A stretch of 64,000 bases of DNA, from NCBI RefSeq assembly GCF_029688865.1, contig NZ_JARUKV010000011.1, positions 62,001 to 126,000 on the forward strand. The letters are read 5' to 3'. This document shows positions 1 through 64,000 of the stretch, one piece after another. How positions within the stretch are numbered: the stretch's first letter is position 1; each line of letters begins with the position of its first letter. Source of the DNA: Natronococcus sp. A-GB7 (GTDB taxonomy: Archaea; Halobacteriota; Halobacteria; Halobacteriales; Natrialbaceae). The notes under the pieces were generated by a model that was given only the letters and a program-made list of their open reading frames with translations, did no database searches and was not told where the DNA came from. The position numbers were made by a program, and so were the translations under genes.

Positions 1-638
1 TCGAGGCGCTGGACGTTCACGTCCGCGTTCCGGACGTCGGCGAGAGCGGACGAGCACCGCTCTCCCAGGGGATGATCGCGACCGCCGACGAGCAGGCCAG
101 CGCGGTGTACGCGGGACTTGCCGAGCATCTCGACGCGGGCCGGGACGTCGTCGTCATCGAGCCCTCGGATCTGGCGATGTTCCACCGGGAGTACGAGAAG
201 CTGCTGCCCGAGCGCTCGTTCGAACGGCTCCGGGACGGGAGCTACGAGGTCCTCGAGTACGTCTACGGCTGTCTCGAGAACGGCGCCGACCCCACCGCCC
301 TTCGCACGCCGGAGCAGTCGATCGCCTACCATAGCCACTGCCAGCAGCGAACGCTGGGACTGGAGGCGTACACGACCGCCGTCCTCGAGAAGCTCGGCGC
401 CGACGTCTTCGAGAGCGACGTCGAGTGTTGCGGGATGGCCGGCAGCTTCGGCTACAAGCAGGAGTACTACGAGCTCAGCATGGACGTCGGTGACCGACTG
501 CGCGACCAGTTCGAGAGCCCGACCGCCGAGGACCGACTGGTCCTCGCTAGCGGCACCTCCTGTGAGGACCAGCTCGACGACCTGCTCGAGCGCGAGGCGA
601 GCCATCCGGTCGAAGCGATCGATCCAGGCGGCGTTTAG
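1..638 (+). CDS. FAD-linked oxidase / Fe-S protein, C-terminal part (partial)
   Basis: The frame is open from the left edge, so only about the last 211 residues are seen. The visible part is a cysteine-rich CCG domain as in GlpC, GlcF and HdrD and the C-terminal half of fused FAD/Fe-S dehydrogenases (D-lactate dehydrogenase, YdiJ type). Key motifs are CCGMAGSFGY around 429 and SGTSC near 549. These cysteines normally bind a non-cubane or linker Fe-S centre that passes electrons from a 2-hydroxyacid flavin site to the quinone pool. Whether the upstream part is a fused FAD domain or a separate subunit cannot be seen. No gene follows in the same direction. Confidence 0.8.
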   Translation, partial: EALDVHVRVPDVGESGRAPLSQGMIATADEQASAVYAGLAEHLDAGRDVVVIEPSDLAMFHREYEKLLPERSFERLRDGSYEVLEYVYGCLENGADPTALRTPEQSIAYHSHCQQRTLGLEAYTTAVLEKLGADVFESDVECCGMAGSFGYKQEYYELSMDVGDRLRDQFESPTAEDRLVLASGTSCEDQLDDLLEREASHPVEAIDPGGV

Positions 639-998
639 TCTCGATTAATCAGGTTTGGTATAATCCATTAGGAGAAATAGGTTTGCTCAGTCGCCGTCGT
701 GAGAGTGTAGCCCGCCGAGCCGTTTCTCGGGGATCAAATCCCGAAGCCAGATGTCGATTTTCACGCCGAAAAGCGCTCTCGGTCGGCAAAATCTCACTTC
801 TCGAGCGATAGCGTTCCGGCGTGTCCGAGACCGTTCTCGAACGGGGGTTCTCCGACCACCTCGCCTATTCGTTTCCTGATACTGTACGACTTCTCCTCGG
901 CTCGGTGTCAGTATTTCTATCCGAACAGTAGAAACCGAATCTCCAGCCGCGCGAAGCGACCGGGGTCGTCGACCGAACGTCCCCCGTCCCGGGAGCGA
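639..998. other. Intergenic region, no gene seen
   Basis: This 360-base gap lies between two convergent genes. I see no convincing ORF, tRNA or hairpin array. There are a few A+T-rich stretches (around 649-680 and 905-940), but none is placed to serve as a promoter for a recognised gene. Confidence 0.5.
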
Positions 999-2138
999 CT
1001 ACAGCAGTCGGTCGGCGATGATATTCTTCTGGATCTCGCTGGTTCCCTCGTAGATCTTCGTGATCCGGGCGTCGCGGTAGTACCGCTCGGCTGGATAGTC
1101 GGTGACGTAGCCAGAGCCGCCGTGGACCTGGATCGCCTCGTCGGCGACGTCGACCGCGTGCTCGGAGGCGAACAGCTTCGCCATGCTCGAGAAGCGCGCG
1201 GCGATCTCCTGGTTACCCTGCTCGACCTGTGTTGCGGCGCGGTAGGTCAGCGAGCGGGCGGCCTCGGTGTTCGTGGCCATCTCGGCGAGCTTGTGCTCGA
1301 TCGCCTGGAACTCCGCGATCGGCTGATCGAACTGTTCGCGTTCCTGGGCGTACTCGAGGGCGGCGTCCAGCGCGCCCTGGGCCGCGCCGACGGCCTGGGC
1401 GGCGACGCTGGTGCGCCCGGAGGCAAAGAACTCCATCAGCTGGTAGAAGCCCTCGTCGACCTCGCCGATGACGTTCTCCTCGGAAACGCGAACGTCGTCG
1501 ACGACGACCTCCGCGAGGTCCGAGGCGCGGATGCCGAGCTTGTTGTCGATCTTCTCGGTTCGGATGCCGTCGGCGTCCATCTCGACGAGGAAGGCGGTGA
1601 TACCGCGGTGACCCTCTTCGGGACTGGTCTTGGCCATCAGGACGCCGACGTCGGCGACGGTACCGTTGGTGATCCACATCTTGTTCCCGTTAAGAACGTA
1701 GCCGTCGCCGTCTTGTTCTGCGCGGGTCTCGATCCCCGCGACGTTCGAGCCGTGGGCGGGTTCGGAGATCATCGAACAGGAGGCCGTCTCTCCGTTCGCG
1801 ATCTTCGGCAGCCACTCGTCTTTCATCCACTCGTCGCCGAACTCGAGGATCATGTTCGTCCCGAAGCCGGCGCTCCCGACTGCGGAGCCGATCCCGGGAT
1901 CGGCCCGCCACAGCTCCTCGGTGACGATCGTCGAGGAGAGCTTGTCCATCCCCGCACCATCGTACTCGAGTGGGATTCCCGGGGCGACGAAGTCGTACGT
2001 TGCCGCCTCCTTGCGGATCTCCTCGGGGTACGTGCAGTTCCGGTCGTACTCCTCGGCGACCGGCTCGATCTCGTTTTCGCCGAACTCGCGAACGGCCTCG
2101 CGGATCGCACGGTGCTCGTCGGACAGGGCGAATGCCAT
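999..2138 (-). CDS. Acyl-CoA dehydrogenase
   Basis: A 379-residue flavoprotein that oxidises acyl-CoA to trans-2-enoyl-CoA and hands electrons to ETF in beta-oxidation or branched-chain catabolism. Visible motifs are SEPAHGSN (FAD/substrate loop), MWITNG, the C-terminal GGSGYVTDYP, and YEGTSEIQ with the catalytic glutamate. The length is standard for the family. A longer frame runs up to 2312, but the extension is not ACAD-like, so I start at MAFALSDEHR. The gene is divergent from a second acyl-CoA dehydrogenase at 2344; the 205 bases between them presumably hold both promoters. Substrate chain length cannot be read from the sequence. Confidence 0.93.
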   Translation of the reverse strand: MAFALSDEHRAIREAVREFGENEIEPVAEEYDRNCTYPEEIRKEAATYDFVAPGIPLEYDGAGMDKLSSTIVTEELWRADPGIGSAVGSAGFGTNMILEFGDEWMKDEWLPKIANGETASCSMISEPAHGSNVAGIETRAEQDGDGYVLNGNKMWITNGTVADVGVLMAKTSPEEGHRGITAFLVEMDADGIRTEKIDNKLGIRASDLAEVVVDDVRVSEENVIGEVDEGFYQLMEFFASGRTSVAAQAVGAAQGALDAALEYAQEREQFDQPIAEFQAIEHKLAEMATNTEAARSLTYRAATQVEQGNQEIAARFSSMAKLFASEHAVDVADEAIQVHGGSGYVTDYPAERYYRDARITKIYEGTSEIQKNIIADRLL

Positions 2139-2343
2139 ACCCGGGAATCGGAAGCTACGTACAAAATACCTTCGCCAGCACCAAACATCGTACAGATAAT
2201 TCGGGACATGCGGAAATAGTGTAAGGTAGAGGGCCGGAGGCGTCGCTCGAGCACATTCGGGGACCGAGAGGGCAGGCCCCGTGCCCGACGTGTGACAGAA
2301 TGCGTACCACAATGCCTATTGGCTCGTTGGCGTACTATCCGGT

Positions 2344-3507
2344 ATGCTGGATTTCGTCCAACTCGAGGCCGAACTCGACCAGGAGGAGCGCATGATCCGG
2401 GACACGGCCCGGGAGTTCGTCGAGGAACACGTCAAACCCGACATCGGCGACCACTTCGAGGCCGGGACCTTCCCCGAAGAGCTCATCCCGAAGATGGGAG
2501 AGCTCGGCTTCTACGCGCCGAACCTCGAGGGGTACGGCTCGCCGAACGTCTCGGAGACGGCCTACGGGTTACTGATGCAGGAGCTCGAGGCCGGCGACTC
2601 GGGGCTGCGCTCGATGGCCTCGGTTCAGGGCGCACTCGTGATGTATCCGATCCACGCCTACGGCAGCGAGGCCCAGAAGGAGGAGTGGCTCCCGGCGATG
2701 GGCCAGGGCGAGGCGATCGGCTGTTTCGGTCTCACCGAACCCGAACACGGCTCGAACCCCTCGGCGATGGCGACGTACGCGGAAGCCGACGCGGACGGCT
2801 ACGTTCTGAACGGCTCGAAGACCTGGATCACGAACTCGCCGATCGCCGACGTCGCCGTCGTCTGGGCGCGGGACCGCTCGAGCGAGGACGACCCCGTTCG
2901 CGGGTTCTTAGTCGAGACCGATCGGGACGGCGTCTCGACGAACAAGATTACGGAGAAACTCTCCCTGCGAGCATCGATCACGGGCGAGATCGGACTCAAC
3001 GACGTTCGGGTTCCCGAGGAGAACGTTCTGCCCGGCGTCTCTGGGATGAAGGGGCCGCTGTCGTGTCTCACGCAGGCCCGCTACGGCATCGCCTGGGGTG
3101 CGGTCGGGGCCGCGCGGGACTGCTTCGAGGAGGCCCGCGCCTACGCCACCGAGCGCGAGCAGTTCGGCGGACCGATCGGTCGCTTCCAGCTTCAACAGGA
3201 GAAACTCGCCGAGATGGCGACCCAGATCACGCTCGCTCAGCTGCTGGCCTACCGGCTCGCCGACCTCAAGGAACGGGGAGAGATGCACCCGAAACACGTT
3301 TCGATGGCGAAGCGCAACAACGTCCGAACGGCCCGCGACCAGTCGCGGGTCGCCCGCGAGATGCTCGGCGGAAACGGGATCACGACCGACTACTCGCCGA
3401 TGAGACACATGGCGAACATGGAGACGGTCTACACCTACGAAGGGACCCACGACATCCACACGCTCGTCCTCGGTGAGGAGCTGACGGGCTTTCAGGCGTT
3501 CACGTAG
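2344..3507 (+). CDS. Acyl-CoA dehydrogenase, glutaryl-CoA dehydrogenase type
   Basis: A 387-residue acyl-CoA dehydrogenase. Its motifs resemble glutaryl-CoA dehydrogenase more than the straight-chain enzymes: FGLTEPEHGSNPS, SKTWITNSP, and a C-terminal YEGTHDIHTLVLG in which the glutamate is the expected catalytic base. Glutaryl-CoA dehydrogenase both oxidises and decarboxylates to crotonyl-CoA in lysine and aromatic catabolism. I infer that specificity from the GTHDIH motif only. The gene is read away from the neighbouring ACAD at 999-2138, so the two may share a control region. The ATG at 2344 matches the usual N-terminus of the family. Confidence 0.9.
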   Translation: MLDFVQLEAELDQEERMIRDTAREFVEEHVKPDIGDHFEAGTFPEELIPKMGELGFYAPNLEGYGSPNVSETAYGLLMQELEAGDSGLRSMASVQGALVMYPIHAYGSEAQKEEWLPAMGQGEAIGCFGLTEPEHGSNPSAMATYAEADADGYVLNGSKTWITNSPIADVAVVWARDRSSEDDPVRGFLVETDRDGVSTNKITEKLSLRASITGEIGLNDVRVPEENVLPGVSGMKGPLSCLTQARYGIAWGAVGAARDCFEEARAYATEREQFGGPIGRFQLQQEKLAEMATQITLAQLLAYRLADLKERGEMHPKHVSMAKRNNVRTARDQSRVAREMLGGNGITTDYSPMRHMANMETVYTYEGTHDIHTLVLGEELTGFQAFT

Positions 3508-3570
3508 CGGTAGCGATTCGCGGCGACTGATCCGCCCGTCGCCGAAGTGGCGTCCGATCGAGCCGAACCG

Positions 3571-5538
3571 CTAGATCTCGGAGACGACGTCGTGGCTCTG
3601 TGCGAGCTGTTCGGCGTCCTCGTCGAGCAGCGCCACGACGAGGTAGGGTGCGTACGACTCGAAGTACTCGACCAGCGCCGTGATCCGCTCTGCGTCGATC
3701 GCCTCGAGGGAGTCGAGCAGCATGAACGGCACCGTCTCGTAGACGTCGTGGACGAGGTATCCCGCCAGCGCGAAGACCAGTCCCGTCACCTCGCGTTCGC
3801 TCTCGCTTAGGTGTTCGATCGCGTCCTCGTAGGCCGCGCCCTCTTCGGTACTGCGGACGATCTTGAGGTCGAACGACGATCGAGTGACCTTCCGGCGGCC
3901 CTCGCGGACCTCTCGCGTGGTGCGGTCGATCCAGATCCGATCGAGGTTGCTGTACCCCAGCGTCTCGAGGAGGTTCTCCATGTGTTCGTTGAACGCCTCG
4001 ACGGCGTCCTCCTCGATGCGGTCGATACGAGTCCGCAGATCGGTCAGCTCCTCGGTCGCCTGCTCGCGGCGGCTCTCGAGGCCCTCACGCTCGCCGAGGC
4101 GGTCTTCGACGTCGACGATCTCGTCTTCGATCTCGTCGCGCTCGCGCTCCTTGCGCTCGAGTTCGAACTCGAGCTGGTTGACCTCGCGGTGCTGTTCGAG
4201 GATGTCCTCGGAGCCGTCGCTCTCGAGGTCGTCGATCTCGCTTTCGAGATCGTCGATCTCCTCGGTGAGCGATTCCCGTTCGTCGGTGAGGTCGTCGATC
4301 CGGTCGCGACGGCGCTCGATCTCGTCGTCGATCGAGTCGAGCCGGCGATCCGCTCGGTCGTACTCCGTTCGATTCTCGTTGATCTCGGTCAGCGTCGCCC
4401 GCTTCTCGTCGAGTTCGTCGTCGATCGCCGAACGCTCCTCGAGTCGGTCCTGGTGGACCCCACGAAGCTGCTCGAGCGTGCTCTCGATCTGTTCGGTGGC
4501 GACCGACGAGCCACAGGTCCAGCAGGTGACTGTCTCGGAGTCGCTGTCGGCCAGTAGCTGGTCCGTAACGGCGCCACCGTTGTGTTCGTGATCGTCGTCG
4601 CCGAGGAACTCCCCGGCCTCCTCGAGTAGCCGTTCGTTGAACTGAACCGTCCGCTGGAGCTGCGAGATCTCCTCGTTGAGACCGTCCTTCTGGGACTGCA
4701 GGGAGTCGATCTCGGCCTCTAGGCGGCCGACGTCGGCTTCCTCGCCCGTCGAGAGCTCCTCGAGTTGCGCTTCGACCTCTTCGCGTTCGTCCTCGAGGGC
4801 CTCGATGCTCTCGCGTTCGGTATCGATCCGGTCCCGGGTGCGCTCGAGGTCGGATCGAGTCCCGCGGAGTTCGTCCAGCTTCGTCTCGAGTTCGGAGCGC
4901 TCCTCGCGGCGGGTCTCGACGTCGACGTTCGTCGCCTCGAGCTGTGCTTCGGCCTCCTCGAGCTCCTCGCGGAGCGACTCGATCTCGTCGCTCACCCGCG
5001 TCCGCTTCGCCTCGAGGTCGGGAAGTCGATCCTCGAGATCGTCGAGTTCGTCGAGTTCGGCGTCGATACGCTGCTTTCGCTGCTCGAGTTGCTGGATCTC
5101 GGCTTTGATCGCGTCGGTGTCGACCGGGCGCATGATCAGGTCTCGGAGCTCGTCGCCCCGAGCGACGGCTCGGCGCGCTTCGTTGGACTCGAGCAAGAAC
5201 GCGAACAGATCCGCCAGCTCCGGATCGTCGAGGTAGGGGTCGCCCTCCCTGACGACGGTCCCGTTGCGCCGGTGGAGGGTCTGGCGGTACGTCTCGTCGC
5301 CGAACTCGAGGACGGCCTCGCCTTCCTTCGCGTCGGCCTTGAGGCTCGCGCGGTCGCTGCCAAGCGCGGCCATGATCCCCTGGAGCAGCGACGTTCTATT
5401 GGTTGCGTTTCGGCCGGAGAGCACGGTGATCCCCTGCTGGAACGGGACGGTCGTCTCCTCGATGCCGCCGATGTTGCTTACCGAGAGCGTCGTCTGGTCG
5501 GGAGTCTCTCGATTCGATACGTTCTGGCTCGTCTTCAT
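3571..5538 (-). CDS. sph3: Archaea-specific SMC-related (Sph3-like) coiled-coil ATPase
   Basis: A 655-residue Rad50/SMC-like protein. An N-terminal head has the P-loop-like GRNATNRTSLLQ, in which the usual GK is replaced by NR. Long, very acidic coiled coils follow (about 130-330 and 360-540). A CWTC zinc-hook motif lies between them near residue 341, and a C-terminal half has LSESEREVTG and a Walker-B-like FMLLDSLEAID. In Haloferax volcanii a homologue (Sph3) is encoded next to rdfA, as here (69 bases apart, same strand). The partner gene acts in cell shape, so a role in shape or chromosome organisation is inferred. The ATG at 5538 is used; the longer frame adds unlikely residues. Confidence 0.85.
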   Translation of the reverse strand: MKTSQNVSNRETPDQTTLSVSNIGGIEETTVPFQQGITVLSGRNATNRTSLLQGIMAALGSDRASLKADAKEGEAVLEFGDETYRQTLHRRNGTVVREGDPYLDDPELADLFAFLLESNEARRAVARGDELRDLIMRPVDTDAIKAEIQQLEQRKQRIDAELDELDDLEDRLPDLEAKRTRVSDEIESLREELEEAEAQLEATNVDVETRREERSELETKLDELRGTRSDLERTRDRIDTERESIEALEDEREEVEAQLEELSTGEEADVGRLEAEIDSLQSQKDGLNEEISQLQRTVQFNERLLEEAGEFLGDDDHEHNGGAVTDQLLADSDSETVTCWTCGSSVATEQIESTLEQLRGVHQDRLEERSAIDDELDEKRATLTEINENRTEYDRADRRLDSIDDEIERRRDRIDDLTDERESLTEEIDDLESEIDDLESDGSEDILEQHREVNQLEFELERKERERDEIEDEIVDVEDRLGEREGLESRREQATEELTDLRTRIDRIEEDAVEAFNEHMENLLETLGYSNLDRIWIDRTTREVREGRRKVTRSSFDLKIVRSTEEGAAYEDAIEHLSESEREVTGLVFALAGYLVHDVYETVPFMLLDSLEAIDAERITALVEYFESYAPYLVVALLDEDAEQLAQSHDVVSEI

Positions 5539-5607
5539 ACAGCCGGGTAACGTGGCCGGACAAATAGGTATTGTCCATTCACCTCCCAACTGCCGGTTTC
5601 CCCCTCG

Positions 5608-6216
5608 TCAACCAGAACAGGCGCAGGTACGTTCCTCGAGGAGTTCGCGAACCGTATACTGCTGTTGACACTCCTCGCAGGTCACCGTCACGGAGACGAG
5701 CACGTCGAACTCGCCGATGTCGACGACGTCGTTGCGTCGCAGTTGGGCGATCGTATCTCCCGTGACCGCCTCGGTCCGGTTCTGGAGCGCACCCAGCTTC
5801 TCCTCGGCTCGCTCGAGGCGCTCCTCGTCGCTCGGCGTCGCGAGTTCCGCCTCGAGACACTTGGTGAGGTGGTTGTAGACGGTCTGGTGGGAAACGAAAT
5901 CCGACTCGACATCGTCGACGGGGACGCCGTCGCGCTCGAGTTCGTTACGCGTCTGGACTCGCGTCCCGCTCGTAACGTCGTCGGCGCTGAGCAGCCGATA
6001 AGTGTTCTCGATCTCCCCTTGCTTGTACGAGACGCCGGCCGTCTCGAACGCCGCCTCGAGGATTCGTTGGTTGACGATCGTCGCCAGCTCTCGCGTGCTG
6101 TACTGCTCGTCGCCCGTACCGGTCCAGTACGAGACCAGATCCTCGTCGAGTCCCGAGAGCGAGTACGCATCGGCGACTCGGCCGAGCTTACAACACGTCG
6201 CGTCACGGTCAGCCAT
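5608..6216 (-). CDS. rdfA: Rod-determining factor RdfA-like protein
   Basis: A 202-residue cytoplasmic protein. The N-terminal block, CCKLGRVADAYSLSGLDEDL followed by an SxRELA-type segment, matches my memory of haloarchaeal RdfA. The C-terminus carries paired cysteines (CEEC, then CAC) that could bind zinc. In Haloferax volcanii RdfA is needed for rod shape. Its position upstream of the sph3-like gene on the same strand repeats the Haloferax arrangement and suggests one transcript. The start MADRDA at 6216 is chosen because the nine residues before it are not conserved in the family as I remember it. Confidence 0.8.
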   Translation of the reverse strand: MADRDATCCKLGRVADAYSLSGLDEDLVSYWTGTGDEQYSTRELATIVNQRILEAAFETAGVSYKQGEIENTYRLLSADDVTSGTRVQTRNELERDGVPVDDVESDFVSHQTVYNHLTKCLEAELATPSDEERLERAEEKLGALQNRTEAVTGDTIAQLRRNDVVDIGEFDVLVSVTVTCEECQQQYTVRELLEERTCACSG

Positions 6217-6652
6217 TGGTACGGCGAACGGCGTACCAAGCAAAAAGCGTTCCGAGAGCGCAAGCTGTTTACACAGGTATGTCCGTAATACGGACTAGAC
6301 GTCCAGTAGAAAGTACCATATGAATATAATACTAATAGGGCTGGGCTATCGAGAAAATATGGAGCGTTTGCTCGAGAGCTGATCCCCTACACGAAGCATG
6401 ATTCGTTCACTCAGCACTAAATATTAGATTTTCTCCGACATTTAGAGTCGCACTGGGCGTTCTTATCAGAACCAGCCGAGTTATTTCTAAGTACTGTAGT
6501 CGGAGCGTATGATTCGAATCCGCCTTCGACTATTTATCAGTATTCGTAGTATATTCGCAATTCATATTCGGTACAACCTGTCGGGGCCGTGGCGATCGAA
6601 CTATCATTTTCGGCTCCGCGAATTTATATACCAATCCGAGGCCAACCGGGGT
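6217..6652. other. A+T-rich divergent promoter region
   Basis: A 436-base spacer between rdfA (leftward) and the Tat-exported protein (rightward). It is clearly richer in A and T than the flanks, for example 6310-6345, 6415-6445 and 6525-6570. It holds several TATA-like stretches but no ORF that looks real. Confidence 0.5.
6623..6630 (+). promoter_or_regulatory. TATA box for a leaderless transcript
   Basis: TTTATATA is centred about 26 bases upstream of the ATG at 6653. In haloarchaea this places the transcript start at or next to the ATG. It supports 6653 as the start of the Tat-signal protein. Confidence 0.6.
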
Positions 6653-6994
6653 ATGACAGATCGAACGAAACTGTCACGACGAACCGTCCTTCGAACTGCC
6701 GGCGCGCTCGGGATCGCTTCGGTCGCCGGATCGGGCGCGGTCGGTGCGCGAGCGGGATCGGCCTCGAGCGAGGGCATCGACCAGTACATCGGCGTCGTCG
6801 ATCGGATCGTGGACGGACGACACGTCGTGATCCTGCTCGAGGAGGACAACCGGGTGGTCGACCAGCTCGTCGTCGACGTCGACGAGTTCGACGAGATCGA
6901 CGAACGAGACGTTTTGCTCGTCGTCGTCGAGGACAGAGCGCTCCGTAGCTACCAGCATCTTCCGGAAAAACCCGAGAGCACCGGCCGGCCCTGA
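6653..6994 (+). CDS. Tat-exported DUF3006-like small protein
   Basis: A 113-residue protein. It begins with a twin-arginine signal (SRRTVLRTAG, residues 8-17) and a small hydrophobic stretch ending in AxA-type residues, so export by the Tat pathway is expected. The mature part (VVDRIVDGRHVVILLEEDN and what follows) resembles DUF3006, a short beta-barrel-like domain of unknown function whose usual form lacks a signal peptide. It is monocistronic with its own TATA box. The ATG at 6653 is chosen over the upstream in-frame ATG because the Tat motif then sits correctly. Function is unknown. Confidence 0.7.
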   Translation: MTDRTKLSRRTVLRTAGALGIASVAGSGAVGARAGSASSEGIDQYIGVVDRIVDGRHVVILLEEDNRVVDQLVVDVDEFDEIDERDVLLVVVEDRALRSYQHLPEKPESTGRP

Positions 6995-7129
6995 CGCTCT
7001 CGGGAACGTCGTCGTCGGTTCGCGACGGGCCTGGTCGACGACGATGTGATTCGCGATCGAAACGGAGTCGACCAGCGACGACCAGCGAGACAGCAGTTCG
7101 CGCTCACGCGTCAGTCGGCCGTCCGAACG

Positions 7130-7813
7130 TCACGGCTTCGGACGACGGTTCGAACGGGACTGCTCACCGGAACGTTCGCGGCCCGTTTCGTCGTCACCGC
7201 CGAAGCCGGCGCTGATGATCCGCGTCAGCGCGGACTCGGTGCTCTCGTCGAGCTCCGTGATATCGTCGGGGTCGGCCTCGAGGACGAACCCCGTCGAGAT
7301 GTTCGGCGCCGTCGGCAGGAACAGCATTACCCGGTCGTCCTCGGTCTGGTGGCCGGTTTTGAACGCGGTCATCCGGATTCCGCGCCAGATCTCGAGTTTG
7401 ACCGGTCCCTGGACCGACTCGGAGCCGACCGTCACCTCGGTCGTCGTCTTCGAGGCGTTGTAGACGAGTCGCAATCCCGGCACGCGGTTCGCGGCGCGGT
7501 CGAGCCAGGCCTCGAACAGCTCTCCGGCCGTCGTCCGCGCGAGATGGCCGAGCAGGTACATCAACGCAGCGACGATCGAGAGGACGGCAACGACGCGCAA
7601 CAGCCCCGCGACGATCTCGCGTCCTCGGTCGCCGACACCGGGGAGGACCGCCTCGAGAGCGGCGCCGTCGAGCAGCATCGTCGGAACGAACGTCGAGACG
7701 AACGAGTAGAGCACGTAGACGAGAAACGCCGTGATAGTGATCGGAACGATGACGATAAGTCCGCGCCCGAAGTCCCGCTTCCATGTGCTCAGGTCGGTTC
7801 GTTCCACACTCAC
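7130..7813 (-). CDS. DUF502 family membrane protein
   Basis: A 227-residue protein with two transmembrane helices (about residues 18-42 and 65-90). A conserved soluble domain follows, containing GLRLVYNASKTT and VMLFLPTAPNISTGFV, which is the DUF502 signature. The C-terminus is a polar, charged tail. DUF502 proteins are widespread and their role is unknown. The downstream end is convergent with the Tat protein and the upstream neighbour is msrA on the same strand, 49 bases away, so the two may be co-transcribed. Confidence 0.85.
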   Translation of the reverse strand: MSVERTDLSTWKRDFGRGLIVIVPITITAFLVYVLYSFVSTFVPTMLLDGAALEAVLPGVGDRGREIVAGLLRVVAVLSIVAALMYLLGHLARTTAGELFEAWLDRAANRVPGLRLVYNASKTTTEVTVGSESVQGPVKLEIWRGIRMTAFKTGHQTEDDRVMLFLPTAPNISTGFVLEADPDDITELDESTESALTRIISAGFGGDDETGRERSGEQSRSNRRPKP

Positions 7814-7862
7814 GGGTAACCGCCTCGCCCTATGAATAGGTTTAGATCGCGATCGACCGGGA

Positions 7863-8528
7863 TCAAAGCGTCCGCCGGAGTTCCGCCAGAAGGGGTGCCG
7901 GCAGATCCAGCCCCGCCAGCAGCGTCTCGCGCTGGCTCCGATCGCCGTGTCCGGCCACGAACCCGTTCAGTCGCGCGACGATCGTCGAGTCGACGAACGA
8001 GTCGCCGTACAGCGTCTCGAGTTCGTCCCCGACGGTCGGTCTCGAGCGGAGCTCGTACTTCTGGTGGGACGGTTCGGCCGAGTAAAACTCCGAGAGCCGT
8101 TCGATATCGGTCGCCGGCGACCGTCCGGTTCGGTCCGCGATCGCAGCCCGCTCCCGACTCGCGGTTTCGTACTGGTCGTCGTCGTGAGCGAGGACGACGC
8201 TGCGGTACTGTCGCTTCGGGGCGCTCGAGTGCCAGTCGTGGTTCGCCCAGAACGTCTCGAGAAGCTCCTCGTAGGACAGCAACTCGGGGTCGTAGACGAC
8301 CCGGACGACCTCGGTGTGATCGCCCAGCGCGAAGTAGGTCGGATCGGGCTCGGTCCCGCCCGCGTAGCCGACCCGGGTTCGGGCGACCCCCTCGAGCGCG
8401 CTGAAGCGGGCGTCGGGCCCCCAGAAACAGCCCATCCCGAACGTCGCCCTCTCGGTCCCGTTCGGGAGGTCGATGGGACCGTCCTCGAGCAGTGCCGGCT
8501 CGTCGGCCGTAGACTCCGTCGGTTCCAT
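7863..8528 (-). CDS. msrA: Peptide-methionine (S)-S-oxide reductase MsrA
   Basis: A 221-residue enzyme that reduces methionine-S-sulfoxide in oxidised proteins using thioredoxin. The catalytic motif GCFWG is at residues 33-37 (nucleophile Cys34). It is followed by VGYAGG and GDHTEVVRVVYDP, all typical of MsrA. No resolving cysteine is obvious near the C-terminus, so recycling may use another thiol. The start MEPTEST at 8528 is chosen; the frame upstream overlaps the divergent deacetylase leader and is not MsrA-like. Confidence 0.95.
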   Translation of the reverse strand: MEPTESTADEPALLEDGPIDLPNGTERATFGMGCFWGPDARFSALEGVARTRVGYAGGTEPDPTYFALGDHTEVVRVVYDPELLSYEELLETFWANHDWHSSAPKRQYRSVVLAHDDDQYETASRERAAIADRTGRSPATDIERLSEFYSAEPSHQKYELRSRPTVGDELETLYGDSFVDSTIVARLNGFVAGHGDRSQRETLLAGLDLPAPLLAELRRTL

Positions 8529-8643
8529 ACCGGCTCTTCGGGCCGAGCCTGATGGGGCTGTCGCCGTCGGCCGGACGGCTCCCGTGCCGTCGGCACGTGC
8601 AGCCCCTAGTTCCTTGCTCCCCGTCGGTGGCTCTCCGAACGTT

Positions 8644-9543
8644 ATGGGAACAGTTGACGTAGCGATCGGCGTCGACGCGGACTGCGTCGCCGGCTGGCTC
8701 GGCTCGTACGGTGGCGAGGACTCCCCCGCTGACCTCTCTCGAGGACTATCCGCCGGAAGCGAGGGGATCCCCCGAATGCTCGCGCTGTTCGACGAACAGG
8801 ACGTCGAGACCTCCTGGTACGTCCCGGGACACACGATCGAAACCTTCCGCGACGAGATCGAAGCCGTCGCGGCCGACGGCCACGAACTGGGCGTCCACGG
8901 TTACTCCCACGAGAATCCGACGGACCTCTCGCGGGAGCAGGAAGACGAGATCCTCGAGGTCTCGATCGAGCTCATCGAGGACGTCACCGGCTCCGAACCC
9001 GTCGGCCACCGCGCCAGCTGGTGGGAGTTCAGCGAGAACACGCCGGAACTCGTCCAGAAGCACGGCTTCGACTACGATAGCAGCTTGATGGAACGGCAGT
9101 TCGAGCCGGGCTGGATGCGAGAGGGCGACAGCTGGGAGAAGATCGACTACGACAAGGATCCGACGACGTGGATGGAGCCGTACCGGTACGGCGAGGAGAC
9201 GGACGTCGTCGAGATCCCGATCAGCTGGTACCGCGACGATATCCCGCCGATGCTGTTTATCAAGCAGCCGGTCTACCACGCCGGCTACAAGGACCCCGAG
9301 ATGATGTACGAGCAGTACTACAAGCGCCAGTTCGACTACCTCTACAACCGGCGGGGATCCGGCGTCTACACCTTCACGATCCACCCCGACCTCCACGGAC
9401 TTCCTCACATGATCCCGTTGTTCGAGGAGTTCATCCAGTACGTCAAGAGCCACGAGAACGCGCAGTTCGTCACCCTCGAGACGATCGCCGAGCGGTTCAG
9501 GGACGATCCGTCGGTGTACGAAAGCGAGAGCAACTACGTCTGA
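8644..9543 (+). CDS. Polysaccharide deacetylase (NodB-like)
   Basis: A 299-residue carbohydrate esterase 4/PuuE-type protein that removes N-acetyl or similar groups in a metal-dependent way. The N-terminal GVDAD (residues 9-13) supplies the aspartate pair, and HGYSHENP near residue 85 supplies the histidine pair. Later, HRASWW and TFTIHPDLHG match the family. There is no signal peptide, so it should act in the cytoplasm or at the membrane face. It is convergent with the ATP-grasp and asparagine-synthase-like genes, and a shared surface-modification pathway is possible but inferred. The ATG at 8644 begins MGTVDVAIGVD, the normal family start. Confidence 0.88.
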   Translation: MGTVDVAIGVDADCVAGWLGSYGGEDSPADLSRGLSAGSEGIPRMLALFDEQDVETSWYVPGHTIETFRDEIEAVAADGHELGVHGYSHENPTDLSREQEDEILEVSIELIEDVTGSEPVGHRASWWEFSENTPELVQKHGFDYDSSLMERQFEPGWMREGDSWEKIDYDKDPTTWMEPYRYGEETDVVEIPISWYRDDIPPMLFIKQPVYHAGYKDPEMMYEQYYKRQFDYLYNRRGSGVYTFTIHPDLHGLPHMIPLFEEFIQYVKSHENAQFVTLETIAERFRDDPSVYESESNYV

Positions 9544-9576
9544 TCGGCCGACCCAAAGCCGGCCTGCGGACGACCG

Positions 9577-10779
9577 TCAGCCGAGTCGTCGGCCGACGGC
9601 GTCCCCGATCTCGTTGCGGACCTGGCGGACGATCGGCATCGGATCGTCGCGGTGGAGGTAGTCGAACGACCGATCCTCGACGCACGATTTCGCGATCTCG
9701 CCGGTCCGGCCCGCGAGCGATGGGCGTTCGACGAACGGCGACTCCTCGCGAGCGACGCTGACGAGGTGCTCGAGTTCGCCGTAGAGGTAGTGCGTGCTGA
9801 CGCCGGTCTCGTAGCTGGGATCGATCAGTTCGCTGCGGCCCGTCGCGGCGAGCCAGTACCAGGCCGGGAAGTCGGCCCCTGCCTTGACCGCACACGCCAG
9901 CGACTGCCACATCCGCGGGTTGATTTCGACGATCGAGAACTCGCCCGTCTCGGCGTCCTCGATGTACTCGATGCAGGCCAGTCCGTGCCACTCGAGTTCG
10001 TCGAGGATCGCCCGGCCCGCTTCCTCGAGTTCGGGGATGTGGACCGACTCGCGGTAGACTCCGCCGCTGCCGGTGTAGGAGTCGCCCCGGAGCTGGCGGT
10101 GCTGGAAGGTGCCAAGCGCCTCGCCGTGTTCGTACAGGGCGCCGAAGACGTACTCGCCGGCGCCCTCGACGTACTCCTGAACGATCGGCTCGTGGCCCAT
10201 CTTCTCGATCAGGGCGTCCGTATCGGGCGTCTCGCCGGGTGCGATGTGTTCGACGGATTTGGCGATCTTCGAGTCCTCGAGTTCGAACTCCTCGAGGTAG
10301 GTGTCGGTGAGCAGGTTGTAGCGGGACTTGACGATCCGGTTGTCGCTCCAGTCTTCGACCTCGGTCAGGAGCTGCGTCTCGGGAATCGCCACGCCAGCAT
10401 CGGTCGCGATCTCCGCGAGCCGTTTTCGATCGTGGACGTTGCGAAGCATCTCCATCGGCGGGACGACGAGGTCGACGTGGCGGTCGAACGCCTCGTAGTC
10501 CCGCGAGAGGATGTACGTGTCGTGCGGGCGGTGCGGGATGATCGTCCGAACGTCGGGGCGTGCGGCCAGGCCGAGCAGCGCGTCCCGGTAGGCCGGGAGG
10601 TCGCTCGGCGGCGGGACGAGCACGGACTCGTCGCAGTACCGCGAGGCGGTGACGCTGAGATTCGTGTCGTCGACCGCGGCGATCGTGTACACGCCCTTCG
10701 AACCCAGCGATCGGACTGAGGTGTACCCGTGTGGATATCTGGATGCAGGGATGACGACCGCGTCGCGTTCGTCACTCAA
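9577..10779 (-). CDS. ATP-grasp carboxylate-amine ligase
   Basis: A 400-residue ATP-grasp enzyme. The N-terminal half is Rossmann-like (PHGYTSVRSLGSKGVYTIAA). The central ATP-grasp region has IVKSRYN and IVQEYVEGAGEYVFGALYE, and the metal/ATP end has IVEINPRMWQSLACAVKAG (the E-x-N-x-R motif). Such ligases couple ATP to joining a carboxylate and an amine via an acyl phosphate. It overlaps the end of the asparagine-synthase-like gene by 8 bases, so the pair is translationally coupled. The substrate cannot be deduced. Confidence 0.88.
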   Translation of the reverse strand: MSDERDAVVIPASRYPHGYTSVRSLGSKGVYTIAAVDDTNLSVTASRYCDESVLVPPPSDLPAYRDALLGLAARPDVRTIIPHRPHDTYILSRDYEAFDRHVDLVVPPMEMLRNVHDRKRLAEIATDAGVAIPETQLLTEVEDWSDNRIVKSRYNLLTDTYLEEFELEDSKIAKSVEHIAPGETPDTDALIEKMGHEPIVQEYVEGAGEYVFGALYEHGEALGTFQHRQLRGDSYTGSGGVYRESVHIPELEEAGRAILDELEWHGLACIEYIEDAETGEFSIVEINPRMWQSLACAVKAGADFPAWYWLAATGRSELIDPSYETGVSTHYLYGELEHLVSVAREESPFVERPSLAGRTGEIAKSCVEDRSFDYLHRDDPMPIVRQVRNEIGDAVGRRLG

Positions 10780-12688
10780 CGTCGATCACCCTCGATTGAC
10801 GGTACCGCGAGACGTTCGGTTTCGTTCGGTTCGGGTCGGTCGTCTCGGAATCGGTGAGGTGGGCGGTTACTGGCATGGTCAGGACGGTCAACAGCGTGTA
10901 CAGCTCACCGACACGGTCCTCATCGTGGCAGTGGGTGTGGTACAGTCTCCGAATCGCGTCCGCGTTCGGACCGGGGAACGCGTCGGCCAGGTGGCCGCGC
11001 CGCTCGAGGACCTCGCCCGTGAAGTCGAACGATCGGAGGAGTTCGGCGTCGTCCAGCCAGGGACCGTCGGTCAGGTACGGTTTCGGCGGCGTCCGGTTGG
11101 TCACGTGTTTGCGCCAGAACTCCAGGAAGTGTTCGCCGGCGTACTCCACCGGAAACGACCGCGAGAGCGAGACGCCGGTGCTGGCGTGTGGAATCGCCGC
11201 GAGATCGGGGTCGAGTCGGGTGACGGCCTGGCCGATCAGATCCCGACGGAGCTTGTACCGGGGCGGCATCGACAGCGAGAGATCGAGCAGTCGGTTGTCG
11301 AGAAACGGGGAGCGGTAGGGCAGCATCCGGCGAAGGTCGCTGTGGAACCGCATGTCGTCGTCGTTCGAAAGCGGATAGCAGTCGCCGTAGTAGACCACGT
11401 CGTCGAGGGACTCGTAGGTGACGCCGTGGTGGACGATCCGATCGCCATCCCGGTAGATGTTCGACTCGAGGATCGTGCGAAGATCGGTCGGCATCTCGAG
11501 GTCGTCGGACGCGGTCTCGAGCAGCAGATCGATGTACTCGTCGACGGAGTCGACGGGACGTTCGATCGGGACCGTCATCGAGCCCAGCGGTCCGAGCGAG
11601 ACGTTCGGCGACGGCACGCCGTACTCGCCGAACAGCGAGTCGCTGTACAGTCCCGACAGCAGTCCGTCGACCCGTTCGGTGATCTCGGCTTCGAACCCGC
11701 TCGTGTACGGCTGGCTGAACCAGCCGTTGAACGAGTCGGCCCAGCGGTTTCGTTCGAGGGCGCCGATGCGGTAGTCGGCCCCGCGCTCGAGCAGCTTGAA
11801 CGCCGCGCCGGCCTCGAGGGCCACTCGCTCGGCGATGCGTGCCTCGCGATTCATCCAGTCGTTCATGTGGAACCCGGTGGCGTCGTCGAGAGCGGCGAGG
11901 ACGAGCCGGGAGTCACTCCCCCCCGACAGCAACACGCCGTACTCGCAGTCGTCGTGTGTCCACTCGTCGACGACGGTCCGGAACCGGTCGGTGAACTCCT
12001 CGACGAACCACTCGAAGGACTCGTCGCGCGGTCGATACCGGGGTCGCCAGTGCTGGTCGACCTGAACCGATGCGTTCTCGAGTCCGACCGACGTGATCGC
12101 TCCGGGCTCGAGCTTTTCGACGCCCTCGAGCGGTGTCTTGACGCCGAACGTGCGCCGAAACGCGAGATACTCGTGGAGATACGCCGGGTGGTACGCGGTG
12201 TCGACGTTCGGATGGAACGGGATCAGTTGGACGTTCGTCGAGAAGACGATCCTGTCGTCGTCGGTCCGCGTCCAGTAGACCGGAACGGTTCCGAATCGGT
12301 CCGTGCAGAGAGTGAACTGGCGCTTCTCTCGGTCGTAGAGCAACAGGGTGTAGTTCCCGTTGAGTCCCTCGAGGAACTCGAACCCCTTTCGTTCGTACAG
12401 AGAGAGACAGTACTGCGCGGGGTCGATGTCGGCGGGCCGGGGCTCGTAGCCACCGGATCGACCCACGCCGCCGGCTTCGTAGCCGTAGACGTCACCGAGC
12501 AGCCAACAGTGAACGGATTCGTTCTCGGCGCCCGCCGACTGACCCGACGAGTGACACTCGTTGGGGTCGGTCGCGATCGCGACGTGGTCGGTCGTGTACT
12601 GAATTGACGGCTCGGACGGGAGCCACTCGTCGAACGCACCACCGGACAGCGACCCATCAGCACAGACCACACCGTTCGTACACCTCAC
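10772..12688 (-). CDS. Asparagine-synthase-like amidotransferase
   Basis: A 638-residue protein with an N-terminal Ntn-like region (NGNYTLLLYDREK, DRFGTVPVYW) and a C-terminal adenylating domain with the PP-loop SGGSDSRLVLAAL near residue 256. In AsnB the first domain begins Met-Cys and that Cys frees ammonia from glutamine. Here the N-terminus reads MRCTNG and no clear MCGI motif is present, so it may not use glutamine. The GTG start at 12688 is supported by an AGGTGA Shine-Dalgarno a few bases upstream. It is the first gene of an operon with the ATP-grasp ligase. The product is unknown: a peptide, glycan or cofactor amide are all possible. Confidence 0.8.
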   Translation of the reverse strand: MRCTNGVVCADGSLSGGAFDEWLPSEPSIQYTTDHVAIATDPNECHSSGQSAGAENESVHCWLLGDVYGYEAGGVGRSGGYEPRPADIDPAQYCLSLYERKGFEFLEGLNGNYTLLLYDREKRQFTLCTDRFGTVPVYWTRTDDDRIVFSTNVQLIPFHPNVDTAYHPAYLHEYLAFRRTFGVKTPLEGVEKLEPGAITSVGLENASVQVDQHWRPRYRPRDESFEWFVEEFTDRFRTVVDEWTHDDCEYGVLLSGGSDSRLVLAALDDATGFHMNDWMNREARIAERVALEAGAAFKLLERGADYRIGALERNRWADSFNGWFSQPYTSGFEAEITERVDGLLSGLYSDSLFGEYGVPSPNVSLGPLGSMTVPIERPVDSVDEYIDLLLETASDDLEMPTDLRTILESNIYRDGDRIVHHGVTYESLDDVVYYGDCYPLSNDDDMRFHSDLRRMLPYRSPFLDNRLLDLSLSMPPRYKLRRDLIGQAVTRLDPDLAAIPHASTGVSLSRSFPVEYAGEHFLEFWRKHVTNRTPPKPYLTDGPWLDDAELLRSFDFTGEVLERRGHLADAFPGPNADAIRRLYHTHCHDEDRVGELYTLLTVLTMPVTAHLTDSETTDPNRTKPNVSRYRQSRVIDVE

Positions 12689-13563
12689 GAAATGTCACCT
12701 CAGCTCCGGATCGGCGATACCGGGTCGGCCGAGCGGTAGCAGTCGGTGCTTACAGACTGGCAACATCACAGTCAGGAAAAATCTATTCTGGCTGTTTATT
12801 ATAGCGTCGGTAAGGATCACTCGGTGGGAACCGGGACGATCGCAGATCGGCGACGTCTACGGTCGCGGGCCGATGCGGTCTCAAACCGATCCTCGAAAAC
12901 CGCTTAACTGAGTGTTAACCGTCCTGACTGGAGAGTAAACGTGTCACAGTGAGTTGGCTCGAGGCGCTGCAACGAGGACGAAACGGGTTGAAGCAGAGAT
13001 TATACCGTGCCGGTTCGACGACCGACAGTTTTCGCCTCGAGACCCTGCCCACAGATCGGAGTGACGCGAGCCATCGATCGAACGCGACTCGACGACTTCC
13101 CGCTCGGTCCACGTGCTCGAGTCTCATACCGGCCGAGACTCGGGTCCGGTCTCACGACGGTTCGGTAGGGGTACTCACGAATCCGCTCGCTCCGGGACGA
13201 CGGACACGCCTGGGTTACAGTCGTCATCGAAATCAGTTCACTTCGGCTCGCGAATCGGCGGTCAGCACTGGTCGTGGTGGCCACTCGAGTGCGATCGGTG
13301 AGCAAAGCGGTTGTGCGACGACGCGAACACGTCCTGCGTCGCCTTACGACGCTTGGCCGGCGGGCGTGCGGCTCCGTTGTTCGAACCCTCGGCAGCACGT
13401 GCTCGTCACTCACGAACGAATTCACAGCGAAAGGTGGGCCAACCCGAATTTGTACCACCTGAAGACGGTCTCACTCGCGTCGCTCGTGAGCGTGTGTCTT
13501 CCGTAATTCGAATCCTCGCAGCAGCATATTCGCACGGCTCGAGGGTTTGCTCGCCGTGAGAAA
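12689..13563. other. Long non-coding region with tRNA-like remnants
   Basis: This 875-base stretch has no credible gene. The left part (about 12770-12800, 12900-12950) is A+T-rich and could hold the promoter of the asparagine-synthase-like gene, which is read leftward. The right part (13377-13563) holds degenerate copies of tRNA 3' ends and hairpins, listed separately. Frames crossing it are arginine- and serine-rich and look random. Confidence 0.55.
13377..13557 (-). repeat. tRNA-tail repeat array downstream of tRNA-Ile
   Basis: Read on the minus strand, tRNA-Ile is followed by a CACGGC/GCCGTG hairpin (13532-13557). A T-arm-like block with ATTCGAAT comes next (13502-13524), then a GAAGAC/GTCTTC hairpin (13461-13501). 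A degenerate copy of the tRNA-Ile 3' end follows (13435-13457, TGGGCCAACCCGAATTTG on the plus strand against TGGGCCAACTCGGATTTG in the gene). Another GTTCGAACC block is at 13377-13400. Similar arrays follow tRNA-His, -Phe and -Val in this window. Confidence 0.65.
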
Positions 13564-13637
13564 TGGGCCAACTCGGATTTGAACCGAGAGCCTCCACCTT
13601 ATCAGAGTGGCGCTCAACCTAATTGAGCTATTGGCCC
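13564..13637 (-). tRNA. tRNA-Ile (GAT)
   Basis: The minus strand folds as a cloverleaf. The acceptor stem GGGCCAA pairs with TTGGCCC, the discriminator is A, and the anticodon loop CTGATAA has anticodon GAT. The T-arm has GGTTCAAATCC. There is no encoded CCA. It is 74 nt. Confidence 0.97.
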
Positions 13638-13705
13638 GCGTCCGCATCAGTCAGTTGTGCGCTGGGATGGTTAAGTGTTTCTTTCTGGAAGAGGCGTGAG
13701 AATCG

Positions 13706-14296
13706 CTACCGGGCGTAGGGGTCGTCGGAGTCGTTGTCGCTCGAGTCGGCTCGGTCGTCGCCGAACTCGACGGTGTAGGAGTCCTCGCTGTCGACGCTGT
13801 AGTCGTCCTCACCGAGGTCGTAGGTGTCGCCGCCGTCGGACCACTGGGCACGAGTCTCGCTTCCGTCGGCGCTGCCCTCGGGGAAGCCGAACGTCCAGAC
13901 GTTTCCGCTCGCGAAGCCGCCGGTTTTCTTGTCGGCGTACGGGACGATCACGTAACGTTTGAGCGCGGTTCGGATCGGAATTCGAGTAAGCGGGACGACC
14001 AGCAGAAAGCCGATCAGGTCGGTGACCAGCCCTGGCGTGAGCAGGAACGCGCCGGAGGCGATCAGGAAACCGCCGTCGAGCAGCTCGTTCGTCGGCGGCT
14101 TCCCCTCGGCGAGCGAGCGTTGCATCTTTCGGATCGTCCGTCGCCCCTCGGCCCGGACGAGTAACATGCCGACGAGACCGGTCAGAACGACCAACAGTAC
14201 CATCGGCACCCAGCCGATGTAGGCGGTCGCGACGAACCCGAGGAGTATCGCATCGAGAAACGGGATCAGCAGTAGTGCGAGGATCCACCGGAGCAT
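13706..14296 (-). CDS. FxsA family membrane protein
   Basis: A 196-residue protein. It has two N-terminal transmembrane helices, a conserved cytoplasmic loop (LAEGKPPTNELLDGGFLIASGAFLLTPGLVTD), and further hydrophobic segments to about residue 110. A very acidic, poorly ordered tail of about 75 residues follows. The GxFLLTPGxxTD motif defines FxsA, a protein that relieves phage T7 exclusion in E. coli; its native role is unknown. The long acidic tail is a haloarchaeal addition. It lies between tRNA-Ile and a divergent thioredoxin-domain gene. Confidence 0.9.
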   Translation of the reverse strand: MLRWILALLLIPFLDAILLGFVATAYIGWVPMVLLVVLTGLVGMLLVRAEGRRTIRKMQRSLAEGKPPTNELLDGGFLIASGAFLLTPGLVTDLIGFLLVVPLTRIPIRTALKRYVIVPYADKKTGGFASGNVWTFGFPEGSADGSETRAQWSDGGDTYDLGEDDYSVDSEDSYTVEFGDDRADSSDNDSDDPYAR

Positions 14297-14400
14297 GCCC
14301 CAACGTAGCCGGCGACGGGTGAAAACCCTTTACACTCCCTCCCGGCGCTCGGGAGGAAACCGAACGAAGCGCTTACCCTGTCGACGGCCCGACGACCGGT

Positions 14401-16056
14401 ATGAACGATTCGACGCGCGTCGAGTGGCGCGAGTGGGGTCAGGACGCCTTCGACGAGGCCGAGGCCGCCGACGTCCCGATCCTGTGTGCCCTCACCGCGA
14501 CGTGGTGCGATCACTGTCACGAGATGGACGCCGAGACCTACGCGGAACCCCGCATCGCGGCGCACATCAACGACGGGTTCGTTCCGGTTCGAGTCGACGT
14601 CGACGCCCACCCACGCGTGCGCGATCGGTACAACATGGGCGGGTTTCCGTCGACGGTCTTTCTGGCTCCCGACGGCACCGTGTTGACCGGTGCCGGCTAC
14701 CTCGGGCCGGACGGAATGCGCCAGGTCCTCGACAGCGTTCGGACGATGTGGGAGACGAAGGGCAGCGGTGCCGGCCGCGTTCCCCGCCCGCTCCGGGAGG
14801 ACGAGCCGCCGGCCGGCGAACTCTCGAGTGATATCGAGGCGTCGATGCTCGGCCAGCTCACCGAATCCTACGACGAGGTCGCCGGCGGCTGGGGGACCGA
14901 GCCGAAGTTCCCCCTGCCAGACGCCCTCGAGTTCGCGCTCAAGCGCGACCGCGAGATGGCGCTGCGCTCGTTCGACGCCGTCGGCGCGAACCTGTTAGAC
15001 GAGTACGAGGGAGGGTTCTACCGGTTCGCGGCCGAGCGCGACTGGGCGGGACTGCAACACGAGAAGCTACTCGACTCCAACGGCGCGCTCGTGCGCGCGT
15101 TCGCGAACGCCTACCTCATCACCGGCAAGAGCGAGTACCGCGAGCCCGCCGAACGCACCGTCGAGTTCCTGACGACGACGCTGTGGAACGGCGACGCCGA
15201 GGCGTTCGCGAACAGCCAAGCGCCCGGCGACCCCGAGAGCCACGGGCTCGAGCCAACCGAGCGCGAGGCGGCGGACGACCCGCCGGTCGACGAACGGGTC
15301 TTCGCCGGGCCGAACGCGTTAGCGATCGAGGGACTGCTCACCTACTACGCCTACACCGACGACGAACGGGCGCGGCGGTACGCCGAGCGTGCGCTCTCGA
15401 CCCTCCGGAGCGAACTGCTCGAGGACGGGATCGCCAGCCACCGACTCGACTCCGTCGTCGAGGACGGATCCGGCGGGGAAGCGACGTGTCTGCTCTCGAA
15501 CCAGGCCCGAACGCTCGCCGCGCTGACGACGGCGGCGAGCACCCTCGACGCCGACGCGGTCGCCGAGGCCGAGGCGGTGGCGGACGCGACGATCGAGCGA
15601 CTCCGCGACGGCGACTCGTTCCTCGATAGCGAGGGCGACGGTGTCGGCCTCTGCGATCGACCGCTGCGACCGCTGGACACGAACGTCGCCCTCGCCGACG
15701 GGTTAGTCGAACTCGCGGTGCTCACCGACGAGGATCGGTACCGGAGGGTCGCCAGGAAGACCCTCGAGGAGTTTGCCGGCGCCAGCGACCGATTCGGCGT
15801 CCAGATCGCTCGGTACGCGACAGTTGCTTCGCGGCTCCTCGAGGGGCCGCTGGTGATCCGAGTCGGCGACGGGCCCGGTTCCGATCTCCACCGCGCGGCG
15901 CTACGGCTCGCGGACCACGAGAAGGTCGTCGTGCCCGCCGCCGACCTCGAGGCCGGAACCGGACGCGTCGAGCACGGCGAGCGCGTTTCAGCGGTCGCCG
16001 AAACTCCGGAGCAGTTGAGCGAGAGAGTGCAGGAGGTTCTCGACCAGCACACGTAG
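14401..16056 (+). CDS. DUF255 thioredoxin-domain protein (YyaL/spermatogenesis-associated 20 type)
   Basis: A 551-residue protein. Residues 1-160 are a thioredoxin-like domain with a CDHC redox pair (ATWCDHCHEMDAETY), GFVPVRVDVD and GFPSTVFLAPDG, as in DUF255. The rest is an all-helical barrel related to N-acylglucosamine epimerase folds (GGWGTEPKFPLPDA, GGFYRFAAERDWAGLQHEKLL). Full-length relatives such as YyaL are around 680 residues, so this is a shorter version. The biochemical function of the family is unsettled. It sits alone between divergent FxsA and a TrmB-type regulator. Confidence 0.85.
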   Translation: MNDSTRVEWREWGQDAFDEAEAADVPILCALTATWCDHCHEMDAETYAEPRIAAHINDGFVPVRVDVDAHPRVRDRYNMGGFPSTVFLAPDGTVLTGAGYLGPDGMRQVLDSVRTMWETKGSGAGRVPRPLREDEPPAGELSSDIEASMLGQLTESYDEVAGGWGTEPKFPLPDALEFALKRDREMALRSFDAVGANLLDEYEGGFYRFAAERDWAGLQHEKLLDSNGALVRAFANAYLITGKSEYREPAERTVEFLTTTLWNGDAEAFANSQAPGDPESHGLEPTEREAADDPPVDERVFAGPNALAIEGLLTYYAYTDDERARRYAERALSTLRSELLEDGIASHRLDSVVEDGSGGEATCLLSNQARTLAALTTAASTLDADAVAEAEAVADATIERLRDGDSFLDSEGDGVGLCDRPLRPLDTNVALADGLVELAVLTDEDRYRRVARKTLEEFAGASDRFGVQIARYATVASRLLEGPLVIRVGDGPGSDLHRAALRLADHEKVVVPAADLEAGTGRVEHGERVSAVAETPEQLSERVQEVLDQHT

Positions 16057-16126
16057 TGAACCCCCGGAGATCGGATCGAGGGCAAACCACCACAGCGTTT
16101 TTGTTTCTCGGGTGAGCGTCTACGGT

Positions 16127-16930
16127 ATGGCCAGTCTCAGGGATCTCGGGCTCTCCGAGTACGAAGCTCGTGCGTACCGAGCACTGCTGAACACCGGCCC
16201 CACAACGGCCAAGGAGTTGTCGCGAGCGAGCGACGTGCCGATGGGGCGGATCTACGACGTTCTCAACAGTATCGAGCAGTACAACCTCGTCCGCAGTCAG
16301 ACCGCGAGTCGACCGAAGAAGTACGTCGCGGTCGAGCCCTCGACCGCGCTGGATCGCCTGCTCGAGGACAAGAAACGCGAACTCGACGAGAAAGCCGACC
16401 AGTACGAGTCGATCGTCGACGACCTCGCCGACGAGCTCGACGCGGCAGACCCCGTCGAGGAGCAGTTCTGGACCGCCGCCGTCGGTCCCGAGGAGACGAT
16501 CGATTTGCTGCTCGAGCGGCTGGCGGCCGCCGACGACCACATCGTGATGGTCGCCGCCGATCCCGTCCCCGAACGGGATATGCAGGCCGTCAGCGAGGAC
16601 GTCCTGGCCCAGCTCGAGGACGCCCTGGATCGAGGGGTGTCGGTCGACATCCTGATGACCCGGAAAATGGTCGAGTCGCTCTCGGCGAACGTCGGCGAGC
16701 GCTACCGGACGGCGTTACAGAGTCGCGACGACTTCCACGTTCGGACGAACGATGACGTGACGGGATCGTTCAACATCATCGACGGCGTCGAGATCTGCAT
16801 CCAGGTGCCGAACCCGCTGTCGTCGGGCGACGCGTTCGGCATGATCGACCTGAAGGATCCGGAGTTCGCCGCGAACGTCCACGCGGAGTTCGCGCCGCGG
16901 TGGGAGGAAGCGGAACCGCTGGTCTTCTAG
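16127..16930 (+). CDS. TrmB family transcriptional regulator
   Basis: A 267-residue archaeal regulator. An N-terminal winged helix ([28 protein letters not shown], then [17 protein letters not shown]) leads into a short coiled coil (about 80-105) and a C-terminal effector domain. TrmB-type proteins bind sugars or other ligands and control metabolic operons. The ligand here cannot be told. The start at 16127 (MASLRDLG) is preferred because the N-terminal LxxLGLSxYE motif then begins the protein; the frame extends five residues further up. Its last 4 bases overlap the convergent mptA gene. Confidence 0.9.
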
Positions 16931-17853
16931 TCGTCGACTTCTTTCCGGAGCTGATCCATCTCGACGACCCGCTCGGCGTGGGCGTTGTGCTGGTGGATCG
17001 ACTCGTCGTTGGACTGCTTCATCGTCACCACGGCGTCGTCCGGGAGCTGGTCGAACTCGTCGACGACGCCCTCGGCCATCGAGCGCACGCAGTCCTCGAC
17101 GAACTTCGCGTCCGCGTGGGCCGCGTAGGTCATGTGGTCCTCGTCGGGTCGCTTCGCAAGGTTGTAGATCCGGGCGCTCATCGAGTCCCGGGCGATGTCG
17201 ATGACGTCGTTCAGATCGACCTCCGGGTCGCCGCCGGCTTCGACCGTCAGCGTCGCGTGGCCGCGCTGGGAGTGACCGGGCTGGGGGACCTGTTCTAAGA
17301 ACTCCGTGATCGTCTCCTTCTCGACGCCCAGATCCTCGAGGGTCTGTTTCGCGCGCGCGGCGGACATCCCCTGCGAGCAGGGACAGACGGTCATGCCGAC
17401 GACCTTCGCGCCGATCTCCTCGCGGGTGCCGTCCTCGGTCGCCGTCGCCGACGCGATGATGTCGACGGTGTGTTGGGTCTCGCGGTCGCTGGCGGGGGTC
17501 TGCTCGCGGCGCATGAACTCCGCCTCCATCGTGACCTCCGCACGGGAGGTGTAGTCGTGTTTTCCGAGCAGGCGCTCGGCGACCTCGCCACAGACCTCCT
17601 CGACGCGGTAGGCCTCGTCGCGGGTCGCGTCCTCGAGGATCTCGTCGATAACCTCCATGTTACGGCTCATGTCCGCGCCCTTGCGCCACGACGGGAGGTC
17701 GACGAAGACCTCGAACTCGGCGGTGAGGACGATCGGGCGTTTGTCTTCGCGGGCGATCTTGACGAGTTTCTCGACGCCGGTGACGCCGACCTGGCTCAGG
17801 CCGACGGTGACGTCGGGCGAGGACGCCTGGACGTCCGGGAGCTGCTGACTCAT
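16927..17853 (-). CDS. mptA: GTP cyclohydrolase MptA (type IV)
   Basis: A 308-residue enzyme that opens GTP to 7,8-dihydroneopterin 2',3'-cyclic phosphate, the first step of archaeal pterin biosynthesis (tetrahydrofolate in haloarchaea). Motifs seen are [30 protein letters not shown] and the metal-binding [19 protein letters not shown]. The length is typical of MptA/FolE2-like proteins. The ATG at 17853 is chosen over a GTG three codons upstream. The gene stands alone and its start side faces the repeat-rich 18-kb region. Confidence 0.95.
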
Positions 17854-17986
17854 TGCCGACACTCAGGGTAGCGGGCGATTCAACCTTTCGGAAGCGGGGA
17901 TGTTATCCGATCACACGGCACGGCAATAGCGAGCGTTGCCGTTCGTCGGGACTCGTCGTGTCGCCGGACGGCTACGCCGATCGTCG

Positions 17987-18037
17987 TTTAAGTATCTCTG
18001 GCAACAAGGTAGAGATACGACGGGAAGTCGTCGTTCT
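17987..18037 (+). repeat. TTTAAGT element, copy 1
   Basis: TTTAAGT at 17987 is followed by a core with CTCTGG, ACAAGGT and GAGAT. Next comes the hairpin ACGAC-GGGAA-GTCGT (18017-18029), a perfect 5-bp stem. The position equivalent to the ATG of copies 2-4 reads ACG here. No gene follows closely; the next gene starts at 18243 and has its own copy in front. Confidence 0.75.
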
Positions 18038-18111
18038 CGGAGGACTCTAAACTCGTGGAGCCTCGCGTCCGCTGTCCAGTCGTTTCGAGAGGGATCCGCG
18101 AGCGATCGTTC

Positions 18112-18163
18112 TTTAAGTGCCTCTGGTCACAAGGTGGAGCTATGACGGGAAGTCGGTCGTTCT
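18112..18163 (+). repeat. TTTAAGT element, copy 2 (upstream of nucleotidyltransferase)
   Basis: TTTAAGT at 18112 and the core CTCTGGTCACAAGGTGGAGC lead to ATGACGGGAAGTCGG at 18142, exactly 30 bases from the first T of the TATA-like box. The nucleotidyltransferase gene begins 101 bases further on, so this copy may be its promoter and leader. The ATG could open a 32-codon frame ending at 18240. Confidence 0.75.
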
Positions 18164-18242
18164 TCGGTTCTCAGATTGTCCGTAGCTACGCGTCTCGAAC
18201 GGGCTCGAGATCAGCGGATACGGAAAGCGACACACAGTAGCG

Positions 18243-19163
18243 ATGGCATCGATCCCCAGCCACGTACGCGAGACGATCGATTCACACCTGGACGAGATCG
18301 AACGCGTCCGGGCAGTGTCGATCGTCCTGGCGGTCGCCCGCGGAAGCCACGCCTGGGGTGGAGCGGGACCCGACAGCGACTACGACGTCGGCTTCGTCTA
18401 CGCACCAACCGACCTCCGGCGGTACGCCCACCTCGGCGGCCTCGAGGGGGTGTGCCTCGAGGAGCGCGAGGAGTTCGAGTACCAGGGCTGGGACGTCCGC
18501 AAGTTCGCCGCGCTGCTTGCCGACTCGAACGACGGCGCGATCGATATTCTCAGGAGCCCGGTCCGGTACCGAACGCGCTACGATCCCGATCCGCTTGCCG
18601 ACTACGTCGAGCGGACGTACAACCCGATCGACCTCTACCACGCCTGGCGCGGAATCGCGACGAACAACTACCGGAAGTACCTCTCGGAGCACCTGGTTCG
18701 GACCGACGACGAGACGTTCCCGATCCTCGAGCATCGCGACGGCGAGTACGTCGTCGAAACCGAGGACGGGACGGCGACCGTCGCCGCGGACGACGAACGG
18801 TTCAGCGAGACGGCGACGCGGCCGACGGTCAAACGGAACCTGACCGTGACTCGCGCCGCGATGGCCGCGCGCTACCTGCAGGCAACGGGCGAACGAGGCG
18901 ACCACGAACTGCCCGCACTCGAGTTCGAGCGCTTCCTGGACGAGCAGGCACCCGCGGTGTTCGACGCCGAACGGCTCGACCGCGCTCGGAATCTCCTCGA
19001 GCGAAAGCGCGCCGGCGAGGGCGGCGTCCGGATCGGCGACGCGGTCGGTCGTGCGTTCGCCCACCCACCGAAGCGTATCGATCCGGCGGTGCACGCTCGA
19101 GACGGCCCCGATCGAGAGCGACTGAACGGGTTCGTCGACGAGATGCTCGCGGCGGGGCGCTGA
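18243..19163 (+). CDS. Predicted nucleotidyltransferase (COG3541-like)
   Basis: A 306-residue protein of the polymerase-beta nucleotidyltransferase superfamily. The active-site motif ARGSHAWGGAGPDSDYDVGF (residues 33-52) supplies the GS and D-x-D. The downstream YEGWD-like FEYQGWDVRKFAALL resembles the COG3541 family, whose members may adenylylate a protein or RNA; the target is unknown. It is flanked by TTTAAGT elements on both sides (18112 and 19183). The start at 18243 gives a normal N-terminus. Confidence 0.8.
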   Translation: MASIPSHVRETIDSHLDEIERVRAVSIVLAVARGSHAWGGAGPDSDYDVGFVYAPTDLRRYAHLGGLEGVCLEEREEFEYQGWDVRKFAALLADSNDGAIDILRSPVRYRTRYDPDPLADYVERTYNPIDLYHAWRGIATNNYRKYLSEHLVRTDDETFPILEHRDGEYVVETEDGTATVAADDERFSETATRPTVKRNLTVTRAAMAARYLQATGERGDHELPALEFERFLDEQAPAVFDAERLDRARNLLERKRAGEGGVRIGDAVGRAFAHPPKRIDPAVHARDGPDRERLNGFVDEMLAAGR

Positions 19164-19182
19164 TGCGGCGTTCCGATCCGTC

Positions 19183-19234
19183 TTTAAGTGTCTCTGGTCA
19201 CAAGGTAGAGCTATGACGGGAAGTCGGCCGTTCT
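19183..19234 (+). repeat. TTTAAGT element, copy 3
   Basis: It begins 20 bases after the nucleotidyltransferase stop. TTTAAGT at 19183 is 30 bases from ATGACGGGAAGTCGG at 19213. The core between them is nearly identical to copies 2 and 4. The ATG opens only a 10-residue frame (MTGSRPFYEF), and no gene follows for 640 bases. Confidence 0.75.
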
Positions 19235-19300
19235 ACGAGTTTTGATCCCCTCCAGCGAAGCGACCGTCCTCCTCGAGACCGCAGGTTACACTCTACTTCG

Positions 19301-19336
19301 TGGAATCCTCGCCCTTTAGGGCGGGGAGGATGTCAA
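19301..19336 (+). mobile_element. IS200/IS605-type right-end hairpin / omega-RNA-like remnant
   Basis: The stem CCTCGCCC-TTTA-GGGCGGGG is followed by AGGATGTCAA, which resembles the conserved 3' end of TnpB guide RNAs and the right end of IS605-family elements as I remember them. No tnpA or tnpB gene is present, so this is either a decayed element end or a solitary guide-RNA relic. The bases immediately after it (TAGTTCCGATCACGAG) would be the guide or target flank. Confidence 0.5.
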
Positions 19337-19455
19337 GTAGTTCCGATCACGAGATCAAGCTGCGACGGGCGGGCTTGCCTCTCCGGGCTTCGAAGTCTAC
19401 CGGTGGGTGAACGATTCGAACGCTCGCGACGACTCACTCGAGCGACCATCCGTTC

Positions 19456-19507
19456 TTTAAGTAGCTCTGGTCACAAGGTGGAGCTATGACGGGAAGTCGG
19501 CCGTTCT
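19456..19507 (+). repeat. TTTAAGT element, copy 4
   Basis: TTTAAGT at 19456 and a core identical to copy 2 lead to ATGACGGGAAGTCGG at 19486, again 30 bases from the box. The ATG opens a 21-residue frame (MTGSRPFYRARYSSSGRYSDR). No annotated gene follows until 19856. Confidence 0.75.
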
Positions 19508-19695
19508 ACCGCGCTCGATACTCCTCCAGCGGCCGCTACTCCGATCGATAGCCCCGGGAAACGAGTCTGGCAGTAAGAGATGGGATTTCGACGGGGCGCT
19601 GTTCTGTCGACCGCTATCGAACACGGCAGCGCTGTCGTCAACGGTATCACCGGTCCCCTACTCACATGAGATCGACGCGACGAGCCGCGCGTCTC

Positions 19696-19735
19696 TTTAA
19701 GTGGCTCTGGTCACAAGGTGAAGCTACGAAGGGCT
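19696..19735 (+). repeat. TTTAAGT element, copy 5 (upstream of RNA polymerase epsilon)
   Basis: TTTAAGT at 19696 and the core GCTCTGGTCACAAGGTGAAG are conserved, but the equivalent of the ATG reads ACG and the sequence after it (ACGAAGGGC) has diverged. The next gene starts at 19856, so this copy could be its promoter with a leader of about 130 nt. Confidence 0.7.
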
Positions 19736-19855
19736 TTTGCGGGCCGTTGCTCTCGGATCGATCGTACTCCGGAGAGACTCATCAGCCGGTTTACTGGTCT
19801 CGAGGCGGGTGAAACGAGCAAGTCTTTTTCCGTCTCCCGGTCTGAGCGACACACG

Positions 19856-20629
19856 ATGTACGACGGTGTTGACTCCGGGCCAGCCCTCCAGCGGGAGTCC
19901 GCCCCCGACGGCCTCGAGGAGGACCGTCGCCTCGAGACGCGTCCCGGCTCCGGGGCGCTCTCCCGGGCGGACGTCCAGCGCGACTCGACCGTCCGCCAGT
20001 GGGGCGTCGTCACCCCGAGCGCGACCGTCATCGGGCGTGCGGATTCGCCCGAAGCGGATCTCCCCGAAAGCGTTCGACGGCTCCACGACGAACAGCACGG
20101 CGCGACGCCTGGGTACAGCGAGCGCGCCCACAGACTCGACCGACTGCGAACGACCCAGGCGCTGTGTAACGCCCTCGATCTGACGCCGTGGCAGCGGGAT
20201 CTCGCGCTCGGCGTGATGGACGAAATCGACCTCACCGAGTTCGGCAGCCAGCGCGCGATCCCGAAGGTCGCGCTGGTCGTCATCCGCCACGTCGTCGACG
20301 TCGATCGGCGGACGTACTTCGGCCTCGACGAGGTCGACGTCTCCGAGCTCTCCCCCGATCGGATGGACGAGCTGTTCGGTCAGTACCGCGCCCACGATAT
20401 CACCGACGAGGAGACGTTCAAGCGCCTCGCCGCCGATCACGGGCTCGACACGACGAGCCTGAACCGCCTCCGACGCGTGCTGAAGGCCCAGCTCGAGGAC
20501 GAGCTGCCCGCCTACGGGCGTAACCCCTACCGGGACCCGAACCTGCCGAGCCTCGAGGACCGAGCCGACGAGGAGTCGGTCGACGCGACCGCGAAGGGAG
20601 CGACCGACGATCCGGATACCCCCGAGTAG
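19856..20629 (+). CDS. DNA-directed RNA polymerase subunit epsilon (haloarchaeal)
   Basis: A 257-residue protein matching the haloarchaeal 'epsilon' RNA polymerase subunit. It has WGVVTPSATVIGRADSPEAD, LPESVRRLHDEQHG, TQALCNALDLTPWQRD and FGSQRAIPKVALVVI. The subunit is confined to halophilic archaea and its exact role in the polymerase is unclear. The first 45 residues are variable and charged. It is preceded by element copy 5 and a leader of about 130 nt, unusual in a genome where many transcripts are leaderless. The ATG at 19856 begins MYDGVD, the usual start. Confidence 0.88.
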   Translation: MYDGVDSGPALQRESAPDGLEEDRRLETRPGSGALSRADVQRDSTVRQWGVVTPSATVIGRADSPEADLPESVRRLHDEQHGATPGYSERAHRLDRLRTTQALCNALDLTPWQRDLALGVMDEIDLTEFGSQRAIPKVALVVIRHVVDVDRRTYFGLDEVDVSELSPDRMDELFGQYRAHDITDEETFKRLAADHGLDTTSLNRLRRVLKAQLEDELPAYGRNPYRDPNLPSLEDRADEESVDATAKGATDDPDTPE

Positions 20630-20691
20630 GATCAGCCCGCATTCCCCGCCCGGAGCCGTCGTCTTTTCCGTCCCGGATCCCTACCGCGACC

Positions 20692-21324
20692 ATGTCCGAC
20701 ACGGAACCCACCGATCAGCTCACGATCTACGCCGACTACGTCTGTCCGTTCTGTTACCTCGGCAAGCGGTCCCTCGAGCAGTACCGCGAGCGACGAGAAG
20801 CGCCACTCGAGGTCGAGTGGCATCCCTTCGACCTGCGGCGGGACAAACGCCGGGAGGACGGCTCGATCGATCACTCTGTCGACGACGGGAAGGACGACGA
20901 CTACTTCGAGCAGGCCCGGGAGAACGTCCGTCGACTGCAGGAGGAGTACGACGTCGAGATGAGCCAGGCGCTCGCGATCGAGGTCGACTCGCTGCCGGCA
21001 CAGCAGGCCTCGTGGTACGTCCGTCAGCACCACCCCGACGAGTGGCCCGCGTTCGACGCGGCGATCTACGAGGCGCTCTGGCAGGCGGAAAGAGACATCG
21101 GCGATCCCGACGTGCTGGTCTCGCTCGCGGCGGACATCGGCCTCCCCGGAGACGAGATCCGCGACGCGATCGACGACGACGGGCTCCGGGCGGAGCTCGA
21201 GGAGCTGTTCACCGACGCTCACCAGCGGGGGGTCACCGGCGTCCCGACGTTCGTCCACGACGGATACGCCGCCCGCGGCGCAGTCCCGCCGGCACAGCTC
21301 GAGCGTCTGCTCGAAGGCGAGTGA
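20692..21324 (+). CDS. DsbA family oxidoreductase (FrnE-like)
   Basis: A 210-residue thioredoxin-fold protein with the CPFC redox motif (residues 18-21, DYVCPFCYLGK) and the cis-proline loop GVTGVPTFV. The long helical insertion and the absence of a signal peptide fit the cytoplasmic FrnE/2-hydroxychromene-carboxylate-isomerase-like group rather than periplasmic DsbA. It probably handles thiol-disulfide exchange; the partner is unknown. Its stop codon directly abuts the convergent NAD kinase stop, with no base between. Confidence 0.9.
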   Translation: MSDTEPTDQLTIYADYVCPFCYLGKRSLEQYRERREAPLEVEWHPFDLRRDKRREDGSIDHSVDDGKDDDYFEQARENVRRLQEEYDVEMSQALAIEVDSLPAQQASWYVRQHHPDEWPAFDAAIYEALWQAERDIGDPDVLVSLAADIGLPGDEIRDAIDDDGLRAELEELFTDAHQRGVTGVPTFVHDGYAARGAVPPAQLERLLEGE

Positions 21325-22152
21325 TCACTCGAGTTTCTTGAGCGCCTCGAAGAAGTTGGACTGCGGTCCGGCGAGCGTGACGGGCTCGTCGGCGACCGAG
21401 ACGTCGACGGTCGCCGGCGGCTCGAGTTCGCGTCGGTTCCGACCGTCGCTGATCGCGTAGGCTGTTTCGGCCCCCGAGACGGCGAGCGTGATCTCCGCGT
21501 CGCGATCGACGACCAGCGGTGGCATCGCGTCGGCCGCGGCCATCTGGTTTACGACCAGCGTGTCGGTTCCCGGGCGGACGAGTGGTCCCCCCTCTCCGAG
21601 GTTGTACGCAGTCGATCCCGTCGGCGTCGCGACGAGGACGCCGTCGGCGTGGCTCGTCGCGTATCGGTCCCCGTCGACGCGGATCTCGATCGTCGCGCCG
21701 CCCCCGTGACCCCGCCGCGGACCGTGGACGACGATCTCGTTGAGCGCCGGCTCGAGGGTCCACCCCTCGCCCTCGGCCCGGAGGCGATCGAGCTCTCGAC
21801 CGTCGATCGCACCCGTCCGCCGGAGTGTCTCGACGGCGGCGGCGACGGCGGCGACGGCATCGTCGGGAGAGACGGCGTTGAGAAACCCGACCTCACCGAG
21901 GTTGACCCCGAGGATCGGCGTCCCCCCAACCTCACGGGCGACGAACAGCAGCGTTCCGTCGCCGCCGATACTCACGACGAGGTCTCGGTCGTCCATCGAA
22001 CCGACCGGAACGCCGTCCTCGCCGACCGCAGCGCTCGTCGCGTCGTCGACGACGGTAGAAACACCGTCGTCGAGGGTTTCGAGGAGCGTCGCGGCGAGAG
22101 TCTGTGCCCGATCGTTGTCCCGCTGGCCGACGATTCCGACGGCGACGTTCAT
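21325..22152 (-). CDS. nadK: NAD(+)/NADH kinase
   Basis: A 275-residue kinase that makes NADP(H). The N-terminal GGDGT motif (VVSIGGDGTLLFVAREV) is the ATP-binding and catalytic signature. It is followed by ILGVNLGEVGFLNAV, the NE motif in ALNEIVV, and TPTGSTAYNLGEGGPLV. The start MNVAVGIVGQ at 22152 is preferred; the frame upstream lacks family similarity. Genes nearby (nadE at 24507) also serve NAD metabolism but are not in the same operon. Confidence 0.95.
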   Translation of the reverse strand: MNVAVGIVGQRDNDRAQTLAATLLETLDDGVSTVVDDATSAAVGEDGVPVGSMDDRDLVVSIGGDGTLLFVAREVGGTPILGVNLGEVGFLNAVSPDDAVAAVAAAVETLRRTGAIDGRELDRLRAEGEGWTLEPALNEIVVHGPRRGHGGGATIEIRVDGDRYATSHADGVLVATPTGSTAYNLGEGGPLVRPGTDTLVVNQMAAADAMPPLVVDRDAEITLAVSGAETAYAISDGRNRRELEPPATVDVSVADEPVTLAGPQSNFFEALKKLE

Positions 22153-22273
22153 CGTCAGCGCATAGCCGCCCGCCAACAAAAAAGGCCACCCGTCTCGCAC
22201 CGGCTCGTGAGCCCGCGAGTGGAAAGCTGTGGCAGCCCACAGTTTCTTTGAGGATCGTTCGCTAGCTACGGGT

Positions 22274-22519
22274 ATGGCCGAACGAACGACCAACGACGAG
22301 GTGATGAGCCGGAGCGAACTCGCGACCTACCTCTCGGAGCTCTCCCAGCGATTCGACGACGGGGGAGACGGTGTCGACGTCCCGGTCGGTAACAAGACCG
22401 TCTCCCTCGGTCGCTCCGACGACGTTTCGGTTTCGGTCGACGTCGTCGAGCGCTCCTCCAGGCTTCGCGGGAACCGCGAAACCGTGACGGTGACGATGAG
22501 CTGGAAGCCCGACTCGTAG
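22274..22519 (+). CDS. amphi-Trp domain-containing protein
   Basis: An 81-residue cytoplasmic protein of the small amphi-Trp family. It has the MSRSELATYLSELSQRF helix, alternating beta strands, and a C-terminal VTVTMSWKP segment with the conserved tryptophan. Function is unknown. The ATG at 22274 gives a normal family length. It is divergent from nadK and followed by an unrelated membrane protein. Confidence 0.8.
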   Translation: MAERTTNDEVMSRSELATYLSELSQRFDDGGDGVDVPVGNKTVSLGRSDDVSVSVDVVERSSRLRGNRETVTVTMSWKPDS

Positions 22520-22643
22520 CGATCCCGGGACGACCGCGTAGCCGTTCCAGTCGAACGCTCCGCCAGAGGTGTCAGCGCGTCGACGTGGGTGCTCGATACG
22601 GCAACGAGTAGATTGATAGGTCAGCTCTCACAACTGAGTGGAA

Positions 22644-24008
22644 ATGCGTCGTTCGCACGTGGTTGCAGTCGCCCTCGTCGTCGTCGCGGTGCTGTTTATC
22701 GGGGGACCGTCGCTGCTGTTTGCCGACTCGGTCGACGAGCAGGTAACCGAAGAAACCCAGGAGACGCCGGAGCTCGTCTCCCTCGAGGACTCCGAGAGCG
22801 AGTTCTGGCGGTTCCTGAGTCCCACAGAGGAGTTCCGCGAGCGGAGTCCGATCAACGTCATCGTCCGCGGTGAAAGCGAGGACGTACTCCAGGCGATGAG
22901 CGATCGGGGCGACGGTGACTGGGAGGAGATCGAAGAGGTAGAAGAGGAAGTCGAGGAGGAGGCTCCCGAGGAAATCGAGAACGCGACCGTCCTCGAGGAG
23001 GAACACCGTCACGCCACGGGAATCGCCTGGGGCGAGGCCGCCGGAACGACCCGCTACGCCTGGCTGAATCCGGGCGAGGGCGAGGGCGAGGACGGCTACT
23101 GGGCTACCGAGTCGCTCCAGCTCGAGGAGGGTGACTACTACGGCCAGCGCTACCACATCCGGCTCTACGAGAGTCCGAACCCCGACGACGAGTGGATCGC
23201 CATGCAGGCCCACACCGAACACTTCGACTGGTTTACCCTCCGACATCGCGTCGACGGCGTCGAAGCCGCTCAGTCGAAGGTCGAACAGGACTTCATGAAC
23301 CTGCCCAGCGTCGACAACGAGACGGACGTCCGTCGGATCCACATCGACAACGCCGGCCCCTCCGACGCCGACGGCTGGGCGACCGTCGTCGACCTGACGT
23401 CGATGGTCGTCCTCCCCGCCGGCGTCGGCCTCGCCGCGGGCCGTGGCTCCCGGCGCTCGGTCGCCGAGAGCATCGGCAAGGAACGGACGCGTCCGTCCGA
23501 GGAGGAGTCCCTCGAGCGCGGGCTCACCGACGTCGATCGACAGCGACTCGCGGCCGCCTACGACCGCCTCGAGGCGGGCCACCTCGTGCTCGTCTTCGCC
23601 ATCCTCGCGCTGTTCCTCGGGGTTCGGATGGGCGGGCTCCTGCTCGAGCGACGGGCGAGCTTCCTCACGCCGCACATGATCGCCGCGCTGCTGTACCCGG
23701 TGATCGCGGTCGGGATCCCCGTTGCGACGTACCTGATCGCCCGCGGGCTCACCAGCCGGCTCGACGCCGCAATCGCCGCCGCCGGCTCGCTGTCGCTCGC
23801 GATCTGGCTCGACTACGGGCTGCTCGGCGTCGACGTCATCCCACTGGACGTCGTGTTCCAGCGGGCGCTCGTCGTCGTCGCGCTTGGGTTGATCGCCGCC
23901 GGCGCGGCCAAACGCGCGACTCGAGAGAGCCGGCTCAACGATCTGCTGATCGCCGGCGTCGCGATGTGGGTGCTGGTGCTGGTCGGCACGCTGCTCGGCT
24001 ACCTCTAA
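22644..24008 (+). CDS. Membrane protein with LssY_C-like extracytoplasmic domain
   Basis: A 454-residue protein. It has an N-terminal transmembrane helix (about 6-28) and an acidic external region (30-250). The latter contains SPINVIVRG and QRYHIRLYESPNPDDEWIAMQAH with a C-terminal helix, which resembles the LssY C-terminal domain. A glutamate-rich stretch (EEIEEVEEEVEEEAPEE) lies near residues 95-112. The C-terminal part has about six hydrophobic helices (245-454). Function is unknown. A GTG two codons upstream (22638) could also start it. The LssY_C assignment is from pattern only. Confidence 0.65.
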   Translation: MRRSHVVAVALVVVAVLFIGGPSLLFADSVDEQVTEETQETPELVSLEDSESEFWRFLSPTEEFRERSPINVIVRGESEDVLQAMSDRGDGDWEEIEEVEEEVEEEAPEEIENATVLEEEHRHATGIAWGEAAGTTRYAWLNPGEGEGEDGYWATESLQLEEGDYYGQRYHIRLYESPNPDDEWIAMQAHTEHFDWFTLRHRVDGVEAAQSKVEQDFMNLPSVDNETDVRRIHIDNAGPSDADGWATVVDLTSMVVLPAGVGLAAGRGSRRSVAESIGKERTRPSEEESLERGLTDVDRQRLAAAYDRLEAGHLVLVFAILALFLGVRMGGLLLERRASFLTPHMIAALLYPVIAVGIPVATYLIARGLTSRLDAAIAAAGSLSLAIWLDYGLLGVDVIPLDVVFQRALVVVALGLIAAGAAKRATRESRLNDLLIAGVAMWVLVLVGTLLGYL

Positions 24009-24110
24009 GGGGACGAGCCGCCGGACGCTTTCAGAGCCGATGGGCCGTCGGGAACTCGAGAGCGCACCTGCGTGCAGTCCGCATACGGGACTCGCTACCG
24101 TACTCGTCGT

Positions 24111-24281
24111 ATGGCGATCTGTCCACACTGCGGCGAAGAGCTGGAACTCGAGGTCGAGCCGGATACGGTGACGGTCCACGAGGGCGACTCGAGTCGAACG
24201 ATCGAGCCCGATGTGTTCACGTGTTACTCGTGTGATGCGGTGCTGTTCGCGACGGTGAGTCGGGAACTCGCCGGTGACTGA
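24111..24281 (+). CDS. CPxCG-type zinc finger microprotein
   Basis: A 56-residue protein with two zinc-ligand pairs, CPHC (residues 4-7) and CYSC (38-41), joined by an acidic beta-rich linker. Haloarchaea encode many such one-domain zinc microproteins; some affect biofilm, motility or stress responses, but most are uncharacterised. The ATG at 24111 begins MAICPHCGEE. It ends 10 bases before the tRNA-Gly gene on the other strand. Confidence 0.8.
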   Translation: MAICPHCGEELELEVEPDTVTVHEGDSSRTIEPDVFTCYSCDAVLFATVSRELAGD

Positions 24282-24290
24282 CTCGAGAAG

Positions 24291-24361
24291 TGCGTCGGCC
24301 GGGAATTGAACCCGGGCTATGAGCTTGGGAAGCTCATGTCCTACCACTAGACCACCGACGC
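24291..24361 (-). tRNA. tRNA-Gly (CCC)
   Basis: On the minus strand the acceptor stem GCGTCGG pairs with CCGACGC. The anticodon stem TGAGC/GCTCA encloses loop TTCCCAA with anticodon CCC. The T-arm has GGTTCAATTCC and the discriminator is A. It is 71 nt. No tRNA-tail array is seen downstream, unlike tRNA-Ile, -His, -Phe and -Val. Confidence 0.95.
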
Positions 24362-24506
24362 TCGGTCGCTCGCAGCGGTTGCCCGTAATCGTCGGTCGCA
24401 CTTCAACATAGCGTTCTGCTACGAGTCCGCGACCGAAACTGACCGATCGTCCACGTCATCCGGTTTGGGGTAGAGTATTAGGGTAGTCACCCCGTACCGT
24501 CCGTCG

Positions 24507-25301
24507 ATGCTCGAGCTTCACTTTTCGGACGCGGAGCTAGATCGACGACGCGACCACATCACGAACTTCGTTCGCGAACAGGTCGACGCGGCGGGCGCCG
24601 AGGGGGCGGTTCTCGGCCTTTCGGGCGGCATCGACAGCACGCTCGTCGCGCACCTCGCGGTCGACGCGCTCGGCCCGGAGAACGTCCACGGGCTCGTGCT
24701 TCCCGCACGGGTCAGCGGCGACGACAACATGAGCGACGCCGAGCGCGTCGCCCGTGATCTCGAAATTAGCTACGACGTGATCGAGATCGAACCGATCGTC
24801 GACTCGCTGCTCGAGGCCTATCCCGAAGCCGAGGGCGACCGGATGGCGGTCGGCAACGCTCGAGCGCGGGTCCGGGGGGTTCTCAACTATCTCGTCGCGA
24901 ACCACGAGAGCCGGCTCGTGCTCGGGACGGGGAACCGAAGCGAGGGTGCCGTCGGCTACTTCACCAAGTACGGCGACGGCGCCGTCGACTGTCACCCGAT
25001 CGGGAACCTCTACAAGGCACAGGTCCGCCAGCTCGCCCGCCACGTCGGCGTGCCGGAGGACCTCGCGGCCAAGCCCGCCACCGCCGAGCTCTGGGAGGAC
25101 CAGACCGACGAAGACGAGATGGGGATGGACTACGAGACGCTCGACTCGATCCTGGTTACCCACATCGACGGCCCGCTGTCGGCCGACGTGGCCGCTCGAG
25201 AGCTCGGCGTCGAGGTCGAAACCGTCGAGAAGGTTCGGCGGATGTACGAACAGAGCATGCACAAGCGTCGGGTGCCGCCGTCGCCCGACCCCCTCGAGTA
25301 G
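24507..25301 (+). CDS. nadE: NH3-dependent NAD(+) synthetase
   Basis: A 264-residue enzyme that amidates deamido-NAD to NAD with ATP and ammonia. The PP-loop LSGGIDSTLVAHLA (residues 36-49), LVLGTGNRSEGAVGYFTKYGD and DCHPIGNLYKAQVRQLARH are diagnostic. There is no glutaminase domain, so free ammonia is the donor. A TATA-like GAGTATTA (24473-24480) is 27-34 bases upstream of the ATG, suggesting a leaderless message. Its stop is directly followed by the convergent GNAT gene. Confidence 0.96.
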   Translation: MLELHFSDAELDRRRDHITNFVREQVDAAGAEGAVLGLSGGIDSTLVAHLAVDALGPENVHGLVLPARVSGDDNMSDAERVARDLEISYDVIEIEPIVDSLLEAYPEAEGDRMAVGNARARVRGVLNYLVANHESRLVLGTGNRSEGAVGYFTKYGDGAVDCHPIGNLYKAQVRQLARHVGVPEDLAAKPATAELWEDQTDEDEMGMDYETLDSILVTHIDGPLSADVAARELGVEVETVEKVRRMYEQSMHKRRVPPSPDPLE

Positions 25302-25835
25302 TCAGGACGAGCGCCACTCCTCCTCTACGAGTCCGTACCAGTGGACGTCGCAGTATTCGCCGTCGACGAACGCCGCGTCGCGGTGGACCCCCTCCTCGGT
25401 GAAGCCGACGGACTCGAGGAGCCGCTTCGAGCCGTCGTTGAACGAGAACGCGCGGGCCGACAACCGGTGGAGGCCGAGCTGGTCGAACCCGTGCTCGAGT
25501 ACCAGCTCTGTGGCTTCGGTTCCGTACCCGCGCCTGTGGTAGTCGGGGGCGATCCAGTAACCGACCTCGCCGCTGCCGGCTCGCCAGTCGATCGCGTCGA
25601 GCCCGATCGTTCCCACCGGGGTCGAGTCGACGGTGATCAGGAGGTGGATCGCGTCGTCCGAACAGACGGCCTCCTCGAAGAACTCCCGTTCCTGTTCGGC
25701 GTTGAGCGGCATCGAGTTGCCGATCGGTCGCCAGATCGCGGGATCGTTGATCTGCGTCTGGAGGAACTCGAGGTCCTCCTCCTCGATCGTCCGCAGCGCG
25801 ACGCGCTCGCCGGTCAGGAAGGCGGGTCCGGGCAT
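25302..25835 (-). CDS. GNAT family N-acetyltransferase (RimJ/RimL type)
   Basis: A 177-residue acetyltransferase. The N-terminal LRTIEEEDLEFLQTQINDPAIW, the VGYWIAPDYHRRGYGTEAT acetyl-CoA loop and LSARAFSFNDGSKRLLESVGF place it with the RimJ/RimL subgroup. That subgroup acetylates N-terminal amines of proteins or small molecules. The substrate is unknown. It starts at 25835 with MPGPAFLTGERVALR, a normal family start. Confidence 0.9.
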   Translation of the reverse strand: MPGPAFLTGERVALRTIEEEDLEFLQTQINDPAIWRPIGNSMPLNAEQEREFFEEAVCSDDAIHLLITVDSTPVGTIGLDAIDWRAGSGEVGYWIAPDYHRRGYGTEATELVLEHGFDQLGLHRLSARAFSFNDGSKRLLESVGFTEEGVHRDAAFVDGEYCDVHWYGLVEEEWRSS

Positions 25836-25906
25836 CTACCGGTAGCCTCCACGCCGGACGGAAAAAGCGATTCGGCCGACGGAACTCGGACGAGCCGCCG
25901 TCCGCC

Positions 25907-26605
25907 TCACTCGAGCAGTCCCTCGAGCGAGCCGGCGTGTGCGTCTACGAGTTCGCCGAACGCTTCAGCCTCCCGTCGCTCCTGGCTGTCTCGGTCCTCG
26001 TCGTCACGGATCCGTCGCTTCAAAACGGCGAGCGCGTCCGTCTCGTTCGCGGCGAGTTCCTCGGCGACCGTCCGCGGCTCGGCCTCCACTCGAGAGAGCA
26101 GCCCCATCCGCAGTGCCTCCTCGGCACCGACGACCCGACCCGTGCAGGCGAACTCGAGGGCGTCACCCTCGCCGACGATCCGCGGGAGCCGGACCGTCCC
26201 GCCCCAAGCGCCGAACAGGCCGAAGGTGGCGCCGGGCTCGCCGTAGGTCGAATCGGGCGTCCCGACCCGCACGTCGCAGGCGAGCGCGAGCTCGAGCCCG
26301 CCGCCGCGAGCAGGGCCGTCGATTTCGGCGACGACGATCGCGTCGCTGTCTTCGATACTCCGGGCGACCTGCTGGCCCAGCCGGGCGAACGCCTCGGCAT
26401 CGTCCCGCTCGAGTTCGGCGACGACCGAGAGATCGGCACCGGCACAGAACGCAGGACCGGCGCCACGGAGGGCGACCACGGGTTCGTCGGCATCGACGAT
26501 CGCACCCTCGAGAGCCTCGAGTCCCGCTTCGGTCAGCGCGTTCCGTCGCTCCGGCCTGTCGATCGTGACGGTCCGGATCGCTCCCTCGCTGTCGACGTCG
26601 ATCAT
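25907..26605 (-). CDS. Enoyl-CoA hydratase/isomerase family protein
   Basis: A 232-residue crotonase-fold protein. Oxyanion-hole motifs are AFCAGADLSVV and GPARGGGLELALACDVR. A glutamate in GEPGATFGLFGAWGGT corresponds to one of the hydratase catalytic acids. It is somewhat shorter than the usual 255-260. It likely hydrates enoyl-CoAs in fatty-acid breakdown, but crotonases vary in reaction. The start at 26605 (MIDVDSEGAIR) is used; the long frame upstream overlaps a divergent gene and two tRNAs and is spurious. Confidence 0.9.
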   Translation of the reverse strand: MIDVDSEGAIRTVTIDRPERRNALTEAGLEALEGAIVDADEPVVALRGAGPAFCAGADLSVVAELERDDAEAFARLGQQVARSIEDSDAIVVAEIDGPARGGGLELALACDVRVGTPDSTYGEPGATFGLFGAWGGTVRLPRIVGEGDALEFACTGRVVGAEEALRMGLLSRVEAEPRTVAEELAANETDALAVLKRRIRDDEDRDSQERREAEAFGELVDAHAGSLEGLLE

Positions 26606-26662
26606 GAGAGACGTCGACTCGGCGTTTCCAAAGGTCTTTGCCTCCTCCCTCGTAACGGCCCT

Positions 26663-27364
26663 ATGATGGAACAGGCGGACAGCTGTCGGCGTGTGGCCGT
26701 CGAGGCCGTCACGGACGTCGAACCACCGGCGCTCTACGAGCTTATCGAATCCACGCTCGAGAGCGCGTCGATGCTTCCCGGCGCGCTCACGCTCGAAAGC
26801 GCCGGAGCCGTCGCACCGACCGAAACGACCGTGGACGGGGACGATCCGGACGACGGGATCGTCACCCACGCCGCCGGCGTACAGCTCATTTACGAGGGGC
26901 TCCGGCTCACGCGATCGCTGGCCCACGAGGAGCCCTGGGCCGACACCGACGGCGCCACCGACGTCAACGGCGACATGGAGATCCTCGCGGCCGACATCCT
27001 CGTCGCCCGCGGCTTCTACCTGCTGGCCCGGACCGACGCCGCGGACAAGGCGGTTCGTACCGTCCAGGCGTTCGGTCGCGAACAGACCCACCGGCTCGAC
27101 GAGCGCGACGACACCGAGGCTGCGACGGCCCGCGACGCAACCCTCGAGCGGGACGTCCTCGAGCTGGCCGTTCTGGCCGGCGCCGCAGCCGTCGACGAGA
27201 GCCCGTCGCCGTCGCTGCTCGAGCGCGCCGACGAGATCGCCGCAGCCGCGGGGACGTCGTTTCCCCCCGCCGAACGGTCGACGGTCGGCTCCGAGAGCCA
27301 CGTCTCCGAGCACTCTCTCGAGGAGTCGACGACCGACCGGGCGACCTCCGTGACCGACACCTGA
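26663..27364 (+). CDS. Conserved haloarchaeal helical protein of unknown function
   Basis: A 233-residue, mostly helical protein beginning MMEQADSCRR. It contains EPPALYELIESTLESASMLPGALTLESA, HAAGVQLIYEGLRLTRSLAH and MEILAADILVARGFYLLARTDAADKAV. From memory it matches a haloarchaea-only DUF (possibly DUF7114); I could not check. The ARGFYLLART helix and the D-rich loop before it are reminiscent of isoprenoid-synthase-like helices, but no DDxxD is present. It is divergent from the crotonase. Confidence 0.7.
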   Translation: MMEQADSCRRVAVEAVTDVEPPALYELIESTLESASMLPGALTLESAGAVAPTETTVDGDDPDDGIVTHAAGVQLIYEGLRLTRSLAHEEPWADTDGATDVNGDMEILAADILVARGFYLLARTDAADKAVRTVQAFGREQTHRLDERDDTEAATARDATLERDVLELAVLAGAAAVDESPSPSLLERADEIAAAAGTSFPPAERSTVGSESHVSEHSLEESTTDRATSVTDT

Positions 27365-27436
27365 CCGCGACACGGCCACCCACGCCCGGTGGCGAATCGA
27401 AACCCCTAAAGTGGACTCGACGCAACCAACGAGTGC

Positions 27437-27508
27437 GCCTGGGTAGCTTAGCGGTAAAGCGCGTCCTTGGTAAGGACGAGACCCCGGATTCAAATTCCGG
27501 CCTAGGCT
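27437..27508 (+). tRNA. tRNA-Thr (GGT), copy 1
   Basis: The acceptor stem GCCTGGG pairs with CCTAGGC. The anticodon stem CGTCC/GGACG holds loop TTGGTAA (anticodon GGT). The T-stem is CCGGA/TCCGG. The discriminator is T. A near-identical second copy lies 175 bases downstream. Confidence 0.93.
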
Positions 27509-27682
27509 CTCGCCGATTCTCGCGTCGTCGTGATGGTCTCGAGCGACAGCGTCGGCGAGCGGCTGCTGTCCGTGACATAGAGTCGTGGGCTCGCGCTCGA
27601 GTGGGAGAGCAGTTCGCGGTCGGCTCTCGCAGGACGGGTTTCGAAAGGGATAAATCCGCCACGGGCGAACCACGAATTACGC

Positions 27683-27754
27683 GCCTGGGTAGCTTAGCGG
27701 TAAAGCGCGTCCTTGGTAAGGACGAGAGCCCGGGTTCAAATCCCGGCCTAGGCT
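27683..27754 (+). tRNA. tRNA-Thr (GGT), copy 2
   Basis: Identical to copy 1 from the acceptor stem through the anticodon arm. It differs in the variable/T region, where the T-stem is CCGGG/CCCGG, a compensatory base-pair change. Both copies can fold normally, so both are probably functional. Confidence 0.93.
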
Positions 27755-28009
27755 CTTCTCACTTCGTTGGTACTCTCGACTCGTAGGTTTCTGCTACGGG
27801 CTCGCTGAGTGACAACGCTACAGACTCTGGTTGCGGTGTCGAGTGTGAACTCTACCAGCTAGGCAAAAGAACTGTTCTCGTTGGAAGCGATCTCACGGTT
27901 CTCTCGCCTCCGGGAAGCCGGACAACAGCATCGAGTTAAACCTCCCCGATCAGATGGGAGCAAGCACCTCGAGAGCGGAGCCCGTTACCGCTAATCGGAG
28001 GCACACAGG

Positions 28010-28909
28010 ATGACCGAATCCGATACCGACGAGCCGAACAGCGACTCGAGCGGGGAGACGAGCGTCGGCGAAACGATCGATCGACAACGTATCGAACGCG
28101 AGACGCCGTCCGAACGGTGGACGAAACGGGTGTGGGAAACCGGGTCGTACGCGACTATCGCCCCCAACTACCTCTCGATGGGGAGCCGCCTCGTCGAACA
28201 CACTGCCGTTTCCGCCGGCGACGACGTCCTCGACGTCGGCTGCGGAACGGGGAACGTCGCCATCACCGCGGCTCGACGCAGCGGGCGCGTAACGGGGCTG
28301 GATATCACGCCCGAACTGTTAGAACGCGCTCGAGCGAACGCGGAGACGGCTGCCGTGGAGGGAGTTTCCTGGCGGGAGGGAACCGCGACCGATCTCCCGT
28401 TCGCGGAGAACGCGTTCGACGTCACGCTGTCCAATCTCGGCCACATGTACGGCGATCCACCTGACGCCGCAGCCCGGGAACTGCTCCGGGTGACGCGTCC
28501 CGGCGGTCGAATCGGGTTCACGTCGTGGACGCCCACCAGCCTGTATCCGTCGATGGCTGGTGTGATCGTGACAGCGCTGTCGCCGGAAGACCTCCCGAAC
28601 TTTTCGGAACCACCGTTCCTGTGGGGGGATCCTGGGACCGTCCGAGAGCGACTCGGTTCGGCCGTTCGAGAGCTCGAATTCGAAACCGACACCGTACGGT
28701 ATCCGGCGCTGTCGCCGGAACACTTCTGGCACCGGACGGCCACGAACTCCGGTATGTTCACCGAGGTACTCGATGCGGTGGGTGACGACGAGTTCCCCGG
28801 ACTTCGGGAGCAGTTGATCGAGACGATCGAACCGTACTTCGACGAGGAGCGCAACGCAGTTGAGCTGGAGTATCGACTCACGACGGCGTCGATTCCGGAA
28901 TCGGAATGA
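28010..28909 (+). CDS. Class I SAM-dependent methyltransferase
   Basis: A 299-residue protein with the SAM-binding motif DDVLDVGCGTGNVAITAA (about residues 73-90). The post-motif segments are DLPFAENAFDVTLSN and ELLRVTRPGGRIGFTSW. The first 45 residues are acidic and variable. It belongs to the UbiE/ArsM-like Methyltransf_11 group; the substrate is unknown. GGAGG lies 9 bases upstream of the ATG. It is followed 94 bases later by an organomercurial-lyase-like gene on the same strand, so the two could form a unit. Confidence 0.85.
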   Translation: MTESDTDEPNSDSSGETSVGETIDRQRIERETPSERWTKRVWETGSYATIAPNYLSMGSRLVEHTAVSAGDDVLDVGCGTGNVAITAARRSGRVTGLDITPELLERARANAETAAVEGVSWREGTATDLPFAENAFDVTLSNLGHMYGDPPDAAARELLRVTRPGGRIGFTSWTPTSLYPSMAGVIVTALSPEDLPNFSEPPFLWGDPGTVRERLGSAVRELEFETDTVRYPALSPEHFWHRTATNSGMFTEVLDAVGDDEFPGLREQLIETIEPYFDEERNAVELEYRLTTASIPESE

Positions 28910-29003
28910 TGCGTTCGGGGTGATCCGTTCCGCTAAACTCGACTTGAACGGACCCCGTGCGTTGGGAGTCAAACCGATCGACGACACGATCGTACTCGTC
29001 TCC

Positions 29004-29645
29004 ATGACGGACGATCCGTGTCCCTGCTGCGGCGGTATCGAGAACTCGAGCGTCGAATCCGGACGATCCTCGAACCAATGGATTGCGGGCCCGTCCGTGC
29101 TCGAGGCGGAACTCCCCCCGGAGTTACGGTCGGCGCTGGGTCGGTTTCTCGGCGTGGAATCGGTCGAGACGCTGGGCGAGTGGGCGAGCGAGGTTCGAAA
29201 TCGAACGGGTGGCGGTTCGATTACCGTCGACGACCTCTGTCTGACCGACGAGGAGACCGTCCACCGGGGGACGGTCGGCGACGAGCGGTATCAGTTCGCG
29301 TGTTTCTACGACGCGGTGATACTGGCCGCCCTGGCGGATCGGCCGGTCGACATTCGGACGAAAAGTCCGGAGGGGACAGTCATCGAGGCGCGTGCCGTCG
29401 GAACGGAGGAGCTGACGGTACGGCCCAGCGAGGCGGTGTTCTCGTTCGGGATCGACGACGCCGTCGCGTCGCCGGCCGACGGCGAGGATCCGTCACTCGA
29501 ACGCGGCTACGCTGCGATTTGTCCGTACGTCAACGCGTTTCCGACCCGTGCTGTCTACGAGGAGTGGGCGAGCAACGTTACGGCTGCAACCGTCGCGATG
29601 CCCCTCGAAGGCGCGACGGATCTGGCTGCCGAACTCGTCCGGTGA
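29004..29645 (+). CDS. Organomercurial lyase (MerB)-like protein
   Basis: A 213-residue homologue of MerB, which cleaves carbon-mercury bonds. MerB uses a Cys-x-x-Asp pair and a second Cys. Here CFYD (near residue 98) and ICPYVNAF (near residue 173) keep all three positions. An extra CPCC cluster lies at the N-terminus. No merA or merR neighbour is seen, so the natural substrate may differ. The ATG at 29004 is chosen because upstream residues overlap the end of the methyltransferase region without similarity. Confidence 0.72.
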   Translation: MTDDPCPCCGGIENSSVESGRSSNQWIAGPSVLEAELPPELRSALGRFLGVESVETLGEWASEVRNRTGGGSITVDDLCLTDEETVHRGTVGDERYQFACFYDAVILAALADRPVDIRTKSPEGTVIEARAVGTEELTVRPSEAVFSFGIDDAVASPADGEDPSLERGYAAICPYVNAFPTRAVYEEWASNVTAATVAMPLEGATDLAAELVR

Positions 29646-29704
29646 CGAGACAACCCTGTGAGCGTGGCTCCTACCGGTTCCATCGACCGGGTTCAGACGC
29701 TCGA

Positions 29705-30340
29705 TCACTCGAGGAGCTGAGCCAGTGCGTTTCGCTCGGCGCGCTGGAGGTGTTCGGCGACGGTCGATGGATCGAGATCCAGTTCGGCAGCGACGTCCTC
29801 GGTCGACACCTCCCGCGGCACTTCGTAGTAGCCCATGTCGAACGCGGTTTGCATCACCTCCTGCTGTCGGTCGGTCAGGGAATCTATCGGTTTGTCTCGA
29901 CCGTCGTAGGAACCGAGTTTCCGGAGATCGGGCGAGATCCCGACTGCTTCGTATTCGCCGATCGTTTCGGAGATCGTCTCCTGGGAGCCGACGAGCGACA
30001 TCGTTGCACCCCTGTCATCCAGTTCGGGGTCGCACGTGCCGATCAGGTCCTCGGCCTCTTCGGCGAGACTCCCCGGAAGCTCCGGCGCGGTAAACGCGAT
30101 CACGTACAGGTACCCGTCGTCGATTTCCGCGACGCGTTCCCACTGATCGACACACTCGAGTGCCGACAGTCGCTCTTCGTCGTACCGCGATTCGACCGTT
30201 ACCTGGACGATCGCTCCGGTCCCGTGACAGGCCAGTTCCTCGAAGTCTCGGACCCCCGCCTCGCGACCGAGGGCGATGAGTTCCTCGAGCCCCATCGCGC
30301 CGAACTCCCCATCGCTGATGGCTATGTTAGCTTCTCGCAT
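29705..30340 (-). CDS. Bat-type HTH_10 transcriptional regulator
   Basis: A 211-residue regulator. The N-terminal part resembles the bacterio-opsin-activator domain (about 1-150). The C-terminal HTH_10 is clear: LTDRQQEVMQTAFDMGYYEVPREVSTEDVAAELDLDPSTVAEHLQRAERN. Such proteins are abundant in haloarchaea and sense redox, light or small molecules. It is divergent from the small-membrane-protein/ABC operon starting at 30638 and may control it. The start MREANIAIS at 30340 is preferred; the frame upstream overlaps the promoter region. Confidence 0.88.
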   Translation of the reverse strand: MREANIAISDGEFGAMGLEELIALGREAGVRDFEELACHGTGAIVQVTVESRYDEERLSALECVDQWERVAEIDDGYLYVIAFTAPELPGSLAEEAEDLIGTCDPELDDRGATMSLVGSQETISETIGEYEAVGISPDLRKLGSYDGRDKPIDSLTDRQQEVMQTAFDMGYYEVPREVSTEDVAAELDLDPSTVAEHLQRAERNALAQLLE

Positions 30341-30637
30341 GGCCCTAGTCGATAGTCCACCGAGCGCCCAATAAAGCGTTGTGCCCAGTATTCTGGGAGG
30401 AGAGATTCGGCTCACGCTGTTCGTCGCTTCGCTATCGGTACGGGCGGCTTCGAACCGAAGCAGGATCGTGATGCAGTGTGAGATTGCGCAACGTACGGAC
30501 TCACGCTCCGGCTGAACGGGCGTCCAATGGACGAACATAAACCCGCCCAGTATATCCGGAACAATCGACCTCGGACCGTGTCCCGTGTGTTCGATCGAGG
30601 ATCGACCCCACTGATCCCACAACGGAGGTTCGATACC

Positions 30638-30931
30638 ATGCACGGAGGACCGATAGACCCCGACCGAATCCGAGACACGCGCAGTTCCCATCCGGCACAT
30701 CCGGAACAGCGAACCCCCGTCGGCGCGGTGATCTTCGTTGGATTACTCGCTGCGGGAGTACTGGCGACATCGTATCCGATTGCGATGGCGGTCGGAATCG
30801 GACTCGTCGTCGCTACAGTGTGGAGTGTCCGGTGGATATTCGACCGACTGAGAACGGTCAATGGATCGTTCCCCGAGTGGAACCGACCCGAGACGGTCGG
30901 AGAACGATCGGGAGCGCTCGTCTCGAGGTGA
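30638..30931 (+). CDS. Small two-helix membrane protein
   Basis: A 97-residue protein with a polar N-terminus (residues 1-25) and two closely spaced hydrophobic helices (about 27-45 and 48-70). A basic/acidic tail follows. I recognise no family. GGAGG lies about 10 bases before the ATG. Its stop is 8 bases ahead of the ABC ATPase gene, so it is almost certainly co-transcribed and may be a transporter accessory subunit. Confidence 0.65.
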   Translation: MHGGPIDPDRIRDTRSSHPAHPEQRTPVGAVIFVGLLAAGVLATSYPIAMAVGIGLVVATVWSVRWIFDRLRTVNGSFPEWNRPETVGERSGALVSR

Positions 30932-30939
30932 GATCACTG

Positions 30940-31905
30940 ATGACTGCAATCCGGACGAGAAATCTCACCAAACGCTTCGACGAGGACGTCATCGCCGTCG
31001 ATGGGCTCGACTTGCGAGTCGAAGCGGGCGAAGTGTTCGGTTTCCTCGGACCCAACGGGGCCGGGAAATCGACGGTGATCGATATGTTGCTCGACTTCGT
31101 TCGGCCGACCGAAGGGGATGTGACCGTTCTCGGAAACGATCCCGCGATCGACGCCGAGCGGATTCGCCGACAGACCGGCGTACTTCCCGAGGGAGCGAGC
31201 CTCTACGCGCGCCTGACGGGTCGCGAACACGTGGAGTGGATCGGACGAGCGAACGGCGCTACCGTGGACGCCGACGCGCTGCTCGGCCGCGTCGGTCTCA
31301 CGCGCGACGAGGCGGATCGAGCGGTCGGTGGCTACTCGAAGGGGATGCGACGGCGGCTCGCGCTCGCCATGGCGCTGATCGGTGACCCCGAGCTGTTGAT
31401 TCTCGACGAACCGTCGGCGGGACTGGATCCGACCGGAATGCGGGAGTTTCGGGAGATCGTTCGCGCGGAGGCGGACGACGGACGGACGGTGTTCTTTTCG
31501 AGCCACATCCTCGGCGAGGTCGAAGCCGTGTGCGATCGGATCGGCATTTTGAACGACGGGCACCTCGTTGCCACCGGAACCCCCGACGAGCTCCGATCGA
31601 ACCTGGATCTCGGCGGCACGATTAGCGTCGACGTCGCCCGCGTACCCGACGATCTCGCGCTGGACGCCATCGGGGGTGTCGAGGAGGTCACGGTCGACGA
31701 GACGACGATCACGGCATCTCTCACGGATTCGACAAGGAAAATCGACGTCGTGTCCGAGCTGGACGAGCGCACCCGGGTTCTGGACATCACGTCGACGGGG
31801 ACATCGCTCGAGCGGTTGTTCGAGACGTACACGTCGTCCGAACGGGAAGAGCTACCGGCGACCGACGACGAACTCACCGCGGCACGGATCGGGGTGGGAC
31901 GATGA
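30940..31905 (+). CDS. ABC transporter ATP-binding protein (CcmA/NatA type)
   Basis: A 321-residue ATPase. Walker A is GPNGAGKST, the signature is GGYSKGMRRRL (a variant of LSGGQ), Walker B is LLILDEPSAGLD, and the H-loop is SSHILGE. The C-terminal extension of about 90 residues after the H-loop is typical of the NatA/DrrA export group. It precedes the permease with a 4-base overlap (ATGA). The likely role is export of a small molecule or a copper/lipid-type ABC-2 function; the substrate is unknown. GAGGTGA lies before the ATG at 30940. Confidence 0.92.
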   Translation: MTAIRTRNLTKRFDEDVIAVDGLDLRVEAGEVFGFLGPNGAGKSTVIDMLLDFVRPTEGDVTVLGNDPAIDAERIRRQTGVLPEGASLYARLTGREHVEWIGRANGATVDADALLGRVGLTRDEADRAVGGYSKGMRRRLALAMALIGDPELLILDEPSAGLDPTGMREFREIVRAEADDGRTVFFSSHILGEVEAVCDRIGILNDGHLVATGTPDELRSNLDLGGTISVDVARVPDDLALDAIGGVEEVTVDETTITASLTDSTRKIDVVSELDERTRVLDITSTGTSLERLFETYTSSEREELPATDDELTAARIGVGR

Positions 31906-32750
31906 GCGTTCGAGCGGTCGTCGCCAAGGATTTCCTCGATGCCCGACGAGCGAAGATCGTCTGGCTCGTCGGAATCCACTACACGCTGTTAATCGCGCTG
32001 TTTTTCCTGTACGTACGACTCGGCAGTGCCGACGGCCCACCAGACCTCCTCGTGGCGCTGTGGAACATGGTGTTCGTCGGGGCCGTGTTCGTTCCGGCGA
32101 TCGCCCTCGTCGCCGCCTATCTTTCGATCGCGGGTGAGCGCGAGTCCGGGAGTATCAAGCATCTCCTGTCGACACCGGTGAGTCGGCGTGACGTGGTACT
32201 CGGAAAGTACGTTTCGCGGGCGGGAATCGTCGCTGCGTCGCTCGTCCTGGGGTTCGCGGTCGCCGCGGTGCTCGCGGTAGCGTGGTTCGACTCGCTGCAC
32301 ACAGCGGTGTTCGTACAGATTGCCGCTCTCACGACGATGTACGCGCTCGCCTACGTGGCGGTTGCGGTCGGGATTTCCGCGGTGACAGCGTCTCGGTCGC
32401 GGGCGATGGCCGGTGCGCTCGGATTCTATCTCATGACGAATCTCGTCACGCTGAACGACGACATCTCGGGGCTGGCCGGTATCGAGTACGTCCTCAACAC
32501 CGTACTCGGGCTCGGAATCGGCGAGGACCCGATCCAGTTCGTCGGAATGCTCACGAACCCGACGCGTGCGTATCTCGTGGCGACGGTCGGCGTGTTTCCG
32601 GACGGACTCCTCGAAACGATGGACCTCCCGGCACCGGATACACTCTCGTGGTACGTCCAACCCGAGATTGCAGTCGTGATATTAGGTCTCTGGCTCCTCC
32701 TGCCGGTTCTTGTCGGCGTACGCCAGTTTGAACGGGCAAACATCTCCTGA
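31902..32750 (+). CDS. ABC-2 type transporter permease
   Basis: A 282-residue membrane protein with about six helices. The conserved loop ERESGSIKHLLSTPVSRRDVVLGKY is the ABC-2/NosY-type permease signature. It starts inside the stop of the ATPase gene. NosY-like permeases often work with a CcmA-like ATPase, as here. The substrate is not evident. It is the last gene of the operon; the next 266 bases are non-coding. Confidence 0.9.
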   Translation: MSVRAVVAKDFLDARRAKIVWLVGIHYTLLIALFFLYVRLGSADGPPDLLVALWNMVFVGAVFVPAIALVAAYLSIAGERESGSIKHLLSTPVSRRDVVLGKYVSRAGIVAASLVLGFAVAAVLAVAWFDSLHTAVFVQIAALTTMYALAYVAVAVGISAVTASRSRAMAGALGFYLMTNLVTLNDDISGLAGIEYVLNTVLGLGIGEDPIQFVGMLTNPTRAYLVATVGVFPDGLLETMDLPAPDTLSWYVQPEIAVVILGLWLLLPVLVGVRQFERANIS

Positions 32751-33016
32751 CAACGACGTACTCACTGACCTGCTCTTCGTGGTGGTGAAAGGGTACTATA
32801 CAGCAGAATTCTGGCCGACCGCTATACAGAGGATGCATTCAGCAACATATCGTTGTCTGTTCCACCAGATTCACGGTGAATGTGACGGATGGTAGATCAG
32901 GCGTATTTCTCACCGACTGGTGCATCAACCGTTGGGTCGCTTTCACACCCTGAAGATTGTTCATCGGATAACTCCATGTGACTGGTTCACACAGATAGAT
33001 AAGGGGTAGCTGATGA
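32751..33016. other. A+T-richer spacer, no gene seen
   Basis: This 266-base gap marks the start of a lower-GC stretch that runs to about 35500. I see no intact ORF or obvious insertion sequence. A TATA-like AGATAGATAA just before the methyltransferase fragment (32993-33002) might be its promoter. Confidence 0.4.
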
Positions 33017-33445
33017 ATGTCTAAAGCAACACCGGCGGACGAACCAATTGACGAAGAGCAATTAGACGAACTCATCGGCAAGGCCGTCAACGAGCTCGGG
33101 GCGGCCTTTTATGCGCCACTGGTCGTCATCGGCGACAGGCTCGGCCTCTACGAGGCGTCAACCGACGGCGGACCACTCTCGCCCGAGGAGTTGGCCGAGC
33201 GGACCGACACCGTCGAACCGTACGTTTCCGAGTGGCTCGCTGCGGGAGCAGCCGAAGGGACACTTGAAGGGTTCCGTCAGGAATCTCGTGGACCACGCGT
33301 CACGATGACAGATCACCACTGTGAGGATGTCACGTGCGTAGTAGCATATCACACAGACAGAAAAAGCATCCCTACTGTTGACTGGCTGGGAACGATGCAA
33401 GACAGCGATCGTTCTTGCGACTATATGGAGATCAACCGACCATGA
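33017..33445 (+). pseudogene. Truncated SAM-methyltransferase (N-terminal fragment)
   Basis: Residues 1-85 (DEEQLDELIGKAVNELGAAF, LVVIGDRLGLYEA, ELAERTDTVEPYVSEWLAA) match the N-terminal winged-helix/dimer region of a methyltransferase group normally about 350 residues long. After that the frame drifts into unrelated sequence (ESRGPRVTMTDHHCED) and stops. The SAM-binding half is missing. A complete but different methyltransferase follows with a 4-base overlap, suggesting a deletion or rearrangement joined the two. Confidence 0.7.
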
Positions 33446-34269
33446 GTGAACGAACAAATCAATCAATTGACTGGGAGTTCGAACAAGGTTCTCCCGAAGC
33501 GTACGAGCAGTACTTCGTCCCGGTGATTTTCACACCGTGGGCAGAGCGACTCATTGACCGAGCCACTATCGAAGAAGGTGACCACGTACTCGATATTGCG
33601 TCTGGGACCGGTATCGTCGCGCGGCTCTCGTCGCCTCTCGTCGGCAAGACAGGGTCCGTGGTAGGGGTCGATAATGATGAGGGCATGTTAGCAGTGGCGA
33701 CGAAGGCCGCAGCGGAAGAGGGACTTACAATCGAGTGGCAGGAGGCGGACGCGACTGATCTTCCGTTCGCCGAGGAGCGATTCGACATCGTCCTCTGCCA
33801 ACAGGGTCTCCCGTTCTTCGATGATCCCATACCTGCACTTAGGGAGATGCGTCGCGTCGTTGCGTCGGACGGTCATGTATTGCTGAATGTCGGACGACCG
33901 CTGAAATATCAGCCCGGTTGGGAAGCTCTGGCTGAAGCGTTATCGCGCCACATCGGTGGCGAGTGGGGGGCAATGATGCACGGACCATTCCCCTTATGGG
34001 ATGGAGACGACCTACAGCGGATCGCACAAGATGCGGGATTCGATGACGTGTCCGTCACGATCGACATCGGCTCGGTACGCTTTCCTTCGGTCGAGACATT
34101 CATTAGCCGACAGGCGGCAACCTCGCCGCTTGCCGAGCCAATCGGGAACGCATCGCAGGCGGTTCGGGACGAACTCATCCAAGACGTCAAGGACGAACTC
34201 AAAGGATATACCGACGATGATGGGATCATCTTTCCTTTCGAATCGTACGTTATGGAAGTCTATCGATAG
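33442..34269 (+). CDS. Class I SAM-dependent methyltransferase
   Basis: A 275-residue methyltransferase. SAM motif DHVLDIASGTGIVARL is near residue 50, with GVDNDEGML, DLPFAEERFDIVLCQQGL and LREMRRVVASDGHVLLNV. It belongs to the Methyltransf_11/UbiE-like class; the substrate is unknown. It lies in a lower-GC region next to decayed genes, so recent acquisition is plausible. The start at 33442 (MSERTNQS) is inside the stop region of the truncated gene. Confidence 0.85.
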   Translation: MSERTNQSIDWEFEQGSPEAYEQYFVPVIFTPWAERLIDRATIEEGDHVLDIASGTGIVARLSSPLVGKTGSVVGVDNDEGMLAVATKAAAEEGLTIEWQEADATDLPFAEERFDIVLCQQGLPFFDDPIPALREMRRVVASDGHVLLNVGRPLKYQPGWEALAEALSRHIGGEWGAMMHGPFPLWDGDDLQRIAQDAGFDDVSVTIDIGSVRFPSVETFISRQAATSPLAEPIGNASQAVRDELIQDVKDELKGYTDDDGIIFPFESYVMEVYR

Positions 34270-34629
34270 TATCTTCCAGGGTTATAGCGGCTTCACAGCC
34301 GTGATGAAAACGTTCTCGTTTACGCTCCAGAACAGAGACGTGAACACTCTGTAGTAACCAATCCTGACACTCGGATTTTGACTGATTCAGTGCAAGAGAT
34401 GCGCTTTGTATTTAGCACAGTTTCGTCAACGTTATCTCGATCTGAGATGAGCTTCGGTGTTATGTGTGCATACGTAGCTTCCTAGCCGAGTGATCCAGTT
34501 TCATATTGTTCTGAACGAAGAGATAAAATTACCAACTACTGTAACAGTCCTCGGGAATCTGGTTAAAATTCGCAACTTCACATCTGAGTTGGAACAGTAG
34601 TTATGAGCCGCCGAGAGTACCGGGGATTG
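34270..34629. other. Non-coding spacer with inverted repeat
   Basis: This 360-base lower-GC gap has no credible gene. It contains a 9-bp inverted repeat, AACTACTGT (34534-34542) and ACAGTAGTT (34594-34602), enclosing about 50 bases. This could be a MITE-like relic or a regulator site. Confidence 0.45.
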
Positions 34630-35112
34630 TTAGGGCGGATTGCTCCCTGCGTTCAAAGGAGAGACCGATTCGACGTGGTAGGCGACTCGCCATAGCTTGA
34701 GGACTGCCCGCGTGACCAGTTTCTCCGGTGATTGGGTAATACAGGAATCCTCGACCTCGCTCGGATTGGGGGACGCATTTGGCGGCGGGTGGTAATGTTC
34801 GAGCCCACGGACGGTGAGGTAATCGTTATTGTGTAGGTGTTTGCGCCACCGTAGATTCACACCGCGCGAATCTGTATAATGGAACTTGTAGTCGTCTTGT
34901 ATCGTCCACTAGACGTCGATGCGCGCCGTGTCGGCTCCGCAAGGAGCATCAGTGTACGTGACTTCAAGCCTCTTCGGATCCAGATAGTCGTCTAACTCCG
35001 CGGTGGCTAGCGGCTCATCTGCGTTGAACATCTCTCGAATAGCGAGAAGAGCTGACCGGTCAATCGGACCTCTAAGAGAGTGTCCTTCCTCCGTCGCATC
35101 GTGCCTTCTCAT
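34630..35112 (-). pseudogene. Haloarchaeal conserved protein interrupted by an amber stop
   Basis: Two frames, 34912-35112 and 34630-34908, are in the same phase and separated only by one TAG codon at 34909-34911 (ARIDV-stop-WTIQDDYKFHYTDS). The joined product of about 160 residues (IDRSALLAIREMFNADEPLATAELDDYLDP, HYHPPPNASPNPSEVEDSCI, LVTRAVLKLWRVAYH) resembles a conserved haloarchaeal family usually paired with a small HTH regulator. The position suggests a Gln or Arg codon mutated to TAG. The gene starts 4 bases after the truncated regulator stop. Confidence 0.7.
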
Positions 35113-35115
35113 CTG

Positions 35116-35520
35116 TTACTGGGCGAGTGCGCTTCCATTCGGTCGTGACTCCTCGCCAACGAACCGTTCAGCGTCGGCGATCGAGAGCGCAGCGTTGGCG
35201 AACGCGAGGTTCCGACGCGTCGTCTGCCACTCTCGGATCGTATCAGGGTTGAGATCGTCGTGGGTTGTGGCCGCCTCGGACAGGGTTTGGTTTGTTCGTT
35301 CGACGAGCAACTCCTCTGGTGATTCGACGCCGTATTGGGCCTGGAAGTCGCTAATGCGCTCTTGCATTTCCGAGACGCGGGCGATCAACTTCTCCGTCGA
35401 GACGTGCTCTCGGATGTCTGCCGCCTGCTCGACAACGAGTGACTCCGGTGAGCGTCGGTAGGTCGTGCCACCGTTCTCGCCGGTATCGGTCGTGACGAAT
35501 TTTTCACTGTTTTGTCGATA
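35116..35520 (-). pseudogene. HTH regulator (DUF7342-like), N-terminus missing
   Basis: The readable frame runs YRQNSEKFVTTDTGENGGTT, YRRSPESLVVEQAADIREHV, MQERISDFQAQYGVESPEEL and ends at 35116. This is the C-terminal two thirds of a haloarchaeal winged-helix regulator that normally has an HTH of about 50 residues in front. Upstream the frame has no HTH-like sequence and soon meets a stop, so the DNA-binding part seems lost. A TTG at 35388 would give only a 90-residue C-terminal piece. It is paired with the amber-interrupted gene. Confidence 0.6.
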
Positions 35521-35855
35521 GCTGTCCGACCGAGTGTCTGCTCTGGAGTTCTCGTCCGGTCCCGTTCTAGGGAACTTGCCACCCCATTAGATATTCGGAT
35601 CCGATACGGACGGAAACGGCTCGAGCGGGTCCGAGAGGACCGCAGATTGAATCACTCTGTCAGCACTCTCGAGGAACGGTTCACGTTCGGAATCGGGGCC
35701 GGACTCAATCGTGCTTATCGCCGTGGTTGCCGTCCCTCGTTTCCTTTGGAACCCTCGTCGAAGAACTCCCCAGCCAGTGGCTCCGTGTTCCGAGCAGCCG
35801 ACGATCGGATCGTCGACCTACGAGGGGAGGTGGTCGCTCGGTACTGCCCCCCTCC

Positions 35856-36626
35856 TCACTGTTTGCGGGCGCTGAGCGAGATGCTCTTGACGCCGTACTT
35901 CCCACAAGCGTTCGCCGCCTGCTCCGAGATGAACTCGTACTGCGTGTTCTCTCGGAGTTCCAGTAGCTCGAAGCCGGCAGCTTCGATCGTTCCCGTGTAA
36001 TCGTCGGTCTGTTCGGCGCCGCCGATACACGCCGCCCAGAGATCCGCATCGGTCTTGATGCTCTCGGGTAGCTGCCGTTCGCTGATGATGTCGGACAGGG
36101 CCAACCGTCCGTCCGGTTTGAGTACGCGGTTCGCTTCCTCGAAGACCCGATCTTTCTCCGCGGAGAGGTTGATCACGCCGTTCGAGATCACCGCGTCGAA
36201 CGACCCGTCCTCGAACGGGAGCTCCTCGATGTATCCCTCGCGGAAGGTGACGTTGTGGAAGCCGTTGTCCGCGGCGAGACTGGTCGCCTTCTCGACCTGT
36301 TGGGGGGTCATGTCGACGCCCGTGACGGCCCCCGTTTCGGTGACGTTCATCGCGGCGTAGAAAGAGTCCATTCCCGAACCGCTACCGAGATCGAGGACCC
36401 TCTCGCGCGGTTCGAGAGCCGCCAGATCGAAGTAGTAGCCGACACCCGCAAACGAGTCGATCGCCTCGTCGGGGACGTAGGTGAGGGTGTCCGGATCGTA
36501 GCCGAGGCGCTCGGCGAGGTCCCGTCCCGTCTCGAAGTGGAACTCGGCGTCAGCGGACACCGCAACCTCCTGGTACATCGATTTAACCTCGCGTTCGAGT
36601 TTCTTCGTGTCGAGTGAGTTGCTCAT
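35856..36626 (-). CDS. SAM-dependent methyltransferase, arsenite methyltransferase-like
   Basis: A 256-residue protein. VLDLGSGSGMDSFYAAMNV holds the SAM site; GYYFDLAALEPRERV before it and NVTFREGYIEELPFEDGSFDAVISNGVINL after it resemble ArsM. ArsM needs three to four conserved cysteines. Here I see only Cys in WAACIGG and ANACGK and none in the N-terminal third, so arsenite methylation is doubtful. A very short ORF ends 6 bases upstream (36633). The start at 36626 reads MSNSLDTKKL. Confidence 0.75.
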   Translation of the reverse strand: MSNSLDTKKLEREVKSMYQEVAVSADAEFHFETGRDLAERLGYDPDTLTYVPDEAIDSFAGVGYYFDLAALEPRERVLDLGSGSGMDSFYAAMNVTETGAVTGVDMTPQQVEKATSLAADNGFHNVTFREGYIEELPFEDGSFDAVISNGVINLSAEKDRVFEEANRVLKPDGRLALSDIISERQLPESIKTDADLWAACIGGAEQTDDYTGTIEAAGFELLELRENTQYEFISEQAANACGKYGVKSISLSARKQ

Positions 36627-36632
36627 CGTTGC

Positions 36633-36722
36633 TCACCGTCGGTCGTCGCCCGTCGCCTCCGCGGGTGTGTTGATGATCGTCTCGAGGGCTATGCTGTACG
36701 TGATTTGCTGGTCGTCGGTCAT
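36633..36722 (-). CDS. Possible 29-residue leader ORF
   Basis: ATG at 36722 opens MTDDQQITYSIALETIINTP and 9 more residues, with stop TGA 6 bases before the methyltransferase ATG. The tight spacing would allow translational coupling. GGGAGACC lies upstream as a possible ribosome site. No family is recognised; it may be a small acidic protein, a degraded gene start, or chance. Confidence 0.35.
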   Translation of the reverse strand: MTDDQQITYSIALETIINTPAEATGDDRR

Positions 36723-36915
36723 GGTGTTGGTCTCCCGGCCAGAGACAGTACGAAGCCGAGGACGGTGTAGCTATTTTGTGACAGTTCTGCAGTCCCTACC
36801 GTTTGTTCACCCACTGCAATCGATGCACCGACTGCAATCCGATCGAGGCTCCCACTGACCGGGTCTCGGTCCACGCTCGACGGCAAGCGCAGAATACGTA
36901 TCGCGCCGAAGAGAA

Positions 36916-37740
36916 TCAGTCGACGAGCTGGCGAGGCTCGATCGGCCGGGCGTCGGAGCGATAGCGTTCGTACACCGACTGCGCCCAGCTGCGGACTGCC
37001 GGAACGTCGGTATCGATCACCGCCTGAGCCATCCCGCTATCCTGCTCGTAACAACTGATGACGACGCGATCGTCGAGCAGACCGGTTCCGTACGGCGGTA
37101 GTTCGTCGTGCTGTAGTACCGTGAAGTTGGTTCGTTGCATCAGTTCGGAGCTGCGCTCCGGGTACGTCGTAAGGAAGTACAGATGACAGTTCGGGCGATC
37201 GATCAGCGTTACGTCCACACCGCTATCGACCCGTTCGGAGAGGAGGTCGAGGCAGGGGTCCATCAGCGCGACCTCGGGGCGAACGAAACGCAGCGTGGTC
37301 GTCCTCTCGAGGAGCGACTCGAAGCGATTTACCGGACGGTACGGGAGTTCGGGGTCGGCAACCGTTACGGTCAGTTCTGACCACGTCTCGGTCGGGAGTT
37401 CGCCGACTACGTCCGGAAGCCAGTGCCAGACGTCGCGCAACTCCCGTTCGGTTTCGACTCGGTCGATCGCGTCTTCCATTACGGATGCGATCGCCTCTCC
37501 CGGCGGGGTTGCCACGTACTGGTGGCCGTCTTTGCGGATCCAGCGCCGAGCTTCGAACTCGTTCAACGTTCGCCGCATCGTAGAGGAGGAAACGCCGGCC
37601 TCCTCGCAGAGTTCGGAGCGAGTTCGGGGGCGGTCCGTCAGCGCAACGAGTGCCGGAGTGCGGTGTTCCGACCGCGCGAGATACGCGATGTCGTCGATCG
37701 GCGAGTCCGTCGTCCGATCCTCCCTAATATCTGGACCCAT
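36916..37740 (-). CDS. FilR1-type winged-helix transcriptional regulator
   Basis: A 274-residue regulator. The N-terminal winged helix is TPALVALTDRPRTRSELCEEAGVSSSTMRRTLNEFEARRWI. The C-terminal domain (about 110-265: LRFVRPEVALMDPCLDLLSERVDSGVDVTLIDR) matches the FilR1/methanogen-output type effector domain common in haloarchaea. The target is unknown; the divergent partner is 380 bases away. The start MGPDIREDR at 37740 is chosen; an in-frame extension upstream has no similarity. Confidence 0.85.
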   Translation of the reverse strand: MGPDIREDRTTDSPIDDIAYLARSEHRTPALVALTDRPRTRSELCEEAGVSSSTMRRTLNEFEARRWIRKDGHQYVATPPGEAIASVMEDAIDRVETERELRDVWHWLPDVVGELPTETWSELTVTVADPELPYRPVNRFESLLERTTTLRFVRPEVALMDPCLDLLSERVDSGVDVTLIDRPNCHLYFLTTYPERSSELMQRTNFTVLQHDELPPYGTGLLDDRVVISCYEQDSGMAQAVIDTDVPAVRSWAQSVYERYRSDARPIEPRQLVD

Positions 37741-38119
37741 GGTACTAGTACGCAAGGTGCCACAAAAACGGTTGGGACTGCCCGTCCGGCGTGGATAGTT
37801 CGGGATGGAACGACTTGGCTCGACGAGCTCGTCGTCGCTCTCGTTCACCCGGCTGCCAGCGGTGTCGAACAGTTCGTACGACGAGTGTTGGGGACGCCAC
37901 GTGTCACGGGGTCCGGCGTGCGATCGCAGCTGGTACCGTACGTCGAGGCAGACCCACGCGAGGCTATTCGCCAGCCCGGGGCCGTCGGTCACTCGTCGCC
38001 GAACACGCAGCGGGCGGCGCGGTGGTCGCGGGCCCTCTCTTCGCTGATCCGTTGTTCTTCCTCCCAGCGTTCGGGAACCGACGGCTCCCTATATCCGCTG
38101 TCCAGTCGAAGCATGTCGT
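37741..38119. other. Intergenic region, no gene seen
   Basis: This 379-base divergent spacer lies between the FilR1-type regulator and uspA. The frames across it look random (arginine/serine-rich or proline-rich). The promoters of both neighbours must lie here. Confidence 0.45.
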
Positions 38120-38536
38120 ATGAGGATTCTCGTTCCACTCGACGACTCCGATCCGGCACGGGCAGCACTCGAGCACACCTTCGAGACGTTTCCGGAGGCC
38201 GACGTCACGGCATTGCACGTGGTCAACCCGTCCGTCTCCGCGTACCGAAGCGATGCTCCCTACAACTTTCCGCGGGCCGTCGAACTCGAGGAGGAGAAAG
38301 CCGAGGCGCTGTTCGAGATGGCTCAAGAACTCGCCGACGAACGGGGCCGGTCGGTCGAGACCGAAACCGTCGTCGGATCGCCGCCTCGAGGGATCGTCGA
38401 GTTCGCCGAGGAGAACGACGTCGATGGGATCGTACTCGGTAGCCACGGCCGATCGGGCGTCTCGCGTGTCCTGCTCGGAAGCGTTGCCGAACAGGTCGTG
38501 AGACGCGCACAGGTTCCGGTGACGGTCGTCCGGTAG
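38120..38536 (+). CDS. UspA family universal stress protein
   Basis: A 138-residue cytoplasmic protein starting MRILVPLDDSDPARAALEHT, with the nucleotide-binding GSHGRSGVSRVLLGSVAEQVV motif at the C-terminus (G-2x-G-9x-G-S/T). It is likely ATP-binding and dimeric. Haloarchaea encode many such proteins; the specific stress is unknown. It is monocistronic. Confidence 0.93.
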   Translation: MRILVPLDDSDPARAALEHTFETFPEADVTALHVVNPSVSAYRSDAPYNFPRAVELEEEKAEALFEMAQELADERGRSVETETVVGSPPRGIVEFAEENDVDGIVLGSHGRSGVSRVLLGSVAEQVVRRAQVPVTVVR

Positions 38537-38685
38537 TCACGCGGCCGAACGATCCGCTCTCTCGAGAAGGCGTCGACCATCGGTATGAACGACGCGCCGA
38601 TCGTCGTTCGTATCGGTATCGGCGGTTCCCGAGAATCGAGAATCGGAAAGCAGTTCACTACCGACGGTCCCCTCATCCTCGACCG

Positions 38686-38805
38686 ATGGAGACGAACGAA
38701 CTCCTCGACGGCGAGGCACTCACCGGAAAGCACGCGGCGATCGTCTTCGGGCTGTGGATCGGACTCGTGATCGTCGGCGCCTTCGTCCTGACGTTCGCCG
38801 TGTAG
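38686..38805 (+). CDS. 39-residue single-helix membrane protein
   Basis: ATG at 38686 encodes METNELLDGEALTGKHAAIV followed by one transmembrane helix (about residues 18-37) and stops at 38805. The coding pattern (third-position G/C) and the clean helix suggest a real small gene. It is similar in style to the small haloarchaeal membrane proteins often missed by gene callers. Function is unknown. Confidence 0.6.
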   Translation: METNELLDGEALTGKHAAIVFGLWIGLVIVGAFVLTFAV

Positions 38806-38990
38806 CGAACCGTTGCTCTCGGAAACGACGGGGCGACTCTTTTTTCGATAGTGTGACCGAACAGCGGAGAGAAGCGTCAGGTCCTGGCACTGGAGAGAAT
38901 CGGATGCGGGACCGTTTCGGCAAGTCCTCCGCGAGGACCGGTCGAGCCAAAAGGCAGGAACTACTGAGACGATCCCGAGACGGGTCGATT

Positions 38991-39362
38991 TCAGTCGTCG
39001 CCGGCCAGCCGTCTGAAGACGACGTAGAGCACGGCGAACATCACGAGAAACGTGAGCAATCCCTGCGCAGCCTTCGCGAACGCGCTCTTGCTGTCGGCCT
39101 CGGTCTCGGCTTCGATCCCCGCTTCGGCCTCGCTGCCCTCGTCAACTGTACGCTCGTCCTCACCGCCCTCATCGACCGCGAACTCGTTCTCGCTGCCCTC
39201 GGTCGCTCCGTCTGTCGTCGCCGACGACTCGTCGATCGAGCCCTCGACGGCCTCGAGGATCGGCTCCTGCAGCGGCGTCTCCATCGCGGCGCGGACCGCT
39301 TCACGGGCGAGTAGCTGAACCAGTTCGTGCTCCAGATCGAGTTCCTCCATCGTGGGTCTCAT
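38991..39362 (-). CDS. Acidic membrane-anchored protein of unknown function
   Basis: A 123-residue protein with an N-terminal helical part (MEELDLEHELVQLLAREAVRAAMETPLQEPILEAVEGSI split over about 40 residues) and a long Asp/Glu/Ser-rich middle (45-92). One C-terminal transmembrane helix follows (about 100-117) with a basic stop (FRRLAGDD). The topology suggests a tail-anchored protein facing the cytoplasm. Either ATG at 39362 or 39350 could start it. Confidence 0.72.
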   Translation of the reverse strand: MRPTMEELDLEHELVQLLAREAVRAAMETPLQEPILEAVEGSIDESSATTDGATEGSENEFAVDEGGEDERTVDEGSEAEAGIEAETEADSKSAFAKAAQGLLTFLVMFAVLYVVFRRLAGDD

Positions 39363-39417
39363 CGTGACGAAGGCTTGAACGTACAGTCGGATAACTGTTA
39401 CAACTTCGATAGAAGGG

Positions 39418-40917
39418 TTACGCCTGCTCGAGGGCGTAAGCCGCGTTCAGCGCCGTGGCGTCGTCGAACCGAGAGGAGACGAGCATCAGGCCGACCGGAA
39501 GCCCGTCGACCTCGCCGGCGGGGACGCTGACACCGGGGTGGCCGGTGCGGTTGAACGGCGTCGCGTTGTGGACGATGTCGTCCTCCCGCAGGCGCTGGTG
39601 CTGGTCTCGCTCGGGTTGGTGTTCGGGGGGTTTCGTTACCGCCGTCGGCATCGCCAGGAGGTCGTACTCCTCGAGGGCCGCGTCGTACCGTTCGGTGAGG
39701 TCGACGACGAGGTTCATCGCGCGGGCGTAGTACCGTGAGTGGTACTCGGTGTTGGTGTACGATCCCATCAGCAACAGCAGCTTGAGCCGTGGCGGGAAGT
39801 CGTCGCTCTGGGCTCGACGATACTTGCCGAAGGATTCGATCCAGGAACGGTTGTACCACGCCTTCCAGCCGTGGCCCAGTCCCTCCCCGGAGATGGCGTC
39901 GAGCAGCCCCTCCGAAGTACAGACGTCGTGGATGTCTTTGGCGTCGAGATGCATCGGTATCGAGACCTCCTCGACGGTCGCGCCCTCCGCCTCGAGCTGG
40001 TCGATCGCGTCCCTCGTGGCGTCGAGGATCTTCTCGTTGGCCCCCTCGCGATCGAACCCCTCCTCGAGCACGCCGATCGAGAGGTCGGAGACGTCGCCGT
40101 CCAGTTTCTCCGCGTACTGCTCGACGGGGACGGTGCTGTGGTTCCGGAGATCGCGTTCGTTGCTCCCCGCGATCGTCGTGAGGGTTCGCGCGACGCTCTC
40201 GACGTCGGGACCCATCGGTCCCGGATGGTCGATCGCGTGCTCGATCCCGATACAGCCGGTGTAGGGGACGAGCCCGTACGTGGGCTTGTGGCCGACGATA
40301 CCACAGAAGGCCGCGGGGACACGAACGCTGCCGCCCTGATCGGAGCCGATCGCGACGTCGACCTGGTTTCTCGCGACGGCGACCGCGCTGCCGCCGCTCG
40401 AGCCCCCCGCGAGGTAGTCGTCGTCGTGAGGGTTCAGAACGGGACCAAAGGCGCTGTGACCCGTCGAGGTCATCGCCATATCGTCCATGTTCGTCTTCCC
40501 GACGATATCAGCGCCCGCCTCGAGCAGGCGCGTCGTAACGGTCGCGTCCCGGTTGGGAACGTACCCCTCGACGACAGAGGAGCCACAGGTCATCTCGACG
40601 CCCGCGACGGAGACGTTGTCCTTGATACCGATCTCCCAGCCCTCGAGGTCGCCGCCGTCGTCGCCGCCGACGAAACACTGGGTCACCCAGGCGTTGTGCG
40701 GGTCCTCCTCGCTGGTTACGCGTCGGCCCGCATTGCGCGTTCGGTTCTCGTCGCCGCCCAGCCGCGGCTTCGGATCGTACGACATCACCGTCTCGTAGGA
40801 TCCCATCTTCCGCTCGGCCATCTCGACGAAGAACTCGAGTTCCTCGTCGGTGAGATCGAGAAACAGGTCCTCCCCTAGCTCCGCAAAATCGTCTTCCGTC
40901 GGTACCCGCAGTGGCAT
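39418..40917 (-). CDS. Amidase (amidase signature family)
   Basis: A 499-residue amidase. The Ser-cisSer-Lys triad is visible: Lys in IGIKDNVSV, the cis-Ser in AGGSSGGSAVAVARN, and the nucleophile Ser in GSDQGGSVRVPAAFCG. Other members hydrolyse amides, including those formed from nitriles. The nitrile hydratase genes at 58.7 kb would produce such amides, but they are 18 kb away and a joint pathway is only inferred. The start at 40917 gives the normal ~500-residue length. Confidence 0.92.
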   Translation of the reverse strand: MPLRVPTEDDFAELGEDLFLDLTDEELEFFVEMAERKMGSYETVMSYDPKPRLGGDENRTRNAGRRVTSEEDPHNAWVTQCFVGGDDGGDLEGWEIGIKDNVSVAGVEMTCGSSVVEGYVPNRDATVTTRLLEAGADIVGKTNMDDMAMTSTGHSAFGPVLNPHDDDYLAGGSSGGSAVAVARNQVDVAIGSDQGGSVRVPAAFCGIVGHKPTYGLVPYTGCIGIEHAIDHPGPMGPDVESVARTLTTIAGSNERDLRNHSTVPVEQYAEKLDGDVSDLSIGVLEEGFDREGANEKILDATRDAIDQLEAEGATVEEVSIPMHLDAKDIHDVCTSEGLLDAISGEGLGHGWKAWYNRSWIESFGKYRRAQSDDFPPRLKLLLLMGSYTNTEYHSRYYARAMNLVVDLTERYDAALEEYDLLAMPTAVTKPPEHQPERDQHQRLREDDIVHNATPFNRTGHPGVSVPAGEVDGLPVGLMLVSSRFDDATALNAAYALEQA

Positions 40918-41053
40918 ACTCGAACAGTAGGCCGTCTGGAAGAAGTGAGCGGAGGTGGCACGCGCAAGCAGCGGGGTCCCTACCGACGGGGAGCGCGGCT
41001 GACATCCGAAACGGTTCGTTCGTCGATCGATCGGTTCCGGTGACCGTTCGGAC

Positions 41054-41293
41054 CTAGGTTCGTTTCAGGCGGATCTCTCGATCGGTGATCGCCTTCACGT
41101 TGTTGTCGTCGATCGGATACGTGTCCTCGTCTGCGTCACCCCAGCCCAGCTGGGACTTGAGCGTGTCCGTCATGCCTGGATCCGGGTTCACGTAAGCGGT
41201 TCCCACATCGACCTCGCTGACGATTCCGATCTGGTCGCCGTTGGCGTTGACGACGTCCTTACCTTCGTCCTCCGCGGTGAACGTTGCACACAT
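41054..41293 (-). CDS. PRC-barrel domain-containing protein
   Basis: A 79-residue protein beginning MCATFTAEDEGKDVVNANGD, with QIGIVSEVDVGTAYVNPDPG and a C-terminal IDDNNVKAITDREIRLKRT. The pattern matches small haloarchaeal PRC-barrel proteins, which may act in RNA metabolism or photosynthesis-related assembly in other lineages. Function here is unknown. Divergent from the CDGSH gene. Confidence 0.8.
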   Translation of the reverse strand: MCATFTAEDEGKDVVNANGDQIGIVSEVDVGTAYVNPDPGMTDTLKSQLGWGDADEDTYPIDDNNVKAITDREIRLKRT

Positions 41294-41427
41294 ACGTCAC
41301 GTACGATGGCGTCTGCGCTGGTATAGCCACCGCAGGAGACTGCAGGGAAGCGATGAACGTCTCCCCGGCTAACGGTTTCGCAGAAGAGGACCGAACGCTT
41401 TCGTCGCTCGAGGCCGCATCGACACCG

Positions 41428-41679
41428 ATGACACGACTTGTCGAACTCGAGGCGAACGGGCCCCGAAAGCTCGATCCATCCGACATCGACGACGAGAAGG
41501 GCGACGTCGCGGTCTGTCAGTGCGGGCTCTCGGCGGAGTTTCCGTTCTGCGACGGCAGCCACCGACAGACGGCCGACGAGGAGGAGGGAGCGACGTACGT
41601 CTACGACGACGACGGCGAACGGTCGACCGTCGATCGGGTCGTGACTCGCGAGGGCGGAACCGGGAACGGCGAGGAGTGA
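41428..41679 (+). CDS. CDGSH iron-sulfur domain-containing protein
   Basis: An 83-residue mitoNEET-like protein with CQCGLSAEFPFCDGSH, which matches the CDGSH consensus that binds a 2Fe-2S cluster through three Cys and one His. It has no membrane anchor. The role may be electron transfer or cluster storage. The start MTRLVELE at 41428 is preferred; a longer in-frame start at 41353 adds 25 residues that are not typical. Confidence 0.88.
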   Translation: MTRLVELEANGPRKLDPSDIDDEKGDVAVCQCGLSAEFPFCDGSHRQTADEEEGATYVYDDDGERSTVDRVVTREGGTGNGEE

Positions 41680-41683
41680 GTCC

Positions 41684-44113
41684 TCAGAGCGAGCGAGCCG
41701 AGTTCAGCACGACGAGCAGGCTGCTCGTCGCCATCGCGACGGCCGCGAACAGCGGATTGAGTAGGCCGGCGATCGCCAGGGGGATCGCGACGGCGTTGTA
41801 GACGAACGCCCAGCCGAGGTTCTGCCGGATACGCCGGTTGGTGGCGGCCGCGACGTCGAACGTCTCCGCGACCAGTCCGAGGTCGTCGTCGACGACGACG
41901 GCGTCGGCAGCGTCCGTCGCGAGTTCGGTGCCGCTGCCCAGCGCGATGCCGACGTCGGCGGCGGCGAGCGCCGGCGCGTCGTTGCTGCCATCACCGACCA
42001 TCGCGACCGATCCCCTCGAGCGCAGCCGTCGAACGGTCTCGGCTTTCGCCTCGGGCGGGACGCCCGCGAAGACCTCGTCGACGCCATCGACGTCCCGGAA
42101 CCGGTCCGCCGCGGCTCCCTCGTCGCCCGTGAGAACGACGACCTCCCGCCCGTCAGCGAGGGTCGCCACCGCCTCCTGCCACTCCGCTCGCGGGGTGTCG
42201 CCGACGGCGATCACGCCGCGGGCTCGGCCGTTCCAGGCGACGACGACCGGGACGGCGCCGCTCTCGCGGATCGAGTCGATCCGGGACTCGAGTTCCGACG
42301 GGATCGACTGTCCGAGCTCTCGACAGCAGTCGAGGTGGCCGGCGACGACGCAGTCGCCGTCGACGCGAGCGCTCACGCCTCGAGGGTGGCGCTCGAAGCC
42401 GTCGGCGTCGGCGGCCTCGACCCCGATTCTCTCGTCGTTCTCGACGGCGTCGACGACGGCGGCACCGATCGGGTGCTCCGACAGCGCTTCGACGGCCGCG
42501 GCTCGCCGAACGAGGTCGTCGGCGTCGATCCCGTCGACCGTGTGAACGGCGTCGACCGACATCGAGCCCTCGGTCAGCGTTCCCGTCTTGTCGAGGACGA
42601 CGACGTCGATCTCGGGCGCCGCCTCGAAGATCGTCTCCGCGGCGACGACGATCCCGCGCCGGGCCGCGCGCTGGACGCCGGAGGCGATCGCCAGCGGCGT
42701 CGCGAGCCCGAGTGCGCAGGGACAGGAAACGATCACGACCGTCAGACCGACGAGAAACGCCGTCGAGAGGGCGGAGCCGGTCGCGAGCGACGCGACGGTC
42801 GCGACGGCCGCGAGCGCGAGGACCAGCGGGACGAAGATCGTCGCGAGCTTGTCGGCGAGGCGTTGCACCCCGGGCCTCGAGCTCTGGATCGACCACAGCA
42901 TCGAGACGAGGCGGTCGTGGGTGCTCTCGGCCTCGTCGCCGACCGCGAAGACCAGCGGCGCGTCGGTGACGACGGTTCCCCCGCGGACGGGGTCGCCAAC
43001 GGCCTTCTCGACGGGGAGGGACTCGCCCGTGACCAGCGACTCGTCGACGGCGGCCCGGCCCTCGCGGACGGTGCCGTCGAGCGGGACGCGCTCGCCCGGT
43101 CGAACGAGCAAGCGATCGCCCGGATCGACGGCGGAGATCGGCACGGTGTCGCCGGTGTCGGCGCGGCGGGCTTCGTCGACCTGGGCTTCGGTGAGCTCCG
43201 AGAGCAGGCCGGCCGCGCGGCGCTTGATGCGCCCCTCGTAGTAGCTGCCGGCGGTGACCGCGAGGACGACCGCGACCGAGACGTCGAAGTAGAGGTCGGT
43301 CCGACCGAGTCCCATCGCGAGGGTGCTGTAGGCGTAGGCGCCGAGGGCGGCGAGCGAGACGAGCAGATCCATGTTCGGCATTCCCGCCCTGAGGCTGACG
43401 TACGCTCCCCGAAGGATCGGCAGACCCGTGTAGAAGAGGACGAACGTCGTCATGAGCCAGATGTTGACGGCGACGTAGTAGCCGTCGTAGCTCCCGAAGT
43501 CGGCGAGGGCCTCGTAGCCGAAATAGGTGGGGTAGAGGAAGACGGCGTACCAGATCATCACCATCATCCCGAACATCCCGCCGCCGATCAGGAACTTCAC
43601 GAGCGCGGCGTCGCGAGGCTCCTCGTCCCGTCCATCGCCTCGTTCCCGGGCCTCGTAGCCGTAGCCCGAGACGACGTCGGGCAGGCGCTCGGCCTCGAGC
43701 GAATCGGGATCGTAGACGAGTCGCAGCGTGTCCGTGGCGTAGCTCGCCTCCGCCCCGTGGACTCCCTCGGTGTCGGTCGCCCGCGCCTCGAGAAACGCCT
43801 CGCAGGTCCCACAGTGCATCCCGTCGACCGCGAGGAAGGCGTCCTCGCCCTCGAGATCGTCGAGCGACGGCGACTCGCTCTCGAGGCGGTCGCGGACGGC
43901 CGTCTCGTCGACGTCGTCGACCGTCTCGAGCGTTCGGTGGACGTCGAGACAGCCTCGACAGCAGAAGGCACCCTCGACGTCGGCGTCGGTAACGGGATCG
44001 GCCGGCGTCGGTAGCTCACAGAGCGTACACGCGTCGCTCCCGGTGGAACTGGCGACGGGATCGCGAACGGAATCGGCTCCGACCGCATCGGAGCGGGCGT
44101 GTGAGGAGGTCAT
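41684..44113 (-). CDS. Copper-transporting P-type ATPase (FixI/CcoI-like)
   Basis: An 809-residue heavy-metal P1B ATPase. The N-terminal Cys-rich domain (CTLC, FCCRGCLDVH) and an HMA domain with GMHCGTC precede eight predicted helices. The transport motif SCPCALGLA, the phosphorylation site DKTGT and the hinge GDGSNDAPAL are present. The N-terminal Cys-rich part is typical of the FixI/CopA2 branch that loads copper into haem-copper oxidases. It is divergent from the ba3 oxidase operon and 100 bases from a small oxidase-related protein, which supports that job. The start MTSSHARS at 44113 is used. Confidence 0.92.
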   Translation of the reverse strand: MTSSHARSDAVGADSVRDPVASSTGSDACTLCELPTPADPVTDADVEGAFCCRGCLDVHRTLETVDDVDETAVRDRLESESPSLDDLEGEDAFLAVDGMHCGTCEAFLEARATDTEGVHGAEASYATDTLRLVYDPDSLEAERLPDVVSGYGYEARERGDGRDEEPRDAALVKFLIGGGMFGMMVMIWYAVFLYPTYFGYEALADFGSYDGYYVAVNIWLMTTFVLFYTGLPILRGAYVSLRAGMPNMDLLVSLAALGAYAYSTLAMGLGRTDLYFDVSVAVVLAVTAGSYYEGRIKRRAAGLLSELTEAQVDEARRADTGDTVPISAVDPGDRLLVRPGERVPLDGTVREGRAAVDESLVTGESLPVEKAVGDPVRGGTVVTDAPLVFAVGDEAESTHDRLVSMLWSIQSSRPGVQRLADKLATIFVPLVLALAAVATVASLATGSALSTAFLVGLTVVIVSCPCALGLATPLAIASGVQRAARRGIVVAAETIFEAAPEIDVVVLDKTGTLTEGSMSVDAVHTVDGIDADDLVRRAAAVEALSEHPIGAAVVDAVENDERIGVEAADADGFERHPRGVSARVDGDCVVAGHLDCCRELGQSIPSELESRIDSIRESGAVPVVVAWNGRARGVIAVGDTPRAEWQEAVATLADGREVVVLTGDEGAAADRFRDVDGVDEVFAGVPPEAKAETVRRLRSRGSVAMVGDGSNDAPALAAADVGIALGSGTELATDAADAVVVDDDLGLVAETFDVAAATNRRIRQNLGWAFVYNAVAIPLAIAGLLNPLFAAVAMATSSLLVVLNSARSL

Positions 44114-44216
44114 AGGCGCGGGAGGCAGTATCGCGTGGGGTACGGACGGGGAGTGACACCGCTCGAGTCGCGGAAACACGGGTCCGACGCGGCGATCGAC
44201 TGAAGCCGGGTGCGGA

Positions 44217-44420
44217 CTACGACGTCTCGCTCGAGTCGTGACCGTGGCCGCCCGGAACCGGCGTGAACGCGACGTAGAGACAGGCGATGATGATTACGAC
44301 GTTGATCGCGGAGACGACGCCAGCCGAGAGCGAACTGCCGAGGCCGTACCAGGTGACCGGCAGGAGCGCGAGCAAGCCGACGACGAGCGCAGCCCGCGGG
44401 GAGAGCGCCTCGAGATCCAT
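44217..44420 (-). CDS. Small cytochrome ba3 oxidase-associated membrane protein
   Basis: A 67-residue protein with two hydrophobic helices (about 10-28 and 32-51) and a His/Gly-rich tail (GGHGHDSSETS) that could bind metal. It resembles the small subunit annotated with haloarchaeal ba3 oxidases. It is divergent from the oxidase operon and read toward the copper ATPase gene, 103 bases away. TTATTATTAA (44444-44454, minus strand) is about 29 bases from its ATG, fitting a leaderless message. Confidence 0.65.
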   Translation of the reverse strand: MDLEALSPRAALVVGLLALLPVTWYGLGSSLSAGVVSAINVVIIIACLYVAFTPVPGGHGHDSSETS

Positions 44421-44486
44421 ACACGAACTCGGGGCGAGCTACCCTTAATAATAACCCCCGTTCCTACGGGGTGAGAATCGGGTCAG

Positions 44487-44493
44487 TTTATTA
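44487..44493 (+). promoter_or_regulatory. TATA box of the ba3 oxidase operon
   Basis: TTTATTA is centred about 30 bases upstream of the ATG at 44520. It predicts a start of transcription within a few bases of that codon, so the first oxidase gene is probably leaderless. The opposite-strand TATA for the neighbour is at 44444-44454, so the two promoters lie back to back in about 50 bases. Confidence 0.55.
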
Positions 44494-44519
44494 TGAAAGC
44501 CCCCTTCTTATCCGGGCGT

Positions 44520-44717
44520 ATGTGTGCGATGACGGATGAGTCAGAACAACGGCGGGAGATCGGCCACGACGAGTACGATCCCGTCGGAACGCTGGCGCTG
44601 ATCACGGTGTACTTTCTCATCATCGCGTTGCTATGGGTGTTCATGTACTTCGTCGAGTTTCTCGGGAACGAGCCGACCGTCGTCGGCAGCTTTCTGACGG
44701 TGGTGGGGATCGCGTGA
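44520..44717 (+). CDS. ba3-type oxidase small subunit
   Basis: A 65-residue protein. The polar N-terminus (MCAMTDESEQRREIGHDEYD) leads to one long transmembrane helix (about 25-50). The next gene begins inside its stop region (GTG at 44714). The small one-helix subunit before subunit II mirrors subunit IIa of the Thermus ba3 oxidase in position. An internal ATG at 44529 could also be the start; the TATA position slightly favours 44520. Confidence 0.7.
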   Translation: MCAMTDESEQRREIGHDEYDPVGTLALITVYFLIIALLWVFMYFVEFLGNEPTVVGSFLTVVGIA

Positions 44718-45505
44718 ACGTCCACACCTACGAGAAGGTGTGGCTGATCGGGGCGCTGGTCCTGATCGTCGGGTTTATCGTGACGATCACCTACGGCTCC
44801 GTCGGCCTCGGTATCGCGATGGTCGACGACAGCGAGGAGACCATCGAACCGAGCGAACTCGACGAGGACGAGCGGTTCGCCGACCCGCGCGTCGAGCAGG
44901 TCGGCGAGAACGAGTACGAGGCCTACGTCGTCGCTCAGACGTTCATGTTCCAGCCCGATCCGGTCGAGGTGCCGGCCGGAAGCGAAGTGACGTTCTACGT
45001 GACGAGCCGGGACGTGATCCACAGCTACAGCGTCGCCGGAACGAACATCAACACGATGGTCATTCCCGGCGAGGTGGCGGTGATGACCGTCGAGTTCGAC
45101 GAGGCCGGCGAGTACGGCGTCGTCTGTAACGAGTACTGCGGCTCCGGCCACCACACCATGGAGGGAGAACTCCACGTCGTCCCTGACGAGGAGTTCGACA
45201 TGACCGAACTCTCCGTCGAGGCCGACGACGAGGTCGAAACCGGCGACGAGGCGACGATCGAGGTCGACGTCGAGAACGGGATGCTCGAGGCACTCGAGAC
45301 GACCGTCACGCTCGAGATCGGCGACGAGGCGCTCGCGGAGAACGTCACGATCGACGGCGGCGAGACCGAGACGACGACGTTCACCGTCGACACTGCGGAT
45401 CTCGGCGAGGGCGATCACGACTGGACGGTCACCGTCGACGACTACGAGGACAGCGGGACGCTAACCGTGGTCGACGAACTCGAGGAGGACGACGACGATG
45501 AGTAA
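44714..45505 (+). CDS. Cytochrome c oxidase (ba3-type) subunit II
   Basis: A 263-residue protein. One N-terminal transmembrane helix (10-32) is followed by the CuA domain, with ligands in HSYSVAG and VVCNEYCGSGHHTMEG (Cys, Cys, His, Met). A haloarchaeal extension of about 90 acidic residues after the CuA domain forms a second beta-sandwich (DDEVETGDEATIEVDVENG). CuA accepts electrons from halocyanin or a cytochrome. The GTG at 44714 overlaps the previous stop, and the C-terminus overlaps subunit I by 8 bases. Confidence 0.93.
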   Translation: MNVHTYEKVWLIGALVLIVGFIVTITYGSVGLGIAMVDDSEETIEPSELDEDERFADPRVEQVGENEYEAYVVAQTFMFQPDPVEVPAGSEVTFYVTSRDVIHSYSVAGTNINTMVIPGEVAVMTVEFDEAGEYGVVCNEYCGSGHHTMEGELHVVPDEEFDMTELSVEADDEVETGDEATIEVDVENGMLEALETTVTLEIGDEALAENVTIDGGETETTTFTVDTADLGEGDHDWTVTVDDYEDSGTLTVVDELEEDDDDE

Positions 45506-47267
45506 CGCGTACATCGACGACTTCCCGGCGGAGGCGAAGGTGGTCCGCACGGCGTTTTACAGCTCGTTCCTCGCGCTCGCACTGGGGGGCGTGTTCGGGG
45601 TCATCCAGACGCTCCACCGGACCGGCTACTACCGGTTTATCGATTCGGCGGACTACTACACCGTCCTCACCGCTCACGGCGTCTTCCTCGTGATCTCGTT
45701 TACGATCTTCTTCCTCGTCGGCGTGTTCACGTGGGCGATAACGACCAGTCTCGACCGGGGCGTCGAGGACCTCCGGTTTACCTGGGGTTGGTACGGACTG
45801 ATGGCGATCGGCATCACGCTGAGCGGCGTTGCGATCCTGGCTGGCTTCACTGACGCAACCGACATCAGCGCGTCGGTGCTGTTCACGTTCTACGCACCGC
45901 TGCAGGCACACCCGATGTTCTACCTCGGACTCGTTCTGTTCGTCGTCGGGACCTGGCTCGCCGGCGTCGACTGGTTCCGCTCGTGGTGGGCCTGGAAGGC
46001 CGAAAACCCCGACGAGCGGATCCCGCTGCCGACGTTCATGGTGCTGACGACGATGTTGATGTGGTACATCGCGACGCTGGGCGTCGCCGCGGCGATCCTG
46101 GTGTTCCTGCTGCCGTGGTCGCTCGGACTGGTCGAGAGCGTCAACCCGCTGCTGACCAGAACGCTGTTCTGGTTCTTCGGCCACCCGGTCGTCTACTTCT
46201 GGCTGATGCCGGCGTACATGATGTGGTACATTATGCTACCGAAGGTCTCCGGCGGGAAGCTGTTCAGCGATCCGCTGGCCCGCGTCGTGTTCGTTCTCTT
46301 CCTAATCCTCTCGGTGCCGACGGGGATCCACCACCAGTACCTCGATCCCGGTATCGCGGAGGGCTTCAAGTTCATCGCGATGACGAACACGATGTTCCTG
46401 CTGTTGCCGAGCCTGCTGACCGCCTTTACGGTCGTTGCCAGTATGGAACACGGTGCTCGCCAGCGCGGCGGTGAGGGCTACTTCGGCTGGCTGAAGGCGC
46501 TACCGTGGCGCGACCCCGTCTTCACCGGGATGGCGCTTGCCGGCCTGATGTTCGCCGCCGCCGGTTTCTCGGGCATGATCAACGCCGGGATGAACATCAA
46601 CTACCTCGTCCACAACACGTTCTGGGTCGTCGGTCACTTCCACCTCACCGTGGGTACGGCCGTCGCGCTGACGTTCATGGCGGTCACCTACTGGTTCCTT
46701 CCCCAGATAACCGGGAAAGCGCTGTGGAGTCGCTCCGTCGCGCTCGGTCAGGTCGTGCTCTGGTTCGTCGGCATGACGTTCATGTCCAACGCGATGCACC
46801 GCGCCGGCCTGCTGGGCGTCCCTCGCCGAACGGCCGAACCCCAGTACGATGGGTTCGAGTTCGAGGCCGCGGTCGGAACCATGGGCGAGCTCCAGGCCCA
46901 GATCGCGCTGGGCGGAATCCTGCTGACGCTCTCGCTCGTCCTGTTCTTCGCGAACGTCGTGGGCACGGCCCTCAACGGCCGCAGCGACGACCTGCCGGCA
47001 AACGAGTACGCCGGAACGCTCTCGGGTCCCGAGGACGCCCCCCTCGTGCTCGACAACCTCAAGCTGTGGACCGCGATCGCGGTCGTGCTCGTGGTCTTCG
47101 CTTACACCTTCCCGCTGCTCTCGATCATCGACCGCGGCGGACTGTTCGGTCCCGATATCAACCCGTTCCCGGTTAGCCTCGAGACCGTTCACCTCCTCGC
47201 GTTCGCCCTCGAGTCCCACGTTACGGGCGCACTCGAGTCGGTCGCCTGGCTGGGGGTGAACCGGTAG
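45498..47267 (+). CDS. Cytochrome c oxidase (ba3-type) subunit I
   Basis: A 589-residue haem-copper oxidase with about 13 helices that reduces oxygen to water and pumps protons. Ligands: low-spin haem His in LTAHGVFLV; CuB His-Tyr in FFGHPVVYFWLMPAYMMWY; CuB His pair in GIHHQYLDPG; haem His pair in WVVGHFHLTVGTAV. Family B features (short loops, no D-channel NxxxxxN motif seen) fit ba3 type. It overlaps subunit II and the following small gene, showing one operon. Confidence 0.96.
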   Translation: MSNAYIDDFPAEAKVVRTAFYSSFLALALGGVFGVIQTLHRTGYYRFIDSADYYTVLTAHGVFLVISFTIFFLVGVFTWAITTSLDRGVEDLRFTWGWYGLMAIGITLSGVAILAGFTDATDISASVLFTFYAPLQAHPMFYLGLVLFVVGTWLAGVDWFRSWWAWKAENPDERIPLPTFMVLTTMLMWYIATLGVAAAILVFLLPWSLGLVESVNPLLTRTLFWFFGHPVVYFWLMPAYMMWYIMLPKVSGGKLFSDPLARVVFVLFLILSVPTGIHHQYLDPGIAEGFKFIAMTNTMFLLLPSLLTAFTVVASMEHGARQRGGEGYFGWLKALPWRDPVFTGMALAGLMFAAAGFSGMINAGMNINYLVHNTFWVVGHFHLTVGTAVALTFMAVTYWFLPQITGKALWSRSVALGQVVLWFVGMTFMSNAMHRAGLLGVPRRTAEPQYDGFEFEAAVGTMGELQAQIALGGILLTLSLVLFFANVVGTALNGRSDDLPANEYAGTLSGPEDAPLVLDNLKLWTAIAVVLVVFAYTFPLLSIIDRGGLFGPDINPFPVSLETVHLLAFALESHVTGALESVAWLGVNR

Positions 47268-47485
47268 TGCGGATCTCGAAGGCCGGACTGCTAGTCGTCC
47301 TGGCGCTGCTCGCACCGCTGCTCGTCGAGCTACGGACGGTACTGTCCTGGATAAACGTCGAGCTGACCGTCCTCGAGACCGCGGTCGTCGGCGCCATCCT
47401 CGTCGTCGCGGTCCTCGTCTGGGCGTTTCTCCCCGAGAACGGGAACGGGAAAACGGCCGAGGGGGACGCCTCGAGCGAGAACTGA
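47267..47485 (+). CDS. Small oxidase-operon membrane protein (CbaE-like position)
   Basis: A 72-residue protein with two hydrophobic helices (about 7-25 and 38-56) and a polar tail. A GTG start overlaps the TAG stop of subunit I by one base, so it is translated with the oxidase. It may be a minor oxidase subunit or assembly factor; I recognise no motif. Confidence 0.7.
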   Translation: MRISKAGLLVVLALLAPLLVELRTVLSWINVELTVLETAVVGAILVVAVLVWAFLPENGNGKTAEGDASSEN

Positions 47486-47490
47486 CGTTC

Positions 47491-47805
47491 CTACTGCCAG
47501 GTCTCGATCCGCCCCTCGCGAACGTCCTCGACGCAGCCCTCGCAGTCGGGGTGGCCGGCCTCGTAGCAGGCCGGACGGTACTCCTCGTCGAGCAACGCGG
47601 CCCGTCGCTCGGCGTAGCGTCGACAGACGATCTTCGCACGGTCCCGCTCGTCGGTCGGTAGCCCGCGGGCGTTTCTGGCCGACTGGTAGGCCTCTCGGGC
47701 CTCCCCGAGCTGGCCGTCCGTCGACTCCCGTAGCTCCTCGTACTGCTCGCCCGCCTCCCGGAGTTTCGTCCGGAGGAACCGCTCGAGCCGACGACGGTCC
47801 GACAT
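47491..47805 (-). CDS. Conserved haloarchaeal protein (DUF7091-like)
   Basis: A 104-residue protein with basic/acidic helices and a cysteine cluster at the C-terminus (YEAGHPDCEGCVEDVREG, plus CRRYAERRA). The CxxC pair and the upstream Cys could bind a metal. From memory it matches DUF7091; unverified. It is convergent with the oxidase operon and 48 bases from the next gene. Confidence 0.65.
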   Translation of the reverse strand: MSDRRRLERFLRTKLREAGEQYEELRESTDGQLGEAREAYQSARNARGLPTDERDRAKIVCRRYAERRAALLDEEYRPACYEAGHPDCEGCVEDVREGRIETWQ

Positions 47806-47853
47806 CGTCGTTCGGTTAGGCGGGCGGACACATAGTCCCGTCGCCGGACCGGG

Positions 47854-48606
47854 CTACAGCTCCTGGCGGGTCGGCCGGATCAACAGCTCGTTGATGTCGA
47901 CGTGTGTCGGCTGGCTCACCGCGAAACGGATCGACCGGGCGACGTCCGCGGGCTCGAGCGGCGTTATCCCCTCGAGCATCTCGTCGACCATCTCTCGCTG
48001 GTCGTCGTCGGGGATGTGTTCGGGGAGTTCGGTGTCGACGAAGCCGGGCTCGATGCTCGTCACTCGGATATCCGAATCGGCGACCTCCTCGCGAAGCGAC
48101 TCCGAGAAGGCCGTCACGCCGAACTTCGAGGCGTTGTACCCGCTCGAGCCGGCGTAGGCCTTCCGGCCCGCGACCGACGAGAGGTTGACGATGTCGCCCT
48201 CCCCCGACTCCCGCATAACGTCGAGGGCGGCCTGAGAGGCGACCATCACCGCCTGGACGTTCAGATCGAGCATCCGCTGCCAGTCGTCGGGATCCGCCGT
48301 CGCGACCGGCTCGAGCAGCATGACCCCGGCGTTGTTGACGAGCACGTCGAGTCCGCCCAGCTCCGAGACGGTGGTCTCGATCATCTCCCGGACCTGGGTC
48401 TCCTCGGTGACGTCGGTCGGGACGACGAGCGCCTCGCCGCCCTTCGTTTCGATCTCGTCGGCGAGAGACTCGAGGCGGTCCTCGCGGCGGGCGGCGAGCG
48501 CGACCGACGCGCCCGAATCGGCGAGTTCGCGGGCCGTTGCCGCGCCGATTCCGGACGATGCGCCGGTCACGAGTGCGACCTGGTCGTCGAGTGGATTTGT
48601 CGTCAT
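47854..48606 (-). CDS. Short-chain dehydrogenase/reductase
   Basis: A 250-residue SDR. NAD(P) binding motif GASSGIGAATA, NNAG and the catalytic YNASK (with Ser in VNLSSVAG) are all intact. The last segment (VDINELLIRPTRQEL) resembles the clan that includes ribitol and serine dehydrogenases. The substrate is unknown. The start MTTNPLDDQ at 48606 is chosen over an upstream ATG. Confidence 0.92.
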   Translation of the reverse strand: MTTNPLDDQVALVTGASSGIGAATARELADSGASVALAARREDRLESLADEIETKGGEALVVPTDVTEETQVREMIETTVSELGGLDVLVNNAGVMLLEPVATADPDDWQRMLDLNVQAVMVASQAALDVMRESGEGDIVNLSSVAGRKAYAGSSGYNASKFGVTAFSESLREEVADSDIRVTSIEPGFVDTELPEHIPDDDQREMVDEMLEGITPLEPADVARSIRFAVSQPTHVDINELLIRPTRQEL

Positions 48607-48827
48607 CACCTCCGTCGAGGGACGTCCCACAGAAAGGCGGCTGGGAGCCAGCAATCGGCCCGGAATCCGGCAGACGGATCAGTGCGCACACGGTGCGGGC
48701 AGGCGGTCGGCACGTACGGATCGGGAGGACGGATCAGTACGTGTGGAACAGGAGATCGGGGGATTCCGCCGAGAATCGGGATCGAGTCATGGAGAAGCGT
48801 TTTTTCGGTCCGTGTTGCACGGTTCCC

Positions 48828-50075
48828 ATGGGCACCGAAGAGCGCCGAGCGAGCCGTCACGACGAGATCGAGGCGATCCTCGAGCGAAAGGGCGGTACCG
48901 AAGAAGCCAGAGACGACGCCGACAAGTACACCGTGGTCGGGGCAGCCGACAGGAGGACGTACGCGAACTGGCTGACGCCGATCGAGGAGCACTTCGTCTG
49001 TCACCGCAACGACATGCCGGAGGCCGACAGGGATGGCGAGTGGGCGGTCTCGCTGACGGGGTATCTCGAGGACGCGTACTCGGTCGCCGAGATCCGCGAG
49101 GAGTTCCCGACGGTCGCGGTTGCCCACACGATGGAGTGTGCGGGCAACGGTCGCGGTCAGCACCGCCCGGAGACCGGCAGCGTCCAGTGGGGGTACGAGG
49201 CCACCGGCACCGCGGTCTGGTCGGGAACGCCGGTGAGCGCCGTGCTTCGGGGGGAGCTCGAGGACGTCCCCGACGACGCCTGGCTCACGGCCGTCGGCGG
49301 CGACCCATCGGACGGCGAGGACGTCTTCGCGCGCTCGATTCCGCTCTCGAAGGCGGTCGACGACTGTATCCTGGCCTACGAGATGAACGGACAGGTGCTG
49401 CCCCGCGAACACGGCTTTCCCGTTCGATTGATCGTTCCCGGCTGGTACGGCGTCAACAGCGTCAAGTGGCTCGACGAGCTCCGCCTGATGGACGAGATGG
49501 TCACCGAAGAGTCGCTGGATCGACCCGGCGACCACGCCTACTGGCAACAGGAGGCCTACCGGATCCACCCGGCGGACACCGAACCCGAGAGCAACGCGAC
49601 GATCGAAACCGTCGACACCTGGGACCAGCTCGAGAGCGGCGACCCAGCCCATCCCTACACCTTCGACCAGACGGTGATGTCGGTCATCGGCGAGCCCGAC
49701 GGCGAGTCGGCCGTCACCGTCCCCGAGGACGGAACGGTCGAGATCACGGGCGTCGCGTGGGCCGGCGACGACGACGTCGCAGGCGTCGAGGTGTCGACCG
49801 ACGGCGGCGACAGCTGGGCGGAGGCCGAGCTGTTCGGCCCCGACTACGCGGGCGCGTGGCGGCTGTTCCGGTACGACTGGGCGGCGACGCCCGGAGAGTA
49901 CGTGCTTGCCTCCCGCGCGACCGACGACCGGGGGCGGCGCCAGCCGATGCGGATCTCGAACCCCGACGCGTGGCGCGACGCGCTCGCGGACGACGAGTTC
50001 CCCTGGAACGAGGGCGGGTACGCCGCCAACGCCGTGTTGCCGAACGCTCTCGAGCTCGAGGTCCGATCGCCGTAA
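48828..50075 (+). CDS. Sulfite oxidase family molybdoenzyme
   Basis: A 415-residue protein with the oxidoreductase molybdopterin domain. The Mo-ligand cysteine is in VAHTMECAGNGRGQ, followed by GYEATGTAVWSGTPVSAVL and AYEMNGQVLPREHGFPVRLIVPGWYG. A C-terminal dimerisation Ig-like domain follows (GVAWAGDDDVAGVEVSTDGG). No signal peptide, haem domain or TAT motif is seen, so it should be cytosolic. It may oxidise sulfite or act on another substrate. An upstream in-frame ATG at 48789 (MEKRFFGPCC) is possible. Confidence 0.9.
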   Translation: MGTEERRASRHDEIEAILERKGGTEEARDDADKYTVVGAADRRTYANWLTPIEEHFVCHRNDMPEADRDGEWAVSLTGYLEDAYSVAEIREEFPTVAVAHTMECAGNGRGQHRPETGSVQWGYEATGTAVWSGTPVSAVLRGELEDVPDDAWLTAVGGDPSDGEDVFARSIPLSKAVDDCILAYEMNGQVLPREHGFPVRLIVPGWYGVNSVKWLDELRLMDEMVTEESLDRPGDHAYWQQEAYRIHPADTEPESNATIETVDTWDQLESGDPAHPYTFDQTVMSVIGEPDGESAVTVPEDGTVEITGVAWAGDDDVAGVEVSTDGGDSWAEAELFGPDYAGAWRLFRYDWAATPGEYVLASRATDDRGRRQPMRISNPDAWRDALADDEFPWNEGGYAANAVLPNALELEVRSP

Positions 50076-50112
50076 TCGCCAGACGGGAACACTTTCGCTC
50101 CGGTGCCGGCAG

Positions 50113-50120
50113 TTTAAATA
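50113..50120 (+). promoter_or_regulatory. TATA box of the rpa3 operon
   Basis: TTTAAATA is centred about 25 bases upstream of an in-frame ATG at 50142 and 61 bases upstream of the preferred ATG at 50178. A GAGGAGG ribosome site lies 9-15 bases before 50178. Transcription should begin around 50142, so a leader of about 36 nt or a leaderless upstream start are both possible. Confidence 0.5.
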
Positions 50121-50177
50121 CGGTCGGGAGCGAACGTCGGTATGCCTCCCAGTGAAACAAAGAGGAGGCGTGACACA

Positions 50178-51107
50178 ATGAGCGACGTACGACAGCACGC
50201 GGACGACATACACGACCAGTTTTCGGACCACATCGACGTCTCGGTCGACGACGTCGAGGATCGACTGACGACGCTCGTCGACGAGTACAAGGTGCCGATC
50301 GACGAGGCACGCCGGAGCGTCACCAACCACTACCTCGAGGAGGCCGGCCTCGACCGCGAGGACCTCGCGGGCGGCTCGAGCGAGGCGGCCAAGATCGAGG
50401 ACGTCGACGAGCCCGAGCAGTGGATCGACATCACGGCCAAGGTCATCGAGCTGTGGGAACCCCGCAGCGACTCGGTCGCACAGGTCGGCCTGCTCGGCGA
50501 CCCGACGGGGACGATCAAGTTCACCAAGTGGGCCAAATCCGAGCTTCCCACCCTCGACGAGGGCGGCGTCTACGAACTTCGCAACGTCGTCACCGACGAG
50601 TACGAGGGACGCTACTCGGTCAAATTAAACAGCACGACCGTCGTCGAGGAGCTCGACGAGGAGCTCGAGGTCGGCGACGACACGAGCGTGATCGAAGGCG
50701 CGCTCGTCGACATGCAAAGCGGCAGCGGGCTGATCAAGCGCTGTCCGAAAGAGGACTGCACGCGCGTCCTCCAGAACGGCCGCTGTAACGAACACGGCGA
50801 GGTCGAGGGCGAGTTCGACCTCCGCATCAAGGCCGTCGTCGACGACGGGCTCGACGCCCACGAGGTCATCTTCGACAAGGACGCCACCGAGAACCTGACC
50901 GGGATCAGTCTCGAGGAGGCCAAGGACATGGCGATGGACGCGCTCGACACGACCGTCGTCGCCGACGAGATCCGCGACCTGGTCGTCGGCACCTACTACC
51001 GGATCGAGGGGCCGACGTTCGGTCGCTACGTCCTGGCCGACGACGTCGAGGAGCTCGACGGACCCGCGGACGCCGAACAGCTGCTGATCAAAGCGAGGTC
51101 GATGTAA
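50178..51107 (+). CDS. rpa3: Replication protein A, RPA3-type ssDNA-binding protein
   Basis: A 309-residue protein. An N-terminal helical region (MSDVRQHADDIHDQFSDHID) precedes an OB fold with QWIDITAKVIELW, VGLLGDPTGTIKFTKWA and VYELRNVVTDEYEGRYSVKL. A zinc-binding CPKEDCTRVLQNGRCNEHGE lies near residue 192. It binds ssDNA in replication and repair. It is followed directly by its partner RPAP3, as in Haloferax, where rpa3 and rpap3 are co-transcribed. The start at 50178 is favoured by the Shine-Dalgarno. Confidence 0.9.
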   Translation: MSDVRQHADDIHDQFSDHIDVSVDDVEDRLTTLVDEYKVPIDEARRSVTNHYLEEAGLDREDLAGGSSEAAKIEDVDEPEQWIDITAKVIELWEPRSDSVAQVGLLGDPTGTIKFTKWAKSELPTLDEGGVYELRNVVTDEYEGRYSVKLNSTTVVEELDEELEVGDDTSVIEGALVDMQSGSGLIKRCPKEDCTRVLQNGRCNEHGEVEGEFDLRIKAVVDDGLDAHEVIFDKDATENLTGISLEEAKDMAMDALDTTVVADEIRDLVVGTYYRIEGPTFGRYVLADDVEELDGPADAEQLLIKARSM

Positions 51108-51743
51108 ATGTCTCAGGCAGAACTCACCCGCGAAGTCGCGCGTCGCGTCTTCGCCTCCGAATTCAACGACTCGACGTACACGTTCAAGGAAAGCGACGAC
51201 GAGCGCGCACCCAACTACGCCCTGCTGCCGACGGGCGACCGGGCCAACCGCGTGTTCGCCGTCGGCACGCTGACCGAAACCGAGGACGTCGGCGAGGACA
51301 GCGAGTACTGGCGCGGCCGCGTCGTCGATCCGACGGGAACGTTCTTCGTCTACGCCGGTCAGTACCAGCCCGAGGCCGCCTCTGTGCTGCGGGACACGGA
51401 GCCGCCGGCGTACGTCTCGGTCGTCGGCAAACCCCGAACGTACGAGACCGAGGACGGGACGGTCAACGTCTCGGTTCGCCCCGAGACGATCTCGATCGTC
51501 GACGAGGCGACCCGCGACCGCTGGGTCGTCGAGACCGCCGAGCGCACCCTCGATCGCATCGAGGAGTTCGAGGCCTGGCAGGACGAGCAGGAGGCCCCCG
51601 AGAGCGGCTCGACGGCGCCGACCAACGAGTACGCCCAGATGGCCCGCGAACGGTACGACTCGCCCGTCGAGAACTACCGCCGCGACGTGATCCAGGCCTT
51701 AGAGAGCCTCGAGAACGTCGAGGACGCCGAAGCCACGGCCTGA
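51108..51743 (+). CDS. rpap3: RPA-associated protein RPAP3
   Basis: A 211-residue COG3390-family protein beginning MSQAELTREVARRVFASEFN, with an OB-like region (AVGTLTETEDVGEDSEYWRG, VVDPTGTFFVYAGQYQPEA) and a conserved C-terminal helix (NYRRDVIQALESLE). The ATG immediately follows the rpa3 stop. In Haloferax the protein binds RPA3 and cannot be swapped with RPAP1. It has no zinc site here. Confidence 0.9.
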   Translation: MSQAELTREVARRVFASEFNDSTYTFKESDDERAPNYALLPTGDRANRVFAVGTLTETEDVGEDSEYWRGRVVDPTGTFFVYAGQYQPEAASVLRDTEPPAYVSVVGKPRTYETEDGTVNVSVRPETISIVDEATRDRWVVETAERTLDRIEEFEAWQDEQEAPESGSTAPTNEYAQMARERYDSPVENYRRDVIQALESLENVEDAEATA

Positions 51744-51767
51744 TCGCGCCCTAACCGCCTCGTATTT

Positions 51768-52427
51768 TTACGACGACAGCGACTCCAGCAGCGAGCCGAG
51801 CGCCTCGAACTCGTCGTCGGTGACCTCGTGTCCCACACCGGGGTAGCGTCGCTCGGTAACGTCGGCGCCAGCGCCCTCGAGCGCACGCCCCGTTTCGGCG
51901 ACGCGCTCGAGGTCGATCCGGGAGTCGTCCGCGCCGTAGCCGACGAACGCGGGCGTTCCCTCGAGGTGGCCCTCCATCGCCAGCTCGTCCTCCGGGCCAC
52001 CCGCCATCCCGCCCGAGAGGAGGAACACGCCGCCGTACCGCCCTGGCCGACGGCGGACGAACTCCGCGACGACCGAGGCTCCCTGGGAGAACCCGACGAA
52101 CACCACCCGCTCGGCGGGGATTCCGATCTCGCGAGCCGACTCGAGCGCGGCCTCGACCGACTCGACGCTCGAGGAGAGCCCCGGCTCGTTGGCCGCCCGC
52201 GGCGCGGTCGCGGGCCGCGGATACCAGCTGCCCCGGTGGGCCTGCGGTGCGAGGAAGGCGACGCCGTGGCGGTAGATCGGCTCGAGCAGGTTCACCATCC
52301 CCTGTGCCGTCGCGCCGCGGCCGTGGCAGGCGACGACCGCGACGTCGGCGGCTGCGGCCGGTGCTCCCGAGGTGACCAGCGGTTGCTCCGCGTGCGGACC
52401 CGATCCATCGGGATTCGAGTCCGTCAT
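51768..52427 (-). CDS. Alpha/beta hydrolase (phospholipase/carboxylesterase type)
   Basis: A 219-residue esterase. The oxyanion-hole region is VVACHGRGATAQGMV, the nucleophile elbow is GFSQGASV, and the acid and His are in GYGADDSRI and GVGHEVTDDE. It resembles the small carboxylesterase/phospholipase family without a signal. Its start overlaps the stop of the upstream dioxygenase gene by 4 bases, so the two are translated together and probably share a pathway. Confidence 0.92.
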   Translation of the reverse strand: MTDSNPDGSGPHAEQPLVTSGAPAAAADVAVVACHGRGATAQGMVNLLEPIYRHGVAFLAPQAHRGSWYPRPATAPRAANEPGLSSSVESVEAALESAREIGIPAERVVFVGFSQGASVVAEFVRRRPGRYGGVFLLSGGMAGGPEDELAMEGHLEGTPAFVGYGADDSRIDLERVAETGRALEGAGADVTERRYPGVGHEVTDDEFEALGSLLESLSS

Positions 52428-53410
52428 CGGTTGTTCGAGTCGCTTCCGTTCGGTTCCGGTTTGGGTCCCGTCAGCTCCGGCAGCTGACTCTCGATCAGCT
52501 CACGGTCCGGCTCGAACCACTCGGGCAGGTACAGCGACGGCTCCGAGGGGGAGTCCTCGACGGCGACGCCGTCGGTCTCCGTCGCCAGCTCGAACAGAAT
52601 TCCGCCCGGCTCGCGGACGTACAGCGAGTGAAAGAGGTGTCTATCCTTCACCCGGGAGACGTCGTGGTTCCGGTCGGCGAAGAGCTCGCGCCACTCGTGG
52701 AGCTGTTCCTCGTCGGGAACCCGGACCGCGACGTGGTGAATCGTCCCCGGTCCTTCGCGGCCGAACGGAGCGTCTCGAGCGAGCACGTCGACGACGGTCG
52801 CTCGCGACCCCGACGCACGGTAGCGCACGCGGTCGCCCTCCTCGCCGACGGCGTCGAAGCCGAGCGTCTCGAGCGTCCCCGCCGTCGCGTACGGGTTGGC
52901 CGACAGGAGCGAGACGCCGTGGAGTTCCCGGATCGAAGCAGCGTCGGGAATCGTCGCCTCGAGTCGCGAGGACTCGTCGGTCGGCTCCGCCGCTTCTCGA
53001 CCGTCGCCGTCGGAGGCCGCGACCAGCTCGAGCCGCGTTCCCGACGGATCCCGAAACTCGAGGGCCTGCTCGCCGAACCGCTCGGACGGCCCCTCGACCG
53101 CGACGTCGAAGCTCTCGAGTCGCGCTCGCCAGTACTCGAGGCTGCCGTCGGGAACGGCGAACGCGACCGAAGCGACCTGGGGCGTTCCGATCCGTCCCGG
53201 GTCGGCGTGGGGGTCGGGAAAGCAGGTGTACACCGTTCCCGGGGAGCCCCGCTCGTCGCCGAAGTAGAGGTGGTGCTGGAGGACGTCCTCGAAGTTCACC
53301 GTCAGTGCGGAAAGGTCGAGTCCGAGTACCCCGGCGTAGAAGTCGATCGCCGCCTGTCCGTCGCCGACGATTCCGGTCACGTGGTGAAGCCCGGGCGTGT
53401 CGGTGAGCAT
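52424..53410 (-). CDS. Ring-cleaving (extradiol) dioxygenase-like VOC protein
   Basis: A 328-residue protein of two glyoxalase/VOC modules (1-140 and 155-310). The metal ligands expected of MhqO-type ring-cleaving enzymes appear as LHHVTGIVGD near the N-terminus, TIHHVAVRV in the second module and a Glu in FELATETDG. Such proteins (MhqA/O) pair with a hydrolase in hydroquinone breakdown, and here the hydrolase gene overlaps by 4 bases. The actual substrate is not shown by sequence. Confidence 0.9.
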   Translation of the reverse strand: MLTDTPGLHHVTGIVGDGQAAIDFYAGVLGLDLSALTVNFEDVLQHHLYFGDERGSPGTVYTCFPDPHADPGRIGTPQVASVAFAVPDGSLEYWRARLESFDVAVEGPSERFGEQALEFRDPSGTRLELVAASDGDGREAAEPTDESSRLEATIPDAASIRELHGVSLLSANPYATAGTLETLGFDAVGEEGDRVRYRASGSRATVVDVLARDAPFGREGPGTIHHVAVRVPDEEQLHEWRELFADRNHDVSRVKDRHLFHSLYVREPGGILFELATETDGVAVEDSPSEPSLYLPEWFEPDRELIESQLPELTGPKPEPNGSDSNNR

Positions 53411-53514
53411 CGCTCGAGGGTTCGAGGGCGGCGCTGATATCCCTCCCGGTCGTTCGCCCCTGCGTAGCGGTACGTCGGCAGCATCGGCGAACGGATCGCT
53501 CGTCTGACGAATCG

Positions 53515-53521
53515 TTAAGTA
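53515..53521 (+). promoter_or_regulatory. TATA box of the RHH regulator gene
   Basis: TTAAGTA is centred about 27 bases before the ATG at 53545, consistent with a leaderless message for the RHH-type gene. Confidence 0.5.
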
Positions 53522-53544
53522 TTGCGACCGACGAGTATGGAGCG

Positions 53545-53946
53545 ATGGGCAACAAGAACAAGACGATCTCGTTTCGCGTGAGCGAAGACGCCTTCGAGTC
53601 GCTCCAGGAGATCGCCGAGGAGCGCGACATCTCGTTGTCCGCCGTCTTCCGGGACTACGTCGACCAGCTCGTCGACCACGACGGCCAGGTCGCGGTCGTC
53701 CCCGAGGCCGACCTCGAGGACCGCACCGAGGGAGACGAGAACCTCGCCTTTCCCCCGACCGTCGAGGTGCCGAAGAGTTTCATCCGCGAACACGAACGAC
53801 TCGAGCTCGAGGCCGACCACCTCCGCGAACAGTTAGACGAGTACAAGTCCTACGTCACCGAGCTACAGGACCGCCTCGAGGACGAGGACGAAGTACTCTT
53901 GCTAGACGACCTGGACGACGCCGACGAACCCTCGCAGCTGCGCTGA
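53545..53946 (+). CDS. Ribbon-helix-helix DNA-binding protein
   Basis: A 133-residue protein. The N-terminal MGNKNKTISFRVSEDAFESL is the beta strand and first helix of an RHH (CopG-like) domain. The second helix is ISLSAVFRDYVDQLV. A C-terminal coiled coil (about 80-115) is probably an oligomerisation region. It is likely a repressor; the target is unknown. Confidence 0.85.
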   Translation: MGNKNKTISFRVSEDAFESLQEIAEERDISLSAVFRDYVDQLVDHDGQVAVVPEADLEDRTEGDENLAFPPTVEVPKSFIREHERLELEADHLREQLDEYKSYVTELQDRLEDEDEVLLLDDLDDADEPSQLR

Positions 53947-54026
53947 TACGGTCTCCTGTAAGTCGTGCCGGTGCAACCCGACCGCCCTGCGGTTGCATCG
54001 ATACAGTGGTACAGCAGACCGTCTGA

Positions 54027-54482
54027 CTACCTCGCGAGATCTCGCTTCGATCGCCGGATCTTCTCCTGGGTTTCCTTCGTTCCCTCGACCTCTGCGAGTC
54101 CCTCCGCGGCCTCGAGGGTTCGGATACCGCTGTCGAGAAAGGAGAGGACGTCGCCGGAGTACGCGTAGACCATGTAGTCGTCGGTCATCACGTCGACGAT
54201 GGCGTCGGGACCCAGACCCTGGGCGCGGAGCTCGAGCAGGTAGCGGACGAACTTCCGCTCGGGACAGCCACAGTAGGGGTTGTTGTCGCAGCCGCAGTCG
54301 AGAAAGTCACTGGAGAAGTCGAGCACCCGCTCCTGGGTCGCCTCGTCGAGCTTCTCGAGGCCCTCGCCCTGGAAGAGGATGTCCAGCGTCGCACCCTTGA
54401 ACGCCCCCTTCGGGATGTTCGTCTCGAGCTGGGAGGCGAGCTGGCGGTGGTTCTTGACGTAGATCTTGTCGGTGATAGCCAC
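54027..54482 (-). CDS. DUF5814 domain-containing protein
   Basis: A 151-residue protein beginning MAITDKIYVKNHRQLASQLE. It has a dense cysteine cluster in the middle (FLDCGCDNNPYCGCPERKF, residues 62-79) that could bind zinc or a cluster. The C-terminus is helical (GLGPDAIVDVMTDDYMVYAY). From memory this is DUF5814, found only in haloarchaea and relatives. Function is unknown. Confidence 0.8.
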   Translation of the reverse strand: MAITDKIYVKNHRQLASQLETNIPKGAFKGATLDILFQGEGLEKLDEATQERVLDFSSDFLDCGCDNNPYCGCPERKFVRYLLELRAQGLGPDAIVDVMTDDYMVYAYSGDVLSFLDSGIRTLEAAEGLAEVEGTKETQEKIRRSKRDLAR

Positions 54483-54727
54483 GGCGTTGCTCGAGGTAGG
54501 GGCGGTCGGCCAAAAAGCGTCTCGGTTGCGCAGTTTGAAGCGAGCGGAGCGAGCGAGAACTGCGCACGGCGAGCGGGGAGAACTGAGAAGACGAAACCGA
54601 ACAGAGCGAAGCCGAACCGCAATCGGAAGCGTGGCGGTCGAAAACGCACGACATGGAGTCGCACGCTCCCGTCCTCGAGTCGTAACGTATTTCAGGCCAA
54701 CCGCGTGTAGGAATAGGTGTAAGCGTG

Positions 54728-54799
54728 TCCGGGTTGGGGTAGTGGTTATCCTTCAGCCTTGTGGAGGCTGAGACGCGGGTTCGATTCTCGCACCCGGAC
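54728..54799 (+). tRNA. tRNA-His (GTG)
   Basis: The acceptor stem TCCGGGT pairs with ACCCGGA, with an encoded G at position -1 (54728) opposite C73. The anticodon loop TTGTGGA contains GTG. The T-arm is GGGTTCGATTCTC. A run of T follows the gene (54800-54805), likely its terminator. Confidence 0.95.
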
Positions 54800-55307
54800 T
54801 TTTTCACGACGAGCAACACGAGGAGCGGAAAAGCCGGAAGGCGAGATCGAACTACGCGAGACGAGCGCAGCGAGTCTCGCAGTCGGGTTCGATTCCCGCA
54901 ACCCTTCTGAGGACTTCGCGAAGGATCCACAGGTGTCCGCAGTCAAATTCTCTCGCGACGAACCGAGTGAGGAACCGAAGCGTCCGTAGAGAGCCGATTT
55001 AGGTCGCCGTCCTCGTGTGGAAGGGACGGAAGGTCCAAACGACTGCTGACTCCTTGCTCTTGTCCGACAGGAAGCGCGGTCCTCTTCTTGTCGATCCGAA
55101 CACACGGATCGCCACGCCCTCCCCAGCCGATTCGCTCGCTCGCGGGTCGTCCCTCCCCGCCCACTCACTCATCCCTCGTGCGGCTTCGAACTGCAGTTCG
55201 CCGCTGGCTCACTGCAGTTCAGCGCACGCCACAGCAACCGTTTCGGGGGAGATTCCAGGGAGAGCAGGCCCGTTTCGAGCTCCGAAAACACCGTTCGTTC
55301 CACGACG
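54800..55307 (+). repeat. tRNA-tail repeats and palindromes downstream of tRNA-His
   Basis: No credible gene. Hairpin GCGAGAC-GAGCGCAGCGA-GTCTCGC lies at 54856-54880. A degenerate T-arm/acceptor copy (54882-54906, GGGTTCGATTCCCGCAACCC) resembles the tRNA-His 3' part. Another arm-like GATCGAAC is at 54846-54853. Farther on, a 14-bp perfect palindrome CGAACTGCAGTTCG (55187-55200) and a partial repeat ACTGCAGTTC (55211-55220) are 21 bases apart centre to centre. Confidence 0.6.
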
Positions 55308-55646
55308 TTACAGCGGCGCGCCGGCCAGCACGAGCGTCGCCCGCACGTCCCCGCGGTTGTGGATCTGTCGCGACTCCTCGGGGTCGAGGCGAATCCCGTC
55401 GCCGCCCTCGAGCGACACCGTCTCCTCGCCGACGCTCACCTCGACGCTGCCCTCGACGACGTAGTACACCTCCTCCTGGCCGGTCTCGGTCTCGTCGTGT
55501 TCCTTGCCCTCGACGCCGGGCTCGAGCTCGAGTACCGAGAGTCCGAGCACGTCAGTTTCGAGTGCATCCTTCAGGAACCACATCCCGCCGGCGTCCTCGG
55601 GGATGATCGACTCGACGTCGCTTCGCGAGGCGGTGTCGTAGCCCAT
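55308..55646 (-). CDS. Cupin domain-containing protein
   Basis: A 112-residue single-domain cupin. The first motif region is LGLSVLELEPGVEGKEHDETE, the second VYYVVEGSVEVSVGEETV, and a later strand is RQIHNRGDVRATLVLAGAP. It probably binds a metal and a small ligand; the function is unknown. The start MGYDTASRSD at 55646 is preferred; the upstream ATG adds nine residues. Confidence 0.85.
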   Translation of the reverse strand: MGYDTASRSDVESIIPEDAGGMWFLKDALETDVLGLSVLELEPGVEGKEHDETETGQEEVYYVVEGSVEVSVGEETVSLEGGDGIRLDPEESRQIHNRGDVRATLVLAGAPL

Positions 55647-55688
55647 AGCTGAAGCGTCTCGAGAAGCGATCAAAAGGGTGCCGGCGAC

Positions 55689-56537
55689 TCAGTTCTCGAG
55701 GTCCGTCATCCGAGCGACCTCGTCGTCGGACAGCGAGAGCTGTGACGCCGCGAGGTTCGACTGGAGGTGGTCGGGATCGGAGGTACCCGGAATCGGGAGG
55801 ATCACGTCGGATCGCTCGAGCAGCCACGCCAGCGCGATCTGGCGCCGGGTCGCGTCGTGGTCCTCGGCGATCTCGTCGAGCGTCTCGCCGTGGCTCGCGA
55901 GGTCGTCGCCGTTTATCGGCGCCCACGGGATGAACCCAATGTCGTACTCCTCGCAGGCCTCGAGGACGTCGGCCTCGGAACGGTCGCCGACGTTGTACCG
56001 GTTCTGGACCGTCGCGACGTCGACGTGCTCGCGGGCTGTCTCGAGCTGGTCGACGGAGACGTTGCTCAGTCCGACCTGCTCGACGAGCCCCTCGTCTTTC
56101 AGTTCGGCGAACGCTCGGACGGAGTCCTCGAACGGCGTGTCCGGGTCCGGACGGTGGTACTGGTAGAGGTCGATAGTGTCGGTCCGGAGCCGATCGAGCG
56201 AACACAGCACCTGGTTGCGGATGTAGTCGGGGTCGCCGTGGTGGAGCCACTCGCCCTCGCGGTTGCGCAGCAGGCCCGCTTTCGAGGCGACCAGCACGTC
56301 GTCGGGATCGTCGAGCGCTTCACCGACGAGTCGTTCGCTGACGCCCGGGCCGTAGGAGTCTGCGGTGTCGATGAAGTCAACCCCCTGCTCGACGGCGGTC
56401 CGAACCAGCTCGCGAGCGGCCTCCTCGTCCTCGGGCGGGCCGATGATCTCCTCGCCGCAGAGTCGCATTGCGCCGAACCCGAGTCGGTGGACGGTTTTCG
56501 AGCCGATCTCGAACGTGTCGCTTTCGTTCTGGGTCAC
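55689..56537 (-). CDS. Aldo/keto reductase
   Basis: A 282-residue NADPH-dependent reductase. Catalytic residues Asp and Tyr are in DTADSYGPGVSERLVG, the Lys is in VASKAGL, and the His is in YQYHRPDP. The C-terminal nucleotide site is IPIPGTSDPDHLQSNL. The GTG at 56537 (VTQNESDTFE) is chosen; no ATG gives a better start. The substrate is unknown. Its upstream neighbour is the start-less beta-helix gene. Confidence 0.9.
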   Translation of the reverse strand: MTQNESDTFEIGSKTVHRLGFGAMRLCGEEIIGPPEDEEAARELVRTAVEQGVDFIDTADSYGPGVSERLVGEALDDPDDVLVASKAGLLRNREGEWLHHGDPDYIRNQVLCSLDRLRTDTIDLYQYHRPDPDTPFEDSVRAFAELKDEGLVEQVGLSNVSVDQLETAREHVDVATVQNRYNVGDRSEADVLEACEEYDIGFIPWAPINGDDLASHGETLDEIAEDHDATRRQIALAWLLERSDVILPIPGTSDPDHLQSNLAASQLSLSDDEVARMTDLEN

Positions 56538-56610
56538 GGGGTCTACTACCGGAACGGGGTGGTTAACTGTTGGCCGCTCGCTTGCCGACTGAGTCCGGGG
56601 CGAACGACCG

Positions 56611-57144
56611 TTACCCGGTTTCTTCGACGTCGCCGTCGACCTCGGTCCCTCGACCGAGAGTAACCGTTCGGCCGACGACATCGTCGTCGACGTAACCACG
56701 GGCACCGACGACGACGTCGCCAATGGCCTCGACGCTATCGTCGACGTACCCGTCCGCGCCGATCGAGATCTCGTCGCTGCCCTCCACGTCGTCATCGAAA
56801 TACGCGTCGTCGCCGACCTCGATCGTTCCGGTTGCGTCGACGCTGTCCTCGAACGAGACGCCATCGTCAGCCAGCAGCTCCCCGGCCGTCTCGACGCCGC
56901 CAACCGTCGACCCGGAGCCGATCGAAACGGTCTCGACGGCGTCGACGTCACCGTCGACTTCGACAGATCCCGCGAGGTCGATCCCACGGGCCGTCTCGAG
57001 ATCGCCGTCGACGACGGTACCGCGCTCGAGTCTGATCTCGCCGTCGCTCTCGAGGCTGTCGTCGACGTAGCCGTCGACGCCGACCTCCAGGGAACCGCCA
57101 GCCCGTATGCGAGTCGGAGTCGCTTGCAGGAAGTCGAGATCGGA
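56611..57144 (-). pseudogene. Bactofilin-like beta-helix protein without a visible start codon
   Basis: The frame open from 57144 to a TAA at 56611 encodes repeating strands such as GSLEVGVDGYVDDSLESDGE, RLERGTVVDGDLE, SVEVDGDVDAVETVSIGSGS and DVVVGARGYVDDDVVG. The spacing of about 18-24 residues is typical of polymer-forming (bactofilin-like) beta-helices. The only ATG/GTG codons in frame lie well inside the repeats, and TAA precedes the frame. It is either 5'-truncated or started from a rare codon (CTG in the DLDFLQ region). It may form a cytoskeletal or surface filament. Confidence 0.6.
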
Positions 57145-57315
57145 TTACGAGGCCGTACAGCTCTCGAAACCGGTCAGTCCGAACGAAACGAGAGGGTCGC
57201 GAGCGCTACGGGAACCTAGGCATCCAATTCGAAAGGGTTCGCCTCGATTGTATCGGTTGGACAGCGAGCGGGGAACCGCTCGGTCGCGCGTATCGGGAGT
57301 GGACAACGCTCCGAA

Positions 57316-57708
57316 CTACAGTTCGGGAAACTCCCGCTGATACGCCGTGCCCTCGAGCCGGTCCTCCCGCAGCGGCCAGAAGGCAAGCAGCGTCGCCGTC
57401 TCGCCCTCGAGCGCCCGCGAGGTGTGGGGCACCTCGGGCGGGATCGCCAGCGTGTCGTAAGGCTCGAGTTCGACCCGTTCGCCGTCGACGAGGAAGTCGA
57501 GCCGGCCCTCGACGAGCATGTTCATCTGCTCGTAGGGGTGGGTGTGGGGCTCGCCGTCGGGTTTCTCGGGACCGATCTGCGAGAAGCCGATCAGCTGGTC
57601 GATCCCCCGAAAGACCACCTGCTGGAAGCCGGGCTCGTCGCGGTAGGGTTCGACGCTCTCGAGGTCGTAGACGGCCGGGATCTCCGATCGATCGTAGTCG
57701 CGTGGCAT
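57316..57708 (-). CDS. Cupin domain-containing protein
   Basis: A 130-residue cupin. Motif 1 is visible as GEPHTHPYEQMNMLVEGRLD (two His and a Glu/Gln metal site) and motif 2 as PEVPHTSRAL. The N-terminus MPRDYDRSEIPAVYDLESVE is variable. It probably binds a transition metal. The start at 57708 is chosen over a longer frame. Confidence 0.85.
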   Translation of the reverse strand: MPRDYDRSEIPAVYDLESVEPYRDEPGFQQVVFRGIDQLIGFSQIGPEKPDGEPHTHPYEQMNMLVEGRLDFLVDGERVELEPYDTLAIPPEVPHTSRALEGETATLLAFWPLREDRLEGTAYQREFPEL

Positions 57709-57770
57709 GCGAAGTGGTCTCGTTCCTCCGGAAATAAGCGTATATGTTTCCGGTCGAGACAAAACGGGAA

Positions 57771-58160
57771 TCAGAACTCCTCGGCGGTGTCGATGCTGAC
57801 CACGACCCCGCGATCGTCGTCCGCAAAGCGCTCGTCGACGTCGACGGCGTCGACAAAGACGAGCCGGGCCTGTTCGGTGTGAGCGGAGGCGACCGCTGTC
57901 GCGATCTCGTCGTCGAACTCGAAATCTGCGAGCAGCTCGTCCCAGACGTCCGCCGAAACGCGGTACGCTCGCGTTCCGTCGACGGTAGCGTAGTCGTGCT
58001 CTCGCTCGAGCTCGGCGTGGCGGCCGATCAACGTCGAGTGGAGAACGACGAGGGCGTCGGCGATCGCCTCCGCGTCAGCGTCCGAGCGGTCGGTGGTCCG
58101 CTCGAGGACGTCGTCGCTAATGGGCGCTTCGTCGGTTTCGAGCGACTGGTCGTCGGACAT
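57771..58160 (-). CDS. Acidic haloarchaeal protein of unknown function
   Basis: A 129-residue acidic protein (MSDDQSLETDEAPISDDVLE). It is rich in helices, with IADALVVLHSTLIGRHAELE and DVWDELLADFEFDDEIATAV. No catalytic motif is recognised. The start at 58160 is chosen over a longer frame with a poor N-terminus. Divergent from the zinc microprotein at 58296. Confidence 0.65.
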   Translation of the reverse strand: MSDDQSLETDEAPISDDVLERTTDRSDADAEAIADALVVLHSTLIGRHAELEREHDYATVDGTRAYRVSADVWDELLADFEFDDEIATAVASAHTEQARLVFVDAVDVDERFADDDRGVVVSIDTAEEF

Positions 58161-58295
58161 GGGTACGTCGACGTCCGCAGCTGTCACCAGCTTTGGGCTT
58201 GCATCACTCCCAGCGTCTGAGCAGGACCGATCTGCAGGACAGCCCCCGCCCGTTGGAAGTAACACCTACCGTGGACGGGAGCGTAGTCGGTGTCG

Positions 58296-58463
58296 ATGCC
58301 CAGTTCCGAGGACGGCCTCGAATGTTCGACCTGTGCTACCGTAGTCGACCGCGAGGACGCGATCCGAACGGAGACGATGGGCGGTCTCGATCCGACGCGG
58401 TGGCAGACACTCTGCTGTCCGGACTGTGGAACCCGCCTGAAGACGGTGTTCGTCGGAGGGTAG
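58296..58463 (+). CDS. CxxC/CPxCG zinc finger microprotein
   Basis: A 55-residue protein, MPSSEDGLECSTCATVVDRE and onward, with CSTC (residues 10-13) and CCPDCG (41-46), and TLCCPDCGTRLKTVFVGG at the C-terminus. The two Cys pairs look like one zinc ribbon. Coding begins at ATG 58296 and ends at TAG 58461-58463. It is shorter than usual gene-calling limits and is easily missed. Confidence 0.7.
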   Translation: MPSSEDGLECSTCATVVDREDAIRTETMGGLDPTRWQTLCCPDCGTRLKTVFVGG

Positions 58464-58676
58464 CCAGCCACGCCACGACCGCGGCTCGAGCCAAAAGCCC
58501 ACACGCGAGTACCGCCTCGGACCGTCGACGCGACGACTGGTGAGCGTTACACGTCGATCGCACGAAAACGGAAACCGCCAACAGGTGTGAACCGATCGGT
58601 CACGTCGACCGTTCCTCGAACAGGGGAACCACACGAGGGCAAAGCTACTTGCATGGGTGTCGCTAACACGACCGTC

Positions 58677-59372
58677 ATGAACGGCGTCCACGATATGGGT
58701 GGGATGCACGGATTCGGTCGCGTTCCCGTCGGGGACGACGCCCGGTTTCATGCGGAGTGGGAACGGATCGTCTTTGAGTTGGTTCGAACGGTGCGTCCGC
58801 AAGGCGTGTACAACATCGACGAGAGCCGATACGGGATCGAACGAATGCCCCCGGCGGAGTACCTCTCGGCGTCGTACTTCGAGCGGTGGCTGGCCAGTCT
58901 CGAGCGCAATCTCGTCGAAAAAGACGTGCTCACTGCGGCGGAGATCGAGGCCGCTTACGAACGTGCTCGCGACCTCGATGAGCCGAGCGACCTCGTCCCC
59001 GAACGCGAGGACCCCGAACTCGCCGCCCGGGTCCGGGAGGCGTTCGCGCGATCCGCGTCGTTCGACAGACCGGGTGGGGAACCGTCGTTCGCCGAAGGAG
59101 ACCGCGTCCGGGTCCGGAACGCTCATCCGGAGGGGCACACGCGCTGTCCGCGGTACGTTCGGCGCACGTCCGGCGTGGTGCGGGAGGTCCACGGCCGACA
59201 CGTCTTCCCCGACGCGAGGGTCCAGGGAGAGGACTGCGCCGAACCGCTGTACACCGTCGCGTTCGAGGCGACCGAGCTGTGGGGCCCCGACGCCGAGAAC
59301 CCCGACGACACGGTCCACGTCGACCTCTGGGAACCGTACCTGCGATCCGCCGGGGGTGACGTCGATGAGTGA
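58677..59372 (+). CDS. nthB: Nitrile hydratase subunit beta
   Basis: A 231-residue subunit beginning MNGVHDMGGMHGFGRVPVGD, the signature N-terminus of the beta chain. The C-terminal barrel has GDRVRVRNAHPEGHTRCPRY and SGVVREVHGRHVFPDARVQG. With the alpha chain it hydrates nitriles to amides. The beta-before-alpha gene order is typical of cobalt-type enzymes. Its stop overlaps the alpha gene start by 8 bases. The ATG at 58677 is the expected start; the frame extends upstream without similarity. Confidence 0.95.
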   Translation: MNGVHDMGGMHGFGRVPVGDDARFHAEWERIVFELVRTVRPQGVYNIDESRYGIERMPPAEYLSASYFERWLASLERNLVEKDVLTAAEIEAAYERARDLDEPSDLVPEREDPELAARVREAFARSASFDRPGGEPSFAEGDRVRVRNAHPEGHTRCPRYVRRTSGVVREVHGRHVFPDARVQGEDCAEPLYTVAFEATELWGPDAENPDDTVHVDLWEPYLRSAGGDVDE

Positions 59373-60375
59373 CGGTCACGACCACGACGACGAAACGGCC
59401 ACGGACCCGCGGCCTCGCGTCCGGGCGATCCAGTCGCTGCTCGTCGAGAAGGGGATCGTCTCGACGGACGCGGTCGACGAGGCCATCTCCGCGTACGAGC
59501 GGGACGTCGGCCCACAGAACGGTGCCCGCGTCGTCGCCCGGGCCTGGACCGACCCCGAGTTCGAGCGTCGATTACTCGCCGACACGGAGGCCGCACTCGC
59601 CTCGTTCGATTTCGACGTCGGGATGCAACACATCGAGGTGAAAAAGAACACCGACGACGTACACAACGCGGTCGTCTGCACGCTCTGTTCCTGTTACCCG
59701 TGGTCGTTGCTCGGTCTGCCGCCGACGTGGTACAAGACGCCGTCGTACCGATCGCGGATGGTCCGGGAGCCGCGGTCCGTCCTCGCCGAGTTCGGTCTCG
59801 AGCTCGACGAGGACGTCACCGTCGACGTCTGGGACTCGAGTTCGGAGATCCGGTACATGGTGCTCCCGCAACGTCCCGACGGGACGGCGGGGTACGACGA
59901 GGCCGAGCTCGCCGACCTCGTCACTCGAGACGCGATGATCGGCGTCGAGCGACTCGATGCGTCCTCGTCGGCGTCCGCCGAAACGGTGACCGACGGCGGC
60001 AGCGACGAGAGCGACGCGCCGTTCGCGGAGCTGCTCGGCCTCGAGACGGAGCCGACGTTCGTCGCTCCGTGGCAGGCACGCGCGTTCGGAGTGACGGTCG
60101 CGCTGTACGAGAACGGGTCGGGGTTCGACTGGTCGGCGTTCCAGGAGCGATTGATCGATGAGGTCGAGGCGACGGCCGCCGATGCCGACGGCGTCGACTG
60201 CGGGGACGCCGACGCGACCGAACGGACGTACTACGAGCAGTGGCAAGCAGCACTGGAGCGGCTGCTCGTCACCCAGACTGACCTCGACGCGGAAACGGTC
60301 GACGCGCGAGCGGCCGAGTTCGCGTCCGGCGAGCGAACCGCCGAGGAGTTCGTCGGCGGTAGCCGCGTGCACTGA
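59365..60375 (+). CDS. nthA: Nitrile hydratase alpha subunit fused to activator domain
   Basis: A 336-residue protein. Residues 1-195 are the alpha subunit, with VVCTLCSCYPW (metal ligands Cys105, Cys108, Cys110). The CTLCSC form is the cobalt type (iron enzymes have CSLCSC). An acidic linker (about 197-222) leads to residues 225-336, which resemble the P14K/NHase accessory family: FVAPWQARAFGVTVALYENG, WSAFQERLIDEVE, YYEQWQAALERLLV. In bacteria that activator is a separate protein. Fusing it in cis is unusual. Confidence 0.85.
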   Translation: MSDGHDHDDETATDPRPRVRAIQSLLVEKGIVSTDAVDEAISAYERDVGPQNGARVVARAWTDPEFERRLLADTEAALASFDFDVGMQHIEVKKNTDDVHNAVVCTLCSCYPWSLLGLPPTWYKTPSYRSRMVREPRSVLAEFGLELDEDVTVDVWDSSSEIRYMVLPQRPDGTAGYDEAELADLVTRDAMIGVERLDASSSASAETVTDGGSDESDAPFAELLGLETEPTFVAPWQARAFGVTVALYENGSGFDWSAFQERLIDEVEATAADADGVDCGDADATERTYYEQWQAALERLLVTQTDLDAETVDARAAEFASGERTAEEFVGGSRVH

Positions 60376-60517
60376 GCGGAAGCGAACCGATCGGCCCCTG
60401 CTCGCGGCAAAAAGTCTCTCCGGTCTGTAAAACGAAGAAAGCGATCGTCTCGCTTCGGTCACAGATCGGAGACCACTCGATCGTCAGTCGAGCGCACTCG
60501 AGCCAGCCGACGGGGCG

Positions 60518-61624
60518 TCACTCGATCGGGAACCGAAGGAGCGCACCGACGCCATCGAAGGCTTCCTGGAGCTGCTCGGCGCGATCGAGTCCCGTCGGGA
60601 CGACGACAGTGCTAGCTCCCTCTTCTTCGGCCCGGGCCTCGAGGGTCTGGACCTCCTCCGCGGAGAGTGACTCGGCGAGCAACAGTGTCTCGACGGCGCC
60701 GTACTCGAGCGCTTCCTCGACGTCTTCGATCCCGCCCGCCGCATGTTCGTCCTCCTCGTCGAGCGCGTCGAAGAATCGGTCGAGCGCCTCGCGCGCGTCG
60801 GTCGCCTCGAGCGCGCCCGCCGCCTCGGCCGCGTCCACGAGCTGACGAAGTCCCGTCTCGGCGGCGTACTCCACGTTGAACGGGCCGAGAACCTCGTCTG
60901 CGAGGGCCTCGGGCAGGTGATCGCCGTCGTGGAACCGTTCGGCGGTGACTTCGCTCCCGCCGAGCAACAGCCCTTCGACGTCGTGACTGGCAGGCTCTTC
61001 TCCTTCCGGAGGAGAGTCGAGGAAAACTCGTTCGACGGCGTCGCCGACCGAGTCGAAGAACTCCGTTCGGCGCTCTTCGCTCCGCCCCTGGAACCGATCC
61101 TCGTCGCGACCCGTGGCGTCTTGCTTGCTCGGAACGTCGCTTTCGATCGATTCGACCTGTTCGATCGTCTCTCCGTCGTAGCGACCGAGCGTCGCGCTCT
61201 CGCGAGCGACGATCAACAGCCCGTGAGTCGCCGTGCCGCTCGCGCTGGGCTCCAGGGGCGTCGTATCGAACTCGTTGGCATAGCCGTAGGTTCGATCGCC
61301 GACCGGAGCCGGCGGGTCGTCGAAGACGACCTCGACGAGGTCGTCGCCGATAGTGCCGACGTAGACTGCGAGACCGTTCTCGGGCGTTTCGTCGTACTCG
61401 TGGAGGATCCGCCGTGTCTCGGCTAGTGCCTGTTTGAGTGGCTTTCGGACCTCTTCGCGGTCGTTCAGGTACTCCGCCTCGGCGTGGTCCTCTTCGACTC
61501 GTTGGCGCATTTCATCGATCGATTCCGCCGGCGGAACCGAAACCGAAACGAGCTGCTCACCGTCAGCATCCGCGTTCGAGATCGTTTGGAATCGCTCAGA
61601 AAACGTGGTATCGTCGGACATCAA
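60518..61624 (-). CDS. Vms1/Ankzf1-family peptidyl-tRNA hydrolase (eRF1-like)
   Basis: A 368-residue protein of the archaeal baeRF/Vms1 branch of eRF1-related proteins. Family domain markers are YVGTIGDDLVEVVFDDPPAP, LLIVARESATLGRYDG, and the hydrolase loop TGRDEDRFQGRSEERRTEFF, in which the Gln corresponds to the catalytic GxxQ-like motif. It ends with VVPTGLDRAEQLQEAFDGVGALLRF. It likely releases stalled nascent chains from ribosomes; the halophile role is untested. The start can be 61624 or 61621. Confidence 0.85.
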   Translation of the reverse strand: MMSDDTTFSERFQTISNADADGEQLVSVSVPPAESIDEMRQRVEEDHAEAEYLNDREEVRKPLKQALAETRRILHEYDETPENGLAVYVGTIGDDLVEVVFDDPPAPVGDRTYGYANEFDTTPLEPSASGTATHGLLIVARESATLGRYDGETIEQVESIESDVPSKQDATGRDEDRFQGRSEERRTEFFDSVGDAVERVFLDSPPEGEEPASHDVEGLLLGGSEVTAERFHDGDHLPEALADEVLGPFNVEYAAETGLRQLVDAAEAAGALEATDAREALDRFFDALDEEDEHAAGGIEDVEEALEYGAVETLLLAESLSAEEVQTLEARAEEEGASTVVVPTGLDRAEQLQEAFDGVGALLRFPIE

Positions 61625-61810
61625 GGGACCACATCGTAGCCGTGGCCGGAGTAAGTATCTTGGCCATGAACGGACTCAGGAGGCCACTAACCCGCGATAT
61701 CGGCAGCAACAGCCAGTCTCGCTCGGATCGGTTGATGGACGGCTCAGTTTTCGCTCGAGCCGACAGCTGTAGTAACACCTATTCGAGTGAGAAGCACGCG
61801 AAACCCAGGC

Positions 61811-62206
61811 GCCGCCTCCCGGATTGTGAACTACGCCTGAGAACCTGCTCGCGTTACTCGCAGGACCTCAGTCTAGTTCAAATCTGCTCGGATAGATTTC
61901 TCTCGCTCACGGATTGTTCGCGAGAGAAATGCCGCCTCCCGGATTTGAACTTCCGAAAGACTTCGCTGCGCTCGTCTTTCGACTTCCTGCTCGCCGTGCT
62001 CGCGGGAACGGGGACTGCTCGATCTTCAGTCGAGTGCGGTAGCTTCTCGAGTGAGAATCGCGTAAAATCGGGATGCCGCCTCCCGGATTTGAACCGGAGG
62101 AAGACTTTCCTGCTCGCCTCGCTCCGCTCGACTGTGCGGGCTGTGACTTCCAGGATTCAGAATCCGTTCGGCGCCAGTTTCCCCACCCGCTCGCTACGCT
62201 CGCGGG
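61811..62206 (-). repeat. tRNA-tail repeat array downstream of tRNA-Phe
   Basis: On the minus strand tRNA-Phe is followed by a CCCGC/GCGGG hairpin (62186-62206), then three shortened copies of its 3' end. They read GCCGCCTCCCGGATTTGAAC on the plus strand: 62074-62097 (24 bases identical to the gene), 61930-61950 and 61811-61825. Each copy adjoins a hairpin, for example GAAAGAC/GTCTTTC at 61955-61980. Copy spacing is 119-144 bases. No integrase is nearby. Confidence 0.75.
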
Positions 62207-62215
62207 TTTGAAACA

Positions 62216-62289
62216 TGCCGCCTCCCGGATTTGAACCGGGGACAGCTCGATCTTCAGTCGAGTGCTCTCCCAGTCTGAGCTAAGGCGGC
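62216..62289 (-). tRNA. tRNA-Phe (GAA)
   Basis: On the minus strand the acceptor stem GCCGCCT pairs with AGGCGGC. The anticodon stem CTCGA/TCGAG surrounds CTGAAGA (anticodon GAA). The T-arm is CCGGTTCAAATCCGG and the discriminator is A. It is 74 nt. Confidence 0.97.
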
Positions 62290-62499
62290 TTACCCCTATC
62301 TCCGCCCATGATATAAAAAAGGATTTCGAATCGTTTCGAGCGAGTCGGTCGACGATTTCGTCTACCTGATTCGACTCGAGAGAAAAGAACGAACAGTAAT
62401 GGAGAGAATAATACCGAGTATACCATCCGTTTACCACTGTGTATTGGTTTTTCGGATATTCAAGACACCCTTTTCCGCTCCGGCGGGTAACTGTGTGTT

Positions 62500-62946
62500 A
62501 TGGAAGCGCTTGGCTCGGATCGGGACGCCCAAGAACTGTCAGCAGACACGATTCTCGAGTTGCTGGCAAACCGTCGGCGACGGTACCTCCTGTACGCGCT
62601 CCGGGGTCGAGAGGGACCGATCGAGCTCTCGAAGGTCGCCGAGCAGGTCGCCGGCTGGGAACACGACGTTCCGCCCGACGAGGTCGCGAAAAACGAGTAC
62701 AAGAGCGTGTACGTCTCCTCGGTACAGTGCCACGTGCCGAAGCTCGCAGACGCGGGCGTCGTCGACCACGACGAGGAGAACCACACCGTCGTCCTCTCGG
62801 ACAACTTCGAACAGCTCGAGCCATACCTCCGGGTCGTCGTCAAGGACGAACCCGAGGATTCGACGCTCTACGCGGCGCTCGACGCCGACACCGGCGAGGG
62901 AATCCTTGGCCAGATCCGGGAGAACGTCGCCCGGCTCAAGCACTGA
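62500..62946 (+). CDS. DUF7344 winged-helix protein
   Basis: A 148-residue haloarchaeal regulator. The helix-turn-helix is TILELLANRRRRYLLYALRG, with a beta wing and recognition helix (ELSKVAEQVAGWEHDVP, SVYVSSVQCHVPKLADAGVVD). It matches the DUF7344 type, common in haloarchaea and usually chromosomal regulators. The target is unknown. The ATG at 62500 follows an A+T-rich upstream (62398-62470). Confidence 0.85.
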   Translation: MEALGSDRDAQELSADTILELLANRRRRYLLYALRGREGPIELSKVAEQVAGWEHDVPPDEVAKNEYKSVYVSSVQCHVPKLADAGVVDHDEENHTVVLSDNFEQLEPYLRVVVKDEPEDSTLYAALDADTGEGILGQIRENVARLKH

Positions 62947-63444
62947 CTTCCCGATCCTATGTCCGCGCTACTCCGGCTAATCCTTGGCTACGAGCGCCGG
63001 AGATCTCGTTCCGATCCCGCAGTCTGACTGTTTTCCTCGTTTCGGATCCGGAGTCCCCCACTCGTGTTTCGAGAATAGGGGAGTCGGTTTCGACGCTCTC
63101 TCGGCAGCCAGCGGCGTTCGAGTCGCCGGCTCGAGGCGAGTCGGGATCCGATGTGGACGACCGCCTACTGCGGAAACGAGTCCACCGGGGCGGCTCCTCG
63201 AGCCACAGGACGTGGACTCGAGCACGTTCAGCTACGTCGTTGTCTGCTTCGCTCGGTGTCGTCTCCGTCGAACCGCCACTGGCGGTGGACTTCTACCGCT
63301 CGCGCACTCGTTAGTGGAAAAACGTGAACTCGAGCAGGTTCGAACTACGCCAAGACGTGCTCGCTTCGCTGCGCGCGTCTTGTCTAATTCGAACCGCCCT
63401 CACGTCACGGTCCTGCTGCTCGCGGAGTTGATCGCAGCAGGAAG
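62947..63444. repeat. Non-coding region with tRNA-tail repeats downstream of tRNA-Val
   Basis: No credible gene. On the minus strand tRNA-Val is followed by a TCCTGCTG/CAGCAGGA hairpin (63411-63442). A T-arm-like block with ATTCGAAC comes next (63383-63404), then a CAAGACG/CGTCTTG hairpin (63351-63382) and a degenerate T-arm/acceptor copy (63325-63350, GAACTCGAGCAGGTTCGAAC). The part from 62947 to 63320 shows nothing recognisable. Confidence 0.6.
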
Positions 63445-63518
63445 TGGGCTCGGGCGGGTTCGAACCACCGACCTCGGCCTTGTAAAGGCCGCGTCATAAC
63501 CAGCTAGACCACGAGCCC
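63445..63518 (-). tRNA. tRNA-Val (TAC)
   Basis: On the minus strand the acceptor stem GGGCTCG pairs with CGAGCCC. The anticodon loop TTTACAA has anticodon TAC. The T-arm is GGTGGTTCGAACCCGCC and the discriminator is A. It is 74 nt. Confidence 0.96.
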
Positions 63519-63579
63519 GCACCCGAACTCAGTGGCCCCGTCCGAATAACCTTTACTTTCTCGAGTCGGAGCAGAGGGC

Positions 63580-64000
63580 ATGGCTCTCGAGCGGGTTTGG
63601 AAGGGGCTGCTCGTCGTCGCGGCGCTCGGCGTCGTCGCGCTGACGCTCGTCCAGCTCGGCGTGGTGGGAGCCCCCTGGAGCGACGACCGAACCGAGGTTC
63701 GGGTCCTCGGTTCGGACGGCGAGCCGAAGGCGACGATCGACGCCGAGATCGCGGACACGCCGGGCGAGCGCTACACCGGCCTGAGCGATCACGACTCGCT
63801 CGAGGACGGCGAGGGGATGCTGTTCGTCCACGGGAGCGAGGACGAACGAACCTACGTAATGCGGAATATGGACTTCGGCATCGATATCGTCTTCGTCGGC
63901 ACCGATCGCGAGATCACGACGATCCACAACGCCCCCGAGCCCGGCCCCGACGAGGATGGCGCGGACCAGGAGTACACCGGCGATGCACGGTGGGTCCTCG
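63580..64000 (+). CDS. DUF192 family protein (partial)
   Basis: The first 140 residues are seen; the gene runs off the right edge. An N-terminal transmembrane helix (about 8-30) is followed by a DUF192 domain: AEIADTPGERYTGLSDHDSL, GMLFVHGSEDERTYVMRNM and FGIDIVFVGTDREITTIHNA. DUF192 proteins are small, probably membrane-anchored, and of unknown function. The ATG at 63580 begins MALERVWKGLL. Confidence 0.85.
   Translation, partial: MALERVWKGLLVVAALGVVALTLVQLGVVGAPWSDDRTEVRVLGSDGEPKATIDAEIADTPGERYTGLSDHDSLEDGEGMLFVHGSEDERTYVMRNMDFGIDIVFVGTDREITTIHNAPEPGPDEDGADQEYTGDARWVL

Follow-up and report, generated by a model that had tools for sequence, protein, structure and literature searches.

The closest described systems belong to the AsnB superfamily. 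AsnB itself (TIGR01536; PDB 1ct9) has a GATase_7 domain followed by an Asn_synthase domain with an SGGxDS loop. Beta-lactam and carbapenam synthetases (1jgt, 1q15) are members of this superfamily that are not known to use glutamine, while N-acetylglutaminylglutamine amide is made by an AsnO-type amidotransferase (TIGR03104) working with an ATP-grasp synthetase. A further relative, the AsnB-like WbpS (TIGR03108, XrtA/PEP-CTERM amidotransferase), makes a uronamide in P. gingivalis according to a passage in PMC7468200. In haloarchaea, asparagine-synthase-like proteins are annotated by name only, and our search of the haloarchaeal literature found nothing joining asparagine synthase with ATP-grasp.

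Such a combination occurs in Natronococcus sp. A-GB7, within an analysed stretch of 64,000 nucleotides (the window). Here, the frames of an asparagine-synthase-like protein (P0003) and an ATP-grasp protein (P0002) overlap on the minus strand, and a deacetylase-family gene (P0001) is convergent to them, 33 bp from the ATP-grasp stop (Table 1). The ORF coordinates confirm this layout, including the 8-base overlap and the convergent deacetylase, as described in an earlier sequence-only reading, and both overlapping genes come, as that reading held, from superfamilies that form amide or peptide-like bonds. It is highly probable that they form a two-gene unit in which the glutaminase has been lost. 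The overlap of the two frames is probably a case of translational coupling.

Table 1. Features of the locus (window positions).
Feature	Position	Strand	Remark
Asparagine-synthase-like ORF (P0003), 638 aa	10772-12688	-	GTG start
ATP-grasp ORF (P0002), carboxylate-amine-ligase-type, 400 aa	9577-10779	-	TTG start
Deacetylase-family ORF (P0001), HpPgdA-like CE4-fold, 299 aa	8644-9543	+	judged an incidental neighbour
8-bp overlap, stop of P0003 frame / start of P0002 frame	10772-10779	-	

The overlapping pair and its convergent neighbour

The frames of the P0003 and P0002 orthologs overlap in 17/17 family genomes that hold the ortholog, by 8 bp in 14 and by 11 bp in three. Between 14 genomes, pairs that differ more in one protein also differ more in the other (Mantel r 0.92 between the distance matrices, with 0/2000 permutations as high), and dN/dS is 0.045-0.278 over ten comparisons. 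Together, these three observations place the two-gene arrangement beyond chance. The pair is found in several genomic settings, both on chromosomes and on the plasmids pHTUR02 and pHTS220, with no third partner conserved across them, showing that the two overlapping genes move together between unrelated genomic sites. In addition, a Haladaptatus halobius plasmid carries a 39%-identical P0003 relative convergent with a 61%-identical P0002 relative, 14 bp apart, which is an independent association of both protein types. Among 392 genomes of the phylum, scored by the best three candidates per genome, full-length matches above 500 bits occur in six, all of the same order. A viral or phage origin was rejected: ten pattern matches in viral_contigs included no relatives, and three partial matches in phage records covered 26-28% of the query.

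The convergent gene behaves differently. The sequence-only reading had treated all three genes as one locus, to be doubted if they rarely occurred together. Among 36 genomes with a full-length P0001 ortholog (at least 79% identity), this ortholog lies beside the pair in six, all of the window's genus (adjacent in five, one gene away in one), and is not beside it in 30; the trio is thus rarely together, whereas the pair is together in all 17 family genomes with the ortholog. Of 14 pair-bearing genomes, one holds a P0001 remnant, and in seven others the gene is elsewhere or was not found. The ortholog faces an asparaginase at 10/20 loci. A three-gene operon was rejected, as the P0001 ortholog usually lies at other sites and has a different recurrent neighbour, and we judge P0001 to be an incidental neighbour outside the module.

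P0001 matches HpPgdA (HP0310, PDB 3qbu) at E 9.6e-95. The setting of HpPgdA differs, as the host of P0001 is not known to have peptidoglycan, and the activity of P0001 is predicted from its sequence. In the alignment, D11, D13, H85, H89, W126, W127 and H247 of P0001 line up with those residues that PMC3084791 assigns to the metal site and active site of HpPgdA. An excerpt of PMC9304392 relates the HpPgdA-like group to cyclic imidases such as HxnM, and the annotation of P0001 as a polysaccharide deacetylase is therefore likely wrong.

Active sites of the two predicted ligases

Like AsnB, P0003 has an N-terminal GATase_7-type domain (PF13537, 3.7e-11) and then a C-terminal Asn_synthase domain (PF00733, 1.3e-10). 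Unlike AsnB, it begins MRCTNG, without the glutaminase cysteine, as the sequence-only reading had noticed. A longer MCG start is impossible because an in-frame TGA lies three codons 5' of the GTG start. Residues were counted in 63 distinct family sequences, with three reference proteins for comparison, one of them E. coli AsnB. Cys at position 2, present in all three references, occurs in 0/63 (3 gaps), so its absence is family-wide; of the glutamine-pocket residues, Asn75 (E. coli numbering with Met) occurs in 0/63 (2 gaps) and Asp99 in 7/63. The pyrophosphatase loop retains S, G, G and D in 63/63 and S240 in 62/63; outside the loop, D352 is likewise kept in 62/63. In P0003 the loop reads SGGSDSR, with Arg where Ser otherwise follows SGGxDS. 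These counts show that the predicted glutamine-hydrolysis site has decayed and that the predicted ATP pyrophosphatase loop is intact.

P0003 scores below the curated cut-offs of both TIGR01536 (94.5 against 267.1 bits) and TIGR03108 (76.4 against 816.9 bits); two relatives reach 65.1 and 107 bits with the latter. The predicted loss of glutamine use recalls the beta-lactam and carbapenam synthetases, but the P0003 profile is closer to the hydroxyamidotransferase 7ylz (2.4e-22) and to AsnB than to 1jgt (1.7e-15) or 1q15 (2.7e-8). A plasmid protein of S. clavuligerus, taken up as a beta-lactam synthetase reference, is really of the ordinary MCG type and was used as such. Predicted structures of P0003 and P0002 had pLDDT 43.1 and 40.1 (alignments of 12 and 9 rows) and were left unused.

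In P0002, the ATP-grasp metal-binding E-x-N-P-R motif (E285-I-N287-P-R289) and the nucleotide-binding lysines (K151, K174) are present and invariant in 12 aligned rows. Its Pfam matches fall below gathering scores (PF15632, 1.5e-5, 25.2 of 29.1; PF02786, 17.3 of 19.8), PRK06849 matches it at 2.1e-12, and its orthologs are annotated 'carboxylate--amine ligase'. By these motifs and scores, P0002 is a divergent member of the ATP-grasp superfamily.

Neighbourhoods and a possible glycan product

In the window and at most pair-bearing loci, the genes flanking the pair are of non-glycan types (MsrA, DUF502, FxsA, thioredoxin, a helicase-like protein); a glycosyltransferase and an epimerase adjoin it only in the Saliphagus locus. 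Because most flanks are non-glycan genes, any link to glycans rests on paralogs and relatives. For example, a P0003 paralog in the same genus (73-74% identical) adjoins a UDP-glucose/GDP-mannose dehydrogenase, glycosyltransferases and an epimerase. Among 140 neighbours of the P0003 family (36 groups), Pfam tallies gave Phosphodiest 6, Glycos_transf_2 5, Acetyltransf_6 5, MurJ 5, Polysacc_deac 3 and FemAB 3. None of these six is among the top 25 families listed for 141 control proteins (the first 141 of 157 prepared, from 36 of 40 random stretches), where the last entries have two members, so that each counts at most 2. A phmmer comparison (26/140 neighbours against 2/141 controls) is biased because its probes were drawn from the same neighbourhoods, leaving the Pfam tallies as the fair comparison.

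The ATP-grasp relatives lie in similar company: the phosphodiesterase and FemAB-like protein next to them share 57% and 49% identity with their counterparts near the P0003 family, although glycan genes are absent from 3/8 of their plasmid loci examined. The FemAB-like neighbours match TIGR03019 (XrtA FemAB) best and one neighbouring deacetylase TIGR03006 (XrtA deacetylase), both below cut-off. A glycan connection is thus supported for relatives of both proteins, in line with the amidated-glycan pathway that the sequence-only reading considered possible; its inclusion of P0001 is not supported. The deacetylases that occur near relatives of the pair belong to a subfamily other than that of P0001; the earlier guess pointed to the right neighbourhood and the wrong gene.

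Tentatively, and with a little less than even confidence in the whole chain, we propose that the pair consists of coupled ligases that put amide bonds into the precursors of surface glycans, with ammonia or an amine as donor in place of glutamine. P0003 would adenylate a carboxylate for attack by ammonia or an amine-bearing co-substrate, and P0002 would form a second amide via an acyl phosphate, both serving one cytoplasmic pathway at a fixed ratio. Less firmly, the product may be an amide-substituted cell-surface glycan precursor, such as a uronamide or aminoacyl-sugar, and the scheme may be a variant of the bacterial Wbp/Vim and XrtA sets (WbpS-type amidotransferase, GNAT/FemAB protein, deacetylase). 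P0003 shares with WbpS its superfamily and a similar neighbourhood (FemAB/GNAT, polysaccharide deacetylase, glycosyltransferases), but it lacks the glutaminase, is haloarchaeal and is paired with an ATP-grasp protein. The resemblance of the neighbour set (FemAB-like protein, XrtA-type deacetylase, glycosyltransferases, flippase) to these bacterial sets makes the idea of archaeal amide-decorated sugars directly testable in a two-gene system. More broadly, a whole haloarchaeal branch lacks the glutamine site, keeps the ATP loop and is coupled to ATP-grasp in one clade, features that point towards amide-forming reactions, as yet uncharacterised, on the surface of archaeal cells or close to it.

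Alternative roles of the pair

The ligases could instead form a stand-alone pathway from amino acids or organic acids to an amidated dipeptide-like compound, either a compatible solute or a secondary metabolite. Two genes would suffice, in keeping with the lack of a conserved third partner, and solutes matter to haloalkaliphilic hosts. The N-acetylglutaminylglutamine amide pathway likewise joins an AsnB-like enzyme to an ATP-grasp ligase, and TIGR03104 matches P0003 at 9.5e-26. However, this score is 90.2 bits against a cut-off of 570.1, the TIGR03104-type reference has the Cys2 that P0003 lacks, P0002 was not matched to the synthetase family known for this pathway, and paralogs and relatives are located in surface-glycan loci. 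Overall, a solute or metabolite is an unlikely product.

P0003 may also have ceased to be an enzyme and instead support the ATP-grasp ligase, either as a scaffold or by allostery. Besides the glutaminase site, two positions of E. coli AsnB are replaced: E349 occurs in 0/63 family sequences (the two other references have Q and D there) and E353 in 1/63, against all three references. Around K450, the family alignment is unreliable. Because the equivalents of both E349 and E353 are replaced, amide synthesis by P0003 is not assured in the glycan scheme either. Nevertheless, the conserved loop and D352, the many other invariant residues in the alignment and the many P0003 relatives that stand without an ATP-grasp partner make a non-enzymatic role decidedly unlikely.

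Another candidate product, suggested by the window's genus, is the poly-gamma-glutamine glycoconjugate (glutaminylglycan) of Natronococcus walls, which a passage in PMC4243693 describes as about 60 gamma-linked glutaminyl units, glycosylated. The pair would amidate or extend this polymer, which is very improbable: two of nine Natronococcus genomes (G003 and G008) lack the pair, it is present in other genera and on plasmids, and part of PMC11915815 puts forward CapB instead. A route through CapC (PF14102; Pgs/Cap poly-gamma-glutamate synthase) was rejected, since CapC is missing from all nine genomes (G000-G008), with matches in 30 of 149 genomes searched; the polymer may therefore be made another way. 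More improbable still is that the pair supplies, independently of CapBC, the missing amidation or ligation step in making glutaminylglycan or some related peptide-glycan that is mobile on plasmids. P0003 would then transfer an amine-bearing sugar or amino acid directly onto a carboxylate, for instance as a glycan-glutamyl side-chain amide, and the ATP-grasp partner would build the peptide part; the literature searched holds no description of such a route for archaea.

A peptide-modifying (RiPP-like) pair, with P0003 as a macrolactam or lasso-type cyclase, has an equally slight chance. P0003 does match NF033535, a lasso cyclase model, at 4.4e-13, and such cyclases are likewise not known to carry Cys2, but the score is 48.6 against 525, neither a leader peptidase gene nor an RRE gene turned up, and among the small ORFs on the upstream side of the pair (280 in 14 genomes) no precursor-like one is common to all settings. 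These ORFs gave 12 cross-setting matches (six reciprocal), all between G001 and G051/G177. The settings of these genomes have regulator-like genes in common upstream of the pair.

The overlapping gene pair

All three genes picked out by the sequence-only reading, for an asparagine-synthase-like protein (P0003), an ATP-grasp protein (P0002) and a deacetylase (P0001), were found as reading frames where it had placed them.

Reading frames of the locus and their Pfam matches
Frame	Position	Strand	Pfam match
Deacetylase (P0001)	8644-9543	+	Polysacc_deac_1
ATP-grasp (P0002)	9577-10779	-	ATP-grasp models, weak, below cut-off
Asparagine-synthase-like (P0003)	10772-12688	-	GATase_7 and Asn_synthase

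The P0002 and P0003 frames share 8 bp. In the window sequence, P0003 opens with GTG-AGG-TGT and an in-frame TGA lies three codons 5' of this start, so MRCTNG is genuine. The window's genus is shared by Natronococcus amylolyticus and Natronococcus sp. A-GB1, which have 95%-identical copies on their contigs.

P0003 orthologs scoring above 1090 bits occur in 17 of 125 Natrialbaceae genomes, not counting four further rows above this score that are paralogs (in G000, G002, G004 and G007, all Natronococcus). The ATP-grasp gene adjoins the ortholog in overlapping frames in all 17, by 8 bp in 14 and by 11 bp in three (G035, G055 and G150); in the Natronococcus genome G006, an ambiguous base in the record breaks the ATP-grasp frame. 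The pair likewise overlaps, by 11 bp, on plasmid pHTS220 of Haloterrigena salifodinae. Distances for the two proteins are correlated (Mantel r 0.92, 0/2000 permutations, 14 genomes); ten comparisons gave dN/dS values of 0.045-0.278.

The surroundings of the pair vary between genomes. They include MsrA/FxsA in Natronococcus, a helicase-like protein of 916-939 aa in G027, G038, G051, G177 and G178, and plasmid genes in Haloterrigena, while G071 and G034 differ from all three settings. That the frames still overlap after several relocations suggests that the two proteins are translationally coupled and act together. The proposed association of P0003 and P0002 holds in all 17 genomes, and the two genes make up a genuine module that has been conserved, a novel version of an already known superfamily pairing. 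A Haladaptatus halobius plasmid carries an independent pairing of the two protein types, in which a 39% relative of P0003 is convergent with a 61% relative of P0002, with 14 bp between them.

At three loci representing two settings (L105, 14044-14942; L106, 12369-13213; L132), a membrane-plus-winged-helix regulator-like gene lies 5' of the pair, and a membrane protein of 97-103 aa is also upstream. The window lacks both.

Catalytic residues of the two predicted ligases

An alignment that included E. coli AsnB and two more proteins of the MCG type shows no Cys in the Cys2 column (three gaps) and no Asn at Asn75 (two gaps) in any of the 63 distinct sequences of the P0003 family (P0003 and its relatives), just seven of which retain Asp99. 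With several independent residues replaced, the glutaminase is, by this alignment, gone, which extends family-wide the missing glutaminase start first seen in P0003. The pyrophosphatase loop S-G-G-x-D is invariant, and ATP binding is probably kept. The position after SGGxDS is Arg in 63/63 sequences (Ser in E. coli AsnB) and Asp352 is retained in 62/63; E349 (0/63) and E353 (1/63) are otherwise replaced, and alignment of the K450 region is unreliable. Judged from sequence, the amide-forming site is probably altered.

Against solved structures, the family profile matched the hydroxyamidotransferase 7ylz (2.4e-22), AsnB (about 1e-17) and beta-lactam synthetase (1.7e-15). Curated models match P0003 only far below their cut-offs, and by curated criteria it does not belong to those families. 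Two more asparagine-synthase-like proteins of the window genome (L004 and L005) start MNTELFG and MPGVTVAQ, without Cys2; this one archaeon is predicted to hold several glutaminase-less lineages.

In P0002, ExNPR (E285, N287, R289), K151 and K174 are invariant across 12 aligned rows. Its orthologs are named carboxylate--amine ligase by NCBI. The wider family is large in haloarchaea, with some match in 116 of 149 genomes.

The neighbouring deacetylase

The deacetylase had been proposed as a third member of the module, which its distribution contradicts. Among 36 full-length P0001 orthologs (identity at least 79%, 149 genomes searched), five adjoin the pair and one lies one gene off, all six in the window's genus. 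Natronococcus sp. A-GB1 (G004; L114 / L125) keeps the pair, and the ortholog beside it is reduced to residues 4-56 and 256-299. In 10 of 20 loci examined (L071, L072, L074 and L076-L082), the ortholog faces a PF00710 asparaginase of 323-334 aa, shortened in two cases by gene calls to 216 and 183 aa. This arrangement is kept in Natronococcus G003 and G008, both without the pair, and in G001, which has it. On the simplest reading, the pair was inserted beside deacetylase-asparaginase, with subsequent loss of the asparaginase from the other Natronococcus.

P0001 matches HpPgdA at 9.6e-95 and has the residues named for it in the literature. Passages of PMC3084791 describe HpPgdA as inactive on the polysaccharide substrates tested and lacking a polysaccharide groove, with allantoinase as its closest structure. 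A fungal relative, HxnM, is described as a cyclic imidase, after which an amide hydrolase acts. Because of these HpPgdA properties and the imidase activity of HxnM, a metabolic imide/amide role is, by analogy, more likely for P0001 than glycan trimming. Together with the facing asparaginase, it looks like an imide-then-amide hydrolysis pair, whose annotation as polysaccharide metabolism would appear mistaken.

Glycan loci and a possible role for the pair

The P0003 family occupies 66 loci (63 distinct proteins, 36 groups at 75% identity). Sampling one locus per group and two genes each side gave 140 neighbours, with Pfam matches to Phosphodiest (6), Glycos_transf_2 (5), Acetyltransf_6 (5), MurJ (5), Polysacc_synt (4), Polysacc_deac_1 (3, two being P0001 orthologs) and FemAB (3). 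None of these is among the 25 families listed, down to two members, for a control of 141 proteins encoded in 36 stretches drawn at random from the same contigs. One gene order recurs: the P0003-type gene is followed by an alkaline-phosphatase-family phosphodiesterase and then a FemAB-like GNAT. Some plasmid relatives of the ATP-grasp protein adjoin homologs of the same phosphodiesterase (57% identical) and GNAT (49% identical), and others adjoin glycosyltransferases, an epimerase, a flippase or a deacetylase; three of the eight plasmid loci examined have none of these glycan-type neighbours. The nearest P0003 paralog (73-74% identical) occurs in four Natronococcus genomes, at loci that lack an ATP-grasp gene, although the G004 contig ends soon after it. 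Its G000 neighbours are a nucleotide-sugar dehydrogenase, a pair of glycosyltransferases and a protein of 1243 aa that matched no Pfam family.

These loci suggest that the two coupled ligases would form amide bonds on surface-glycan precursors, with a donor other than glutamine. The bacterial Wbp/Vim route offers the parallel: passages of PMC7468200 describe an AsnB-like WbpS yielding a uronamide and the GNAT-type VimA adding an amino acid once a deacetylase has acted, and its authors link the route to XrtA loci. Two models of the XrtA system are matched below their cut-offs, TIGR03019 by haloarchaeal FemAB-like neighbours and TIGR03006 (2.3e-60) by a single deacetylase close to a relative.

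The surface-glycan role is carried over to the pair from its relatives, because the genes flanking the pair itself are mostly not of glycan type; the Saliphagus locus (G034) differs in that a glycosyltransferase, an epimerase and a gene of the glutamate-cysteine-ligase family adjoin the pair. The amidated glycan of the sequence-only reading is possibly right, favoured by the relatives' loci and disfavoured by most pair flanks, and the main rival is that the pair serves a small-molecule pathway. A link to the Natronococcus glutaminylglycan wall is attractive but weak, as the pair is absent from two of nine Natronococcus genomes and present in other genera.

Other neighbours were also observed. 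L115 (6209-9940), L117 and L118 each have, beside the paralog, a protein of 1242-1243 aa that matched no Pfam family; by eye, one module recurs about six times in it and its C-terminal part resembles a parallel beta-helix. A 700-710 aa protein, also without a Pfam match, adjoins a family member in L121 (6152-8266), L120 (11780-13885), L122 and L123, its C-terminal part having, by eye, a putative likeness to CHAT-type proteases. The surroundings of the one or two family members in L095 (G096), L096, L163 and L171 form a siderophore-like cluster, which includes an iron-type ABC transporter, a lysine/ornithine N-monooxygenase and a GNAT.

Follow-up and report, generated by a model that had tools for sequence, protein, structure and literature searches.

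A haloarchaeal family of TTTAAGT elements coupled to RNA polymerase subunit epsilon: candidate extended promoters for short RNAs

A 39-base element occurs five times on one strand of a 64,000-nucleotide stretch of Natronococcus sp. A-GB7 DNA (the window), the last copy lying directly 5' of a gene for RNA polymerase subunit epsilon. The element belongs to a haloarchaeal family that is coupled to epsilon in presence, position and type, and distant relatives of epsilon are paired with related elements of their own. We lean, a little beyond even chances, towards reading the five copies as haloarchaeal extended promoters of short RNAs that would be transcribed by an epsilon-bearing polymerase. The link between the element and epsilon is new relative to the original prediction, which had noted the five copies from the letters of the window.

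Five copies of one element in the window

As originally predicted, TTTAAGT begins at 17987, 18112, 19183, 19456 and 19696, in all cases on the + strand (n = 5). The copies share the 39-base consensus TTTAAGTnnYTCTGGTCACAAGGTGnAGcTAYGAcGGGA with rigid spacing. The features of this region are the following.

17987..18025, + strand: element copy 1 (TTTAAGTATCTCTGGCAACAAGGTAGAGATACGACGGGA); predicted +1 at 18017; matrix score 64.2
18017..18085, + strand: putative short transcript of copy 1, drawn from TATA-to-start spacing and unit length; 3' boundary provisional
18112..18150, + strand: element copy 2; predicted +1 at 18142; ~101 nt 5' of the RlaP ATG; matrix score 72.5
18243..19163, + strand: gene for the nucleotidyltransferase RlaP (PF10127), flanked by copies 2 and 3
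19183..19221, + strand: element copy 3; predicted +1 at 19213; matrix score 66.4
19213..19290, + strand: short transcript predicted for copy 3; 3' boundary provisional
19456..19494, + strand: element copy 4; predicted +1 at 19486; GTTCT and CAGC boxes 3' of the element; matrix score 69.5
19486..19565, + strand: short transcript predicted for copy 4; 3' boundary provisional
19696..19734, + strand: element copy 5, ACGAAGGGC type; predicted +1 at 19726; closest to epsilon; matrix score 67.4
19726..19800, + strand: short transcript predicted for copy 5; 3' boundary provisional
19856..20629, + strand: RNA polymerase subunit epsilon gene (257 aa), directly 3' of copy 5

A distance of 30 bases from the first base of TTTAAGT to an ATG had been described for copies 2 to 4 (18112 to 18142, 19183 to 19213 and 19456 to 19486). 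The distance is exact in these copies and holds in all five, the triplet in copies 1 and 5 being ACG.

With up to 3 mismatches allowed, the core of the element matches the 64 kb only at 18121, 19192, 19465 and 19705, against 0 matches expected; the core of copy 1, CTCTGGCAACAAGGTAGAGA, is more diverged and falls outside this set. A weight matrix built from 186 elements, whose training loci had been found by pattern, scores the five copies at 64-72 and nothing in shuffled windows above 5. The four core matches and the matrix scores together exclude a chance origin. Matches to the relaxed pattern TTTAAGT-N11/12-CAA in the window are the five copies only, and an Rfam search of the window returned seven tRNA genes only, none of them close to the elements.

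Two further copies are found elsewhere in the same genome, on contigs C33 and C41. Compared by eye, these copies (loci L005 and L006) are near-identical over ~75-100 nt after the element and have little likeness before it, which suggests that the element and its putative transcript were duplicated as one unit. In genome G010, an MptA-linked array and an RlaP/epsilon-linked array (L081, L080) lie ~48 kb apart; the two are contiguous in the window, as if the array had been split by rearrangement at the repeats.

Conservation of the element across haloarchaea

The original prediction had proposed a search for the core in haloarchaeal genomes. Of 125 genomes from the same family (Natrialbaceae), 103 contain the motif, and one pattern finds it in 123 of the 342 genomes of the order; the reversed pattern occurs in 0 genomes of either set. 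The element is also found in several other haloarchaeal families. Genomes contain ~1-13 copies, with arrays at one locus.

Among 379 non-redundant elements, the conserved block extends from position 0 to 38 and reads TTTAAGTgctTCTGGtcACAAGGtg.AGaTAcGA.gGga. In a canonical haloarchaeal basal promoter a TATA-type box stands about 24-30 nt before the start. In the elements TTTAAGT hardly varies and a purine follows it at 30 nt; position 30 is an A in nearly all of them. The transcription start is predicted from this spacing, and with position 30 as +1 the block would cover about -30 to +9, including the region that is melted at initiation. Conservation falls sharply after about +10. A canonical basal promoter has no extended conserved sequence between the TATA box and the start; in the elements this interval is conserved at up to 2 bits per position, in agreement with the earlier remark that its conservation in the window was unusual. 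A CGAAA BRE has been cited for haloarchaea (PMC4983044), but no CGAAA-like BRE was found 5' of the TATA box in the 379 elements, which have instead a weak consensus of a pyrimidine-rich TTC plus a CCG at element positions -10 to -8.

An ATG is present at +1 in only 92 of the 379 elements, and the open reading frames that begin there are as long as those in shuffled tails. Leaderless small protein genes or mini-ORFs were rejected on these grounds, and the claim that coding is not the conserved feature, made initially from the ACG triplets of copies 1 and 5, extends to the family.

Epsilon as the most recurrent neighbor

Besides the window we sampled 20 element-bearing loci, all chosen for having elements. 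The most recurrent neighbor was epsilon, which adjoins elements in 15 of the 20. The 257-aa protein encoded next to copy 5 is matched by no Pfam or NCBIfam model. Plasmids of Halorussus, Halococcus, and Halocatena encode relatives under the name 'DNA-directed RNA polymerase subunit epsilon' that are 55-60% identical to it (58-60% for the best of these annotated copies), and the homolog in Halobacterium salinarum DSM 3754 is 68% identical. Judged by its sequence, the window protein belongs to the haloarchaeal RNA polymerase subunit epsilon family, the same family as the known epsilon of Halobacterium salinarum (rpoeps, OE_1279R).

A 2021 review describes epsilon as present in a subset of haloarchaea and calls its relevance enigmatic (PMC8305020). 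As relayed in that review, co-purification of epsilon with RNA polymerase has been reported for Halobacterium, and a 1983 paper found that the Halobacterium polymerase together with epsilon transcribes native DNA efficiently (PMC8305020). Our search of the literature returned neither the core sequence nor anything on epsilon-specific promoters, and no promoter class or RNA tied to epsilon.

A structure model of epsilon (mean pLDDT 66.9) has a helical core at about residues 87-212. Foldseek searches with this model returned only non-significant matches, several of them to cyclin, TFIIB, and sigma folds, each of these with E above 0.2, and a search against solved structures returned nothing. Profile comparison with TFB was not significant either (hhalign E 0.38), and there was no Pfam TFIIB match. 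Since neither the Foldseek matches nor the TFB comparison reached significance, the fold of epsilon provides no evidence either way.

Co-occurrence of element and epsilon

In a sample of 195 genomes, 70 had both element and epsilon, 1 had the element only, 26 had epsilon only, and 98 had neither (Fisher p about 1e-29, a value that ignores the kinship of these related genomes). Epsilon is present in 70 of the 71 element-bearing genomes, and the lone element-only genome, G262, in which no epsilon was detected, is 87% complete. Inspection of the 26 apparent epsilon-only genomes revealed an element beside epsilon in 25, of which 17 were matched by the weight matrix and 8 were of variant type, bringing the epsilon genomes with an element to 95 of 96. 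At two loci, L133 and L287, epsilon is present and no element was found nearby. In a second sample, epsilon was found in 9 of 9 element genomes, and full-length epsilon in 0 of 18 or 19 element-free genomes, one short weak match being disregarded. Most sampled members of the family to which Haloferax volcanii belongs are without epsilon. The pattern is also seen within a single genus, g11, where two species (G030 and G032) have both element and epsilon while three (G029, G031, and G033) have neither.

In named genomes, elements are found at 73 of 80 epsilon loci, including that of Halobacterium salinarum DSM 3754, and at most of these an element lies 120-450 nt 5' of epsilon on the same strand. 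The Halobacterium salinarum epsilon locus has elements at positions 5066 and 5880 of L205. Some of the seven epsilon loci without an element are cut by contig ends. In the Natrinema group a separate promoter-like stretch, itself conserved, precedes the ATG of epsilon, and at several loci elements are located 3' of epsilon or point away from it, so the elements are not merely the promoter of epsilon.

Element types follow epsilon types

A diverged epsilon clade that spans several families has an element of its own, CAACGGYTCRTAGTGA, which we call type B to distinguish it from the type A of the window. Natrialbaceae genus g2 and part of g11 (g7 is less clear) are without the window type and have a diverged epsilon together with the variant TTTAAGTGCTTCTCGYGACAACGGYTCRTAGTGAGG. 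In the epsilon tree, type B occurs only inside one clade (support 0.91) and type A only outside it. This clade also holds members of families f7 and f8, and its Natrialbaceae genera have type-A relatives. The element therefore goes with the lineage of epsilon and not with the family of the host. Type-B variants and the paralog elements described next were outside the weight-matrix training set, and the search for type-B-like elements in epsilon-free genomes covered a few genomes.

Distant epsilon-like proteins are roughly 30-40% identical to epsilon, several are plasmid-borne, and where annotated they are called hypothetical. TTTAAGT-N11/12-CAA is present at 15 of 22 paralog loci; in resampled or shuffled sequence the number averages 0.33 and never exceeds 2. 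The central sequence of these elements varies by group, the recurring parts being TTTAAGT, CAA, and a GARGGG start rich in purines. For one paralog group, a small set, the predicted transcript folds strongly, with an MFE of -33 to -51 in 85 nt and a few compensatory changes; in another, also small, there is a short hairpin with partial covariation. A strongly structured putative RNA of the GGUCGUCGGUCGUCGGUUCCGCCAUAAGGCGGAGCGACGGCC type lies by small epsilon paralogs at L331-L333, L335, L338, L322, and L291. Rfam had no match above the gathering threshold at paralog loci L323, L327, and L331.

The transcribed side of the element

Tandem copies are spaced with a peak at 110-140 nt and a minimum of 108 nt. 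Within +9 to +31, 264 of the 379 elements have TTCT, where control stretches of the same width have it in ~40 of 379; for GTTCT the counts are 145 and 15. A (Y)AGC box follows 21-24 nt beyond the GTTCT/TTCT box, and in a transcript the two boxes would read GUUCUC and AGC. With this spacing minimum, these boxes, and open reading frames no longer than in shuffled sequence, the element unit resembles a promoter joined to a short stretch that is transcribed and non-coding. The first reading of the window had offered two alternatives, either a family of small RNAs whose 5' ends are identical or a single regulator that binds all five of the promoters. The 108-nt unit minimum, the boxes, and the structured RNAs predicted behind paralogous elements favor the small RNAs, and the comparative evidence as a whole points to both halves together, with epsilon as the proposed factor, and away from a choice between them.

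No stable RNA fold above chimeric controls was seen in the main family. A 5'-terminal hairpin was considered there and dropped, its signal being inconsistent (z about 5, then a small excess, then z 2.6-2.9) and half-swap folds being no better than chimeras. A stem between the GTTCT and AGC boxes gave no signal in the main family. Between the element and the RlaP ATG, the RlaP leader is conserved in most of loci L144-L156; its sequence ACGAAGGGCATTCGTCACCCGGTCTTCTCG is a short hairpin without mismatches, placed where transcription is predicted to begin.

A fairly unlikely account of these data is that the elements are ordinary strong promoters and that the small RNA binds epsilon or the epsilon-bearing polymerase, like bacterial 6S, in which case the coupling would reflect an RNA-protein complex and not promoter recognition. 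The GUUCUC and AGC boxes conserved on the transcribed side, the strongly structured RNAs beside epsilon paralogs, and the tandem units of at least 108 nt are all consistent with such a complex. However, the best conservation runs from the TATA box to +9, and most of this lies 5' of the predicted start. In the main family the body of the RNA is poorly conserved and not significantly folded. An RNA partner alone leaves the fixed untranscribed bases unexplained.

Other neighbors and alternative functions

We considered RlaP as a functional partner, since its gene is present once and often lies within the array, but two genera that have elements, g9 and g24, lack it; in addition, g2 genomes have RlaP with type-B elements only, and RlaP is far from epsilon in G001. 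DsbA adjoins only some arrays. The distribution of neighbors bears on a further possibility, which we regard as quite unlikely, that the core is an operator bound by a separate regulator, or by epsilon as a repressor of its own region, the downstream part being incidental. Rigid spacing and conservation at the DNA level would be expected of an operator, and an element shortly 5' of epsilon in most genomes is what autoregulation would produce. Against this, neither RlaP nor DsbA nor any other neighbor fits the phyletic pattern, and a bare operator needs neither a minimum unit length nor transcribed boxes.

In nearly all of 14 Natrinema-group loci the RlaP ATG is ~86-105 nt after an element, and no second TATA-like box was seen before the ATG in these loci. 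In the Halorussus-type loci L043, L046-L052, and L054, an element precedes an apparent menA prenyltransferase gene in 9 of 9; this menA has its own conserved upstream sequence, promoter-like by eye. Positions of this kind are what would be predicted if the elements were tandem promoters of protein genes (epsilon, RlaP, menA) with long leaders and no independent small RNA. We give this little credence for the family as a whole, because Natrinema-group epsilon and, by eye, menA have promoter-like sequences of their own, annotated plasmid copies often have no co-directional gene 3' of the element (some do), and tandem copies follow each other without an intervening gene.

A stem-loop at 19302-19340 of the window, CCTCGCCCTTTAGGGCGGGGAGGATGTCAAG, resembles an IS200/IS605-type end and lies near copy 3; it has five further matches in the genome, including one on contig C33 that is ~130-160 bp away from the element there. 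Apart from this proximity there is little to recommend mobile-element ends or chance repeats, an extremely improbable reading already contradicted by the epsilon coupling, since the elements track epsilon and not transposases, show no obvious inverted repeats at their ends, no adjacent transposase, and no large number of scattered copies such as an insertion sequence would have, share a single orientation in most arrays, never occur as the reversed pattern, and had no exact match to two lineage patterns among 2.9 million viral contigs. An origin as an insertion-sequence end, which the original prediction had itself raised, is thus not supported.

A proposed role for epsilon in promoter selection

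We return to the reading that we favor, in which the elements are extended promoters driving short non-coding RNAs and, at places like RlaP, probably a gene leader. TTTAAGT would be the TATA box, and the rigid 32 bases after it (about -23 to +9) would provide an extra recognition surface, in which ACAA at -13 to -10 hardly varies and AYGANGGGA, predicted to be transcribed first, is conserved. A polymerase carrying epsilon, or epsilon itself, would read this surface around the melting zone. The coupling in presence, position, and type suggests epsilon as the factor recognizing these promoters, from which small RNAs would be made. Epsilon would then act alongside TBP/TFB as a dedicated, sigma-like promoter-selectivity factor whose target RNA genes are clustered at its own locus. 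More tentatively, and with somewhat less than even confidence, we propose that epsilon and its often plasmid-borne paralogs may be sigma-like factors unrelated to TFB, each dedicated to a few small-RNA genes through an extended promoter of its own that would be read around the melting region.

If true, this would be in effect a specialized archaeal RNA polymerase for non-coding RNA. The pairing names candidate target promoters of epsilon and predicts their start sites to the base, and types A, B, and the paralog types are natural variants for swap experiments. Confirmation would extend archaeal promoter selectivity beyond TBP/TFB and add a new small-RNA family.

Comparison with known systems

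Bacterial 6S RNA is a small RNA that acts with RNA polymerase, which is one possible role for the putative RNAs described here; unlike 6S, they have no Rfam match in the window or at the three paralog loci searched, and the main family is without a 6S-like fold. The multiple TFB and TBP proteins of haloarchaea are similar in that promoter selection by sets of initiation factors has been proposed for them, but epsilon is not a detectable TFB and the elements are without the CGAAA BRE (PMC4983044). Bacterial sigma factors differ in that epsilon has no demonstrated sequence homology to them, the elements keep an archaeal TATA box, and the targets look non-coding. What the epsilon system would share with bacterial alternative sigma and ECF factors is an accessory polymerase component with a cognate promoter by its own gene, the type of which changes with the clade.
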